The position numbers and the translations under genes are program-made. From Toxonevra muliebris (Eukaryota > Arthropoda > Insecta > Diptera > Pallopteridae), in contig OY829326.1 in NCBI GenBank assembly GCA_963691655.1, positions 86,483,235-86,547,234 on the forward strand: DNA of 64,000 nt. Reading direction: 5' to 3'. The notes under the pieces were generated by a model that worked only from the letters and a program-made list of their open reading frames with translations, was not told where the DNA came from and made no database searches. Within the stretch, counting starts at the first letter, position 1. Every line of letters starts with the position of its first letter. This document shows positions 1-64,000 of the stretch, one piece after another.

Positions 1-205
1 ATTCCTGGTTACAAAGGTTATAGCAAACATTATACCCCATTGGAAAATTTAAGGATAACTGTAAGGATTAAGAGTATTCGGTATATTTGCATAAAGTATT
101 GAAGAAACTCAACCAGATTTTGAGGTAAAACTCGGGGGTGAAAGGGATAAATCGAAATCTCGTTAAATCGAAAACCTCTGTTGTTCGTTCTATGTACGTA
201 GTTTG

Positions 206-1299
206 ATGAAATGCAAGCAAATCCTAAAATTTTATAATATGGATGCATTCAATAAAATATTTGTGATGTTGGAACCGCATCTGTTGCCCAAACAAAATGT
301 ACGCCCAGACGCTATAAGTCCAAAACAAAAGTTAGCAGCTGCCTTGGAGTAAGTGATAATAATAGTTAATATTATTAACAAAATTAATAGTTGCTTTTAT
401 GTTTTTTATTTTATAGATCCCTAGCTTCAGGATCGTTACCAAGGTACATCACGTCAATTTATAGGATTAGTAAGCAACACATAGAAACAACTGTAGATGC
501 AGTATGCAGCGCAATTTGTATGGAGTTGTAACCGTACATGGCAACTTTAACAAAAAGGAGTTTATCGAAACTGCTAACAGTTTTGATAGCCGCTGGCAGT
601 TTCCTAATTGCCTGGGCGCCATGGATGATAAACATGTATCATTAAAGGCACCACTAAATTCTAGTAGCATATTTTACAACTATAAGGTATAGTGGAAATG
701 GGTAAGAATCTACAGTATACATTAAGAACTTATTTTATTTTAAGGGTTTCCACGCGATAGTTTTGTTCGCTATCTCTGATTGGAGATATAAATTTATCTA
801 CCTAGGTGCCTATGGCAGTGAAAGCGATGCCAATAGCGAGTTTATCGGCGACGACGCGTTTCCGCAATGCAAGCGTATTATGAAGCCGTAGGGAGGGAAA
901 AATAAGTTAACGGATGAGAAAACGATTTTCAATTATCGTTTAAGTCGTGTAAGGCGCTGCGTCGAGAATGCGTTTGGCATCTTATGCATCAAATGGCTAT
1001 GCCTAAAGCGCACTATGTTTTATTCGCCTGATAGAGCGCAAAAAATTGTGACTGCTTGTTCAGTTTATTGCTCTTCTACATTAGTTGATACAATTGACTA
1101 GGACGGAAACTTGGTTGGTGGTGAGTTTCATGTAGCAATTCGAGAAATTAATAATTGATCATTAACAGGAACAACTGTTGGAACATATAGAGGTAGACAA
1201 TGCTACACAGTCAAAAGCATTAGAGATAAATTAAGAAATTTTGTAAATAGTCCATCATAAGCAGTTGAATGGCACAGGCAAGCTATATTTTTAAAATAA
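206..1299 (+). pseudogene. PIF/Harbinger (HARBI1-like) DDE transposase, broken
   Basis: The exons read as the DDE endonuclease of the PIF/Harbinger superfamily, which cuts and pastes a DNA transposon. Three putative GT..AG introns (349-416, 687-744, 1121-1168) join coding blocks. The catalytic triad is visible: GAMDDKHV at 615-638, the YGSESDAN block with its Asp near 826, and VENAFG with its Glu at 964-966. A C-terminal tail (IRDKLRNF, then AVEWHRQ) runs to a stop at 1297-1299. ATG206 is the first in-frame start and ATG239 the alternative. The copy is dead: the frame changes around 505-530 and again after the third intron, and stops occur at 889-891, 1099-1101 and 1258-1260. I did not find its terminal inverted repeats. 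Family assignment is firm from the triad and the intron-containing layout; activity is excluded by the stops. Confidence 0.85.
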
Positions 1300-1388
1300 A
1301 TTGTTTAAACAACAAAAATATACCACCTTGATCAAAAAGTTCCCGAAATTCATTCAGAATATTTAAAATACAAGTTTATTCATCTAAA

Positions 1389-1620
1389 TCTGCGGTGCGT
1401 TATCATGGTGCAAAATCCACGAGTTTTCTGTCACAATTCTGGTCTCTTTCGGTGAATTGCTTCACGCAAACGCCTCATAACGCCCAAATAATACTCTATA
1501 ATGGTTAATTTGCGGTTATTGACCAAAATTTCTTTTACTTTATTAATGTTTCCGTCGGTTTTCGATGTCGATGGTCTGCCATTGTGTTAATCTTCGACTA
1601 ACTCACGACCACTTTTGAAC
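1389..1620 (-). pseudogene. mariner transposase remnant with internal deletion
   Basis: On the minus strand the translation gives the N-terminal helix-turn-helix region (NGRPSTSKTD, then VNNRKLTI). This is fused directly to a C-terminal region (YYLGVMRRLREAIHRKRPEL, then WILHHDNAP after a frame change). HHDNAP holds the second catalytic Asp of mariner transposases. The middle of the protein, including the first catalytic Asp, is missing, and stop codons interrupt both parts. This matches a mariner (DD34D-type) protein that lost roughly half its length. It sits inside the TIRs at 1323 and 6239, so the element is non-autonomous. Confidence 0.8.
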
Positions 1621-1665
1621 TTTTACTTTTACAAATGTTAAACTATGACGCTAAGATTTAGAGGG

Positions 1666-1791
1666 TGTTGTGTAGGCAGCGTAGTAGACACGACTGTCCT
1701 TTATTTCATAACGAGTAATGTATATAGATAATGTATATAATACAGTGTTGGATATTAAGGTAGTAGTAATAGTGCTAATAATATTTTTACA
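1666..1791 (-). repeat. 3' LTR of the gypsy element
   Basis: This 126-bp LTR matches 5996-6129 apart from an 8-bp indel in a GTAGTA-rich stretch and a local AGCAGCG/AGCGTAG difference. Such similarity suggests a fairly recent insertion, although the indel hampers simple dating. TG..CA ends are intact. Confidence 0.9.
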
Positions 1792-1838
1792 TCTCTCTTT
1801 TCTTTTTTTTTTTTTTTGTTTTTTTTTTTTTTTTTTTT
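1792..1838 (-). other. Polypurine tract and adjacent A-rich run
   Basis: On the minus strand an A-rich run ends in AAAAGAGAGA exactly at the 3' LTR edge. That is where plus-strand DNA synthesis is primed in LTR elements. The run is unusually long and nearly pure, so it may have expanded after insertion. Confidence 0.6.
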
Positions 1839-2122
1839 AATATAAAGTTATTTTATAAAGTAAAAACTTTTTTAATTTTACATATTTTTCGTACAATTCA
1901 TCTTAGAAAAATTCATTTTAGTAAATAAAATATATAATATAAAATAATACTAAAATATATAAATTTATAAGTTTTTTATAATTTTGGTATAGAGTTTACC
2001 AATTTTAATAGAAGCCATTTCATTTAGATTAAGTTAACCTATACCTATGTGGTGGTATAACTTTTCTGCCCCTCTTTGTTACGTATGTTTCTTGAGGGTC
2101 ACTACAAATTTGTTCAATTTCT

Positions 2123-5100
2123 TTAGTTCCATTGCTGGAGTTTAGTTTTTGCAATATTATTACTAACATGTGGAAAGTCCTGTTTTTCAGATGGAATATC
2201 TTCTTTTAAAATTTCATTTAGTTGTTTTTGAGTTGATGTTTTCAATATATGTTGCCTATTTCTTCTATATAAAGAACCATCTGTATCCTGTACTAAATAA
2301 GATCTGGGTTCTTTACAGGTTTCTACTATTACTCCAGGGAACCACACAGATGCAGGTGATTTTTGTACATTATCTTTTCTCCTAAGTCTACTGGTTTTAA
2401 TGTTTTTGCTGCTTTGTTGTATATTTCAGCTGCCTTCTGTCTTCGTTTTTTAATTTCTCTTTCGTAAGAGGACTTATTGATGAGTTTAGTTTCAAAATTT
2501 TTCGACATTGCCGGAATTTTTGTTCTTAGTTTGCGAGACATTAGTAGTTCACTTGGACTTGGAAGGTTATTTTTTGGTGTAGTTCTATAATGTAATAGTG
2601 CTGTATAAGGATCTGTGTTTGTATCTTTACACTTGTAAAGCATTTTTTTCAGTGTCTGAATTGATCTTTCAGCAAGGCCATCTGACCTTGGCAGATAAGG
2701 ACTTGACGTATTGTGCTCAATATTCCAGTTGTTACAAAAATTTTTAAAATCGGAAGAATTAAATGGCGGACCATTATCTGAAATGAGAAGAGCAGGTATT
2801 CCATGTCTGGAAAATATAGATTTCAATTTTCTTATGACCTGTACACTTGTTGAACCGAAGCTTAATAACTCTACCTCAATATACTTCGAATAGTAGTCAA
2901 CAACTAACAAGTATGATTTTTTATCGAATTCAAAAAGGTCACAGCCTAGCTTGTACCATGGAATATCAACGACCTCATGACTTAAAAGTTGCTGTTTTGG
3001 GTTTGCATTTTTATATTTCATACATGTTTCACAATTTGACACTATATTAAAAATGTCGTGGTTAATATTCGGCCAATATACGGAATCTCGCGCCAAACTT
3101 TGACAACGCTGTATACCCATATGTCCTTCGTGTATGCTTGTGAGAATTGTTTTACGAAGACTTGAAGGAACTATACGATTATTCTTCAATAGCATTCCCT
3201 CAATGATTGAAATGTCGTCTTTGGAATTAAAATAAGGCATTACTTCTTTATCTACTTGTTTTTTATTTATCGGCCATCCGTTTTCTATATAGCTTTTTAA
3301 CTTTTTCAAAATTTCATCTGTTTGAGTTGCTGTTTGAATTTGTTTTATGTATTCTCGTGATAACGCTATTTGAGACATTAAAAAATTGCAGTGTAAATTG
3401 AGATCTTTATCGATTTTGAGATCTGTCATTTCTTTCAAAGGGGCCCTAGAAAGTGTGTCTGCTATAAAAAGAAATTTTCCTGGTTTATATACTACTTGCA
3501 AATCATAACTTTGTAACCTCATCATAAAGCGTTGTAGACGTGCTGGTATTTTGTAAAGTGGCTTATTAAATAGTGAAACCAGTGGCTTGTGATCAGTTTC
3601 TACTATTACTTTTAAACCGTAGATATATTGATGAAACTTATTGCAACCAAAATTAATTAATTCTGTCTTTAATTTATTGAATTCTTTTTCGTGGACAGTA
3701 TCCCAATGCCATTGAATTTCTTTTTTCAAAAGAGTGCGCAAATGTTTATTTTTTGCTGATAAATTAACTATAAAAGAACCAAGATAGTTCACCATTCCCA
3801 TAAATCTTTGTAATTCTACCACCGATCTTGGTGCTTGCAGATTAACTATTGACTTTATTTTGTCCTTGTCTGGCTTTATACCTTGTTCGCTAAAAATGTG
3901 TCCAATAAATTTAATTTCTTTTTGATGAAACTTGGATTTTGTTTTATTAAACTTCAAACCTACATTTTTCGCTCTCTCTAGCACCTGTTGCAAAATAGCA
4001 TCATGTTCTTCAACATTTGGAGCATGAACTAAAAAATCGTCCATGTAAATTACTATACCTTTAATGTCACTGAACAATCGCACCATTTCGGCATGAAATA
4101 TCTCTGGCGCCGCATTTATGCCAAATGGCAAACGTAAGAAACGATACCGCCCGAACGGTGTATTAAATGTGCATAATTTTGATGATCTTTCGTCTAAAGG
4201 CATCATCCAGAAGCCTGAATTTGCATCAAGACTACTAAAAATTTTTGAGCCCCTTAACTTTGACTTGCATTCGTCAACGTTTGGAAATGGGAAACGCGGA
4301 CGTAAAATGGCCTTATTTAAATTTTTTGGATCTAGACACAAACGCAGACTGCCATTAGGCTTAGACACTAACACAATGGAACTCACCCACTCGGTAGGCT
4401 CTTTCACAGGCACTATAACATTTAAGTCAGACATTCTATTTAGTTCATTTTTAAGAGAGTCATATAATGAAAAAGGTATTTTCCTTGGTGGATCAACAAC
4501 TGGCGTTATATCTGTATTCACTTTTAAAGAGCATTCATTTTTAAGCAGACCGAGACCTTCAAAAACTTCTTCATATTTTTCAAAATTTTGTTTTTCAATG
4601 GCATTAATTTGCTGCACTAGATTCATGGCAATGGCACTTTGCAGGCCTATGATATTATTGCACTGCGTGTTTAATATGTAAAAACTTGTTAAATAATTTT
4701 TGCTTTGAAACGCCACAGACAACTGACTAATACCTAAGATAGGTAATTTCTCACCACTAAATGTTAGAATACTGTTTTTTACATTTTTATCTAAATAACT
4801 TAATTTTAATAACTTAAATGTATTTACTGACATTACGTTCGCTTGTGCTCCTGTATCTACTTGACAGATAACCTCTTTCTTGTTGATTTTTATGTTGACA
4901 TTCCATACGTTTTTGTTGTTGTGTATCCTCTCTCTTTCATAAGTTTTCTTTTTGTTGTTGCTATTCTGTTCCAGTATACCAATAAAAAGATCATCATGGT
5001 CGTCGTTTTTCACCACACTTTTTAGGTACTTATTCGTTTGTTGTTTACAGAAATACATTCTTGCAAAATGGTTAAGTTTGCCGCATAGATGACATTTCGC

Positions 5101-5880
5101 GCCTTGTGCTGGACACTTATTTCGATGAATTTGACCGCATTTTTTGCACGTTGTTGTTACGGTTTGATGTTGTTGTTGTCTGTTGTTTGTGTGTGGCGTA
5201 TATTTTTTCGTTAAGTGTAACTGTTCTCTCTTTGACGCATGTGCAGTTTTCTGGTGTTTTAGCGCCGACAAAGTACTGATGTCATGCTCACTTGGTTGAT
5301 GGATCATGTGAGCACTTTCTTTTGCTAGTGTGATGCTTTTTGCGATGTCTATTGCTTTTTGTAGTTTTATATTACCTTCACTTAGAAGTCTTTCCTTAAT
5401 GTGCGAAAAATTTTGTGAAAGGCCACAAATAAAAATGTCGCGCACTAAGTCTTCCCTGATGCTACCAAATTCGCAAGTTGAACTTAAATTGTGTAGTGCT
5501 GCCGCATATTCGGCTATAGACTCACCACAGTTCTGTCTGCGCATTAAAAATTTATGGCGCTCCATCGCGATGTTGACTTTTGGTACGAAATACGCCTCAA
5601 ATTTTTTCAGCAAGTCGCCATATTTAATTTTATCAACATCTTCGTTAAACGAGTTGAAAATTTGTAATGCTCCGGCCCCGAGATGGTGAAGTAATAACGC
5701 GACTTTTCGCGCGTCTAATTCATCTTCTAGATTTGATGCTCTTAGGTATATTTTGAATTGCGTACTCCACATTCTCCATTCCACTGCTAAATTCGTTGAT
5801 TTCAGGTTTATGGGTTGGATCGTAGTAGCAAATGACATGACGTGCCCATTTGCTAAAGGCTCCGCTTTGTTTTCCGTCAT
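2123..5880 (-). pseudogene. gypsy gag-pol polyprotein, defective
   Basis: One long frame (ATG at 5880, 1183 codons to 2329) encodes gag (residues about 1-290), then pol. CCHC zinc fingers: CKKC at 245-248 and CHLC at 263-266, but the last Cys of the second knuckle is Tyr (HFARMY). Protease: VDTGA at 341-345. Reverse transcriptase: about 480-660 with YMDD at 612-615. RNase H is deleted: the frame passes from KTELIN directly into FGCNKFHQYIYG near residue 743, so the segment with the catalytic Asp and Glu is gone while TDHKPL (762-767) remains. Integrase: HHCC (917-953) and Asp981, Asp1035, Glu1071. The C-terminal integrase tail continues in another frame (2123 to about 2365, WFPGVIVETCKEPRSYLV), showing a one-base frameshift near 2365-2372. 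It belongs to the Ty3/gypsy type with fused gag-pol and no envelope gene. It cannot complete reverse transcription itself. Confidence 0.9.
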
Positions 5881-5985
5881 TTTATTTGAACTTTGTTGTA
5901 GCTGCGTGTCTTGTCCTTCAGTTGACTTTGATTAAATTTTTACTTTTTAATCTTTTATTGAATTTAATTTTATAAATTTACAACA

Positions 5986-5995
5986 TCTGACACCA
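5986..5995 (-). other. Primer-binding-site candidate
   Basis: Reading the minus strand, TGGTGTCAGA follows the 5' LTR without a gap, the usual position and TGG start of a tRNA primer-binding site. I could not assign the tRNA by eye. Confidence 0.55.
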
Positions 5996-6129
5996 TGTTG
6001 TGTAGGCAGCAGCGTAGACACGACTGTCCTTTATTTCATAACGAGTAATGTATATAGATAATGTATATAATACAGTGTTGGATATTAAGGTAGTAGTAAA
6101 GTAGTAATAGTGCTAATAATATTTTTACA
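5996..6129 (-). repeat. 5' LTR of the gypsy element
   Basis: A 134-bp LTR pairing with 1666-1791. It lies upstream of the gag-pol start at 5880, so it holds the promoter of the element. Confidence 0.9.
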
Positions 6130-6247
6130 GAGGGAATATCAACTACAAATGTACCAACTTAACAAAAAAAAAAAAAACAGAATCGGAACGATGGGAGCGC
6201 CACACGGTGGTTATTCCGGGAAATTTTTGATCAAGGGGGTAAACTGA

Positions 6248-6480
6248 TTTTTAGAATTTGAATTTATTTCATTAAATTTCATTTCAATTTTTATTTAATT
6301 TCGTACTATGCTTGTCAAATTCCATTTAAATTTTTATTTGTTTTCATTTCAAATTTTATTTAATTCCATTTAAATTTTTATTTAATTTTATTTCAATTTT
6401 TATGTAATTCCACATTAATTTTTATTTAATTTCATTTTAACTTTTATTTAATTTAATTTGCATTATTCATTTTTAATTTC
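6248..6480. repeat. Degenerate AT-rich tandem repeat
   Basis: Repeated variations of AATTTTTATTTAATTTCATT with a spacing of roughly 20-30 bases. It lies directly outside the mariner right end. No coding potential. Confidence 0.7.
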
Positions 6481-7596
6481 ACTTATGGCCGCTTTTTCAC
6501 TTCGTCCTTCAAAGTTTGTTTTTCTGATACGCCATATGTATTTCGGTGTATTTTCTCCACTTCTACTACCTTCATTTCAAAAACTTCTTCAGTCATTTCT
6601 GAAAATAAAAAGATTAATATTTTATCGGAAATATACATAACATATTTTTAAAATTATTACCCATTGCTTCTATTTGTTTGTGCGCTCCAAATTAAATGGC
6701 TTCTTCGTAGCGAATCGCTTTGCCAGTTGTCAAACTAACTCTTGACAAATCAACAAAAATACTTATAAAATCAACCATGTTTTCGTTTCAATAGCATACG
6801 CAAAACGAAATACAAATGAAAATAAATTTCATTTCGTTTTCGCTTTTTTTACATGGCTTTGCTATTGAAAGCGAAATTTATTTTAAACAGCGTACCAGCC
6901 TTAACACATTCGCGGACGTGAATGCTATAACATTCATTTTCATGGTGTCATAATATGACATAAATGCTATAGCATTCAAATCTGTAATACAAATTTCGGC
7001 ATTCAATTCTATATAGCATTCACATTATCCGCAACTGAACTGATCTATGTATCAAAGTAAATGCTTTAGTATTCAGTGTATGTAACTAGTAAAATGTGAT
7101 ATTGTTAGAACTTGGAAAAAACGTGTTTAATCAAAATTTAAATATTACGATTACTTTAAGAGAGCCGCCATGTGTCTCTTTTTGCACCTCGATACAATTT
7201 GAGTGTCTGCGAACGTGTTAAGTATAAACTTTTCCAATTTTACTTGAAAAATCGGTCCCAAATTGTCACCAGAAAACAGTTCCGAAAAAAAAGTTTGGCA
7301 ACTTCTTTTTAAAACTATTAACACTCACTGCATTTCCAAACAAAATTAGAAAAAATTTGTGGTGTTTCTAATGGTTTGGCGGTGTACTGTATATAATAAA
7401 AACAAGAAGTAAATTTTATAACTGGGATCTATATTTTAAAAGACGAGTTTTATATTAAAAAAACGAGTAATTTACACAAATTCATAAAAAAGAGAAAAAT
7501 TATTTCATATCTTATATTTATGATGGAGTAGCAAAATTGACTGACTACTGAATTTAAAATAGCATTGTAGCAAATTACAAAATTTCATAATAATAG
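6481..7596. other. AT-rich spacer without a recognisable gene
   Basis: I see no convincing gene. There is a repeated TGCTATA(G)CATTCA motif around 6920-7080 and inverted ATTTCGTTTT-type segments around 6780-6880. These look like decayed small repeats. Confidence 0.5.
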
Positions 7597-7732
7597 TAGG
7601 GCAAGAGGGGGTAATTTGGCAGTTGGGGGTAACGTGACAATTGGCATTCATTTTTTGTGTATATCTGTCAAGTTGTTAATACATGTGTTTTATATAGCTG
7701 CTTATTTCTCTGAAGACTACAGGTCTGTTGAC

Positions 7733-8460
7733 GTACTTTCCCAGTAAAAACTTGCAGCGAGAGAGTAAAAGAAAGATTGAGAAAAATATTCTCGCAAAGA
7801 GACAAATAGTAGAAATAGTACGCGAACAGAAAACTACTAGAAACTTGCAAGCAAACAGCTGATTAATTGCATTGACAGCTAATTTTTAGAGGAAAAAATC
7901 TTTTGCGATTGTGATTTTTGTAAATTAAATAAAAAAATCCAAATGGAGGAACCATCTCAAATTGAAGTCAAGTGCTCTGCAAAGACCTTCAAGCGAGTGA
8001 AAAGTGGAATGTATAGAAAATAGCATTGAAATGTGCAATTAATGTATTACTTCATATTCAGATACCTTTTTTTTTTTGCGTGCTGCTGCTCTGCTGCTGT
8101 AATTAGAGTTTATAAAATTTGTTGAAATCATTTCTTGTGTGCACACCAGCATTCACAAATACTACTTACATCTTTCACAATATCACAAATATTTCTTTTC
8201 CTCCTCAGTTTTATCGAAAACCACAACAAATTTACTAAAATTAACAAAACACACTTTTTGTTAACGTTCAAATTTTTGACAGTTCTCTTTTTTCGGTAGC
8301 TAAAAATTCTTGCAAGTAAAAATTTTACTAGTAGAAATTTGCAGCTACTTTTGTCTCTCTCATTTTTTACGCTCTCGTTTTTCTCTCTCGTTGCAAGTTT
8401 TTCGAGTACGTGAACACTTTACTAGTAGAAACTTCCAACAATTTGTAACAATTTTTTGTA
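7733..8460. repeat. Long, imperfect inverted repeat (MITE-like)
   Basis: The left arm (about 7733-7850: AAAAACTTGCAGCGAGAGAG and on) is the imperfect reverse complement of the right arm (about 8290-8460: CTCTCTCGTTGCAAGTTTTT). Recurring CTAGTAGAAACTTGCAA motifs occur in both. The arms enclose about 440 bp with no clear gene. Boundaries are uncertain. Confidence 0.5.
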
Positions 8461-8488
8461 CGTGAACAGAGCGTATATAACTGTACAC

Positions 8489-9928
8489 CAGTGATGCCAA
8501 CTCATTTTTTCTTTCTCCCCGATAGCTCTCGCGAAATTCCCTATCTATACATTTATTAGTGTAAGCTACAATTTTATTCCAGAAGATCCAGAAGGGCTAC
8601 ACTATCATATTATATATCAATTTAAAGAGCCTGACGAATATGTTAGCCAAAGATTTGAAATCGGTTTAGCCAATTCCAAAATATTAGCGTCGGAAGTTTT
8701 CTAAAATTCGCTTATTAAACAAAGCATTGCATTCATTGTTGTAATAATCATTGCTTAAACGGGAGTAAATAACAAATGAGAGAGAGGGAGAAAAGACATG
8801 AGTAACGGCATCTCTCAGAATTATCTGCATACACAAATAACAAAACAAACACCAACGAGTAGTTTGGTTCTCTTTTGATATTTGTTTTTTAATAAAGAGA
8901 TTTTTTCCGCAAAAAATAGCCCCAGTTACTGGGGCCTTACCGACTAGTAATTTCATATTATAACACTACGATATGCCCTTTTATATAAACATTTTATATA
9001 AACGAAAAATACCCTTTACGTAGGCTTAGAGTTACTCTCGGTCAGAGTTAAGGGGCCTTGCACTTTCTTGGTTAACCTTTTTTTTATCAATTTTTGTTGG
9101 ATTGATAAATTGATAAAAAAAAAATTTCTGACATCTATTTAAAGACTTGAAGATCAAAACAAAATTGTGTAATAATTAAAAAAAAATTATATAAAGGGTT
9201 TTTTTGCAGCTTCATGGAATACGTTTTGAAAATCGTCAAATGCAATGGCGTGCGTGATTGCAGCTCACAGGAACATCTAGAAAAATACCATTAAAAAATT
9301 ATAACTGTACTCTCTGGTCATACTTAGATTATTTTGTTTGACCAACAATTCACAAAATGGCAGACCGCAAAAATTAGTTTTCTCAAAAATTGGACTTTTT
9401 TCATAAAAACAAAGTTCCAAATTGAGGAAAAAATTAACTAAATTTACATCCTGGGGCCATTTTTGTGTAGAAGAACAAATTTAAATTTCAAAATGGCAAA
9501 AACCTTGTTTTAAGAAAAATTGGTTAAAAGTTTTGACTATCGGTTTTAAACATAAATAATAGCTGACCATAATTTGTAAGTTTATAGGTTACGTCACCAA
9601 GAACTAACAGTTATTAATTAGAAGGTGCTGAACAAAAGCACAGCTAAGCCTTTCTGGACGGCTGAAAGAGAACCCGAAGCATTGCGCGTTTGCGTTAGAC
9701 TGTCTGAATACTAAACGTAAACGTGTTGCATAAAGCAATGTTTTTATGGTTTTTGTTGCAAATGTCCCAGAATTGTATTTAGGAATATAGAATTTGGCAA
9801 AAAATATTCTATAGACTGTCTGGGGTATTTTAATATTGAAAGCTGAACGGTTTCAAATTCCCCGCAAAAAACAGCTCATTCCCCGTTTCCCCGCACTAAG
9901 TAAAATTAACCGCAAGTTGGCATCGCTG
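8489..9928. mobile_element. Non-autonomous hAT element, 1,440 bp
   Basis: Ends are CAGTGATGCCAAC and its inverse GTTGGCATCGCTG, typical hAT CAGNG termini. The 8-bp target duplication CTGTACAC is perfect (8481-8488 and 9929-9936). No hAT transposase is visible. Its 8500-8960 part is the inverted relative of 25440-25830 in another hAT copy, so the two belong to one family. Confidence 0.88.
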
Positions 9929-11108
9929 CTGTACACGCATAATTTCGTTTTTTCAATGAAAAATTGTAAATTTCTATTTTCTAAAGTTTTTGTTGAGTGT
10001 TGTATTTGGTTGTGAATTAAATATTAGTTTTACGCCTCTATTGAGGTAAATATATCCAAAATATTGGTTTTTCTTTTATCTGTATGATTTTTAACGGTAT
10101 ATATTTCGATGGCGTGTAACATTTTATCTAAAATACCATTTCGAGGTAATGTGACATGCATTTGTCTGGGTAATATGGCAAATGCCATCGAAAACAATAT
10201 GACGCTAGTTTTATGACTACTGGTGCTCAGATTGAAGTTAACACTTCCAAATCTAAGAATGCTTCCACATCTGGAGCTGCAAGTCATGCAAGTGCACCAT
10301 TAACACAATTTTTAAATGAAATTGGTCTTTTGCATAAAAGCACACCAAGTAAAACAATCAAATCGTGGCCGAAAGCCGAAATAAAGTTCGATTTTGACTT
10401 CTGCTGATAAAAGAAAAAAGCTAGATAAATTGAAAATGAAAAAAAGCACATCTGCAACAAAAAATGGCTAGTGAATAACATTGAAAAATCACAAATACAC
10501 AGCGAAACGTATTTCATCATCAGAAGAGGACTTCTATTTAAGCCCGATACCCAAAAACTAAATCGATTCAATTCAATTAAATCTTGGAATGTAAAAGAGA
10601 GAGAGATTTCATATAGATTGTGCCAACATTACTGGCAGTATTAATTATTAGATTCAGACTAAAATGGATTCGTTTGTTAATTTTTAGCATTAAATAAACA
10701 TTTTTCACCACTTAAATTGCAATTTAATTCATTTATTACCTCCTCAAAAATTGAGTTTTTAAGTGTATTATAGTCACGTATTGTGATGTGATTTTGAATC
10801 ATCTAATGACGATAAAAGTTGGATCTTGAATTAATTTTTACGACTGTATATTTGGTTTTGCACAAATCATTATTCTTCAGCTTATATGGGCTTAAATAAA
10901 AAAGCGTGCCAAATTACCCCCACTTGCCCTAGCACTTATGCTTGAAGATTTTTTTACAACTGTTTATTTTTATTTGGCTATGTTTAATCGCTTGCTGCTT
11001 TTGGCGTATACATAAAAACTTAGACTTTTACTATATTTTGGTTTGAAATGCACCAGTGTTTGCAAGCCAGCTTTTGAATGAAGAGTTACCTTTCACATCC
11101 CTAGATGT

Positions 11109-11256
11109 GCCCTATTCACGATATCGTGCAGATGGTCTTGCATCATTGCAAATGCAAATTTTAAATGCATGTTGCATATATTTATTGTTGTGATAGCAGA
11201 AATATTTTGTATTTTACAATGATTGAAAACCATTTGCACCTTATCGTGAATAGGGC
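11109..11256. mobile_element. 148-bp palindromic MITE, copy in block A1
   Basis: GCCCTATTCACGATA and its inverse TATCGTGAATAGGGC form the ends, with additional internal pairing (GCAGATGGT / ACCATTTGC). The same element sits at 16256-16402, so it predates the duplication. Confidence 0.75.
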
Positions 11257-11283
11257 TATTGTGACGGGATGTTAGATATCGAG

Positions 11284-11524
11284 GGTCATACGTTGACCCC
11301 TCATAAGTACTTTTTTACCACTTTCGGAAGACAAGACAATAACGCAATAAATATCTATGAACAATATTTAAAAATAAAATCAAAATAAAAACAAAATAAT
11401 TTCAAAAATATTTTTAAAATGATTTAAAACATAATTTTACACATTCTTTATGTACATTTTATGCTTTTTTGTCGTCTCTTCCAAAAGTGGTGAAAAACTA
11501 CTTACGAGGGGTCAACGTATGACC
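11284..11524. mobile_element. 241-bp MITE, present only in block A1
   Basis: Inverted ends GGTCATACGTTGACCCCTC match, with a 6-bp duplication ATCGAG (11278-11283 and 11525-11530). The corresponding position in block A2 (about 16428) lacks it, so it inserted after the segment duplicated. Confidence 0.8.
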
Positions 11525-11733
11525 ATCGAGATACTTTTTGAAAACATCAATGGTTTCAATTAATTGTGAATTTATTTTTAAAGCTTAAATTATAATATTA
11601 ATGTTAAAATTTTAGTTAAAATCTGTTAAAAAACAATTTAACCAATATAGTAAAAACCTGCATTTGTATATTTTTATTGTGTGAAGTCTTCAAAATAGTT
11701 TTTTTTTCAATTGAACCCTTTTATTTATTTTTA

Positions 11734-11800
11734 TTAACTCTTTCATACACAATGTTGCGTTTATGCAACATTCATTTTTATGTGGCATAAATAAGGTGTT
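11734..11800. repeat. TTAA-adjacent hairpin motif, copy 1
   Basis: ACTCTTTCATACACAATGTT is followed by GCGTTTATGCAACATT, which folds back on AATGTTGC. Copies occur at about 16632 and 47053. A subterminal hairpin beside TTAA resembles the ends of piggyBac-type elements, but no matching opposite end was found. Confidence 0.45.
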
Positions 11801-12635
11801 TAACAAATTTTACTATTAACGATTTTTATATTCGGTTCTGTAATCTTCACGTTTGCCAAATCCGAACATTTGAAGTTTCTTACATAAGAAATTTTTTTAA
11901 ATGTTTTGCTCTTGAAGTCAATCAAAAACCTAAGAGGAAAAATTTTTAGTAAAATCTTTTGCAGTATTTTTTGGAAAATAATGTTGTTTATTTATTACAA
12001 AGTGGAAATTTTTTCTAAAAATATACCATATAAAATTATGAAATTGTGTTAGTGAAATTCAAAAATTTTGTTACTGTTTGGATTTGCTCGTTTATCCCTC
12101 CTTTTGGAGTAATGAAATCATTAATCGTTTCAAGAGTACTCACTGTTTGTGCAACTGGGTAGCTCTCTGAGCACATACACAGGCACAAAATTTGATTGTG
12201 TGTGTTTTGGATAACACTGGTTTAGAATGATGTTTATCAGACTTAATGAAACGTGTACATACGGCCGTTTCGAAGTCCTGCCCTACACTGTTGCAACGTA
12301 CGTTTCATTGAACTTGATAAAGATCACTCTAAGCTGTATACTTTTTAATTTAGCATTTAAAAAATAAGTCCCGCATTATAGTATATAAAATCTGGTCACT
12401 TTATAATAGCAAAATATGTTTGCTATATGTTTGCTTCACGTTTAATTACCTTGCACTTGCTTTTGAAATACGCTAGCAGCGGTAACTATTTTCCAAGCAT
12501 TTATTTTCAATGCAACGGTTTTAATTCAACACATTGTCGTTTGATGTGGCAAGAAGGCGCACAAAACAACAACATTTTATCTTTATCTATGGTTATATGT
12601 ATGTCTTATGAACTGAGTATATACTGCATACCACG

Positions 12636-13604
12636 TATGTACATATATTATGCACGTATGTTGTATGCTTCTGTATATACGAGTTATATGCAACTTGGAG
12701 AGCAAGTGAAGCTTGCATTTTCGGTTATTTAATGATGAAATGAAAGAAAAATACTCGTTCATAATGTTATATGTATACGTAATTTTACATTGATTTGTTT
12801 GTTTTTAGCAACACAAAACAGAAAGTAAAAGTTCGTTAGCTTGTTACAAACTTACGTCGACTGTTGTAGTTGTTTCATTATTTTACAATATAGTGTTGGT
12901 AGGCCTTTTCTAACTGTAAAGCGTGATGTTTTTTCGAATTCGATTTTGAGGAGTATAATACACCGTGTCGAAGGTATAAATCGAATCTCGAATTCATCAA
13001 ACGACTACATTCAGTTCAATAACGTCTTAGTGCAACTTACTAAAAGCAGAGTAAAGAAAACGGTTACTGTTTTCGTTGATTATTTATATTCGTCAATATT
13101 AAAGTTTTTCGCGTCTTTCTGCAAAAACTACTCGAATTATTCTTCCGGCATGTTGAAATTTATCGTAAGGAAATAACGTGTATATACGTAATATGTTTAT
13201 GTAAAAATAAACACTGTGTTGTATTTTTGTGCAGTTTTTGTATCGTTTTAATAGTTAATTCCAGTGAATAAAATTTCATTGAATTAATAGAAAAAATTTA
13301 AATGTCTTTGAGGTTCATTTCAGAACGTTATCCTATTTGAAACATGACGAAATTATAACAGGTGGTGCTGTCTTCTACTTCTCAAAGAATGTTAGCTGTC
13401 AACCGCTTGATATTGGCATTCAAAATTCATTACAAAAACAAATCACCAACTTTTATAATTCTGCCATGATTTGGAGACAGAAAAAGTAGTTCTTATGGAA
13501 ATTATATATTTGGAAGGATTACATATACAGTATGTTACAAAATTGAGCAAATGAAGGGGATTTTTGGGACATGAAAAAAAGCCAAAAATGCTGTCAAATT
13601 AAAA
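12636..13604 (+). repeat. Repeat block B1, promoter- and polyA-like signals
   Basis: About 950 bp shared with 18391-19999. It contains a TATA-like GGTATAAAT near 12974, an initiator-like TTCAGTT near 13010, and AATAAA near 13207, an order seen in LTRs. A frame that ends at 13176 (SSGMLKFIVRK) is almost unchanged between the copies, but the flanking DNA is just as conserved, so this is not evidence for a gene. I could not define LTR edges. Confidence 0.5.
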
Positions 13605-14320
13605 GGTATCAGCATAGCTAAGTTTCTACATATTTAGATCAATAAAAGTGGAAACAAATTTTTGAAATCAGATAATATCTTCAGGTTCCAAAAGGGTCTT
13701 GAAAGCACTGAAATATGGAAAACAAATTATGATTTTTCAAAATTTTTTGACCAAACATTTTTTCAAATTCTACAGCTTTTTATCTCCTTGAGTGTACAAA
13801 TATAATGCAAAAATAGTTTTTGAAATCGGATAATATTTATTGGTTCCGCAAGATGTACAAGGCTTGTAAGTTTTCAAAAATTCAGCAAAAATTGTATGAA
13901 AAGTATTAGATTAGATTAGATTTGTGATGAACTTTGGTTTGTTTTATGAAGATTTCTAAAATAGCTCGTCTCTAGCAAGAATATGTCGTGGTCTGGATCG
14001 TTGTGAACTCTTTAAATCTTATTTTGTAAGGGAAATTTCTTCATTAAGTTACATTAGGCCAAAAAAATATTCCATTTTGCATCAAAACATTTGGACATTT
14101 TAGTGGTGGTAATGTTTGTCAGTATAAGACTAGTGGACATTAACGCGTTAAGGTGTTATATACATTTGTTGTCGGGGGAAAAGAAAGTATTTTCATCTTT
14201 TTTTTTTGCCAAAACGATACAATTTTATCAGAATAAGTCACAGAATATCTATTTGTTGATGGTGCTAGGTATTTCATGAATTTTTTTTTAACAAAAAATG
14301 TTGGCAATTGGAGTTGATAC

Positions 14321-15345
14321 AGCCGTCGCACAGTGTTTAGGGTGGAACAAGCTAGCTGGACAAAATTATTTTTTTACTTTTTTCTATTCTTTGGGTCGAG
14401 ATAAGAAAAAAAATTGTATCGGAGCAGGGGCTGCAAATGCACCTTTGAACCGCAATGGGTTAATGTCCAAAGGTAATGTTATTTACATTGCTAACTTAAA
14501 ACGCCATAACTTTGAATGTACTAAAACTAGAGAGCTAAGGAAACATATTTTGGAAAGAAGATTTAATGACTAACATTTAAATAAAACAATGTTTATAACA
14601 TTGGGTTACAAAAAACAAATTTTCCATACAATGTTTCTACCATCGACGAACAGATACCTAAATCAGAAAAAATAATTTTTGCATTCAGACATCTATGTCA
14701 TTTCTGAATACTTTTCCTTTGCATACAAAGTTTGTAGAAAATTAAAAAAAAAAATAATATCACTTACAATTAAAATCAACAACAATTTTTATTAATTTTT
14801 CCTTTAAAACAAAGTACATTTCTGGTGCTTAATTACAACACAAAAATAAACATATGGAATGAAATTAAACTCTACTCGTTGGAAGTTGTTCCAAGTTCTT
14901 TTCTAAAAATCGCTCCTTTAACGCTACTGCGCCATATTTTTCCAATATTCTCTGAAAACTTTGCTCTTCTTTTTTGCAGCTCTCTTAGGGAATCTTCATT
15001 TGTATCGAAATGATCGAATTTGTAGCGAATAAATCGAAAAGGGTTTGAATTTTTTGTAATATTCACATTCTAGAAAATTGAAAAAACATATTTTGTTTAA
15101 CTTTGCCCAATAACAAAAATTTAATTATGCTTACAATTCGACAATAGTCCAGCTTTTATTGTAAAATAAAGAAAATGCTTTCCAAAATAACATCGGGGTA
15201 GACTGACTATAACTATCTTATTTGTTTCCAATAAGTTTAACCGAGAGTTACGGTTGAAAATTTTTTACAACGTCTACTGTAAATAAATACATTAAAAAAG
15301 TAAATGTTAAAAACAAACAGAGAAACAAGAGTTTTAGAGTATTTA
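14321..15345. repeat. Repeat block C1
   Basis: Starts at CCGTCGCACAGTGTTT and matches C2 from 22039. A subsegment (14965-15345) recurs at 37205-37474. The short frame ending at 14573 (KHILERRFND) is shared with C2 out of register and looks like decayed repeat DNA. The family could not be named. Confidence 0.55.
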
Positions 15346-15378
15346 AGGATGGTAGTAGATTTTCAACTAATCGATTAA

Positions 15379-15858
15379 CCCTCTAATTACCCAGTTCGCT
15401 TTTAGACGGACTTTATATATCGTGCAATAACAAACACCGGTTTATTTTGGGCGAGACTAACGGTAGACATGTTGGTAGTTGAAATATGTTTGTATGTGCT
15501 GCTGTGTCGCAGCTGTGTCACATGTATTAAAAGTTATATCAGTTGAAAATTAAAATTGGCCAAAATAAGTAATTTCGTCAAAAACATATGTAATTTAAAA
15601 AATGCAAATTAAACCAAATTCTAATCCCAACGCGTTAAAAAAGTTATTAGTGCATAACAAATACTATTTCTTTCGAATTGCAATGCGAATGATTTTCTAA
15701 AAGGCATTTAGATGGCCAGGAAGCGGAAATCACTTTTTCGGCAGCACAGGTTAAAAACTACACTTAACCGAAATTCTGACACGACAGATATTTATTTTTT
15801 ATTTTTCTAATCCCAATTTGAGATTGTGAGCAAAATCAAAACTTGGGCAGTTAGAGGG
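15379..15858. mobile_element. piggyBac-type MITE, copy 1
   Basis: A 480-bp element flanked by TTAA on both sides (15375-15378, 15859-15862). Its inverted ends are CCCTCTAA.TACCCA and TGGGCAGTTAGAGGG. TTAA duplication with CCC..GGG termini is typical of piggyBac. A second copy with the same outer flanks is at 42442-42927. Confidence 0.82.
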
Positions 15859-16255
15859 TTAATATATTTTGAATGTACAATATATTGAGATTAAAAGAGA
15901 AGTTCATATAGAATGTGCCAACATTACTGGCAGTATTATTAGATTCAGACTAAAAAGGATTCGTTTGTTAATTTTTAGCATTAAATAAACATTTTTCACC
16001 ACTTAAATTGCAATTTAATTCATTTATTATTTAATCTTTTTTGCCATATTACCCCCACTTGCCCTAGCACTTTTGCTTAAAGATTTTTTTACAACTGTTT
16101 ATTTTTATTTTGCTATGTTTAATCGTTTTTTAATTTAGCTTGCTGCTTTTGGCGTATACAAAAAACTTAGACTTTTACTATATTTTGGTTTGAAATGCAC
16201 CAGTGTTTGCAAGCCAGCTTTTGAATGAAGAGTTACCTTTCACATCCCTAGATGT

Positions 16256-16402
16256 GCCCTATTCACGATATCGTGCAGATGGTCTTGCATCATTGCAAAT
16301 GCAAATTTTAATTGCATGTTGCATATATTTATTGTTGTGATAGCAGAAATATTTTGTATTTGCAAAGATGGAAAACCATTTGCATAGTATCGTGAATAGG
16401 GC
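16256..16402. mobile_element. Palindromic MITE, copy in block A2
   Basis: Same element as 11109-11256, with one end reading AGTATCGTGAATAGGGC. Confidence 0.75.
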
Positions 16403-16733
16403 TATTTGTCGGGATATTAGATATACTGTTTGAAAACATCAATGATTTCAATTATTTGTGAATTGCTTTAATTATAAGTAATTTATTTTTAAAGCTTAAA
16501 TTAAAATATTAATGTTAAAATTTTAGCTAAAATCTGTTAAAAAACATTTTAACCAATATAGTAAAAACCTGCATTTTGTATCTTTTTATTGTGTGAAGTC
16601 TTCAAAATAGTTTTTTTTTTTTATTTTTATTAACTATTTCATACACAATGTTGCGTATATGCAACATTCACTTTTATGTGGCATAAATAAGGTGTTTAAC
16701 AAATTTTGCTATTGACGCTTTTTATATTTTTAT

Positions 16734-18080
16734 AAAGTGGCCTTTGTTACTTTTTTTTTTACGAATTTTCAAATTCACCCGTTAGGATTTTGAAGTTAGC
16801 GATAATTTTTTAAAAACTAAAGTACGTAGCATTGTAGGTAATTCAATTTAGTTTATTTAAAACACCAAATTTCAAATTTTTCAAATCGAGTTGTATTTGA
16901 ACTAATAAATTAACTTTTAGTGAACCCATGTCGAGTACAATCAAGTTCATCTTTGACAAATGTTGCCAAAAAATTGCAAAAAACAAAGCAGACGTTGAAA
17001 AAATTACCTTAAATTAGTGAAACTAACCAATTAAGAAGTAACTACTAACTTTTAAAGTTTTCTACATACTTAATCGCTTGCGTCAAAATTGTTGATTTAT
17101 ATTAATATGTAATACAGGTGTCCCCCGTATAACACGATTGTTAAGTTCCAAAAAAGCATTGTGTTGTGCGAATTCATGTTATAGTGCGGAGTTAGTTTCC
17201 AAGAATTTAGAAATCTGCCGTATTATATACGAAATTGTATTATAAGGGACAAGCAAGTAGTACAAAAACAAGGATATGTTCCATGAGTTTAAAAAACAAC
17301 TTTTTGGGATAAGTGCTCGTTCGAGCTGTCACATTCAGGGGCATTCAATTGATTCATGTATATTTTAACTTTTTGTACGGTTTGATACATTTTTTCACTT
17401 TTAAAAATAAATTAAAGTTTTTATTTTTGGTTGTAAAAAGTAAAAAAATAGAAAGTAATTAAAATTTTTCAATAATAAGCACTTAACAGAAAATTTATTG
17501 GAACATTTAAAGAAAAAATTTGAATTTAACAAGTAAAAATGACAATGAAACTAGAACACAGAGTGAACTGGAATTTAATAAATTTAACAAATAAAAATTA
17601 GAGTTGTAGTTAAATAGCTTATTAACAAATTTAAAAAGCGATTTGAATTTCTAAATTTTTTTCACTAATCGTGTTAAACAATGGATTCAGCTATTCATAA
17701 ATCATGTTGGAAGGAAATCGTGCTATAGTGGCATCGTGTTATATGGGGATTTCCGCTATTTACAAATCGTGTTGGGGCGAAATCGTGCTCTACGAGTGCC
17801 ATGTTGTATGTACGAAAATAAAGATTACAAATTTCCTCGATAAAACAATTTTTACAATTCCTGCTTTGTTTTTTTCGTGCAATTTTTTGATGACATTTGT
17901 CAAAGGTGAACTTGATTGTTCATTAAAAGTTAATTTACTAGTTCAAATATAACTCGGTTTGAAAATTTTTTGTGTTTTAAATAAACTAAATTGAATTACC
18001 TACAATGATACCTCCTTTAATTTTCTTTTTATTTCCTACTTTAAAAATTCGTAAAAAAAAAAGTAACAAATGGCCACTTT
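16734..18080. mobile_element. Foldback-like element with about 230-bp inverted arms
   Basis: The left arm (16734-17000, starting AAAGTGGCC) is the imperfect reverse complement of the right arm (about 17865-18080, ending GGCCACTTT). Within the arms, segments such as GAATTTTCAAATTCACC and TTGACAAATG pair. The middle holds CCCCGTATAACACGAT at 17122 and its inverse ATCGTGTTATATGGGG near 17734, suggesting a second nested MITE. No transposase is seen. Confidence 0.7.
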
Positions 18081-18390
18081 AGGCGCTACGGGTGGCTTTC
18101 TGTTCAGTTGTATCAACAAACTGTATACTGAATACGCTATTCACTTTAGCGGCATGTTTTACGTAGGTATGGCTATCTGAAAATCTTTTATATGCAAGTT
18201 GAATACTTTTTCCATACAAAATCCCAAACCTATTGTAAAACATCCTTTAAAATCACGGTTTTCGGAGTAGTACATCCAGTTTTCACAAATTTAAATCTTT
18301 TTTTTCATTTTAATTGATTTTTAGCTCCCTATTTTCATATTCCGCTGTCACAATTAAGTTTTGAAATACTTTAGCAAAATAAGCCATCTA

Positions 18391-19999
18391 ATGTACATAT
18401 ATTATGCACGTATGTTGTATGCTTCTGTATATACGAGTTATATGCAATTTGGAAAGTAAGTGAAGCTTGCATTTTCGGTTATTTAAGGGGGTATTCTACC
18501 CGAGATGGTGCGAAATATCGATGTTTTCAAATCGTTGTAAATGACAAGCTTTTCAATATTTTTATTCGAGGTTTTTTGAAAGTTTTTCTAAAGGTTATGA
18601 ACAATAATTTTCGTTTTTAATGTTAAAAATATCTTTGTTAATAATGGTTCATTCGGCGCCTCGAACTTGAGCCTGCCGAAAAAAGTTGCTCCATGGTGGA
18701 CATGATATCTCCGGTTTAAATATTCTGAAACACAAAATGTAACCCATTTTGTAATCGTGAGACTTCCTGCTATCGCCTCATCTAGGGAATAAGAAAAAAA
18801 ACAGACTTTTGAAAAAAATTACGAATTTTTGCCCTGTTTTTGTTTATATTTTGCATTAAAAACATTAGTTAAACAAATGCTTTCGCCATACCTATACATT
18901 TGCTTAGTAGCCTTGTAAAATTTCAAGTCAATAGGACAAGTAGTTTTTTGTGAATAGTGTCCACCGTCCAAAAAAAAATGGTTACGAGAAAAACGAGTTT
19001 AAAGATTTACAAACATGGTACTTACAAATGATGTAACTTACGGTAAATCAGCGATTCCAGAACCATACATTTCCCCCTCTTCTTTCTCATAAAACTAGTT
19101 GTCTACATCAAAAATATTAAATTAAAAAAAATCGATTTTTCGGACCATCTCGGGTAGAATACCCCCTTAATGATGAAATGTAAGAAAAATACTCGTTCAT
19201 AATGTTATATGTATACGTAATTTTACATTGATTTGTTTGATTTGTTTGAGCAACACAAAACAGAAAGTAAAAGTTCGTTAGCTTGTTACAAACTGTTGTA
19301 GTTGTTTCATTATTTTACAATATAGTGTTGGTAGGCCTTTTCTAACTGTAAAGTGTGATGTTTTTTCGAATTTGATTTTGAGGAGTATAATACACCGTGT
19401 CGAAGGTATAAATCGAATCTCGAATCCATCAAACGACTACATTCAGTTCAATAACGTCTTAGTGCAACTTACTAAAAGCAGAGTAAAGAAAACGGTTACT
19501 GTTTTCGTTGATTATTTATATTCGTCAATATTAAAGTTTTTCGCGTCTTTCTGCAAAAACTACTCGAATTATTCTTCCGGCATGTTGAAATTTATCGTAA
19601 GGAAATAACGTGTATATACGTAATATGTTTATGTAAAAATAAACACTGTGTTGTATTTTTGTGCAGTTTTTGTATCGTTTTAATAGTTAATTCCAGTGAA
19701 TAAAATTTCATTGAATTAATAGAAAAAATTTAAATGTCTTTGAAATTCATTTCAGAAGGTTATCCTATTTGAAACATGACGAAATTATAACAGGTGGTGC
19801 TGTCTTCTACTTCTCAAAGCGGTTGACAACCGCTTGATATTGGCATTCAAAATTCATTACAAAAACAAATCACCAATTTTTATAATTCTGCCATGATTTG
19901 GAGACAGAAGGATTACATATACAGTATGTAAAAAAAATTGAGCAAATGAAGGAGCATTTTTGGGACATGAAAAAAAGCCAAAAATGCTGTCAAATTAAC
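18391..19999 (+). repeat. Repeat block B2, interrupted by a TTAA element
   Basis: Matches B1 except for the 680-bp insertion at 18487-19166, a short deletion near 19290 and a few substitutions. Confidence 0.6.
18487..19166. mobile_element. 680-bp TTAA-flanked TIR element with a visible empty site
   Basis: Both ends read GGGGGTATTCTACCCGAGAT inward, with pairing continuing to about 37 bp. TTAA flanks both sides (18483-18486, 19167-19170). The homologous unoccupied site, a single TTAA, is at 12729-12732 in block B1. TTAA use fits piggyBac- or Kolobok-type elements. It has no transposase and is non-autonomous. Confidence 0.9.
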
Positions 20000-20384
20000 A
20001 CTCCGATGGGCAATGTGACCTAGCCAGGCCATTTCGATTTACAAAGTAAATATTTTCTTCCCCGATTGAGTTTTCAGCAAGCGGTTTGAATATACTATAC
20101 ATCTCGGCAAGCTGCGTCTAATGGTGCTATTTCCGATGAAATGCGTTTAGTTTAGAACAAAAAAAAATTTTAAGACCAAAACTTCAAGGACTGTACCATG
20201 TAGCCTAGACAGGCCACATCGCATTTTATATATTCCTTTGTCTGGAATTGACTTTGCCTCGACACCAAACATCTTTGTTACTATAGTGATTAACACAGAG
20301 AACAAAAATTTGCACGAAAACCCTTTTTTATTTGTAGTTGTCACTGATTTTTGCCCTAAATTTTGTTTGTTTTTCTCAACGAAA

Positions 20385-20625
20385 ATGTAACAATGTTGTC
20401 GTATGTTGCCAAGGTAGAAAAATATGTTCTATTGTTGTAAAGTCAACACTATAGGCGAGACCCTGAAACCCCTGTTAAATGTAAGTCGGAAGCTATCCTG
20501 GCCTACAACGACAATAAAGCAGAAGTGAACACGATGGACCAAATAGTATCTTGATGCCGTTGCGAAAGATCAACAGATCGTTGGACATTGCTCATGTTTC
20601 ATAACATCAATCGTAAACTTTGAAA
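20385..20625 (+). pseudogene. piggyBac-type transposase C-terminal remnant
   Basis: The plus strand translates to VTMLSYVAKVEKYVLLL and, after a frame change, to ILAYNDNKAEVNTMDQIVS and RSTDRWTLLMFHNIN. This order (Y-x-K block, the Asp-rich NxxKxxVxxMDQ motif that holds a catalytic Asp in PGBD proteins, then the R-x-x-RW block) matches the end of the piggyBac DDE domain. A stop and a frameshift break it. Only about 80 residues survive. It lies between blocks B2 and C2 and is absent from copy 1. Confidence 0.7.
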
Positions 20626-22038
20626 GAATATTAAAAAAATATATCAAAATATACCCCCCCAGTATTTCTATACACAAGTATACAAGTATGTATTTTCATA
20701 AAATCAAAAAACTAGCTGCTTTCAGCTGCAAATAAATTAATTTTTGTAGTGACACCCAGAGTAAAAATTTGTGAACTATTTGAGATTTGGGTTGAGGCAC
20801 GCAAGGAAAGTCGAAAAGAAAAAGTGTCTGCAATGGTTAGCTACATACATTTTTAGTAATGGAACTGGGAGAAGTTAACTTTTTTGGAACTAAAGTTCAC
20901 AAAGTTCTAGAACTCTTGCAGTAGAAATCGTAATTTTTTCGAAACCAAGCATTTGTCATGGCTTCAGTCTTATTATGATTTAAGCGAAATCAATAAGATT
21001 TGTGTGAGTTATCTTATTGTTGTTAAGTTATGGTAACAAAATATGAATATTTAAATTTTAGGAAGGGCGAAGAATATCAGGTGTATAAAGATGAATTAAG
21101 TTTTCAACGAAGAATATGTAGGTAATGATGGTGATGATGTTCTTTTATTCTCAGTGAGCTATATAAGTTTCTGGCTAGTCACCCCTGCATTAAAATATAG
21201 TTAAGTTAATGGAAAACTATTCTTGGTATAACATGCCTGCAACAGTACACAAAATATTAATACACGGGTTGGATATTATTAAATATCTTAGCATACCAAT
21301 TGGAATGCTTTCAGTAGATTTCAGAAGCAAGACTTAAGGAAATTCGAAAGTTTCGCTTAAATAATACACGAAACCTTCTTTGGAATCCTCAAATAGGAAT
21401 ATATTAGTAACTATGTTACTACCTTCGGAGCCAATTATTTCCGCTCATAGAATAATTCATTCTACGAAACATACAATTACCGAATATACATATTTTAAAG
21501 TATATTTTAATTGAAAAAACACAAGAAGAAAGTGTTTTCTACACTTTTTTTTTATTCCGGGAATAGATTTTGGAAATTTAATTTTAAACGATTTATCATT
21601 TAGTTACGATGTAAATGCAAATTAATAAAGTTCGTTACATAAAGTTGTAATGGAGCTGTTAATAGTTATTATAATGATTTATCATTATTTTATAAACAAT
21701 AGCTGTTTTATAAAATAGGCGCGGTCGCTTGTTTATACATGTTTTATACTTTTGGCGCCATTTTTATTTGGAAGTTATAAATGTTTTTCCGTATAATAAA
21801 CACTGTTACCGCTATAACTTCGCACACTTAAGTTGAGTATTATGGTGTTTATATTTAGTATGTTTTTTTCAAAATGAGTGTTTTATTCGTATGGGAGGTG
21901 GGCGTGGCAGGAGCCAATTTTTACAATTTTTTCTTTCGAACTTTACTTTGACTGAAAAACAACATTTGCGAAGTTTCATAGAGATTGAACAACGTTTACT
22001 ATTTTTGGCCACAGATTATATGGAGACGCGACACTGTG
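20626..22038. other. Spacer without a recognisable gene
   Basis: AT-rich DNA. GGGAGGTGGGCGTGGC at 21893 and the following segment resemble a dispersed insect repeat, but I cannot name it. No supported coding region. Confidence 0.4.
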
Positions 22039-22802
22039 GGTCCGTCGCACAGTGTTTCGAGTGGAAAAGGCTAGGTGGGCAAAATTATTTTTTTACTTTT
22101 TTCTATTCTTTGGGTCGAGATAAGAAAAAAATTATTTCGGAGCAGGGGCTGCAAATGCACCTTTGAACCGCAATGGCTTAATGTTCAAAGGTAATGTTAT
22201 TTACATTGCTAACTTAAAACGCCATAACTTTGAATGTACTAAAACTAGAGAGCTAAGGAAACATATTTTGGAAAGAAGATTTAATGACTAACATTTAAAT
22301 AAAACAATGTTTATAACATTGGGTTACAAAAAACAAAGTTACAGGTGATGCAATTGCAAAAATTACATTTTTCTTGCAATTTTCATTTTCCGGTGGGTTT
22401 TACTTCCAAAAAATTAAAATTTTTTTTTTTTCAGGATGCAGTTTTATTTCGTAATATATTGCAATTTTTCCATACAATGTTTCTACCATCGACGAACAGA
22501 TATCTAAATCAGAAAAAATATTTTTTGCATTCAGACATCTATGTCATTTCTGAATACTTTTCCTTTGCATACAAAGTTTGTAGAAAATTAAAAAAAAAAA
22601 TAATAGCACTTACAATTAAACTAACCAACAATTTTTATTAATTTTTCCTTTAAAACAAAGTACATTTCTGGTGCTCAATTACAACACAAAAATAAACATA
22701 GGAATGAAATTAAACTGTACTCGTTGGAAGTTGTTCCGAGTTCTTTTCTAAAAATCGCTCCTTTAACGCTACTGCGCCATACTTTTCCAATATTCTCTGA
22801 AA
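22039..22802. repeat. Repeat block C2
   Basis: Matches C1 from CCGTCGCACAGTGTTT to TCTCTGAAAACTTT and then diverges. It contains an extra segment of about 130 bp (22338-22465) absent from C1. Confidence 0.6.
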
Positions 22803-23339
22803 ACTTTATTATTATTGACATGATCTTCACGCAAAGAAAAAAAACTTTTATCGCCCTTTTGTGGAGAATAGATTACTTTTACGCTGAACAAAAACGTTTC
22901 TGAGGAACGTTGCCGTGTCTGCAGAAACCAAAACCGTTTTCTGCAAAAGATTAATAATTTTATGATGAACGAAAATTCGTTCACAATAAAATTAAAGCAA
23001 TTTTCTTTTCTGGCAAATGAAAAAAACGTTTTTGCCAAACGAAAGTCCACAACTCTCTTCTCTTTTTATTTTCGTTTTCCTCGCTCTCGTCGCAAAAAGA
23101 AGCAGCAGTGACGCTTACATTCAAACTCCACACAACAACATAACGGGAAGTATTATTTGTCTACGCATTATTGAAGATTTTTAATTGTACATTGAAATTA
23201 TTTCATCACATTTTTTCTTGTCTATAAAAAAGTGCGTGGTGTTATTAAAAAATAAATAAAAGTGTGTGATTTATAATAAATAATACAAAAATTGTAATAT
23301 TATAATTTTATGTAAATTTCATACACTTTTTCTAGTTTA
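22803..23339. other. Spacer, partly inverted-repeat DNA
   Basis: Contains several AACGTTTT and CGTTT-type inverted motifs (22850-23040) suggestive of a decayed foldback element. The 93-codon minus frame (22769-23050) has no recognisable domain. Confidence 0.4.
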
Positions 23340-23735
23340 TAATTAGAAAATTTTAATGACAGGCTTTTTGGTAGAAATTTTCATACGCAAATAGTTAACT
23401 ATTTTATACTTTTTTTCCAACGTTTCGGCGCAAATTTTAGGCCTTCTTCAGGGAATTTTTATTTATTTATCTGTTTTTTAAGAAAATTTACATATTTTTA
23501 AAAAACTATAATTATTACAAAGATATCACAACATTTTAACACTTACAGTAAATAATATTCGTAAAACATTCAGTCAAGTAATTAAATTAAAATAAAATAT
23601 AGTTAATTAACAAAAAACATGAAAAAATCTTTACAAAACACGTAACATTTTTTAACGCCGAATATTATGGATTGCCACACTGTAGCCGCAGCTTATATTG
23701 TCTTTGTCTTCGTTGTTGTTCATCGTTTTTCTTAG

Positions 23736-26125
23736 GGTCGATGTTACACGATCAATGTTTTGCTGTCAAACAATGCAATTGTTGTTACTTTGTAAAATGA
23801 ACACTGAGCAAAAGAGAGAATGAACACATTTCACTTCAAACTTTTTTAGTGACGAAAAAAACCTGCATCACTTCAAATAAAATTGGGTTGCTGCAGATAC
23901 ACTATTGCATTTTATTGGAAAATACTAATATTTTATGAAAAATACTGCAATTTTTACTAACTTATAAATACATTTACATAATACACCCTTTGCGTTGTTG
24001 GCTTTTGTTTGTTTATGAAAATGAGTACTGTTTAAAAAATTACTTAATAATTTTTATAATAACATGGTAATTCAATGGCCAAGTAACAAAGTGTCGTAGT
24101 TTATTTTGATAGTTCGCAAATTTTAAAGATTATTTTTCTGTGTTTTTCATTTATAAATGCAATATTTTTTGTATAATTTGTTGCTATTTCCACCGACATT
24201 ATCTCATATTGTCATTATAATTATTTTCCATCCATTTCCATTCCAATTGTTGAATTTTCATTCACTCCAAAATACAATTAAATACTTTTTAAGTGGAAAA
24301 ACATAGTTGCAGATAAAAGTATTAAAAAATAACATTCAGCAAAAAACTGATAGTGTAACAGGGCATCAAACAAAATGATGAAAAGAGAGTAAAAACAAAA
24401 AACATTTACAGCAAAACAATGACCGTGTAACATCAGCCTAGGGCGATATTACACGATCAATGTTTTGCTGTCAAACAATGCAATTGTTGTTGCTTTGAAA
24501 AATGAACACTGAGCAAAAGAGAAGATGAACACATTTCACTTCAAATTTTTTTACTGTCGAAAAAAACCTGTTTCACTTCAAATAAAATGGGGTTGCTGAA
24601 GATTCACTGTTGCATATTATTGGAAAATACTAATATTTTATGATAAATACTACACTTTTTACTAACTTGTACATACATTTTTTTTCTTTGCCACCCTTTG
24701 CGTTGTTTGGCTTTTGTTTGTTTGTAAAAATTAGTGCTGTTTAAAAAATTACTTAATAATTTTTATTGAAACATGGTAATTCATTTCATTAGATTATTTT
24801 TCTGCGTTTTTCATATATAAATGCAATATTTTTTGTATAATTTGTGGCTATTTCCACCAATTATCTATATTGTCATTATAATTATTTTCCAGCCAATTCC
24901 ATTCCAATTGTTGAATTTTCATTCACTCCAAAATACAATTAAATACTTTTTAGGTGGAAAAACATAGTTGCAGATAAAAGTATTAAAAAAAACATTCAGC
25001 AAAAAGCTGATAGTGTAACAGGGCATCAAACAAAACGATGACAGAAAACATTGACAGTGTAACCAGTGATGGGACTAAAATTTTTTCGACGGTGCTAGAT
25101 TTGGATGAAATATTGTGCTAGATTGTGTAAAAATGTGCTAACTTTTAAATTAAACAAAATATAGATATCAATTTTAATGTATTATTTTATTCAATAAATC
25201 TAAATAGAGTAATAGTAAAAATCCAAAACAAAAATAATAGTAATAATAATCACATTAATTTATAAAAATACTTTGATACTCAACATAAGTAAATAACTTG
25301 GTTCAAAGTTTATAAAAGTGTTATTTCCAATTTGGAAAAATGTTTCTTATAAAAAAGAATAAATATCACATTAAAGAATATGAATGTTGTGTTTTATCTC
25401 AAAGAGATACAATATTTAAGTTACATTTAAGTTAAGAAATTAATATAAACTAGTCGGTAAGAAATCTCTTTATGAAAAAACAAATATCAAAAGAAAGCCA
25501 AACTGCTCGTTGGTGTTTGTTTTGTTATTTGTGTATGCAGATAATTCGTTAGATAATTCTGAGAAATGCCGTTACTCATGTCTTCTCTCTCTCCCTCATT
25601 TGTTATTTACTGCCGCTTAAGCAATTATTATTACAACAATGAATGCAATGCTTTGTTCAATGAGTGAATTTTAAAGAACTTCCGACGCTAATATTTTGGA
25701 ATTGGCTAAACCGATTTTAAATCTGATAATTTTTGGCTAACCTACTCGTCAAGCTCTTTAATGTGATATTGTAGCACTTCTGGATCTTCTGGAATAAAAT
25801 TGTAGTTACATTAATAAATGTATAGATTCTTCATCTACAAATCTGTAATTTTGAAAATGTTTATCGAGGTTAATTGCAATAACAAACAATGACAAAAAAC
25901 GGTACCAACTTAACATAATAAAATAGTCATTCACAATTGTTTTTGCAATTGAGAGATTGCAAATTGACGCAATGTAAATAAATATAAAACAGGTTAATTT
26001 ATTTAAGCGTTTAAGATTAAAAGAAAAGTAAATGTGCTAGATTCCGAACCATCGGTGCTAAAAGTGTTAAATATAAAATTTTTTGGAAAAACACAATTGT
26101 GCCATCACTGCGTATAACATCAGCC
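23736..26125. mobile_element. Tandem MITE pair inside the PLE, second copy split by a hAT
   Basis: First copy 23736-24438, second copy 24441-25063 plus 26111-26125. Both start GG.CGAT.TTACACGATCAA and end in the inverse (GTGTAACATCAGCC). TTAG flanks the outside (23732-23735, 26126-26129), and removing the block rejoins the PLE frame. The copies are roughly 700 bp each and clearly diverged. No transposase. Confidence 0.8.
25064..26110. mobile_element. hAT element, 1,047 bp, non-autonomous
   Basis: Ends CAGTGATGGGAC and GTGCCATCACTG. The 8-bp flanks AGTGTAAC (25056-25063) and CGTATAAC (26111-26118) agree at 6 of 8 bases, as expected for an aged duplication. Removing the element restores the GTGTAACATCAGCC end of the host MITE. 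Its 25440-25830 part is the inverted relative of 8560-8960. Confidence 0.8.
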
Positions 26126-26904
26126 TTAGTTTTTTCTGTATAAGTAGGCTCTCTAGTGTGTATCTTGTACTCTCTCTTTTTTCTCTGTCCAGTGTTTATA
26201 CTTGTTTAAAATTTGCAGTGTGGTGTTTTTCTAACATATGTTGTGCTAGTGCTGTTGTTGTTTTTTCCCTCTTTATGTCTGCCTGATGTTCCGCTATTCT
26301 GGTTCCCAAAAGTCTTTTTGTTGTTCCTATGTATACAAGATCACATTTCTCGCTCTCATACCCATTACAGCCGATCTCGTAAACAACATTGCATTGTTGC
26401 TCTTTTGTTGTTGGAGTTTTAGAGTTCGTAAAAATTGAGCTAAGAGTGTGATTGGGTCTGTGAGCGAATTTTGTGGTTTGTTGTTGCTTTATTATTGAGT
26501 GCAGTATTTTGCTTTTCGTTAGTGTTGGTATGTACGGAACTCCAAAATATTTTTTTGTGCTGCCAGATTTAAGTGATTTGTCAATTGTTTGGGGGATTTT
26601 TGTGTTAAGGTTAAATACGTTATTTCTTATTAAGGTATTTATTATTTGTAGTGTGTAGTCATTAATTTTGAGTATTGTTTTAATTTTGTTTATGTTGTCC
26701 TTGTGAAACTGTTTATCGCTTAAAGATAGTACCTTTCCTATTAAATTATCTGCTGGGTTGATTTTTTGTGTTATTGGTTGTGTTGAAAAATAGTTTATTA
26801 TTCGTCCTGATGCTGCGGGTTACATTTTATTTATCTGTTTTTTGAGAAAATTTAAATTGCGCCGAAACGTTGGGAAAAAAGCCTGTCATTATAATTTCGT
26901 TAAC

Positions 26905-26917
26905 AATACATAAATTG
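26905..26917 (+). repeat. 13-bp direct repeat, left flank of ribozyme array
   Basis: AATACATAAATTG, identical and in the same orientation at 33374-33386. It is the probable target-site duplication of the whole array. A length of about 13 bp fits target-primed insertion rather than cut-and-paste. Confidence 0.7.
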
Positions 26918-27072
26918 ATGATAGTTTTTTAGGAGACTATGAAAATTAAATCTAGAGGTTAATTTTCAAAGTCATGACTTAAGTTCATGTTAATTTCGTT
27001 ATTTGAAGTTATATATAAACAGGTTAATGAACAAATGTAGTCATCACAACAACAATGTATATAGAGACGGGC

Positions 27073-27122
27073 AAATCAGACGGCCGTTTCGGAATCCGCC
27101 ACAATTCCTCATCAGTGATCTT
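27073..27122 (-). ncRNA. Type I hammerhead ribozyme, array copy L1
   Basis: On the minus strand in order: helix I strand AAGAUCA; core CUGAUGA; helix II GGAAU/AUUCC closing loop UGUGGCGG; core GAAA; a two-base-pair helix III (AC/GU) with loop GGCC; cleavage triplet GUC; then UGAUUU, which pairs back to form helix I (6 bp). All invariant core bases of the family are present. Predicted cleavage falls after the C at 27079. Confidence 0.93.
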
Positions 27123-27555
27123 AGTGGTAGTTCTTAATCTTTCAATATCCCATATAAGCTACTAATATTTGAAATCATAACCCAGAATTATGGATTTGAT
27201 TCCAAATATCTTCACTGAATAGTGATATTGAAAGAAACTACCACTACCGTTCTATACACTTATGTTGTTGTTTTTTTCCCATCGTAGCTAGTCTGCATAA
27301 CAGTTCGTTATTTGAAAGTCTAGTACATGGGAGAGTGTGTGTGTGTGAGAAAATGATTCTAGGTGTCATTTTTTCTGAACGGTCCCCATTCGATCAGTTC
27401 ATGATAGTTTTTTAGGAGACTATGAAAATTAAATCTAGAGGTTAATTTTCAAAGTCATGACTTAAGTTCATGTTAATTTCGTTATTTGAAGTTATATATA
27501 AACAGGTTAATGAACAAATGTAGTCATCACAACAACAATGTATATAGAGACGGGC

Positions 27556-27605
27556 AAATCAGACGGCCGTTTCGGAATCCGCCACAATTCCTCATCAGTG
27601 ATCTT
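27556..27605 (-). ncRNA. Hammerhead ribozyme, array copy L2
   Basis: Identical to L1, helix III loop GGCC. Confidence 0.93.
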
Positions 27606-28038
27606 AGTGGTAGTTCTTAATCTTTCAATATCCCATATAAGCTACTAATATTTGAAATCATAACCCAGAATTATGGATTTGATTCCAAATATCTTCACTG
27701 AATAGTGATATTGAAAGAAACTACCACTACCGTTCTATACACTTATGTTGTTGTTTTTTTCCCATCGTAGCTAGTCTGCATAACAGTTCGTTATTTGAAA
27801 GTCTAGTACATGGGAGAGTGTGTGTGTGTGAGAAAATGATTCTAGGTGTAATTTTTTCTGAACGGTCCCCATTCGATCAGTTCATGATAGTTTTTTAGGA
27901 GACTATGAAAATTAAATCTAGAGGTTAATTTTCAAAGTCATGACTTAAGTTCATGTTAATTTCGTTATTTGAAGTTATATATAAACAGGTTAATGAACAA
28001 ATGTAGTCATCACAACAACAATGTATATAGAGACGGGC

Positions 28039-28088
28039 AAATCAGACGGTCGTTTCGGAATCCGCCACAATTCCTCATCAGTGATCTT
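28039..28088 (-). ncRNA. Hammerhead ribozyme, array copy L3
   Basis: Differs from L1 only in the helix III loop, GACC, a position with no required identity. Confidence 0.93.
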
Positions 28089-28520
28089 AGTGGTAGTTCT
28101 TAATCTTTCAATATCCCATATAAGCTACAAATATTTGAAATCATAACCCAGAATTATGGATTTGATTCCAAATATCTTCACTGAATAGTGATATTGAAAG
28201 AAACTACCACTACCGTTCTATACACTTATGTTGTTGTTTTTTCCCATCGTAGCTAGTCTGCATAACAGTTCGTTATTTGAAAGTCTAGTACATGGGAGAG
28301 TGTGTGTGTGTGAGAAAATGATTCTAGGTGTCATTTTTTCTGAACGGTCCCCATTCGATCAGTTCATGATAGTTTTTTAGGAGACTATGAAAATTAAATC
28401 TAGAGGTTAATTTTCAAAGTCATGACTTAAGTTCATGTTAATTTCGTTATTTGAAGTTATATATAAACAGGTTAATGAACAAATGTAGTCATCACAACAA
28501 CAATGTATATAGAGACGGGC

Positions 28521-28570
28521 AAATCAGACGGTCGTTTCGGAATCCGCCACAATTCCTCATCAGTGATCTT
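28521..28570 (-). ncRNA. Hammerhead ribozyme, array copy L4
   Basis: GACC loop variant; core and all helices unchanged. Confidence 0.93.
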
Positions 28571-29003
28571 AGTGGTAGTTCTTAATCTTTCAATATCCCA
28601 TATAAGCTACTAATATTTGAAATCATAACCCAGAATTATGGATTTGATTCCAAATATCTTCACTGAATAGTGATATTGAAAGAAACTACCACTACCGTTC
28701 TATACACTTATGTTGTTGTTTTTTTCCCATCGTAGCTAGTCTGCATAACAGTTCGTTATTTGAAAGTCTAGTACATGGGAGAGTGTGTGTGTGTGAGAAA
28801 ATGATTCTAGGTGTCATTTTTTCTGAACGGTCCCCATTCGATCAGTTCATGATAGTTTTTTAGGAGACTATGAAAATTAAATCTAGAGGTTAATTTTCAA
28901 AGTCATGACTTAAGTTCATGTTAATTTCGTTATTTGAAGTTATATATAAACAGGTTAATGAACAAATGTAGTCATCACAACAACAATGTATATAGAGACG
29001 GGC

Positions 29004-29053
29004 AAATCAGACGGTCGTTTCGGAATCCGCCACAATTCCTCATCAGTGATCTT
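29004..29053 (-). ncRNA. Hammerhead ribozyme, array copy L5
   Basis: GACC loop variant in a 482-bp unit. The unit also carries a private C-to-A change near 29189. Confidence 0.93.
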
Positions 29054-29485
29054 AGTGGTAGTTCTTAATCTTTCAATATCCCATATAAGCTACAAATATT
29101 TGAAATCATAACCCAGAATTATGGATTTGATTCCAAATATCTTCACTGAATAGTGATATTGAAAGAAACTACCACTACCGTTCTATACAATTATGTTGTT
29201 GTTTTTTCCCATCGTAGCTAGTCTGCATAACAGTTCGTTATTTGAAAGTCTAGTACATGGGAGAGTGTGTGTGTGTGAGAAAATGATTCTAGGTGTCATT
29301 TTTTCTGAACGGTCCCCATTCGATCAGTTCATGATAGTTTTTTAGGAGACTATGAAAATTAAATCTAGAGGTTAATTTTCAAAGTCATGACTTAAGTTCA
29401 TGTTAATTTCGTTATTTGAAGTTATATATAAACAGGTTAATGAACAAATGTAGTCATCACAACAACAATGTATATAGAGACGGGC

Positions 29486-29535
29486 AAATCAGACGGCCGT
29501 TTCGGAATCCGCCACAATTCCTCATCAGTGATCTT
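29486..29535 (-). ncRNA. Hammerhead ribozyme, array copy L6
   Basis: GGCC loop, intact core. Confidence 0.93.
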
Positions 29536-29968
29536 AGTGGTAGTTCTTAATCTTTCAATATCCCATATAAGCTACTAATATTTGAAATCATAACCCAGAA
29601 TTATGGATTTGATTCCAAATATCTTCACTGAATAGTGATATTGAAAGAAACTACCACTACCGTTCTATACACTTATGTTGTTGTTTTTTTCCCATCGTAG
29701 CTAGTCTGCATAACAGTTCGTTATTTGAAAGTCTAGTACATGGGAGAGTGTGTGTGTGTGAGAAAATGATTCTAGGTGTCATTTTTTCTGAACGGTCCCC
29801 ATTCGATCAGTTCATGATAGTTTTTTAGGAGACTATGAAAATTAAATCTAGAGGTTAATTTTCAAAGTCATGACTTAAGTTCATGTTAATTTCGTTATTT
29901 GAAGTTATATATAAACAGGTTAATGAACAAATGTAGTCATCACAACAACAATGTATATAGAGACGGGC

Positions 29969-30018
29969 AAATCAGACGGCCGTTTCGGAATCCGCCACAA
30001 TTCCTCATCAGTGATCTT
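29969..30018 (-). ncRNA. Hammerhead ribozyme, array copy L7
   Basis: GGCC loop, intact core. Confidence 0.93.
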
Positions 30019-30451
30019 AGTGGTAGTTCTTAATCTTTCAATATCCCATATAAGCTACTAATATTTGAAATCATAACCCAGAATTATGGATTTGATTCCA
30101 AATATCTTCACTGAATAGTGATATTGAAAGAAACTACCACTACCGTTCTATACACTTATGTTGTTGTTTTTTTCCCATCGTAGCTAGTCTGCATAACAGT
30201 TCGTTATTTGAAAGTCTAGTACATGGGAGAGTGTGTGTGTGTGAGAAAATGATTCTAGGTGTCATTTTTTCTGAACGGTCCCCATTCGATCAGTTCATGA
30301 TAGTTTTTTAGGAGACTATGAAAATTAAATCTAGAGGTTAATTTTCAAAGTCATGACTTAAGTTCATGTTAATTTCGTTATTTGAAGTTATATATAAACA
30401 GGTTAATGAACAAATGTAGTCATCACAACAACAATGTATATAGAGACGGGC

Positions 30452-30501
30452 AAATCAGACGGTCGTTTCGGAATCCGCCACAATTCCTCATCAGTGATCT
30501 T
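30452..30501 (-). ncRNA. Hammerhead ribozyme, array copy L8
   Basis: GACC loop. The unit runs into the assembly gap 30 bases further on. Confidence 0.93.
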
Positions 30502-30531
30502 AGTGGTAGTTCTTAATCTTTCAATATCCCA

Positions 30532-30731
30532 NNNNNNNNNNNNNNNNNNNNNNNNNNNNNNNNNNNNNNNNNNNNNNNNNNNNNNNNNNNNNNNNNNNNN
30601 NNNNNNNNNNNNNNNNNNNNNNNNNNNNNNNNNNNNNNNNNNNNNNNNNNNNNNNNNNNNNNNNNNNNNNNNNNNNNNNNNNNNNNNNNNNNNNNNNNNN
30701 NNNNNNNNNNNNNNNNNNNNNNNNNNNNNNN
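30532..30731. other. 200-N assembly gap inside the array
   Basis: Exactly 200 N, a conventional filler length, placed where the array switches orientation. True size and content are unknown, and the copy number of the array is therefore a minimum. Confidence 0.95.
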
Positions 30732-30836
30732 TATCACTATTCAGTGAAGATATTTGGAATCAAATCCATAATTCTGGGTTATGATTTCAAATATTTGTAG
30801 CTTATATGGGATATTGAAAGATTAAGAACTACCACT

Positions 30837-30886
30837 AAGATCACTGATGAGGAATTGTGGCGGATTCCGAAACGACCGTCTGATTT
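30837..30886 (+). ncRNA. Hammerhead ribozyme, array copy R1
   Basis: Plus-strand orientation, GACC loop. Predicted cleavage after 30880. Confidence 0.93.
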
Positions 30887-31319
30887 GCCCGTCTCTATAT
30901 ACATTGTTGTTGTGATGACTACATTTGTTCATTAACCTGTTTATATATAACTTCAAATAACGAAATTAACATGAACTTAAGTCATGACTTTGAAAATTAA
31001 CCTCTAGATTTAATTTTCATAGTCTCCTAAAAAACTATCATGAACTGATCGAATGGGGACCGTTCAGAAAAAATGACACCTAGAATCATTTTCTCACACA
31101 CACACACTCTCCCATGTACTAGACTTTCAAATAACGAACTGTTATGCAGACTAGCTACGATGGGAAAAAAACAACAACATAAGTGTATAGAACGGTAGTG
31201 GTAGTTTCTTTCAATATCACTATTCAGTGAAGATATTTGGAATCAAATCCATAATTCTGGGTTATGATTTCAAATATTAGTAGCTTATATGGGATATTGA
31301 AAGATTAAGAACTACCACT

Positions 31320-31369
31320 AAGATCACTGATGAGGAATTGTGGCGGATTCCGAAACGGCCGTCTGATTT
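31320..31369 (+). ncRNA. Hammerhead ribozyme, array copy R2
   Basis: GGCC loop, core intact. Confidence 0.93.
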
Positions 31370-31802
31370 GCCCGTCTCTATATACATTGTTGTTGTGATG
31401 ACTACATTTGTTCATTAACCTGTTTATATATAACTTCAAATAACGAAATTAACATGAACTTAAGTCATGACTTTGAAAATTAACCTCTAGATTTAATTTT
31501 CATAGTCTCCTAAAAAACTATCATGAACTGATCGAATGGGGACCGTTCAGAAAAAATGACACCTAGAATCATTTTCTCACACACACACACTCTCCCATGT
31601 ACTAGACTTTCAAATAACGAACTGTTATGCAGACTAGCTACGATGGGAAAAAAACAACAACATAAGTGTATAGAACGGTAGTGGTAGTTTCTTTCAATAT
31701 CACTATTCAGTGAAGATATTTGGAATCAAATCCATAATTCTGGGTTATGATTTCAAATATTAGTAGCTTATATGGGATATTGAAAGATTAAGAACTACCA
31801 CT

Positions 31803-31852
31803 AAGATCACTGATGAGGAATTGTGGCGGATTCCGAAACGGCCGTCTGATTT
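31803..31852 (+). ncRNA. Hammerhead ribozyme, array copy R3
   Basis: GGCC loop, core intact. Confidence 0.93.
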
Positions 31853-32285
31853 GCCCGTCTCTATATACATTGTTGTTGTGATGACTACATTTGTTCATTA
31901 ACCTGTTTATATATAACTTCAAATAACGAAATTAACATGAACTTAAGTCATGACTTTGAAAATTAACCTCTAGATTTAATTTTCATAGTCTCCTAAAAAA
32001 CTATCATGAACTGATCGAATGGGGACCGTTCAGAAAAAATGACACCTAGAATCATTTTCTCACACACACACACTCTCCCATGTACTAGACTTTCAAATAA
32101 CGAACTGTTATGCAGACTAGCTACGATGGGAAAAAAACAACAACATAAGTGTATAGAACGGTAGTGGTAGTTTCTTTCAATATCACTATTCAGTGAAGAT
32201 ATTTGGAATCAAATCCATAATTCTGGGTTATGATTTCAAATATTAGTAGCTTATATGGGATATTGAAAGATTAAGAACTACCACT

Positions 32286-32335
32286 AAGATCACTGATGAG
32301 GAATTGTGGCGGATTCCGAAACGGCCGTCTGATTT
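32286..32335 (+). ncRNA. Hammerhead ribozyme, array copy R4
   Basis: GGCC loop, core intact. Confidence 0.93.
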
Positions 32336-32768
32336 GCCCGTCTCTATATACATTGTTGTTGTGATGACTACATTTGTTCATTAACCTGTTTATATATAAC
32401 TTCAAATAACGAAATTAACATGAACTTAAGTCATGACTTTGAAAATTAACCTCTAGATTTAATTTTCATAGTCTCCTAAAAAACTATCATGAACTGATCG
32501 AATGGGGACCGTTCAGAAAAAATGACACCTAGAATCATTTTCTCACACACACACACTCTCCCATGTACTAGACTTTCAAATAACGAACTGTTATGCAGAC
32601 TAGCTACGATGGGAAAAAAACAACAACATAAGTGTATAGAACGGTAGTGGTAGTTTCTTTCAATATCACTATTCAGTGAAGATATTTGGAATCAAATCCA
32701 TAATTCTGGGTTATGATTTCAAATATTAGTAGCTTATATGGGATATTGAAAGATTAAGAACTACCACT

Positions 32769-32818
32769 AAGATCACTGATGAGGAATTGTGGCGGATTCC
32801 GAAACGGCCGTCTGATTT
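32769..32818 (+). ncRNA. Hammerhead ribozyme, array copy R5
   Basis: GGCC loop, core intact. Confidence 0.93.
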
Positions 32819-33251
32819 GCCCGTCTCTATATACATTGTTGTTGTGATGACTACATTTGTTCATTAACCTGTTTATATATAACTTCAAATAACGAAATTA
32901 ACATGAACTTAAGTCATGACTTTGAAAATTAACCTCTAGATTTAATTTTCATAGTCTCCTAAAAAACTATCATGAACTGATCGAATGGGGACCGTTCAGA
33001 AAAAATGACACCTAGAATCATTTTCTCACACACACACACTCTCCCATGTACTAGACTTTCAAATAACGAACTGTTATGCAGACTAGCTACGATGGGAAAA
33101 AAACAACAACATAAGTGTATAGAACGGTAGTGGTAGTTTCTTTCAATATCACTATTCAGTGAAGATATTTGGAATCAAATCCATAATTCTGGGTTATGAT
33201 TTCAAATATTAGTAGCTTATATGGGATATTGAAAGATTAAGAACTACCACT

Positions 33252-33301
33252 AAGATCACTGATGAGGAATTGTGGCGGATTCCGAAACGGCCGTCTGATT
33301 T
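33252..33301 (+). ncRNA. Hammerhead ribozyme, array copy R6
   Basis: GGCC loop. This is the outermost ribozyme; the array stops about 75 bp after its predicted cleavage site. Confidence 0.93.
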
Positions 33302-33373
33302 GCCCGTCTCTATATACATTGTTGTTGTGATGACTACATTTGTTCATTAACCTGTTTATATATAACTTCAAAT

Positions 33374-33386
33374 AATACATAAATTG
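33374..33386 (+). repeat. 13-bp direct repeat, right flank of ribozyme array
   Basis: Partner of 26905-26917. Its direct orientation argues that the right contig is correctly oriented. Confidence 0.7.
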
Positions 33387-33463
33387 GTCTAATAGAAAAT
33401 TAAAAATAGAAAATTTTATTTAAACAAAAACCACAATAAAATGCCAATGTACATATGAAAATT

Positions 33464-34402
33464 TTATATTTTCCAGGGAAATATTTCATTTCGCCGCAGG
33501 ACTTCCTGATCAATTTCAGTCCAGGCTTTCTCTAATGAATTTGTCAGCGACTCCAGACTGTGGTGTTGAGATGCACAAGCCTTACTCTCTAAAATACTCC
33601 AAATAGAGTAGTCCATTGGATTCAAGTCTGGGGAGTATGGTGGCCATTCTTGAGATGTTATAAATCCAGAAAAATTGTCTTTTATCCATGTTTGCGTTAA
33701 TTTTGCCATGTGGGACGGTGCAGAATCTTGCTGGAAAGTCCAGTTTTCATTTCCAAATGTATCTTGGGCCCAGGGAAGAACATGTTCATTTAAAATGCTC
33801 CGATAAACAACCTGGTCAATTTTAACACCCTCTTCAACGAATATTAGAGGGGTTCTGGCATTAGCGGAAACTTCAGCCCATACCATAACGGAAGCTGGCT
33901 TTTGAACTGTTAGCCACATTCGGTCATTTTGCGCATTGAAATGTTTTTCAACCGTGAAAATTTTTTCATCTGTAAACAAGATATTTTCAACATTTTTTAA
34001 CACGGAGGAGCGTAGCAACGCCTTGCATCTTTGCAGTCGCAAATCTTTCTTTTTTTCTGTCAGATCTTGAGCTTTTCGGAGCTTGTACGGCTTAAGATTA
34101 AGCTTTGATTTTGCAATGATTCGCACTGTTTCACGGTTTACTCCCACTTCCTTAGCAATTTTTCTCATTGAGCGCCTTGGATTTCGCTTGATTCGTTTAC
34201 GAATTTTTTCTGTTAAACCAGTAGTGGCAACTGTTGAAAATTTTCCCCGGTCCCTATCTCCAAAACCCCCAGTTTCATTATATCGAATAATAGCTCGGTC
34301 TACCGTACGACTTGACAAATTTAAAGCCTTTGCAATTTGACGGCTACTATAATTTGCCAAATGAAATTTCATAATTTCACGACGAATATTTTCCTTGTCC
34401 AT
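33464..34402 (-). CDS. Tc1/mariner transposase, DD37D (maT) type, intact frame
   Basis: A 312-codon frame starting at ATG34402 (MDKENIRREI). The frame is open upstream to 34462, but only from a non-ATG codon. The product binds transposon ends and catalyses cut-and-paste transposition at TA. N-terminal half: two helix-turn-helix regions (SSRQIAKALNLS and RKIAKEVGVNRETV). DDE/D core: Asp145 in ILFTDEK, Asp226 in FQQDSAPSH and Asp264 in LNPMDYS. The spacing of 37 residues between the last two marks the maT clade. No stop or frameshift is visible, unusual in this window. The right TIR candidate ends at 34557; no left TIR was found, because the sequence is cut by the ribozyme array edge about 80 bp downstream of the stop. 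The copy probably cannot move itself but could still encode an enzyme that acts on relatives. Confidence 0.88.
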   Translation of the reverse strand: MDKENIRREIMKFHLANYSSRQIAKALNLSSRTVDRAIIRYNETGGFGDRDRGKFSTVATTGLTEKIRKRIKRNPRRSMRKIAKEVGVNRETVRIIAKSKLNLKPYKLRKAQDLTEKKKDLRLQRCKALLRSSVLKNVENILFTDEKIFTVEKHFNAQNDRMWLTVQKPASVMVWAEVSANARTPLIFVEEGVKIDQVVYRSILNEHVLPWAQDTFGNENWTFQQDSAPSHMAKLTQTWIKDNFSGFITSQEWPPYSPDLNPMDYSIWSILESKACASQHHSLESLTNSLEKAWTEIDQEVLRRNEIFPWKI

Positions 34403-34529
34403 TTTTATGGAAATTTCAAAATGTAATAACAAAAATTCAAATGAAATTAAAAGCAAAGCCAATGATGAATGAATTTGCTTTTTAAATTAAAGTAACGGTA
34501 AATGGCAAAGCTCTCTGCAGAGTATTAAA

Positions 34530-34557
34530 CTTGCGTCACTTTACAATTGTCACCCTG
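34530..34557 (-). repeat. Right terminal inverted repeat candidate of the maT element
   Basis: Reading inward on the minus strand, CAGGGTGACAATTGTAAAGT starts beside TA (34558-34559). It lies about 130 bp upstream of the transposase start, a normal Tc1/mariner spacing. The partner end is missing, so this rests on position and the TA. Confidence 0.5.
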
Positions 34558-34714
34558 TACAGTCGTTTAAGATAAATAAATGTTCGTTCAGTGAAAATTT
34601 CGTTTCTGAGAAACGAATTTTTTCTTTGCGTGTTGAATTACGTACAATTGATAGTAATTAAGAACTTAGCCCATCTAATTTATATTTCTTGTCATACAAC
34701 TTAATTCACTAAAT

Positions 34715-36970
34715 GATTTGGAGGTTTCATTGCTGAGACTTCGGCGCCAGGTCATCTTAGGACGCCAGGTAATCTATTCCTTGCTCCTTGAGGATTCTAT
34801 TGTAAGGCCACATATGGTATTTCAGCTACGTCCGTTCGAAGGGAGTGCCCGATCCATCGGTATTTTATGCGCAATTTTTTTTTTCAATTCGTCTCTGATT
34901 TGTCAGTTGCCACATACGTTTATTTGATATAGCCACCAGACACCAATAATGCGACGCAAGCATCTGTTTACAAAAGTTTGAAGTTTTCGCGTTGTCTCAT
35001 TCTTCAGATGACATGTTTCGCAGCCAAATAGTAAGACGGGCTTTACGCAAGCGTCAAATATTTTAATTTTTGTTTTACGTTTAAACGCATTATTTGTCCA
35101 CACTCGCGACATCGCTTCGAAGGTCTCTTTAGCTTTTGAGATCCTTCTTTGTATATCTGTCGTGGTTCCTCCTTCCGGTGCCAATATACTACCAAGATAT
35201 TGAAATTCCTGCATATCTTTCACATTTTTCCCATCTACTACAAAAAGTTCATTGCTAGTTGCATTAACACGCATTGATTTTGTTTTCATTATGTTAATTG
35301 GCCTTGAACCAAGTTTTGAAGATTCGTCTGTGATATTTGTTAATCTTTGTTGCATCTCGTGAAATGTGTTGCTAACCAAAACAATATGGTCCGCATAAGC
35401 TAAGTCGCTAAGATTTTGGGACATTCTCCAATTGATACCATGTGCTCTGTTAGTTGTTTCGAATGTCATATCGAGCGTAGTAATGAATAATAGTGGCGCA
35501 AGTGCACAGCCCTGCTTAACTCCGGTTATAGTTTGAAATGTTTCACTTAGTTGCCCCTCATGTAGCACCCCACGATGCGCCAGTATACAGACTTTTTATA
35601 ATATTTACTATTTTATCGGGAACACCTCTCGAAGAAAGCGCGTTCCATATGACATCGCGTTTTAGCGAGTCAAACGCTTTTGCATAATCTATAAATGACA
35701 TATAAAGAGGAGATTTATATTCTGTTGATTGTTCTAAGAGAATTCTCATGGTGTGAATGTTGTCAATGCTCGAATGTCCTGGTCGAAAACCGGCTTGGTT
35801 TGCAGGAATAATTCTATTTAAAGGCTCTGAGATGCGGTTGAGAATAATGTGATTTAAAACTTTTGTAATTGGTGGCAAAACAAATTCCACGCCAATTGCA
35901 GCACTTTGATCACCTTTTTTGGGTATTTTTATTATGATTGATTCTTTCCATTCATCAGGTATCGTCTCGTCGGACCAAATTCGTTCAAATAAAGCTAAAA
36001 GTAAAGATGCCATGGCCTTAAAGAATTCGGCCGGGATGCCATCACTCGCTTTACAGTTCTTCAGCATCTTTATTGCAGCGCTTAACTCCGAAACGCAGGG
36101 TGCATCTATATTGATGCACCTGTTTTGAAAGCGACGCGTACGAGCCTCAAAAACTCCGATATTCTCGTTGTGAACAGCATTCAGTGTCCATTCAAAGTAC
36201 GCTTTCCAAATAATTAGCTGTTTTTCTTTAGACGTTTCGAGTGTTCCATTTACATCTTCTAGTGCTGCAGTTTTAACTTGTTTGGGCCCACTTAACTTTC
36301 GAATAACCTTGTATAGATTTCTAAGATCATCTTTGTCAGCAGCAGTTTGCGCCTGATTACCCAGATCATCGAAATACTTTTGTTTGCCTCTCTTAACTTG
36401 CTTTTTAATTATCCTGGTAAGGTGTGTATATCGTGTGTTAAGTTCAACTGTATTTTGCCGGCTACAACATCCAGTCTGCGTTCTTCAATTATATTCCAGG
36501 TACCTTGTGTAATCCATTCCTTTCCAGTCCAGCTGACTTTAAAAATTTTCTTTAACTATTAGCTCGCTTTCTTCTGTTGGAGCGTAACATTGAACTATGG
36601 TGATTTTTTTGTATTAAGACGAGCTGTTATTATTCTTTCAGATGCGGCTTTCCAAGTTAGGAGATAAATACCGACACCTTTATGGTGGGGATTCTCGTCG
36701 TTGGGCATACCAGAAAATATAAGAATTCCTCCTTTGTTGTTGCACTGTTCGCCGCTTCCAGTCCATCGAACTTCACTTAGTCCCATTATGTCTATTTTTA
36801 ACCGTTCGCATTTTCCAGCAAGCTGTGCAAATTTCCCAGCTCGGTACAGGGTGCGCACTTTCCATTGCCCAAATCGTGTCCTTATGCAATTGCATAGGGT
36901 CGTTACCGTGTTGTCGTTTGCTATCCGATTTTTATTCCTTGTAGATACTCGAACGATCGCCTAGTCCGGT
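34715..36970 (-). pseudogene. RTE-like LINE endonuclease and reverse transcriptase, broken
   Basis: Minus strand, 5' to 3': an apurinic-endonuclease-like domain (36595-36970: VRTLYRAGKFAQLAGKCERL, LSEVRWTGSGE, SGMPNDENPHHKGVGI), ending in frame-changed TIVQCYAPTEESE. A large deletion then leads to KEWITQGTW and the pre-RT linker. Reverse transcriptase follows (34903-36067: SDGIPAEFF, ANQAGFRPG, FIDYAKAFDSL, GVKQGCALAPLLF, YLGSI). The catalytic motif is YADH instead of YADD near 35390. A frameshift near 35560 separates fingers and palm. The C-terminal region (YRWIGHSLRTDVAEI) decays to about 34715. The order and motifs match RTE-type LINEs common in insects. It sits between the maT element and block C3; its 3' end and target duplication could not be fixed. 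Confidence 0.8.
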
Positions 36971-37204
36971 AGTAGGGCTGCTACTTTGTATGATATTTGT
37001 TGTTTTGAGACTAGTTGGCCCCCGAACCTGCCTACGTCTTCGTTTGTGTTTTTCCCCCAGAAAACTGGTGTTTGGACATGGTTATCCCGTCATGTACTCG
37101 GACGTCAGAGCCTTAATTAGGGGCAACAGGGGTCACCGCGGGAAGGTTAAGGATGACATTAACCCTGAGAGGCTGTTTGAGACGCATCGAGAGTCTTGAC
37201 CCCC

Positions 37205-37474
37205 ACTTTGCTATTCTTTTTTGCAGCTCTCTTATGGAATCTTCATTTGTATCGAAATGATCGAATTTGTAGCGAATAAATCGAAAAGAGTTTGAATTTT
37301 TTGTAATAGAATATTTGCATTCTAGAAAATTTAAAAAATATTTAGCCCAATAATAAAAATTTAATTATAAGCTACTGCTTATAATTCGACAATAGTCCAG
37401 CTTTTGTTATAAATACATTAAAAAAGTAAATATTAAAAACGAAGAAACAAACAGAGAAACAAGAGTTTTAGAGT
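37205..37474. repeat. Repeat block C3, left part
   Basis: Matches 14965-15345, with the AGTTTTAGAGTATTTAAGGA junction at its end. It lies directly beside the LINE insertion at 37486. Confidence 0.65.
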
Positions 37475-37525
37475 ATTTAAGGATGTTGGTTGGTTGGTTA
37501 AGGTGGCTGATCCACAGCAGACCTA

Positions 37526-40500
37526 CTATGAATCATAATTAGCGCCGTTTTGAGACCACTTCCTCACTGAACTTGAATTAATCGCTAAGGCTGGACATTC
37601 ACAAAGAAAATGGTTGATTGTTTCTTTTTCATCTAAGTAATGTAAAAATGGGAATATCGTATTCGGTATTTCGTATTTTTCTTTCCATTCTGCCCTCGTA
37701 GGAAATCTTACCTTAAAATCGCTTTTGAAACTCAGTTGTGGTATGATGTAGTTTGTACCCCAGAACACAAAGTTTGGAATAGAACCTAAAACTTTACTGT
37801 GCCCGTAAGTACGTTCGGCCCAATAACCGGTAGACCTAAGTACTACCGCGCTATTGAAGGCAATATTTTTTATGTAAAGGTCAATAGGAAGGAGGTGTAG
37901 CATTACGTTCAGAGCATCCGTAGGGCAAGTACGTATGGCTCCTGTAATGCCAATACATGCTGTTCTCTGAACTCTACTGAGCTCCCGAACAATGTAGCTC
38001 TTACCTAGAGCTGGCCACCAAACTATTGCACAGTAAGTTAATATCGGACGCACTATTGCCTTATACAGCCAATGTGTAATATGAGACAAAACCCCCAAGT
38101 ATTTGTCCTGAACTGATAATGTCAGTTGTTGTCCATTTAGTGAAGAGAGGTTGAAGATTGGAATTTTGGACTAAGTGGTAAAAAGCATTAGTCCGTTTTA
38201 CCTGGATTTACACCAAGACCACATCCCGTGGCCCACATGCATAGCTTATCCAAGGCCCCTTGCATAATTTCATTCATTATGCTTGGGAACATTCTTGATG
38301 CTACCAACACCACGTTGTCCGCATATGCTACCACCTTCACCCCCATTTTGTCTAAAGTGTTAAGAATATTGTCTATGACTAGTAGCCACAGTAGTGGTGA
38401 AAGTACTCCTTCCTGTGGTGTTTCTCTACTAGCATGATTTACAAGAGTGCTGTTACCCAACTCTGAATGAATTGACATAGATTTAAGCATGACTACTATC
38501 CAGTTTCTAAGTTCCTCTTCTAATCCTACCTTGATAAGAGAGTCTTGGATAGCCCTTGTAGTTACGTTGTTAAAAGTCCCCTCAATGTCTAGAAAGGCTG
38601 CTAAAGAGTATTGTTTGTGGTGAATGGATTTTTCAACAGTGCGAATAACCTCATGTAGTGCGGTTTCCGTAGATCTACCCTTGAGATAAGCGTGTTGACT
38701 TTTGGAAATTTGATAGCGTTCTACTATAGACCTGAGATGAATTTCCATAACTCTTTCCATCGTCTTAAGCAACAACGAGGTAAGACTAATCGGTCTAAAA
38801 TCCTTAGCTGACTCGTAACCAATTTTCCCTGCCTTAGGAATGAAAACTACCTTTCTCCAGCTAAGTGGCTCATAATTAAATTTTACGCATGCCCTATAAA
38901 ACACCCCCAGCCATAGGATTACTGTATCCTGTAATTTCTGTAGCATGATTGGGAGGATTCCATCCATACCTTCACCCAGAAAAGCACCCATCTCTAAAAC
39001 AAAGAAAAAGTTTCATCATTTTGAATCCACGAAAATTTCTCTCGTTTATGTAAATTTTCCTCAAAATGGAGAAAAATGTGTTCCTTTCATGCAACCATGG
39101 TGTTCAATTTGAAGTAAGTTATTTCTTCATTTTTGGAAATTTAGTTGCGGTGCTGCCCACCAATTGCAATAAAATCCCAAATTTCAATCAGATTATTAAA
39201 ACTAAAATTAAAGGATAGTAAGATAAAAAAGTAAGTAAAAAACAAGAAAATAGGGATGTGGTAAATGGGCATCTTCATATATAATTTTTTCTAAAGCTTA
39301 GACCTTACATCGCGTCGCTGCATAAAATTTTAAATCAATAGCTTTTACGAATTACTTTGACTATTGCTAACACAAATGTGTATGGAACAATAGACGTTTC
39401 CATAAATCTGTTTCATCCAAAATTTAGTCGCATCAGCATAAAAAAATTCAAGATCCATTTGGCTACGAAACAAAAGTATCAAAATACCAAAAAGGAACAA
39501 ATTACCTTTTTAGAATAAAATAAGGTGGCATCATTGAACTTACATATTGTTTTTGCATAGAAAATGTAAGAAAGAGACGAATATACCAAAAATGTTCTCC
39601 ATACAAAATTTTGGTATACACAAAAAAACTAGCTTTACTCTTTTGGCCTTAGCAGACAATCGCGTACGCTTTGCTTTTCTTTTGAATTTTTTAGTCGGTG
39701 TCCCTATTTCAAGCGAAGCGGTTGTGTTTGTAGCTGTTGATATAATTTGTGAAAAAAAAATTTATATATATTGTGAAAAAAATAACAAAATATATTCGAA
39801 AGAAATAAATTTCAATAAACTTTTGATTATTTTAAGGCGACGACGCCTGTAGTGTATGCAAACATACGTTTGAATGCAATCCTTAATACTTATTAAAAAT
39901 AAAATAATAAGTAAATACAAGTAAAAAAACATGCCTATTAATTAAAACAACATTGAAGAAAATATTCCATAAATTGAGGATTTTTTTTCTAAAAAGGTAG
40001 TAAATTTACTTCAATTTATGGAAAATTATTCCTCAAACTGAAGAAAATTTTATCTAAATTATATACAATTTCTCATATTGAAATAAAATATTATTCATTT
40101 GAAAAACACAATTTCTACTTTCTATGGCGCCAAATCATTCCCATTTTTCCTCAATTTGATAGCCGTTTTTCTTCAAACGAGATAAGTATTTCTCTGGGTG
40201 TGGTGATTTATAAGGGGAAAAGCTGTTTATTAGATATTTGATTTTTTCTTCCGTAAACACAGATTCGCACGTTAGCGAAGACGGTAGTCCGTTACGGATG
40301 AAAACGATCGGGTTGCATTGCCATTGCAGTCCGGAAAATGTGCCATCCTCCTTTTTTAAATAAGAAGGATTGGTGCGCTCCTTGGAAAGCACCTTACTGA
40401 GTCTAGCGGAAGTTGAAGTTGACTCTATAGACTGACAGAAATCTTTCCAGCCAACGCTCTTGGATTTCCCGATCGAGAAACAGTATTGAGACAGTCTTTA

Positions 40501-41240
40501 TAGACTTACTCATTATTATTGTCCCTATAACATTGGTTGCATAGCTTTCGTGTTCTTTCTCTAAGATTCGAAAGCTCCTCATTCCACCATGGTGGAAAGG
40601 ATTTTTTACTCCTACTGACTGGACAAGGTTTCTTGTAAGCCATATTAAAAACTATCTCAAAATTATCCACTCGCTTATCCAGTTCCTTCGTGGAATTTAT
40701 AAGAGTCATTTTCATCTTCTTAAGTTTTACACTAGCTACCCTAGAGAATATATCCCATTTTATTCTCTTTGGATTCCTAAATGGGATTAAGGCTTTTGGT
40801 GTCAGGCTCACATTGAAAATTATCCAACTATGATCCGAAAAGGATTTTTTATTGGATACCCTCCAATTCTCAACCTGAATTGTTGTGTTGCCTGACAGAA
40901 GAGTAATATTTAGCACTTCCTCCCACCCAGTATTATTTACTGAGCTAGGAAAGGTAAATGTTGACATACTGTAAGATTGGAATTATTTATAAAATCAAAA
41001 AGTGACTCACCTCTCACATTATCCTCAGTGTTTCCCCATAGCGTATGCCTTGCGTTGGCGTTACATCCAAGGAGTAGTGGAGTACCCTTTGTGTTGAGAC
41101 TGGCCGTTAACGACGCAACCTCTTCCGGTGGTGCGTCCCTGTCATGCGCCATGTATGCCGATGATATTATTAGATCAAGTCCGCTGGGCACCTCGATTTT
41201 AACGACTGTTAAATCGCCTGTGCTGTACTGAGGACAAAGA
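37526..41240 (-). pseudogene. I/LOA-type LINE ORF2 (endonuclease-RT-RNase H), broken
   Basis: From 41240 downward: an endonuclease lacking its first part (AFLCPQYSTGDLTVV, SSAYMAHDRDAPPEEV, LLLGCNANARHTLWG, FSDHSWI; to 40506), then a linker to 40190 (EEKIKYLINSFSPYKSP). An insertion follows, then the reverse transcriptase (38188-38991: DFRPISLTSLLLKTMERV, AYLKGRSTETAL). The active site is YADN near 38320 rather than YADD. The C-terminal part (37526-38098: PILTYCAIVWWPALGK) runs into RFPTRAEWKEKYEIPN and then directly into a CECPAL motif, where an RNase H domain would lie, so RNase H seems deleted. At least two frame changes. The clade call (RNase-H-bearing I/LOA/R1 group) is inferred from this layout. 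Confidence 0.75.
38995..40187. mobile_element. Unclassified insertion of about 1.2 kb within the LINE
   Basis: It separates the two halves of the reverse transcriptase. Ends show weak inverted similarity (ATCTCTAAAACAAAGAAAAA and ATCTCGTTTGAAGAAAAACG). Repeated TTCCTCAAA-type motifs occur inside. No transposase was seen. Exact borders and target duplication are unresolved. Confidence 0.45.
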
Positions 41241-41294
41241 AAAGCATTAATTGATATTTTGACTAATATGCACGATCTTGGCTTAGCAGCACCT

Positions 41295-41860
41295 TTAGTG
41301 TATAATGTTGTGTATTTTTGGTGTGCTAGATGCTTTCTTCTGAAGCGTTAGGTCGCCTAGCAGCTTATTGGCATCCTCCAACTCGCATGCATCGCCATCG
41401 TTTTCTGATGGCTGGAAAATTTTAAGTTTGGCGTACCTAACGCCTAACCGCATCCTGTTGTCCATGGTGGCAAAGAGCTTCGCAGATTCCTCATTTATGG
41501 AGAGGAGAAGAAACATGATGCATGTTTCTGCCGCTGCAAAAGCTAAAGCATTTTTCCATGCTCCAGCTTCATTACGGGCAGCCAAATGCGGGCTCTCGGT
41601 CGCTTAGGAATTTTCCGGGCTGAGATGAGCTTGAGCCTTCCCATGCACCGCTAATGCCAGCAATACACTTGCCCAGAAAATCCCTAGACGACCGATCGTC
41701 GCATTTAAGCACCCTGCAGCCGCGAAAAACCTCAGGAGAGTCGACGCCTGGTGGAAAAGCCTCTAGATTAGAGAGAAGGTGTTCCATCACCATCTCTGTC
41801 CATCTAGATTCTATCTCCCCAACACCTTCTTTCCGCTATTTGTATCGGAGTTAATAAGTG
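41295..41860 (-). pseudogene. LINE ORF1 (gag-like) remnant
   Basis: Two frames, 41572-41793 (PEVFRGCRVLKCDDRSSRDF, LGKCIAGISGAWEGSS) and 41295-41585 (INEESAKLFATMDNRMRLGV, RYAKLKIFQPSEND), are parts of one protein interrupted by frameshifts. The FVKCD-like, WEG and INEES blocks resemble the gag-like ORF1 domain that precedes ORF2 in I/Jockey-group LINEs. It lies immediately upstream of the ORF2 remnant. Confidence 0.6.
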
Positions 41861-42402
41861 CTACCTATAGTTCATCCCTAGCTACATAGCTATATTGCCT
41901 CTTTGCACTAGGTATGTGCAACTGGAAAGAAAAATCGATTTTCGCCTTTTGAATTGATCAGAAATTCAAAGTCGATTAATCAACTTTTTAAGTTCATGAA
42001 AATCGATGAATCAACTTTTTTCGAGTTTTTGTTGCATGGAATAAAAAAAAACGAAACAAGAGAATTTTGTTATGAATTATTTATGTATGTGTACAATATT
42101 TATTTACAATATAACAAACTCAACGTACGCGAGACTGTCCGCATACGTTGGTCGAAAGACCGGGTTAATCCCCCGGCTGCAAAACTCACCCGATAGGCAC
42201 GGGTCGCATAGCACCCTGGGTTAGGGGAGCTTTTTATAAGAGGGTGAGCTCCTTCCGCCTAGTCTATCTTAGCCTACTGCATATTAGACATCTGATGTAC
42301 CGTGGAGGTGATAGACCAGACTTCCATCAGAAACTCAATTACGGCACGTACCTAAGTACATGTTAGTTCCCTTGACTGACTGATAGCACAACGGCCATTT
42401 AA

Positions 42403-43568
42403 GGATGTAGTCTGGTATTCGATTTTCAACTAATCGATTAACCCTCTAATAACCCAGTCCGCCTTTAGACGGACTTCATATAACGTGCAATAACAAACAC
42501 CGGTTTATTTTGGTCGAGACTAACGGTAAACATGTTGGTAGTTGAAATATGTATGTATGTGCTGCTTATGCTTAACATTGCTGTGTCAAGTGTATTTTAA
42601 AAGTTATATCAGTTAAAAGTGAAAATTGGACAAAATAAGTCACTTCGTCATTATTTCGTCAGAAACATATGTAATTTAAAAAATTCAAACTAAACCAAAT
42701 TCTAATCCTATGACGTTAAAAAAGTTATCAGTGCATAACAAATACTATTTCTTTCGAATTGCATTGCGAATGATTTTCTAAAAGGCATTTAGATGGCCAG
42801 GGGCGGGAATCACTTTTTCGGCAGCACTACACTTAACCAAAATTCTGAAACGACAGATATTTATTTTTTATTTTTCTAACCCCAATTTGAGATTGTGAGC
42901 AAAATCAAAACTTGGGGAGTTAGAGGGTTAATATATTTTGGAAGTGCAATATATTGAGGTTATATTGTAAAAATTTCAGACCAAAATTCCAAATATTATC
43001 AAAGTATAACATAATAAAGAGCGTCTCATAATTGTCCACTGTAAGTTGTCAAAACTTAAAAAGAGTTTTTTTCGAAACAACGTTTTTTTGATCGGCTCAG
43101 TGGTCTGAAAGAAAACTAGAGAACCGATTGGACTAAAATTTGAATAAGTTGTTCTACACGCCAATGACTCTCGCAGATAGAACAATTGTTTATTTTTAAT
43201 AATTATTTCCTATTTTTTACCCCAATTTTCAATAAAAAACCAAAGCGATTTTTAAAAAAATGGTTTAAAAGTTCGCCATTTTGTTATTTTTTCATAAAAA
43301 TATTTAAATCTTTTACCGGCCAGAATGACAAGCCTGCAAAACAATAATCTATTTAATTTTTGTTAAAGATGACTTCAAGTACCGTAATCACCCGGGCCAG
43401 CCTCACACCTTTTTTTAGGTGTCCACTTTGGACCAAAACACTAAAAAAATGTCGTAAAACAAGTTCCAAAAAAAGTTTTTGTACAGTTAAAGATGTCATT
43501 TTATTTTGTTATAATAAAAAATTCCCGAAATAACCTTAAAAATTAGGCCGAAAGATCAGACTACATCC
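42403..43568. mobile_element. TTAA-flanked TIR element carrying a nested piggyBac-type MITE
   Basis: Ends GGATGTAGTCTG and CAGACTACATCC, flanked by TTAA (42399-42402, 43569-43572). Its left tip lies within the LINE target duplication. About 680 bp remain after removing the nested 42442-42927 element. No transposase. Confidence 0.65.
42442..42927. mobile_element. piggyBac-type MITE, copy 2
   Basis: A 486-bp relative of 15379-15858 with TTAA at 42438-42441 and 42928-42931. It shares outer flanks with copy 1, so both descend from one insertion duplicated with its surroundings. Confidence 0.82.
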
Positions 43569-43572
43569 TTAA

Positions 43573-45377
43573 AAAAGTATTCATCCGGAAAATACAAAAA
43601 AATATGTATGCACTTACATATCTTACTTACATACTTACCAGGTGCAAAAAAAATGAAAGTTTATCCGTGAAGGTTAAATGAATATCTAATGTTTAAAATG
43701 CACTCGAGTCAAGGGGCAGCGGGAGGCAGATGTTTCCTACTCTACCAAATTAAAAAAAAAATCGAAAAACCAGGATTTACTTAAGACATATTTTCTGGAT
43801 CTAAAAACAAACAAAACACAGAGCTTATATTCAGGTTTTATACTAAACACATCAGAAACTGACTCTAAAATCCATTGAAAAAAAAATTCTAGAGTTTATT
43901 CAAAATAATAAAACAAAAATTTCGAAAATGTTCAAAATTTTAGCTTATTTTCCAATGAACCACTTAAATAAAAAATTTGACTTTCAAAGACTATAACTCA
44001 ATACTTAGCCACATACGTCCAGCAAAACTGTTTATTCTTAGTTTAGAAGTATTTCCAATAAATGGAAACTAATTTTCTTGATCCGCAGAATTGGGTTTTG
44101 TCCAGCTAGCTTGTTCTACTCGAAACACATTTTTACAAAAATTTTGATGATTTTTTTTTAATTCTTGAGCCTCGCTCTGGATATTTGGTTTTGATAGCCA
44201 GAAAAAAAATTTTGTTCCAAATGAAAATTTCTTCGTTCACTAAGAGGCTATTACAGTCGATTGGTGAAACGGTTCTTCTTCTGAAACCTTAAAATTTAAA
44301 ATTTTCTGCATCATGTTCAGGTAGTCGGAGGTAGTGCGCTGTTGACAGCTGTATCTTTGGCTCTAGATCTCAGATCTCTATGAAATTTGGAACATATTTT
44401 CTCAAGAGGATGTACTTTGAGAAAATACAATAAAAAAAAACCTATTTTTTCGGCCAACAAAAGTGTATATAACCCTTTAATTAGCTATTGAAGTGAATAG
44501 TAACAGTCCATACTTTTTCAATAATTTGAACACGAAGAGCGGGCAAAAAATAGTGGAATTATCTCCAGGTTATGGGGATCGCATACGAAAATACCACAGC
44601 GTCAAAAGTCATTGAGGTTTCTATTATTTGTGATCATTTACCCAGCGTCTACACCTGCCAGTGCCAACGCTAATACACTCACACTTTTTCAATAATACAC
44701 TCACACTTTTCTCATTGGCAGTCACTGGCAAGCAAATTTTGGATGCCAATGATTTGACGTAAACTAACAATAGTTGACGTTTCTCACATTTGTGAGGGAA
44801 AACAAAAACAAAGTAGTTAGTATCAGTGGTGTAACTGAGGAGGGAAGAGGGGTCTTAAGGGTTCTCTGTATCCAGGGTGGCACCATTTTGGAGTGAAGGA
44901 GATCACTTAAGTAAGATACCAGAAAGCTTGGAACAGGTTGACACCCTAAAATGGGGTTATGTTTGGAAGATGAGTATTCGGAAATGAAATTTTTACATAA
45001 GAAAAATCAGAGTAGTATACCTATTTTTAGTATGAAAAAATTGCTTGTAAAAATTCTCGCAATTTTTTTCATCGTAGTTTATGGTTTGACCACAGTTTAA
45101 CGAAATGTGCATATGGCTGCTTTAAAACAAATATATCGCAATATAAACTGGGATTGTGCGAATAATGAAAAAGTGAATGCGAATATCTTTTCTTTCTTAA
45201 AAAAAAGACAAAAAATGTTTTAATTGGTTTTTAATACCATATTATTATTTTTAAAAGGTAACACATATTAAAATTAAAATGTTAGTACTCAAAATGAGCC
45301 CTCAAACGACCAAGATCGTAAAATGGTCGGATCAAGCTGATATTTTTTTCAAGTAAATAGGTATATACAAAAGGACC
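43573..45377. other. Spacer without a recognisable gene
   Basis: AT-rich. A segment at 44100-44140 (GTCCAGCTAGCTTGTTC) is the inverse of part of block C1 (14350-14362). No supported frame. Confidence 0.4.
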
Positions 45378-45972
45378 TTAATTAGTAAAAATTTAATTAA
45401 ATTCAATTATTAGGCTTTAAATGAACAATGATGCCAGAAGAATTTTAAAAGGTTCAGAGAACTAGCAGATCAGACGATCGTTTCGGAACCTGCTACGGTT
45501 CCTCATCAGTGATCTTTGTGATAGTTCCTTCATTTCAACAATCTATATAAGTGAAAATACTGTAAAGTATATGAGAATCACAAAGATAGTTAATTTCACT
45601 GAATAGTATTATTGAAAGGAACTACCACTACCGTTCTATATACTTTTTGCAATTCTTCTTTGACACTTGTATTACATATTGGTCAGATTTTCTGACATCT
45701 AATATGAACCGTGTCTGTTTTTCGTATGAAAACATTTTTTTTATACTAGATTTTTAAATTTTTAATATACTAGAAGGCCTGATCTTCTTCTTTTTTAGTA
45801 TTTTTAATTTGGAAAATTTTTTTGCAAGTTCCTTTTAAATTTGGCAGTTCACACTTCAAACGATCGAAACGATCGCCTGATCTGCTAGTTCTATGAACTG
45901 TTTGAAATTCTTCTGGCATCATTGTTAATTTAAAGCCTAATAGTTGAATTTAAATAAATTTTTACTAATTAA
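45378..45972. mobile_element. Palindromic element carrying a diverged hammerhead monomer
   Basis: The left arm (45378-45486) and right arm (about 45862-45972) are inverted copies (TTAATTAGTAAAAATTTA; AATGATGCCAGAAGAATT; CTAGCAGATCAG). Between them, 45490-45655 is homologous to the array unit: a ribozyme, a TAGTTCC..CAATC segment, and CACTGAATAGT with ACTACCACTACCGTTCTATA. The right arm holds only the 3' half of a second ribozyme (CGAAACGATCG, with GCC in place of GUC). So an inverted pair of monomer ends surrounds one monomer. Confidence 0.75.
45467..45516 (-). ncRNA. Type I hammerhead ribozyme, diverged copy
   Basis: Minus strand: AAGAUCA, CUGAUGA, helix II GGAACC/GGUUCC around loop GUAGCA, GAAAC, loop GAUC, GUC, then UGAUCU pairing with AAGAUCA. 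Relative to the array, helix II changes on both sides so that pairing is kept (A-U or U-A replaced by C-G), and helix I gains a C-G in place of a wobble. The core is intact, so it is predicted active. Confidence 0.9.
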
Positions 45973-46124
45973 TTTGAAGTGTGAACCGACAAATTTGCAA
46001 GTAATTTGCAAAAAATTAAAAATACTAAAAAGGACTTTAAGTTTAAATTTTCAGGTAAAATTTTTTTCTGGAACTACCCACACTGGTTTAAAATCAAAAA
46101 AAATCGATCGAAACTCAAAATTTT

Positions 46125-46261
46125 TATTTTACCAGAGAATCGAACCGTGGAAGCACTTGTTTTTCAAAGCCACCTAAGTGGCTTTCTTTTTAAGAGTTGA
46201 CCCCGAGGTAGCTGGGATTTCAGTCTAGCACTTGATTACTAGGCCACCAAAGTGGCCTTGG
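46125..46261 (-). repeat. Dimeric tRNA-derived SINE candidate
   Basis: Minus strand: GGTGGCCTAGTAATCAAGTG resembles a tRNA A box, followed by GGGGTCAACTC as a B box. A second related unit (GGTGGCTTTG, then GGTTCGATTCTC as a B box, 46135-46146) follows, and then an A-rich tail. The box order and spacing suit RNA polymerase III promoters. No target duplication was identified. Confidence 0.45.
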
Positions 46262-47777
46262 ATTGTTTTATATGATGCTAAATATTATATATAATTGTTC
46301 TTCTAAATTAAACAAATTAAGTTGCGTAGAAAGGCAATATTAAGCTCGAAACGTGCGATAAAAATATGCATTTCAAAAAAAATTAAGTTTTGTAAAATGC
46401 GGCTTTTTCTATGTGTTTATCACGTCACCTGAGACTGAACTATCATCTGAACGTAACATTTTTCTAAAAATCTCACCCCTAAATTCACTGGTACCTCCAT
46501 ATTCGAGTAAAATTTCGCACTAATCTTAGTCTATGAACTAGAAAAAAATATTCCTAGCTCACATTATTGTTTAGGATCTTAGGTAAACAAAACACCTCAT
46601 TCTCATGCATCGGTTTGCCCCCGGTTGCCCCATACGACATATAAGAAGTGCATCCACATAGGGATGGCCATATAGGCACGCAGGGCAGATTTCGGTTAAT
46701 ATTTTAATATCAATGTAATGGTTTGTATTTGTAGTCTTACACCACAAAATTTTAATTTATTTACGAGATCGGGTATTTCGATATCAACCACGGTGCGCCC
46801 GCTAGGTGAGAAATAGCCCACGCCGTCTCAAGACGGTGCTACCAGTAATGTAAAAAATAACATAGGTGGTATTCCTAGAAACAATTCTTATCGATGGCAC
46901 AACATAAATGAGGGCCGCATTTGGAACAAACGGTTTGTGTATGCGACTTTTTGCAATGTTTGAACTTTTTTTTTGCCTTTTTCTATCGAACGGTTTAATA
47001 CCAACATATGTAGATGCCAGGCGCACACTCTTGTTATCTTTCTACAAAACAGTGTTAACTCTTTCATACCCAATGTTGCGTATATACAACATTCACTTTA
47101 ATGTGGCATAAAATATGTATTTAACAAATTTCACTAGTAATAATATATGCGTTCAGTTCTGTTAGGTGTTTTACACGTTTGCTTGTTGCCGAACATTTGA
47201 AATTCTTGCTTATGTAATTTTTTTTTAATGTTTTGTCTTTGGAGTCCGGCAAAAAACCTAAGTGCAAAATTTTGTAGTAAAATCTATTGCAATATTTTTT
47301 GAAAAAAATTTGTTTAATTATTACTAAGCGGAAATTTTCTTTATCAGATATGTTTATGAAAGATAAGAGAATATGAAAATCAAAAAATTGGAGAAAAAAA
47401 ATTAATAAGTGGTTGTACTATACAGCTTCATAGCTATGTTTTTTTAATATTTAATAAAGGACAAAGAAATCAATATAAAAGCAATAAATTTGGTATAATG
47501 ATTGTGGTGGAACTAAGTAACCGTAATTTCAAGACAAATGGTTTCTATCAAGCTCCATTAAAATTCGGGCGCCAAGGGTTAACATCGACCCCTTGGATTG
47601 AGGTCATGTACAATCGTCTATTCTCACTTCGCAGTCGGTTGGCAGTTTACGCGGTATACGATTGTCTACATATAAATAAAAAAGCAAATCATGTATTTTA
47701 GATCAACAGAAACTACTAAAAAAAACCATCACCTTTCACTGTGCCCAAACGGTAAATTCCTCTGGCTCGTAAATAGA
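46262..47777. other. Spacer with a TTAA-adjacent hairpin
   Basis: Contains the third copy of the CTCTTTCATAC.CAATGTTGC hairpin beside TTAA at 47053-47110 (copies at 11734 and 16632). It may be the left end of the piggyBac remnant that follows, but the other end is missing. No other supported gene. Confidence 0.4.
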
Positions 47778-48118
47778 CTAACAGTGGCAGCGATGTATAG
47801 AAGCTATAAAACTAGAGGATGTATTGAACGAAATTAGGAGTTGTTTATGATAAACGAACAACATTTGATGCGGCTCCAAGGTCTGGTGTGCCAAGATAAC
47901 ATTATCGCCGACATCATTGTATATTTCAAAACCGTAGGCGAAACCGTTTGACCCCCATTTATGTGACTTGTTCGGTATGTGTTGAGGAAGATGGTGTTTC
48001 GGCTTTGTGCTGCACATCTGTTTATCGACGCAAAGAATAGCCGTTTTTGGTATTGAATCGAATCGGTCGTTGAGTTTGTTAGCTAGTGTATGGATGCATA
48101 GCAATAGATCATACCCAG
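47778..48118 (-). pseudogene. piggyBac-type transposase fragment
   Basis: The minus-strand frame includes LCVDKQMCSTKPKHHLPQHI, PNKSHKWG, FAYGFEIYNDVGDNVILAHQ and an HQMLFVYHKQ tail. This reproduces the order of the piggyBac DDE domain: the (C/A)VDEQM motif with the first catalytic Asp, the KP.KWG block and the FE.Y.G segment. Stretches usual between KWG and GFA, and before VILAHQ, are missing, so the copy has internal deletions. The rest of the protein is absent. Confidence 0.7.
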
Positions 48119-50582
48119 TTCACCTTTCTTCTTTCGTTGCGATTCATCTTGAAACGATAAACATCTCTTGATGGCAATAAATCGTTTCAATGGCATACAC
48201 TTTTGAATTGGCACAAAAGTATTTTTACTCCAATAGCTTTCTTTATTTCAATGTAATGTCTGATATCCACGCTTAGAGCTGTGAATATAAAATATACACA
48301 ATGAATGCTTATTTTTTAAAGTGATTTACATAATTATGCCATATATAGGAATACCTTCTCCACTAAACCTTCAACTATTGGTAATGGAGATCGAGCGCTT
48401 TTGGTTGGTTTAAAGCGTGCATTTGTTATGGTCGCCTTGCCTTTTCATCATACTCATCAGACTCGATGTTGGCGACAACATAGTTGGGGTCAGCGACACT
48501 GTCATCATTACTAAAAACTATATATAAATATTTCTGTAATTTTTTTCTAATTTAAGATTATTACTTAATTTATTATTTAATTATTTAATTACTTTTTCGG
48601 TAAGCTCTAGAATTTTCGGCTGCATGCTTGAAACGAAAAAATTTGACGAAGCGCGGTGGCTTTGCTTGTGCAAACGTATTCGGCGATCACTTTCTTCTTG
48701 TGTGTAAACACTTGAGTCGCACGTTTTAACATTTATATGGATTTACACGTTAAATGTTTATTTTTAAATAATTAATTCCAAAATTTTGCGACTAGTATGT
48801 GATTTTACCACGTAATTGCTAGTAGTTTTAAGGTATTGATGTGCAAAACAAGAAAATACATACACATTCATTTTCATTTCATGTGTAAATTCGCGAAAAA
48901 AACTACTTTTACACAAAAAAAAAGCGGTCGTAAGATAACATTTTAACATTCTGTTTTTAGAGTGTAATTTATTCAAATACAACTTTTTCTTATAAGCAAA
49001 CTTAGAGCGGTCCATCTAACACAGAATAATTTTATAAAAGGGGGAAAATAATAGAGAATAGGTAAAATGATGTGGTGAATGCAACAATGAAAAATAAAGG
49101 GAAATTTTTTGATACGCAAACCGGCAAGACGGGTTTGAGACGGGCTTGCATTTTATATTTCCAATTTTTTTTGTCACTTCAACTGTATACTATTATTAAA
49201 ATATAATATGCTACCTCCTTACGGTAAAATTATGAAGTCAATCGCTTGATTCTAAATGTTTTTTTTTGTGACAGTTAAAAGAAAATGTTGCTAAATATTT
49301 TTCAATGCTATTTTGTTGACTTCTTTCGCTTTACTGATGACAGCAATCAAACGCCTGATTGGAGTGCGCTTTCATTTTGCTTCAAGCAAACTAGTCTGAA
49401 GATAGTTTTCGCTACTTTGAGAAAAAGGAAATTTCAGATTTGACCCTGAAGGCCAAAAATCGAAGGCATTTTGAGACGGTTTTACCCGTTAGAGGGTAAT
49501 GTGATATTATACTTTAGAAAAAGTGGTTTTGGAGCTCAGTGATGCCAACTTTATATTTTTTTGGAGCAGGAAACAATTTACTAACTTAAAATTATCCCAT
49601 AAAACATTGCTAATGCAAATATTGAAAATTATGTGAATTATTCGCAAATGACAATGCGAATCATTCGCACAGCTCTAATATAAACTATTTGGATACGATT
49701 TTTATTTTTTTAATTAAATTTTAATTCATCTTTATCAATTTTATTGTCATCGCACACTTAAAGAAAAAGGGCTTTGCAATATTTATGTGAAACGTTTTGA
49801 ATTCCTTACTAGAATTTAAATTGAGTACAATAAAAGGAAATTTTAATATACTACAAAAACACAGCGGAAAGACAAGAAAGGGAACTTAATTATTGAGCAT
49901 GTCACGTTTTCGAGATATTTAAGATTTAAATTTAGCAATTTTTGACTTCTTTTTTGTTAAAGTATGATTTTTTATAAGGCGATGTAAAGAATAACAAAAG
50001 GTTTTTTAACTCTAGGATGGGCACTTCTCTGGGAGGCGGTAACATAACTTTCTGGGCCTAAGTAGGCCCACATGAATAAAACGATAGTTATGGCTTACTA
50101 CAGCATGGTATTGTATAGGCAAGTGTGCTGTTGATATCAAACATGGTCTCCTAAATTTAGTATGTGTTTCTAGGATGTATATGTGTACAGTCAGGGCTTT
50201 GAAAAAGAAAAAAAAATCTTTTTTTTTTTACTTCAGGAAAAAAACATATCTTATTCATTTATTAATCAAAATGTATGAGAATATTTGTACATATATAAAT
50301 ATGTAAAATAAATTAATTAAATTAATTTAAAAAATTGCTCTACCAACTTATTCCGATCGAAACAATTTGTTTTTCATTGTGCTCACAAAACATTGGCGCA
50401 AGAAGTCATGGAGTTTAAGATCGATTCATCAAGAAAAAAAACTCATGTGTAAACTCAAAATGGGCTTGATTACACCCAGATCCCCAGGGTTAATAAAGTT
50501 TTTTTCAATAAACTAAAATCTAATAAATTATATTTTTCCTTGAATATGTTTTTTGTGGTAAAACAGGGAACACCAAGTCTAG
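48119..50582. other. Spacer; isolated hAT end
   Basis: No supported gene. CAGTGATGCCAACT at 49537 equals the left end of the hAT at 8489, but no partner end or duplication is seen, so it may be a broken copy. Confidence 0.4.
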
Positions 50583-50586
50583 TTAA

Positions 50587-51437
50587 GGGGACATGGTCAT
50601 TGCTCGGGTCTAAAAAATGCATAAAATGGTTCCTTGTAGTGTATAAAATACGTATCGAACATTTTATAAAAAAAGAATATGGTTTTTGAAATATATGCAT
50701 TTATATAAGTGCATATATTATGATTATAAATACTTGATGGATTTTGTTCTAGCTGGGCTCATTTTGCTTAGAAATATTTTTTTATAAGATAGACTATTAT
50801 TATGATTTTTTTTTTTTAATTAAAGCTTTGCCAAAGGGTAATTTTTTATTAATATAGCTTCTATCTTACAGAAATTTAGGTATGATTTTTGATTTTTACT
50901 GATTTTTTGATGACCTCGATAGGGTAGTGCACCAGACTTTCAAGCGGGAGGTTCGGGTTCGGTCCCCGTCTTCATCTGGTGGTTAATTTTCATAACTTTC
51001 TTAAATTCACTATCAATATGAAGTATATAAGAATTATAAGATAGTGTACAAGTACACACCTTGGTTGGTAATGGCAAAACCACCAAGCCGATAAAAAATT
51101 GCCACACTGCCGTTCGGAATCGGCGTTAAACTGTAGGTCCAACTATGTGGTATCCCAATGGGCCGTTCAGGCCTAAGTGTGTCTCTCAACAGCCACTCCA
51201 ACCTAACCTATTGATTTTTTTTGTTTTGGAGCACCTGGAGAACTTCTATAACACCAGCCGATTAAAACTGCTATTTTTTTGGGTGCCGCCTACAGGAAAA
51301 CTATTGAACCAAAACAAAACTTAAAGATAATTAAATGTACTATAAAATATAAAAATTTCATGTTGCTGTCTATCGTATTTTTTTAATACAGTTTCGAAGT
51401 TTTCGCTTTTTTCGACTCGAGCAATGGACATGTCGCC
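50587..51437. mobile_element. TTAA-flanked TIR element, 851 bp
   Basis: TTAA at 50583-50586 and 51438-51441. Inverted ends GGGGACATGGTCATTGCTCG and, read inward, GGCGACATGTCCATTGCTCG agree at most positions. It contains a SINE at 50909-51209 and no transposase. About 540 bp remain without the SINE. Confidence 0.78.
50909..51209 (+). repeat. tRNA-derived SINE, 301 bp
   Basis: The head is tRNA-like with an A-box match (TAGGGTAGTGCA) and a B-box match (GGTTCGGTCCCC) about 30 bases apart. A tRNA-unrelated body follows and it ends in CCAACCTAACCT, a LINE-like tail. Target duplication A(C/T)TGATTTTTT at 50898-50908 and 51210-51220. The unit should be transcribed by RNA polymerase III and moved by a LINE. 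Confidence 0.72.
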
Positions 51438-51441
51438 TTAA

Positions 51442-52542
51442 GCCACTACTTGGTATAAAGCAGCCTAAGTCATTTTCCCATACAAAATACGATTTATACA
51501 GGTTATTTCCAAAATAATTCAGGACATCATACCGCTAGATCTAAAAAGTTTTTGGAATCATTATAAAATAAATTATAAATAGTATTTACCTGAAATTACA
51601 TTTTAAACTTGCAACCTATAAGTTTTTTTACAATTGTATTAAAAATATTTATCATATTATTTTCAAAATAAACCCCTTCTAATTATAAAATTTTTGATCA
51701 AATAACGGTTGTTTGTAACGTCCATAACACTGGTTTCCAAATTTCAAGTCTTGAAAAGTACCAAGAACAAAACATATTTGGGTGGATAAATTGGGACCTC
51801 CTGAACACAAAATTTTTTTTTTCTATTGTAAAAATTTTTGCCGAACAATAATTTTGTGTTTTTCGGAGTATGGTTTCACTCAAATCCTTGGGGAGTCCAC
51901 AAACAAAGAGCTCGATCGAGATAAATTGCAAATCACTAAAAAACTAATTGAATACCCTTTCCATCGTTATACTGTTTGTTTTGATCGAATAACAAATGGC
52001 TGAAGTTATGATTCCTCAAAGTTTAAAAATTGCCATTTTTTAAAGATTTTTTTCAAATTTTCAATTTTTAATTCAATTTATTTTTAATTAGAAGTCAAAA
52101 ACAGGGGCATTTTTTTTTTTAATGCATAGTGTATTTAATTACAAACATTTTAAGTCTAAATTGATCAAAATTGGATGAAAAATAAATTTTTATGAATTTT
52201 TTTGTATAATTTTTATTACTTTTTCATTTGTAACCGAAAATGTCAAGTGAGTGTATTTTTTTGTTTGGTGGCAAAATACATTGCGTTAGCAGTTGTCAAT
52301 ACCTTTCAAATAACATAAAATAGTTGCACCAGTTTTTACTTAATCAGTTATAATACACAAAAAAATAAAATAACATTCCTGAAGAATTTTGTAAGAAAAA
52401 ATTGGGTATGTAACAGATCTGCAAAACGGCGGGATAAAGGGTTAAGTCCCATCGTAAGTGTATATCAAAATTTCTTAAGTCCCTACTAAATTTCATATAT
52501 ATATGTATATATAAATATATTCAAAAGTACCTACATGCATAT
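51442..52542. other. AT-rich spacer without a recognisable gene
   Basis: I see no repeat ends, RNA gene or convincing frame. Confidence 0.4.
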
Positions 52543-52544
52543 TA

Positions 52545-54830
52545 GGGTGGCCCTTAGCTATAGGTCATTTTTCAAAAGTAAAAATGTTGCTGCTCCCTTG
52601 CACTAATCTGGTTCCAATCAAGAAAAAACCGGTCTATGCACAACTTCAGCTCCTTCGGACAACTTCTAGGTGACCCTCAAACGCCTTGAAGTTGAAACAT
52701 AGTATACGCCACTGTTATCTCCGTTCAAAGGCGGTATAGTCTTCCTCATCTTAACCACTTTCTTGTATCTTAGAGAAATTTATTTGGGCACATCCACGAA
52801 ATTGTGTGACAACATTCTGAATAAAATTTTTTAAAAGTAAATTCGCACAATTTCTGAAGCAATATGAAAAATATAAGAAATATTAGATTTTTTTTAATAT
52901 CGCACACAACTTCTATAGAAGAAACTTATTTTTATTTACAGAAATAATATCCATAGAATCAATTCTGAATTTCACAAGAATTTCAACGAAATTCACATGG
53001 TTTAAAAAAGGGTAAATATAAGATATAGTTTTTAGACATGTTAAATAAATTTTAGAATTATATATCGTTTTCAGAAAGATCTTTAATTTTATGATGAAGC
53101 CGTTTGAAAAAATGCTGTAGTTTCTCCAATGTTTCTATTCAAAGCTATTAAACTCGGCTGATATGATAATAAACTTAAGCTCTTGTTCCTTTTTACCCCA
53201 GATTTATTAGCAAAAGTAAGAGTGAAAAAATAAAATAATGTAGTTGGAGAGCAACTCATTGCTATTCTTCCCATTAAACATAATTGGGATATAAACTCTT
53301 GCAATCCAAATTCAATTAAAAGGCAGCATTTTAATTTATTTTTACTTTCACAAAACACAAAATTCCTCTTCTTTTCCAAACTTATAATCATTCAAAAACA
53401 AAATTCGATTCTTAATGAAAATCCTTTTTTTTCAAAAGTTCAACGAAATTCACTCTCGTGTATCCGCTTATTGTGCGGAAAGGATTTAGTAGTAGTTAGT
53501 TGTGTAATTTTCGGCAACGATTTGTGAAATAAATTGTTTCTCAGCTTTATGATGTTTAATGAGTTTCACATTTTTTTTTTGCAACGTCATCAACAACAAC
53601 TTTCTTCTCTAGTTTTTCAATTCCATTTTTGAAACTTGGATCATCTTTCCATGTTGAAAGTTCTTTATTGAAGAAATCGGTGCTGACAGAAAATTTCGCG
53701 AAAATTTACGTCCTTTACGTCGATGTTTATAAACGAAGAAAAATTTGTTTTTGTAGCCTGCTTCCAATATAATTTAAGCTTTATTTGTCTTAACCGCTGT
53801 TGGAACATTTTGATCAAATAATGATAGAGCCACAGTTTGGGGAGCTAAGTGCTCGAGGTGGGTAACAAATTTGTCCGCAGCACCTTTCTGATTTCTCAAT
53901 ATCCTAATAATTTATCAATTGACGCATGAATAACGCTCGTTTCTTTTTTCGGACCAAAAACTGTATATTTCTTACAAAAATTTTTAAAAAACTGTAAATC
54001 GGTTTCAAAAAAATTGTATATTTCGCATTACCAATTTTTTCAATGAAAATTAACAAAGAAAGCAATTTATCCATCATCAAAATCGCTCCTTCTGTAGTTG
54101 TATTGAATTTGCTCTTTGAAGAAATTTGACGAAGCGATTCCGGCTTTGCTATAAGGTATTTATAGAAATCAACGCATGAAAATTTCAAGTTACATTTGAC
54201 GATAAGAATCGCCTTCAATGCTTCCACTTCTTTCAAAAGTATACTCACAACGAATTGCCATTGTTCTCTCAGACGTTTTGCATTGCGATTGATAAATTTG
54301 AATTTCCTAGCGCTCAAAAATTGTATATTTTTTTTTTAGTATAAACGCGGTATTTTGGTAAAAAAGGCGGTATGCGTTTTTGGAATTGAAAAAACGGTAT
54401 ACTACCGCGAAAAATGTATAGATACGAGCGGTACGCATGAAAAAAAAGTAATGATAAGGTCATTTAATAATTTAATACACCGGAGAAAGAAAAATTCAAA
54501 TTCTTTTTAAGAGATTTTCCCATATGAGATAACTAAAACTGGTGTTGAGAAAGATATATCTTGAATGCATAAATCATTGTTAGCTCCAACAATTCTGGCT
54601 AATCACATCGGTGTTGTTTTTTCATGAAAAGGTGTTGTTTAAGAAATCCAAGAACAAAAAATTGATTTATCTGAAAAAATGATTTTCCGGGCGACAACGT
54701 ACAATTTCATAGATGAGGGTCGCATAGTAGTTGTCCGATTGAGCTGAAATTTTGCACAGATTGCATTGATTGAAACAAGATAGGGGTCTGGGAGCTAAAC
54801 TTTTAGAAAGTTGAAATATAAGGGCCACCC
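52545..54830. mobile_element. TIR DNA element, 2,286 bp, family unknown
   Basis: Ends GGGTGGCCCTTA and its inverse TAAGGGCCACCC, flanked by TA (52543-52544, 54831-54832) within a wider TGCATA-rich context on both sides. It carries remnants of a protein on the minus strand (53560-54317). Confidence 0.65.
53560..54317 (-). pseudogene. Unrecognised repeat-encoded protein remnant
   Basis: Open frame 53904-54317 (137 codons; KFKFINRNAKRLREQWQFVV, LLKEVEALKAILIVK) and further downstream pieces in shifting frames (LAPQTVALSLFDQNVPTAV; DFFNKELSTWKDDPSFKNGI; EKLEKKVVVDDVA). The later pieces look familiar from a large repetitive protein family of arthropods, but I cannot name a domain or reaction. Lying inside TIRs, it may be a decayed transposase or a captured gene. 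Confidence 0.35.
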
Positions 54831-54832
54831 TA

Positions 54833-55883
54833 ATGCATATGCATAATAAAAAAGAAATCAATCAAAACATAACGTTTACATGTTTATATATGGAGAACAT
54901 ATAAAATACTCCAAATGTTGAATGTTATTTGCCAAAAGAAATGTAAAATATTTGTTTTATCAAACACCGCCAACCCATCCACTCATATATTTTTTCCTTG
55001 CTACCTTACCCTGCGGCCACATGTGCAAGTAAACGATTTGATTTTAATAATGCTGCATTGAAAGGATTAAGTTTCTCTAGCCAGGAAAACTAATTTCAAA
55101 AAATGTCAATTAATTACAAAGTTTAATGTCACATTTTAAAAATTTGGGGGACGAAAATTACTTTCAGCAAGTAGATATTGATGATATGTAGATTTTCAGA
55201 CAATTCTTGATAAGGTGAATAAATTTGCAGCTGAAGAAAGCTATTCCCAACATAAAATATGGTGATTCATCAAAAGTATTTTTATTGCCAATTTTTTTTT
55301 TTTTTATTGATGTGTTTACCCAATGTTAAAAGATTATTATATAAAAATCAATTTAAATAAAACTAAGTGCAGAAATCGTTTAAACAATAAAACTCTTGAA
55401 GAGATATTATAATATAAATTAATGCAAACATATTTAAAGTAAATAAATTTGAGTTTTTCTCTCATGACGATTTTTTTGTGAAAATTTTTTTCTTAAAATT
55501 TTGACGATTTATGAAGTGAAGTTTCTGGCAACACTGCTTGCACGTGTAGCCCCTGTGTTATGAAACAACGTTGAAAATCATCTGCCTTGTAGTTACCCTG
55601 CGTTTACACGCAAGTAAACTGCTGTAAGTTGAGAATACTTATTATCTTCGTAAAATCGAAATTTTTATTGACTAGAATATTCTGCGTGTGCGTGTATTAG
55701 TGAAAAAGTTTAAATGAATTGAGTTTTCTCGTACTTTGGCGCTGATTTTGAAAAATAAAAGTTGGCCATAGTTGCTGGGAATGGCACCTCATAAGTGGTT
55801 TCTAGGTTTTTACGTTCCAAAAAGCTTAAGAGCGAATTGCGACCCCATTGTAATCTATAGTCTTTGCTTTTAGTTTTAGTATG
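54833..55883. other. AT-rich spacer without a recognisable gene
   Basis: I see no supported gene or repeat boundary. Confidence 0.4.
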
Positions 55884-55996
55884 AACGCCTGCCTGAAAAA
55901 GAGAGGTAAAAAAATAGGTAGTAAGAAAGAGATAGAAACTCGCCTGTCTTTTTCTAACTACCTATTTTTTCTACCTCTCTCTTTCAGACAGGCGTT
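55884..55996. repeat. 113-bp palindrome (MITE-like)
   Basis: AACGCCTGCCTGAAAAAGAG at the left pairs with CTCTCTTTCAGACAGGCGTT at the right, and AAAAAATAGGTAGT pairs with ACTACCTATTTTTT. It would fold into one long hairpin. Confidence 0.75.
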
Positions 55997-58146
55997 AATG
56001 TTTGCGCCCGTGTTAACAGCCACTTAAAACATCATTTCAGGTACATTCGTTAATCGGTTTTCCCCCTCTATTAATAATATATATCTGTACTCTAATGTTG
56101 ATTAATGTACCTTGTGTGTACTGCCAATATAAAAGTACTACATTTATGGCTTAATAAAAATAAAACATTTCTTTTATAAACTTAAAAATTTATTAGATAT
56201 CTTATGCATGATATGTTGTATATGCATTATTTTGGACATTAGACCGCGTGACATTAGGCCGCGACACATTTTGTATAGCGGTCTAAATTCATTTTCAAAA
56301 TGAATTAAGACCGCACAACCGAAATGACTTTAGCCCGCGCGGCCTAATTTCATTTCTCGATCGCGATATAGCTTTATTTCCAAATCAAAAGTGCAATTAT
56401 GCCTTAATTTTTAGAAGTGGGAATAACGCTATACCAGTGTAAAATGTTCTCTGCTGCAAAAATCGAGAAACAAAATTCAAAAAAAAAAAAAAAAAAAAAC
56501 AAACAATAAAATTTGCGTTTATATTTCAGGAGGTTCCCGGAAATAACGCCTAGTGAGCGTTATGACCGTTTTTACGATTCTTTCATTAAAATTTTAAAAG
56601 TTAACCAAATATAAATATATAAGAAAATGCAGTTTTATTTCGAGCTTTTTCACAAAGTGGGTTATTTAAATAAAAAACACTTCCGTTTTTCTCGACATTG
56701 GTATGAAATGGGTATGGGTAAACCTATAAAAACAAAAGGGAAAAATATGTGCATATAGTAAATAGGAATGGCATGGAAATAAACGCCTCAAGCGAAATGT
56801 TTTTACAGAAATAAACTAGATATTGATTCATTTAAATTTAAATGTAACATAAAAAGAAGCGCCGCAGGGGAAAATATTTTACAAAAATAAAGAATAAATG
56901 AAAATATTTTAAAAAAATTGCGCGATTTTAAGCTATAGCACATTGTCTGTTAATATAACAGAGTTCACTTCCAGATGGGATTTAACATCAAAATCTATTG
57001 GTTTAATATGGTTTCCGTTTGATGGAACAGCACTTTTTCCCTCAGGGAATGCACGAAAAAGATGTTAGCCAATTTATTTTGTTGGAACCAGAAAATATTG
57101 GTCAAGATTTAGTTACAGAAACAGTTTTCTCATCTCTTTGACCTAATAAATTTAAATTCGTTGTTAGAAGAAAAAAATGAAAGCGAATAAATTTAAAACA
57201 ATTTATTTCATTTAAGTAAAAATTATAAGTTTATATATTTAAAAAAAATTGTATTAATCGAATGAAATAAAATAAGTTGATAATATCTAAGAACTTCATA
57301 ATATCTTAAAATACTTTAACTGCCCGGCCTACTCGTTCGATTTAGAAATTTTTATAAAATTGATATCGTACACTAAACTTTACGACAATTTTGTATGGGA
57401 CGAGCGACGCCCATATTTCCAATCTTGACCATTTTATAAGAAGTGCTTACATTATCAGTAGCCACTGCACAAAAAGTTTTTGAGATATTGTAATTTTTTG
57501 ATTCAGCTTATATGGTAGTGGGCGTGTCCGTTAACCGATTTAGTTGAAATTCGTAATGTTTCTTTATATTTACCTAAAAAATATATGTGCGAAATTTTAG
57601 TGACCTACCACTACTCCTTCTATTTTTGTCCACCGTTTATATGGAGTGTGTTGTTGAGTTGAGTTTCTCCAAGTAATCTTTTGAAAATTGCTTCATTATA
57701 TTTTCTATTTTTAATTGTTCAAAGTTCGTTTGCAAAGAAAACAAACAGAGCTTTCGTTTGTGAAGTATGTGATTTCGCTATTAATGAAAACTGGATTTTA
57801 ATATTTCAAACTGACAGTACGCTGCAGCTCGCTGCACTCTTCTTTAATAGGGTAATGCGTACGTGAGCATTGCGTGGCTTTGTGCTTACGCAATACAGTC
57901 TTACTTGGGTTGCATTAGATGATGAGGCATTAAAATTATTTATTTATGCGATCACGATGAAATTTTAGCACGTGTCGTGTGTTATAATATCGTCAGGTGT
58001 GGTCGACGAATAACGTGCTGTATTAAAAAAAATTTAGATTTTAATTATTCGAACATCTCGAGTAACCGCACTGAAATAACCGGTTTTCGCATAGTTTGAA
58101 TAATAGAGTTTTTTAAGAAACCGGGAATGACTTAATCGGGTAACCA
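55997..58146. other. Spacer with one short hairpin
   Basis: 56278-56314 forms a near-perfect hairpin (GCGGTCT.AATTCATTTT pairing with AAAATGAATTAAGACCGC), among several related GACCGC/GGCCGCG motifs. No supported gene. The frame at 57681 begins with TTG and shows no domain. Confidence 0.45.
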
Positions 58147-58320
58147 TTTCAGTTCAGTGAAAATACTTGAAAACAAAAACCTTGTTATTCTCGGCTACGT
58201 TTTCAAATATTAGGCACTGAAATAAAATGTTGAAATGCCACTAAAAACCATCACAATGTTCACTGATGAGGAATTGTGGTGGATTTCGAAGCGGCCGTCC
58301 AATTTACCTGCGCTATTACA
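58147..58320 (+). repeat. Decayed monomer of the hammerhead repeat family
   Basis: Aligns with the array unit over TTCAGTGAA..TACTTG, TTTCAAATATTAG, ATGTTGAAATGCC and the ribozyme segment. Much diverged, single copy. Confidence 0.65.
58256..58305 (+). ncRNA. Hammerhead ribozyme relic, predicted inactive
   Basis: CUGAUGA and the GUC triplet remain, with helix II GGAAU facing AUUUC. The invariant GAAA is GAAG, and helix I pairing is largely lost. It lies about 120 bp upstream of the gene at 58418-58880. Confidence 0.6.
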
Positions 58321-58424
58321 CTTTTGCCACTTACTTACTTTGATAAAAAGGACGTTTCATTAAGCTTCATTAACAGCACTTTAAACTTTTAAGTAGTAAT
58401 AAAATAAAAGTCAAACTATGAAAT

Positions 58425-58880
58425 ATGAACACTCAGTTTCAAAGTATAACAAGCTTTATTATTTATTTGAAAAATTTATATTTTCAGCTTTTTTGTTCTT
58501 TTTCACTTGCGCTGACAACAGCTTTAAAAATTCATGATTTTGAACACTACGAACATGAGCATGCAGAAAATCATGAGCCTGAACATGAAGAAACTGAACA
58601 TCATCATGAAATCGATCATAAACATGCGACATCACATCAAAGTGTTAAATTTCATCATTATCATGCTGTGCCCGTTTACATTAAGAAAGAAGACCAACAT
58701 TTGATAAAGAAACCTATCGAAATTGGTGGGACGAAGCAAAAACTAAAGATCTTACATCCCGAAACAGAGCATAACCACAATCATGGTCTAGTACTAGAAC
58801 ATCATAGTGAATCAAATTACCATGATCATGGACATCATGAACCACTTTTGGAACATTATGAACATTACCATCACGAATAA
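58425..58880 (+). CDS. His/Glu-rich small secreted protein (hypothetical)
   Basis: The only candidate host gene. The product is rich in His, Glu and Asp: HEHAENHEPEHEETEHHHEI and EHYEHYHHE near the ends. A non-repetitive core (VPVYIKKEDQHLIKKPIEIG, then KLKILHPETEHNH) looks conserved rather than random. Such His-rich secreted proteins of insects are often linked to cuticle or metal binding; that role is inference. Start uncertain. As one exon from ATG58425 it gives 151 residues with a long hydrophobic stretch. Alternatively ATG58418 opens a tiny first exon joined, at an acceptor TTTTCAG ending near 58487, to LFCSFSLALTTA, which would make a compact signal peptide. Short first exons before the signal peptide are common in fly cuticle-type genes. 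Stop at 58878-58880. A decayed ribozyme repeat lies just upstream. Confidence 0.6.
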   Translation: MNTQFQSITSFIIYLKNLYFQLFCSFSLALTTALKIHDFEHYEHEHAENHEPEHEETEHHHEIDHKHATSHQSVKFHHYHAVPVYIKKEDQHLIKKPIEIGGTKQKLKILHPETEHNHNHGLVLEHHSESNYHDHGHHEPLLEHYEHYHHE

Positions 58881-59855
58881 ATTGACAATGATGATAAGTG
58901 CTACGGTGCAGCAAATGGAAATTCACTAAAGGACCGAACTAATGTATAATTTTTGATAAATTATGAACTTAAAAATAATTGATTAAGTATAATAGTACGT
59001 GTATAATTGTAAATATTAAAAAAGTGTTTTTTAATTTACATAATGGAGTAATTTGTTTACTACTTATTATACAATATTTAAAAGTATTAAATATTTTATA
59101 ATGTGTTAGTGCATATGGTTAAATTAAAAAAAAAAATGTATAATAAGACAAATGATGAGATTCTAGTGAAGAAAGCCAAAAACTTAATTTTGAGTGAATC
59201 AAACAAAGAGGATAGATGTTAACTTCTGAATGTAACCTAAGAGCAAAGCAAAGAAGAAGAGTTGTGTGTTTTTGTTGTTTTCCCGATAGGTGACGCAAAT
59301 AAGCCATTACAGAAATTTCAAAATTAACGTTGCACCTCATGTCAATATTTGGAGTATTTCTCCTTACTGTATATTTTGGGCGCCTGGATATTTTTATGAA
59401 TGAAAGTTTCAATAAATCATTTTGTTTACATTTTATATATATTATATATGTAGCTGCGACCAGAGTTGTCACGGCCTAAAACATGTTGTAATCAAATTCT
59501 TATAAAAATGTTAACAATTTGAAAAAAGTAAACAAACATACATAGTAGTAATAAGACAAGGAATGCTTATATATATAAGGGGTGATCGATTTTTTTCGAG
59601 ACATCGATAACCCCCTAGAAAGATGGTGATCAACTTAGCCGAAGAGTATATGACAGAAAAAAATCAACTTGTGTATGAGAATTTAAGTAAAGATTTAAGA
59701 AAAAAAAGCTGTTTTTTTTTGGCTTAATTCAATTTTAATTTGATCTGATGATATAAACTAATCCGAACGCAGAATTCTATTCCGATTGGAAAGAGGTAAT
59801 CTGTTTTAGTCGCCTGGTTGACCATGCTGCGCCTCGACTCACAGCTGGCTATTAA
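58881..59855. other. Spacer; hairpin at 59579-59615
   Basis: GGGGTGATCGAT and ATCGATAACCCCC form an inverted pair separated by 12 bases. The 3' LTR of the adjacent BEL/Pao element should lie around 59500-59855, but its 5' partner is outside the window, so I cannot delimit it. Confidence 0.4.
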
Positions 59856-62800
59856 TCAGAGGTAGGAAGCTGGGGGGTCAGCTCCTCCAACGTTTGCGTT
59901 GAATTCATCGTTAATGGGAAGAAATGCAATTTTTGAAATGGGCCGCTTTAATATTTTGCCATTGGAGAAAACACACAAATATCCGAACCTGGATGCGTTT
60001 GTTGGATGCGGGCTAGTGGCCACTGGCCTGGCGGGCATCGCTCGTCAAATATAAGCACTAAGTCGCCTACTCCAGCATTTTTGTTAATTTTCAACCACTT
60101 CTGTCTTGCTTGTAAACGGCACAGAAATTCGTTAGCCCATCGCCTCCAAAGCTGCTGTTTTAATCGCTCGCTAGATAGGCTCGTAACAGCTTCGAGATAC
60201 AGCGTTTTTGTCACCATACAAATAAACAAGCAGATGTACCCTTTTGTGGTCACCGTGTTGCGTGCGGTAGATTGCTTGATGGTTATTTGTCCAGCGTAGT
60301 CAACGCCACTGTATTTAAAGAACCGTGCTGGTTGTAATCGAACGCTTGGAAGATTGCCCATCATTTGTTGCGCTGCTCTTGCGCCGTATTTAAAACAGGT
60401 GACGCAACGCCTCTTAACCAGTTTGGCAATATTTCGCGCAGATATAATCCAACATTGTCGTGCAACATATGATAGCATTATTTGCTGTTCACCATGCAAA
60501 CTTTTTTGATGAGCATCTGCAAAAATAAGCAGTGATAAAGGATTTTGCTTTTTGAGAAAAATGGGATGTTTAAAAGAAAAAGTGAAGTTAGAATTGCTTA
60601 TGCGCCCGCCAGCAGTTAGGATTCCATCGCTGTCGAGAAATGGACACAACTGGGTGATTTTACTGTTAAGATTAAGATTATTATTTGTGCATAGATTCTT
60701 TATTTCTGTATGAAAGTCGACTTTTTGTGATATTTTTATTAGGTGTGTAAAAGCGTGTTTTAATTTATGTGTAGTTAAAAATCCAGTAGTTTTATCGGCG
60801 TTTGTCGAAGAAAGCACAGTTGTGCTATCTGTCCAATATACGATTTGTGAAACTTCTCTTTCTAGCTGAGGAATAATTGTATGTATAAGTTTAACGAGAA
60901 GTGTGGCTCCGCACAACTCAATCCGTGCTGTTTTCACCACTTTCAACGGTGCCACTTTGGTTTTTGATTGTAACAAGCTGATTCGTCCCTTTCCGGAAGC
61001 ATCAATCAATTTCGCGTACGCTACTGCTGCAAATGCTAAATTAGATGCGTCGCAGAACCCATGAATTTCTAGTCGACTTGATTTACTGCTGCCGATCCAT
61101 CGGGGAATTCTGATTTCTTCTAATTGCTTTAGTTTGTTGCGATACTCATTCCACTCACGCTGCAAACCATCTGGCAACATATCATTCCATTCGAGCCCCA
61201 ACTGCCACAGTTTTTGAAAAGTGATGTTCGCTGTTATTGTTGTAGGTTCTAGCCAGCCCAAAGGATCATACAACTTACATACAACTTGAATTGTGTTTAA
61301 AACTAATTCTAAAGGAAAATGTATCGCTTACAGTATTCCGTTCTATGCCAAGTGCTTCAACAATGTTTCGGTCATTCAACTCGTATTTCTCAGACGTTTC
61401 TCTATACTCATCAGGTACTGCATTCAATAATTCTGCCGAGTTGGACGTCCATTTTCGTAAATTAAATCCGCCAGCTTAGCGCTGCGGCATAACTGTCAGC
61501 ACGGGAAATAACATCGTCGACGTACGTGTCAGACTTAAGCACTATGCAAGCTTCTGAGAAATTTAAGCATTCGTCAATCACTAATTGTTGTAGTACTCTG
61601 ATCGAGAGATATGGGGCTGCGGTAGTTCCATATGTCAAAGTACACAGCTTAAATATCGATATCTCTTGCTCTCTAGAATTTCGCCACAATATTTGTTGGT
61701 ATTTCTGCTGCTCTTGTGCGGCACGAATTTGTCGATACATCTTCTCCAAATCCGAACGAAAACCAATTTTGAATCGTCGCCAGCGTGTAATTATTGTTGG
61801 TAGATCGTTTTGCAGCGCTGGCCCAGGTGAGAGTTCTTCGTTTAGTGAAGGTTGAGGTGCTCTTTTGCTGCTTCCATCGAACACTACACGGAGCTTCGTG
61901 GTTGTGCTGCTCTCACACATTACTCCATGATGGGGTAGAAAATAACCATATGGTTCTAAATTTTGTGGATATAAGCCAATCTTTGTCATATGACCCAACT
62001 GCTCATACTCCATCATAAATTTACGATATGCTTCGCCAAAAATCGGTTTGGCTTTAAAACCGAATGTAGGCTTAGGCAAACCATTAAGCTGAAATTTAAA
62101 TGGCATAGAAACGGTGAATCGTCCAGTGGCGTCACTATTAAAATTGTTTTTAAAATGCTCTTCACAAGCTTCTTCCTCTTTTGATGGTTGCCTCTTTTCG
62201 CATAATTCTTCTTGCTCCCAAAAAGCTCGGAGCTGGTCGTCTACAGAGCACACATTAACATTTACGTCAAGGCTGTATGAAGTTTTTGATGTCGGTCCTG
62301 AGACGATCCTGCCGAAGTGCGTAAGCTGCAAGAAAATACCATTGTCGTACTTTTTGTGTTCAGGTAGAATAATATCTCCATAAATATCACCGCCGAGCAG
62401 TAAATCAATTTTACCGTTTTTATTAAAACATGGATCAGCTAGAGTATAAAGATCTAAATTTGGGAGAGAGCTTTTATTAGTCGGCGACGGCTGGTATGAA
62501 GTGAGCGAGGGCATAACTAAAGCACTGCAACCCAGTGTGAAATTGTTGTCACTAGTGGATGCAAGAGACAATTTAACATATTTTCGAGTAACGTATGGTG
62601 TATTTCCGCCAATACCACTGATTTTAGCAAATGTATTTAATTTTTGCAATTGAAGTGTTTTAACTGCGTCTTCAGTTATGAGAGTAGCCTGTGCAGCTTG
62701 TTCAAGAAGCGCTCTAAGAGAGAAATCACTTCTATCAGTTTTCACAACAACGCGTATGGTCGCCAAGAGTACTTGAGGCATAGTTAGCGCGTTAAGTGTA

Positions 62801-63949
62801 CTAAAATTATTTGTTAAATTCTTTAAACTTTCTGGTGTTGTTGTTGGCAGATATGGCAGCGTGAATTCAAACGCCAATTGTAAAAGCGACCTGCGTTTAA
62901 ACAATTGAGACAAATCTTTTGTGAGTTAATTAAATCGCGTTTAGCAGCAGACGGCAGAGCAGCGAACTTAAAGCATTTACCGTTTTTTGCAGTAACGGCA
63001 GTTTGAATCATTAGCATTGGCAGTAGTAAGATGCACGTTGCGTCGAAATGGATTTCGCGCACTATTAAAGGGGTTAGGCTTCGGCTTCGCTGCCGCAGTA
63101 CAAGAATTGTTGTTGGAGAGACCTTGATCAAGGGTTCGGAAAGTAGTTTCAAGAAATGCATACAATACTTTTAAAGTGGGGATGTGTCTGTAAATCTAGC
63201 TTATTTACTTTCATGTAAATAAGGAGTGCATCCCAGTTTTCCGTCTTTAGTTGCAATGAGGAAAGAAGCGCAAGACAATTGCGAGTTGTGTCTAGGATAT
63301 GTTGAATACTTTCAGACGAGTCATTGGAATTTTCAATTGAGAATAGCTTGTGCAGCAAAGTGTCAACGATTTTGCGTTAATTATGGTATCTCAAGTTTAA
63401 AGCGTTCCATGCAAGATCATAGCTCACATCAGACGCTGGGTACTCGCTTACAATGTCTAACGGAGTACCAATGCAAGAACCCTTCAAAAAATTGTATTTT
63501 TGAACACTTGTTAGGCTAAGGTTGTTGTGCACTAGTGACGTAAACATATCTCTATAAGATACCGATAGTCGCCGGAAAATATTGGAATGCCGATTTTGGG
63601 CAAACGTGCTCCAGTGGAAATGCTTTCATTTCGATTGCTCGATGGAGCGCTAAAAATACTCGAGTTTACCTTTGGTTGCAAGAAAAAGGTCGTGGAAAGT
63701 ATAATACACTTCGTCTTTTATATAAGATACATCATTTTCACTAATAGATTTATCGCGAATGAGGTCACATAATTGGATGTGATTATCTCTAAATTGCTGA
63801 TAGTTTAGTTGAATCTCTTCCAAATACCCTTGAACAAACCCACGTGTTTTCTCTGATTTAGGATGTAGATCGAAATTTCGAGCCATGCGCTCGAGATGAC
63901 GTAACATACCACGTTGGTCTTCAATTGCATTCGTAATATCCTCCATTTT
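59856..63949 (-). pseudogene. BEL/Pao LTR retrotransposon gag-pol, broken
   Basis: Minus strand from the start at 63949 region: gag (DHPKSEKTRG context at 63650-63946; DTTRNCLALLSSL, KLDLQTHPHF near 63150-63360), CCHC region (ICLNCLNAGRF, CHICQQQH near 62840-62930), a pepsin-like protease segment (61462-62913 frame, residues 65-80) in which the usual catalytic Asp position reads RALLEQ, and reverse transcriptase with YVDD at residues 464-467. After a one-base shift near 61470 come RKWTSNSAELLNAVP, the RNase H (FCDASNLAFAAVAY, ARIELCGA, YWTDSTTVL) and an integrase (HGEQQ, CVTCFK, YSGVDYAG). The integrase core is deleted between LEAVTSLSSERL and WRRWANEFLCRL, removing the second Asp and the Glu. 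The tail (GDLVLIFDERCPPGQWPLAR) ends frameshifted at 59856. The order gag-PR-RT-RH-IN and the motifs are those of BEL/Pao. LTRs were not resolved. Confidence 0.85.
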
Positions 63950-64000
63950 GTAACATAAAATTTTATTAATAACACAAAAAATGAGTATACATACGCTGCA

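Follow-up and report, generated by a model that had tools for sequence, protein, structure and literature searches.

Two-armed arrays of a hammerhead retrozyme family, probably moved by Penelope-like element enzymes, in the fly Toxonevra muliebris

A tandem repeat with a hammerhead ribozyme in every unit may be an ordinary satellite or the product of a mobile RNA, and a locus on contig OY829326.1 of Toxonevra muliebris, analysed here within a stretch of 64,000 nucleotides (the window), raises the question of which of these it represents, and from what template and by which enzyme it was made. Two 483-bp arrays were found by Tandem Repeats Finder (TRF), at 26918-30531 (7.5 copies, 99% match) and at 30732-33375 (5.5 copies, 99%), with units arranged head to tail and all 12 complete units measuring 482-483 bp. 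The preliminary description had reported a single 483-bp tandem array with 14 hammerheads; the tandem repeat, its unit length and the 14 cores were recovered, but the single array is really two opposite-facing arms around a gap of 200 N. The insertion lies inside an older Penelope-like element (PLE) copy, with a 13-bp target duplication on either side, as follows:

26196..26857 (extent approximate), minus strand: one arm of the older PLE copy, with a 207-aa frame 45% identical to P0001
26854..26917, plus strand: opposite arm of the same PLE copy, GCGCCGAAACGTTGGG ... GTTAACAATACATAAATTG, matching the PLE 3' region; insertion target of the array
26905..26917: left copy of the target site duplication, 13 bp, AATACATAAATTG
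26918..30531, minus strand (the ribozyme strand): left arm of the two-armed insertion, from TRF and unit analysis
30532..30731: assembly gap of 200 N between the arms, array lengths given here being those of the sequenced parts
30732..33375, plus strand: right arm, inverted relative to the left arm, from TRF
33374..33386: right-hand target site duplication, of which the first AA is compatible with the element end too
33387..33408, plus strand: PLE 3' region resuming after the array, GTCTAATAGAAAATTAAAAATA

On its reading frames the unit is non-coding, as stop-to-stop frames of 100 aa are absent from the array save for two that cross the N gap, and its GC content of 0.34 lies below 50%, as in metazoan non-LTR retrozymes. 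The majority unit row is matched exactly by all five right-arm units and by three of the seven left-arm units. The motif scan, which required CUGANGA, a paired helix II, GAAA, helix III, a cleavable triplet and a helix I of at least 4 bp, returned 15 matches in the window, 14 in the array and one at 45509; 50 dinucleotide shuffles gave 0.02 on average. Eight of the array cores are on the minus strand (27115 to 30494) and six on the plus strand (30844 to 33259), each given here from core to cleavage site with its loop III:

27079..27115, minus strand: hammerhead, GGCC
27562..27598, minus strand: hammerhead, GGCC
28045..28081, minus strand: hammerhead, GACC
28527..28563, minus strand: hammerhead, GACC
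29010..29046, minus strand: hammerhead, GACC
29492..29528, minus strand: hammerhead, GGCC
29975..30011, minus strand: hammerhead, GGCC
30458..30494, minus strand: hammerhead, GACC
30844..30880, plus strand: hammerhead, GACC
31327..31363, plus strand: hammerhead, GGCC; RF00163 match of 23.8 bits
31810..31846, plus strand: hammerhead, GGCC
32293..32329, plus strand: hammerhead, GGCC
32776..32812, plus strand: hammerhead, GGCC
33259..33295, plus strand: hammerhead, GGCC

The 6-bp helix I, paired helix II and minimal helix III reported before were all seen again: helices I and II are both 6 bp long, and helix III has one C-G pair and A-U, with GGCC as its loop in 9/14 and GACC in 5/14 cores. The covariance-model check suggested in the preliminary description gave a divided outcome, as no Rfam match reached the gathering score, but full-length alignments to RF00163 (Hammerhead_1, cutoff 34) scored 23.8 bits at 31321-31369 and 24.7 bits at 45467-45515, on short stretches picked in advance; when 1001 bases were searched at E up to 10, RF00163 was not among the matches. 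Across the 40 loci examined for the family of the array (family 1), complete cores are intact in 134 of 136 cases, which proves little because the copies are young.

The window also holds copies of other hammerhead families:

45378..45645, minus strand: family-2 copy forming one arm of an inverted insertion, hammerhead complete (core 45509)
45865..46034, plus strand: opposite arm of the family-2 insertion, beginning inside the ribozyme, with AAATTAAAAATACTAAA near its end
58153..58326, plus strand: third-family copy, degenerate, with GAAG in place of the core GAAA

What looks like an extra tail piece lies on the minus strand at about 45789-45860. In the compared copies, the complete core and helices are preserved across divergent families, with the 58-kb copy degenerate. 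Between these families one helix II pair is changed on both sides (U-A to C-G) alongside one-sided changes, and helix I displays one-sided changes only; one further compensatory pair occurs within family 2 (13 copies), where covariation does not exceed that of shuffles. The family-2 loop III is the palindromic GATC in 9/13 copies.

The ribozyme strand of the unit folds better than shuffled sequences, with z values of -8.84 (linear) and -9.75 (circular), against -5.35 for the opposite strand. The preliminary description was right on the 6 bp of helix I and stopped short on its flanks, since the predicted fold of the cleaved unit continues beyond helix I with a 125-nt hairpin and an outer helix:

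31679..31803, plus strand: 125-nt hairpin of an example unit (phases 316-440, minimum-energy fold), joining the 5' strand of helix I directly

Among three copies from different families, 86.5% of cells are paired, and nine compensatory pairs were counted against a shuffle mean of 3.9, eight of them in this hairpin. Helix I is present only in folds of the cleaved linear unit and of the uncleaved 45.5-kb copy; the minimum-energy folds of the family-1 circle and of the uncleaved family-1 RNA have a short pairing across the cleavage site in its place, and there the CUG of the core pairs with CGG.

The repeat is not a local satellite: near-identical insertions are dispersed over the 491-Mb genome (contigs C1-C5, C7, C11 and C13). 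This search gave at least 297 matches, the best 40 of 2013 first-look candidates being scored, and the insertion anatomy set comprises 40 loci, the window plus 39 from among the best matches, and is biased to long recent copies. Every one of the 55 outer 3' ends maps to one of two zones: phases 151-166 hold 31 of them and phases 59-112 the other 24 (22 at 65-81), and none lies at the cleavage site; examples of the two zones in the window are:

31424..31444, plus strand: phase-79 reverse transcription (RT) start zone (phases about 61-81)
31514..31529, plus strand: phase-164 RT start zone (phases 151-166)

The window array itself ends at phase 161 on its left arm, within the phase-164 zone, and at phase 80 on its right arm, within the phase-79 zone. 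One end per zone was observed in 14 of the 15 two-armed insertions (P about 4e-4 if independent), the exception, L029, having both ends in the same zone. Exact target duplications of 10-14 bp flank all 15 two-armed loci, 13 of them at 12 bp or more, and among 200 mismatched flank pairs used as control none scored 12 or more and three scored 11; in one-armed loci a duplication was detected in 10/25 and none by the criterion used in 15/25. The 5' ends are scattered, with 1/51 at most 10 nt from the cleavage site against 2.2 expected, and the cleavage junction is traversed by 47 of 56 arm pieces (132 crossings). In the circular fold, both start zones belong to the roughly 5% of windows with the least pairing; since no start occurs at the A7 stretch of phase 285, which is exposed as well, more than accessibility must determine the zones. 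In seven of the 40 loci a variant is present in each of the 2 to 7 units that cover its position, and in L018 and L046, the only two-armed loci of the seven, it is common to both arms, while every remaining variant in the 39 non-window loci is confined to exactly one unit. The window array is the sole case with mixed unit types and intermediate variants, which occur in both its arms and which a single circle as template does not explain. Near-identity of units had been attributed to expansion or homogenisation; repeated copying of one RNA monomer explains it better, the mixed window array standing apart. The retrozyme likeness, in turn, is supported by how the copies are inserted: they are dispersed and occur with target duplications, their 3' ends keep to two fixed zones while their 5' ends scatter, and multi-unit inserts are homogeneous within a locus.

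Resident PLEs show a similar anatomy. They were represented by 129 matches, with open frames of up to 866 aa and a reverse transcriptase domain (E 8e-10); the GIY-YIG match in the PLE piece of the window scored 17.1 bits (cutoff 22.6), and this domain was not among the matches in the 814-aa frame of L054. A frame with reverse transcriptase and GIY-YIG is absent from the 483-bp unit, the neighbouring PLE frame being that of the older invaded copy. The 17 readable PLE 3' ends (14 loci) form two zones of nine and eight, about 36 nt apart; of the three readable two-armed PLE copies, L061 and L066 have one end per zone and L048 has both in one, and target duplications of at least 13 bp were found in 4 of the 10 loci examined, a small sample. 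The family-2 tail resembles that of the PLEs (only 4/1000 shuffles as good), and the family-1 comparisons were not significant, either for zone 164 against the PLE tail (326/1000 shuffles as good or better) or for zone 79 against the PLE upstream zone (308/1000). These end zones and duplications, together with the purified lizard PLE of PMC11167929, support the earlier suggestion of a link to PLEs. At AT-rich DNA this lizard protein cuts both strands and extends them, and it begins reverse transcription at two internal RNA sites, the start site apparently being the same for both strands, and its insertion is unaffected by ribozyme mutations; the proposed cycle differs in having one zone per side and in needing the ribozyme.

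Judged from its sequence, the repeat is a new metazoan retrozyme family, and one probably moved by PLE enzymes. In the proposed cycle, a multi-unit locus would be transcribed from the ribozyme strand, the type I hammerhead in each unit would cut the RNA into 483-nt monomers, and a host ligase would close these into circles; a PLE protein with reverse transcriptase and GIY-YIG endonuclease would cut both strands of T-rich DNA with a stagger of about 13 nt, one 3' DNA end priming near phase 164 of the circle and the other near phase 79. Starting from one end or from both, reverse transcriptase would then complete one to several laps of the circle before stopping at scattered points, and joining would leave a one- or two-armed array between the copies of the target duplication. 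The end zones, the one zone per side, the duplications and the all-unit variants fit rolling-circle reverse transcription of one circle. We consider the full cycle, in which one monomeric RNA circle is copied in this manner by the PLE enzyme from primers at DNA ends, to be likely; its directly read parts are the two zones of 3' ends and the scatter of 5' ends, the arms and target duplications, the homogeneity of units and the similar anatomy of PLEs, and we infer transcription, cleavage, ligation, the covalent-circle template and the PLE as enzyme. The narrower version, that PLE protein primes on a single 483-nt circle from both 3' ends of the 13-nt break simultaneously, each with a dedicated loop (about 164 and about 79), and laps it up to several times, so that the multi-unit two-armed array arises from it directly, is favoured by us slightly.

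The template might instead be an uncleaved linear multimer from an already homogeneous array, with no circle and the remainder done by PLE enzymes, which we regard as unlikely. Continuity across the cleavage site and all-unit variants are also expected from homogeneous source arrays, the window array has mixed unit types, the uncleaved family-1 fold lacks helix I, and the lizard PLE (PMC11167929) used unprocessed RNA in vitro, with ribozyme mutants inserting equally. Heterogeneous sources such as the window array would, however, yield intermediates, and the 39 non-window loci show all-unit or one-unit variants and never intermediate ones; moreover, the core is kept across sequence-divergent families with compensatory pairs (in helix II, and another within family 2), which suggests that cleavage is in use.

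LINE insertions, too, show T-rich cut sites and inversions, and frames for LINE-type reverse transcriptase and endonuclease are present in the window, yet APE-endonuclease LINE machinery acting by ordinary twin priming, with the PLE likeness incidental, seems improbable to us: PLE copies of the same genome likewise have arms set head to head, duplications of about 13 bp and two fixed zones of internal starts, the anatomy matches PLE biochemistry (PMC11167929), and the resemblance of the family-2 tail to the PLE tail points the same way. Growth as an ordinary satellite, whether through unequal exchange or from DNA circles that reinserted, is very improbable; the 99% identity of tandem units and the mixed unit types of the window array agree with it, whereas short dispersed arrays with target duplications and just two end zones, private variants shared between arms of opposite orientation, and a fold bias favouring RNA of the ribozyme strand all argue against it.

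Compared with known systems, the closest likeness is found with metazoan non-LTR retrozymes (Cervera and de la Pena 2020, PMC7229834), which share a type I hammerhead per unit, tandem arrangement, low GC, non-coding and highly self-paired units, target duplications above 4 bp and resident PLEs. Their units are about 150-450 bp and their RNAs about 170-400 nt, a range which the 483-nt unit exceeds, although size is no mechanistic criterion; the 125-nt hairpin joined to helix I is a further difference, two-armed insertions and paired start zones, present here, are not described there in the text covered, and theirs are expressed as linear and circular RNA, whereas the present family is known from genomic sequence. 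Newt and axolotl hammerhead repeats (PMC7229834) have a similar one-pair helix III and palindromic tetraloop (here GGCC in 9/14, and GATC in 9/13 of family 2), which would allow two-molecule ribozymes, but their unit is different and 5/14 window copies carry the non-palindromic GACC. Hammerhead PLEs (PMC11167929, PMC3846280) likewise show two internal starts, act on AT-rich targets by cutting both strands and extending them, and leave inverted head-to-head copies; the present unit differs from them in lacking a reading frame and in having its zones 84 nt apart, against a 30-40 nt tail. The pDo500 satellite of Dolichopoda cave crickets (PMC2837043) has a unit of about 500 bp, one hammerhead and compensatory changes, but is described as satellite DNA, and plant LTR retrozymes (PMC7229834, PMC7761336) share a proposed circular RNA life cycle with hammerheads and differ in type III ribozymes, LTRs, a primer binding site and 4-bp duplications.

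A circular RNA template and PLE helpers were earlier put forward for retrozymes as hypotheses (PMC7229834, PMC7761336), and in the main texts of the open-licence PMC literature, as far as covered, no report of retrozymes with paired start zones or two-armed insertions was found. On both points the present insertions supply countable evidence, in the form of ends, break geometry, arms and shared private variants, they predict the exact nucleotides at which reverse transcription starts, and they offer a rule for separating retrozyme arrays from satellites in other genomes. If the narrower version of the cycle is true, they would represent sequence-level evidence for retrozyme circles as the template of retrotransposition with PLEs as helper, and multi-unit two-armed arrays would be transposition products and not satellites.

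The 483-bp repeat of the preliminary description is present, though not as the single array proposed there: two arms are separated by 200 N, and since the 14 hammerhead cores lie eight on the - strand and six on the + strand, the array represents two inverted arms with the RNA 3' ends facing outward. The arms and the other hammerhead-bearing copies of the window are as follows.

26918-30531, hammerhead cores on the - strand: 483-bp tandem array, left arm
30732-33375, hammerhead cores on the + strand: 483-bp tandem array, right arm
45378-46034: two-armed insertion of retrozyme family 2, the arms in opposite orientation
58153-58326: degenerate copy of a third family

The 14 hammerheads described for the array were confirmed, the full motif being found 15 times in the window versus 0.02 per shuffled sequence, and each of the 12 complete units measures 482 or 483 bp, eight being equal to the majority row. 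The covariance-model check proposed earlier was borne out in part: Rfam Hammerhead_1 does align, but at 23.8 and 24.7 bits, below the gathering score of 34, and the Rfam search at gathering score gave no match. The snoRNA and miRNA matches of a 1001-base Rfam search were far below gathering and were attributed to chance, and the ribozyme pattern was not found in the viral and prokaryotic contigs searched. The two-armed array of the same element at locus L012 is also split by exactly 200 N (3990-4189), and arrays of this kind may often break assemblies. Directly right of the window array, at 33464-34486 (-), lies a 340-aa transposase-like frame with HTH and DDE of the Tc1/mariner type; elsewhere in the window, a 20-bp tandem unit, ATTTGTAGCGAAAAAATCGA, was observed at two distant sites (14998-15038 and 37245-37285), and near-alike open frames at 12829-13176 and 19282-19608, about 6.4 kb apart, mark a duplicated stretch.

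The unit of this family (family 1) exhibits at least 297 matches in the 491-Mb genome, and those listed are mostly 97-100% identical. Grouped by eye, the listed matches correspond to 39 places other than the window, which were fetched and, with the window, make 40 loci whose inserts range from 1.19 to 12.97 units in total; the sample favours long, recent copies because the query comprised 501 bases. Judged from this genomic distribution, the family-1 repeat is a dispersed element and not a satellite. Exact duplications were found at the outer ends of all 15 loci with two opposite arms, with lengths of 13 or 14 bp in eight, 12 in five, 11 in one and 10 in one, a boundary shift of up to 9 bases being allowed. 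In a control of 200 mismatched flank pairs, 19 scored 8 or more, three of those 11 and none 12; among the 25 one-armed loci, a match of 8 or more was present in 10 and absent in 15. In the 13 loci with duplications of at least 12 bp, T occupies each of the four pre-cut positions at 17-20 of 26 cuts and GT follows the cut in 10 of 26 (background 5%), the cut being placed only to within a few bases wherever element and target share sequence. The unoccupied site of the window array, GTTAACAATACATAAATTGGTCTAATAG, is present in nine of 20 resident Penelope-like element (PLE) loci and holds the window 13-mer once, which indicates that an older PLE copy received the array in its 3' region.

The 40 loci gave 55 outer 3' ends on the ribozyme strand, all of them in two ranges of phase (position within the unit), taken as reverse transcriptase (RT) starts: 31 at phases 151-166 (the 164 zone) and 24 at 59-112 (the 79 zone), 22 of the latter at 65-81. 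In 14 of the 15 two-armed loci each zone holds one end, a pairing with a probability of about 4e-4 under independent choice; the exception, L029, has both ends in the 79 zone. The cleaved 3' end was rejected as the RT start, none of the 55 outer ends lying at the cleavage site. The 5' ends, counted as 56 arm pieces minus five N-adjacent ones (in L012, L039 and the window), are scattered, with a single one of the 51 lying 10 nt or less from the cleavage site. Six of the 51 cluster at phases 434-440, the 3' foot of a 125-nt hairpin (P 0.046), which is suggestive of RT stalling there.

Variants between units were observed in 13 of the 40 loci. In seven loci a variant occupies every covering unit, and the remaining variants of the 39 fetched loci each occur in exactly one unit.

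Loci with a variant in every covering unit (bases at arm ends, 12, left out)
L017: 4/4 units
L018: 3/3 units, both arms
L020: 3/3 units
L025: 2/2 units
L033: 4/4 units
L046: 7/7 units, both arms
L047: 2/2 units

This all-or-one pattern, together with private variants shared between opposite arms, fits a single monomer copied repeatedly, and a circle provides such a template. The window array alone among the 40 loci carries intermediate variants (2/12 to 4/13 units, both arms), and may represent two templates or a later rearrangement. A linear multimeric RNA in place of the circle is a less likely but plausible template. We lean slightly towards one ribozyme-made 483-nt circle, reverse transcribed by a PLE protein from both ends of the break, each DNA end engaging its own loop of the RNA; on the ribozyme strand, the circle junction would read ...CGGCCGTC joined to TGATTTGCC. 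Confidence in this case and in the overall mechanism is held lower by the circular fold, by a sub-cutoff GIY-YIG match and by a strand result for a lizard PLE, all described below.

The ribozyme strand folds far more strongly than shuffles (z -8.84 linear, -9.75 circular), the opposite strand being weaker (-5.35). With no constraint, the cleaved linear unit folds into helix I and helix II, an outer helix sealing the junction, and the 125-nt hairpin (phases 316-440), which is joined to the helix I 5' strand. In the circular and uncleaved folds of family 1, helix I gives way to a short pairing that spans the cleavage site; helix I is present in the uncleaved fold of the 45.5-kb (family-2) copy. 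Across the three divergent copies (array, 45.5 kb and 58.2 kb, the last with a broken core, GAAG), 86.5% of pair cells are kept, with nine compensatory pairs (shuffles 3.9; slid controls 0-3), eight in the hairpin and one in helix II. Within 13 family-2 copies, 95.1% of cells pair and covariation shows no excess over shuffles.

Family 2 has at least 42 matches listed, mostly 89-93% identical apart from itself; this identity and some 3000 first-look candidates (40 scored) point to an older and larger family. Its 3' ends also lie in two zones, seven of 13 at reference positions 124-134 and five at 182-208, the reference copy's own end not being assignable to a zone. The third-family copy has 39 other scored genome relatives at 80-89%, and a histidine-rich 152-aa open frame (58422-58880) lies about 100 bp downstream of it.

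Resident PLEs are the candidate helpers. The PLE frame beside the array is related to P0001, which has 129 genome matches with open frames of up to 866 aa. In a looser Pfam scan, the 814-aa frame of L054 exhibited an RT domain (E 8e-10), and GIY-YIG appeared as a sub-cutoff match in the window's PLE fragment only; Pfam at 0.001 gave no match for that fragment, and a PDB sequence search gave weak RT matches and nothing else. Minimal hammerhead-like motifs were found in 18 of 20 PLE loci with a looser pattern, and none in the same 20 with the strict short-helix pattern. The PLE identity is drawn from these RT, GIY-YIG and PDB matches, P0001, the motifs and the inverted anatomy. A further PLE end piece at window 23330-23500 (-), with the minimal hammerhead-like motif CTGAAGA...GCCGAAACGTT, matches the resident PLE family A. 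The 17 readable 3' ends of family A in 14 loci (an eighteenth, at L058, is a contig end and was not counted) form two zones separated by about 36 nt, with nine ends in one and eight in the other; three two-armed copies could be read, of which L061 and L066 place one end in each zone and L048 places both in one. Among 10 PLE loci examined without a control, duplications of at least 13 bp were found in four (L053, L056, L061 and L066) and of 8-11 bp in L051 (an A run), L055 and L067, with none in L048, L049 (second arm cut off) and L052. Family 1 is not above shuffles in sense similarity to the PLE start region (187/500) and weakly similar in antisense (43/500); the downstream tail of family 2 resembles the PLE tail (4/1000 shuffles), a resemblance absent from family 1. 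A purified lizard PLE protein (PMC11167929) cleaves and extends the two DNA strands, favours AT-rich DNA and begins reverse transcription at two neighbouring internal sites, which match an optional tail of genomic copies; no start-site difference was seen between strands, and ribozyme mutants were equally able to insert. For rotifer PLEs, inverted head-to-head copies and 8-10-bp duplications are reported (PMC3846280).

The retrozyme-like character proposed earlier is thus supported by dispersal, duplications, two end zones and all-or-one variants. The element agrees with the retrozyme features compared, except in unit size; as to a ribozyme free to fold, helix I forms in the predicted cleaved linear unit and is absent from the predicted circle. 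Paired start zones, all-or-one variants and two-armed arrays were not found for retrozymes in the open-licence PMC literature searched; the element itself is new, and its class, the retrozymes, is already known. The family-1 element inserts like a PLE yet is not one, because it has no reading frame; from its sequence features, it is probably a metazoan retrozyme that PLE enzymes mobilise, with rolling-circle reverse transcription that is target-primed from both ends.
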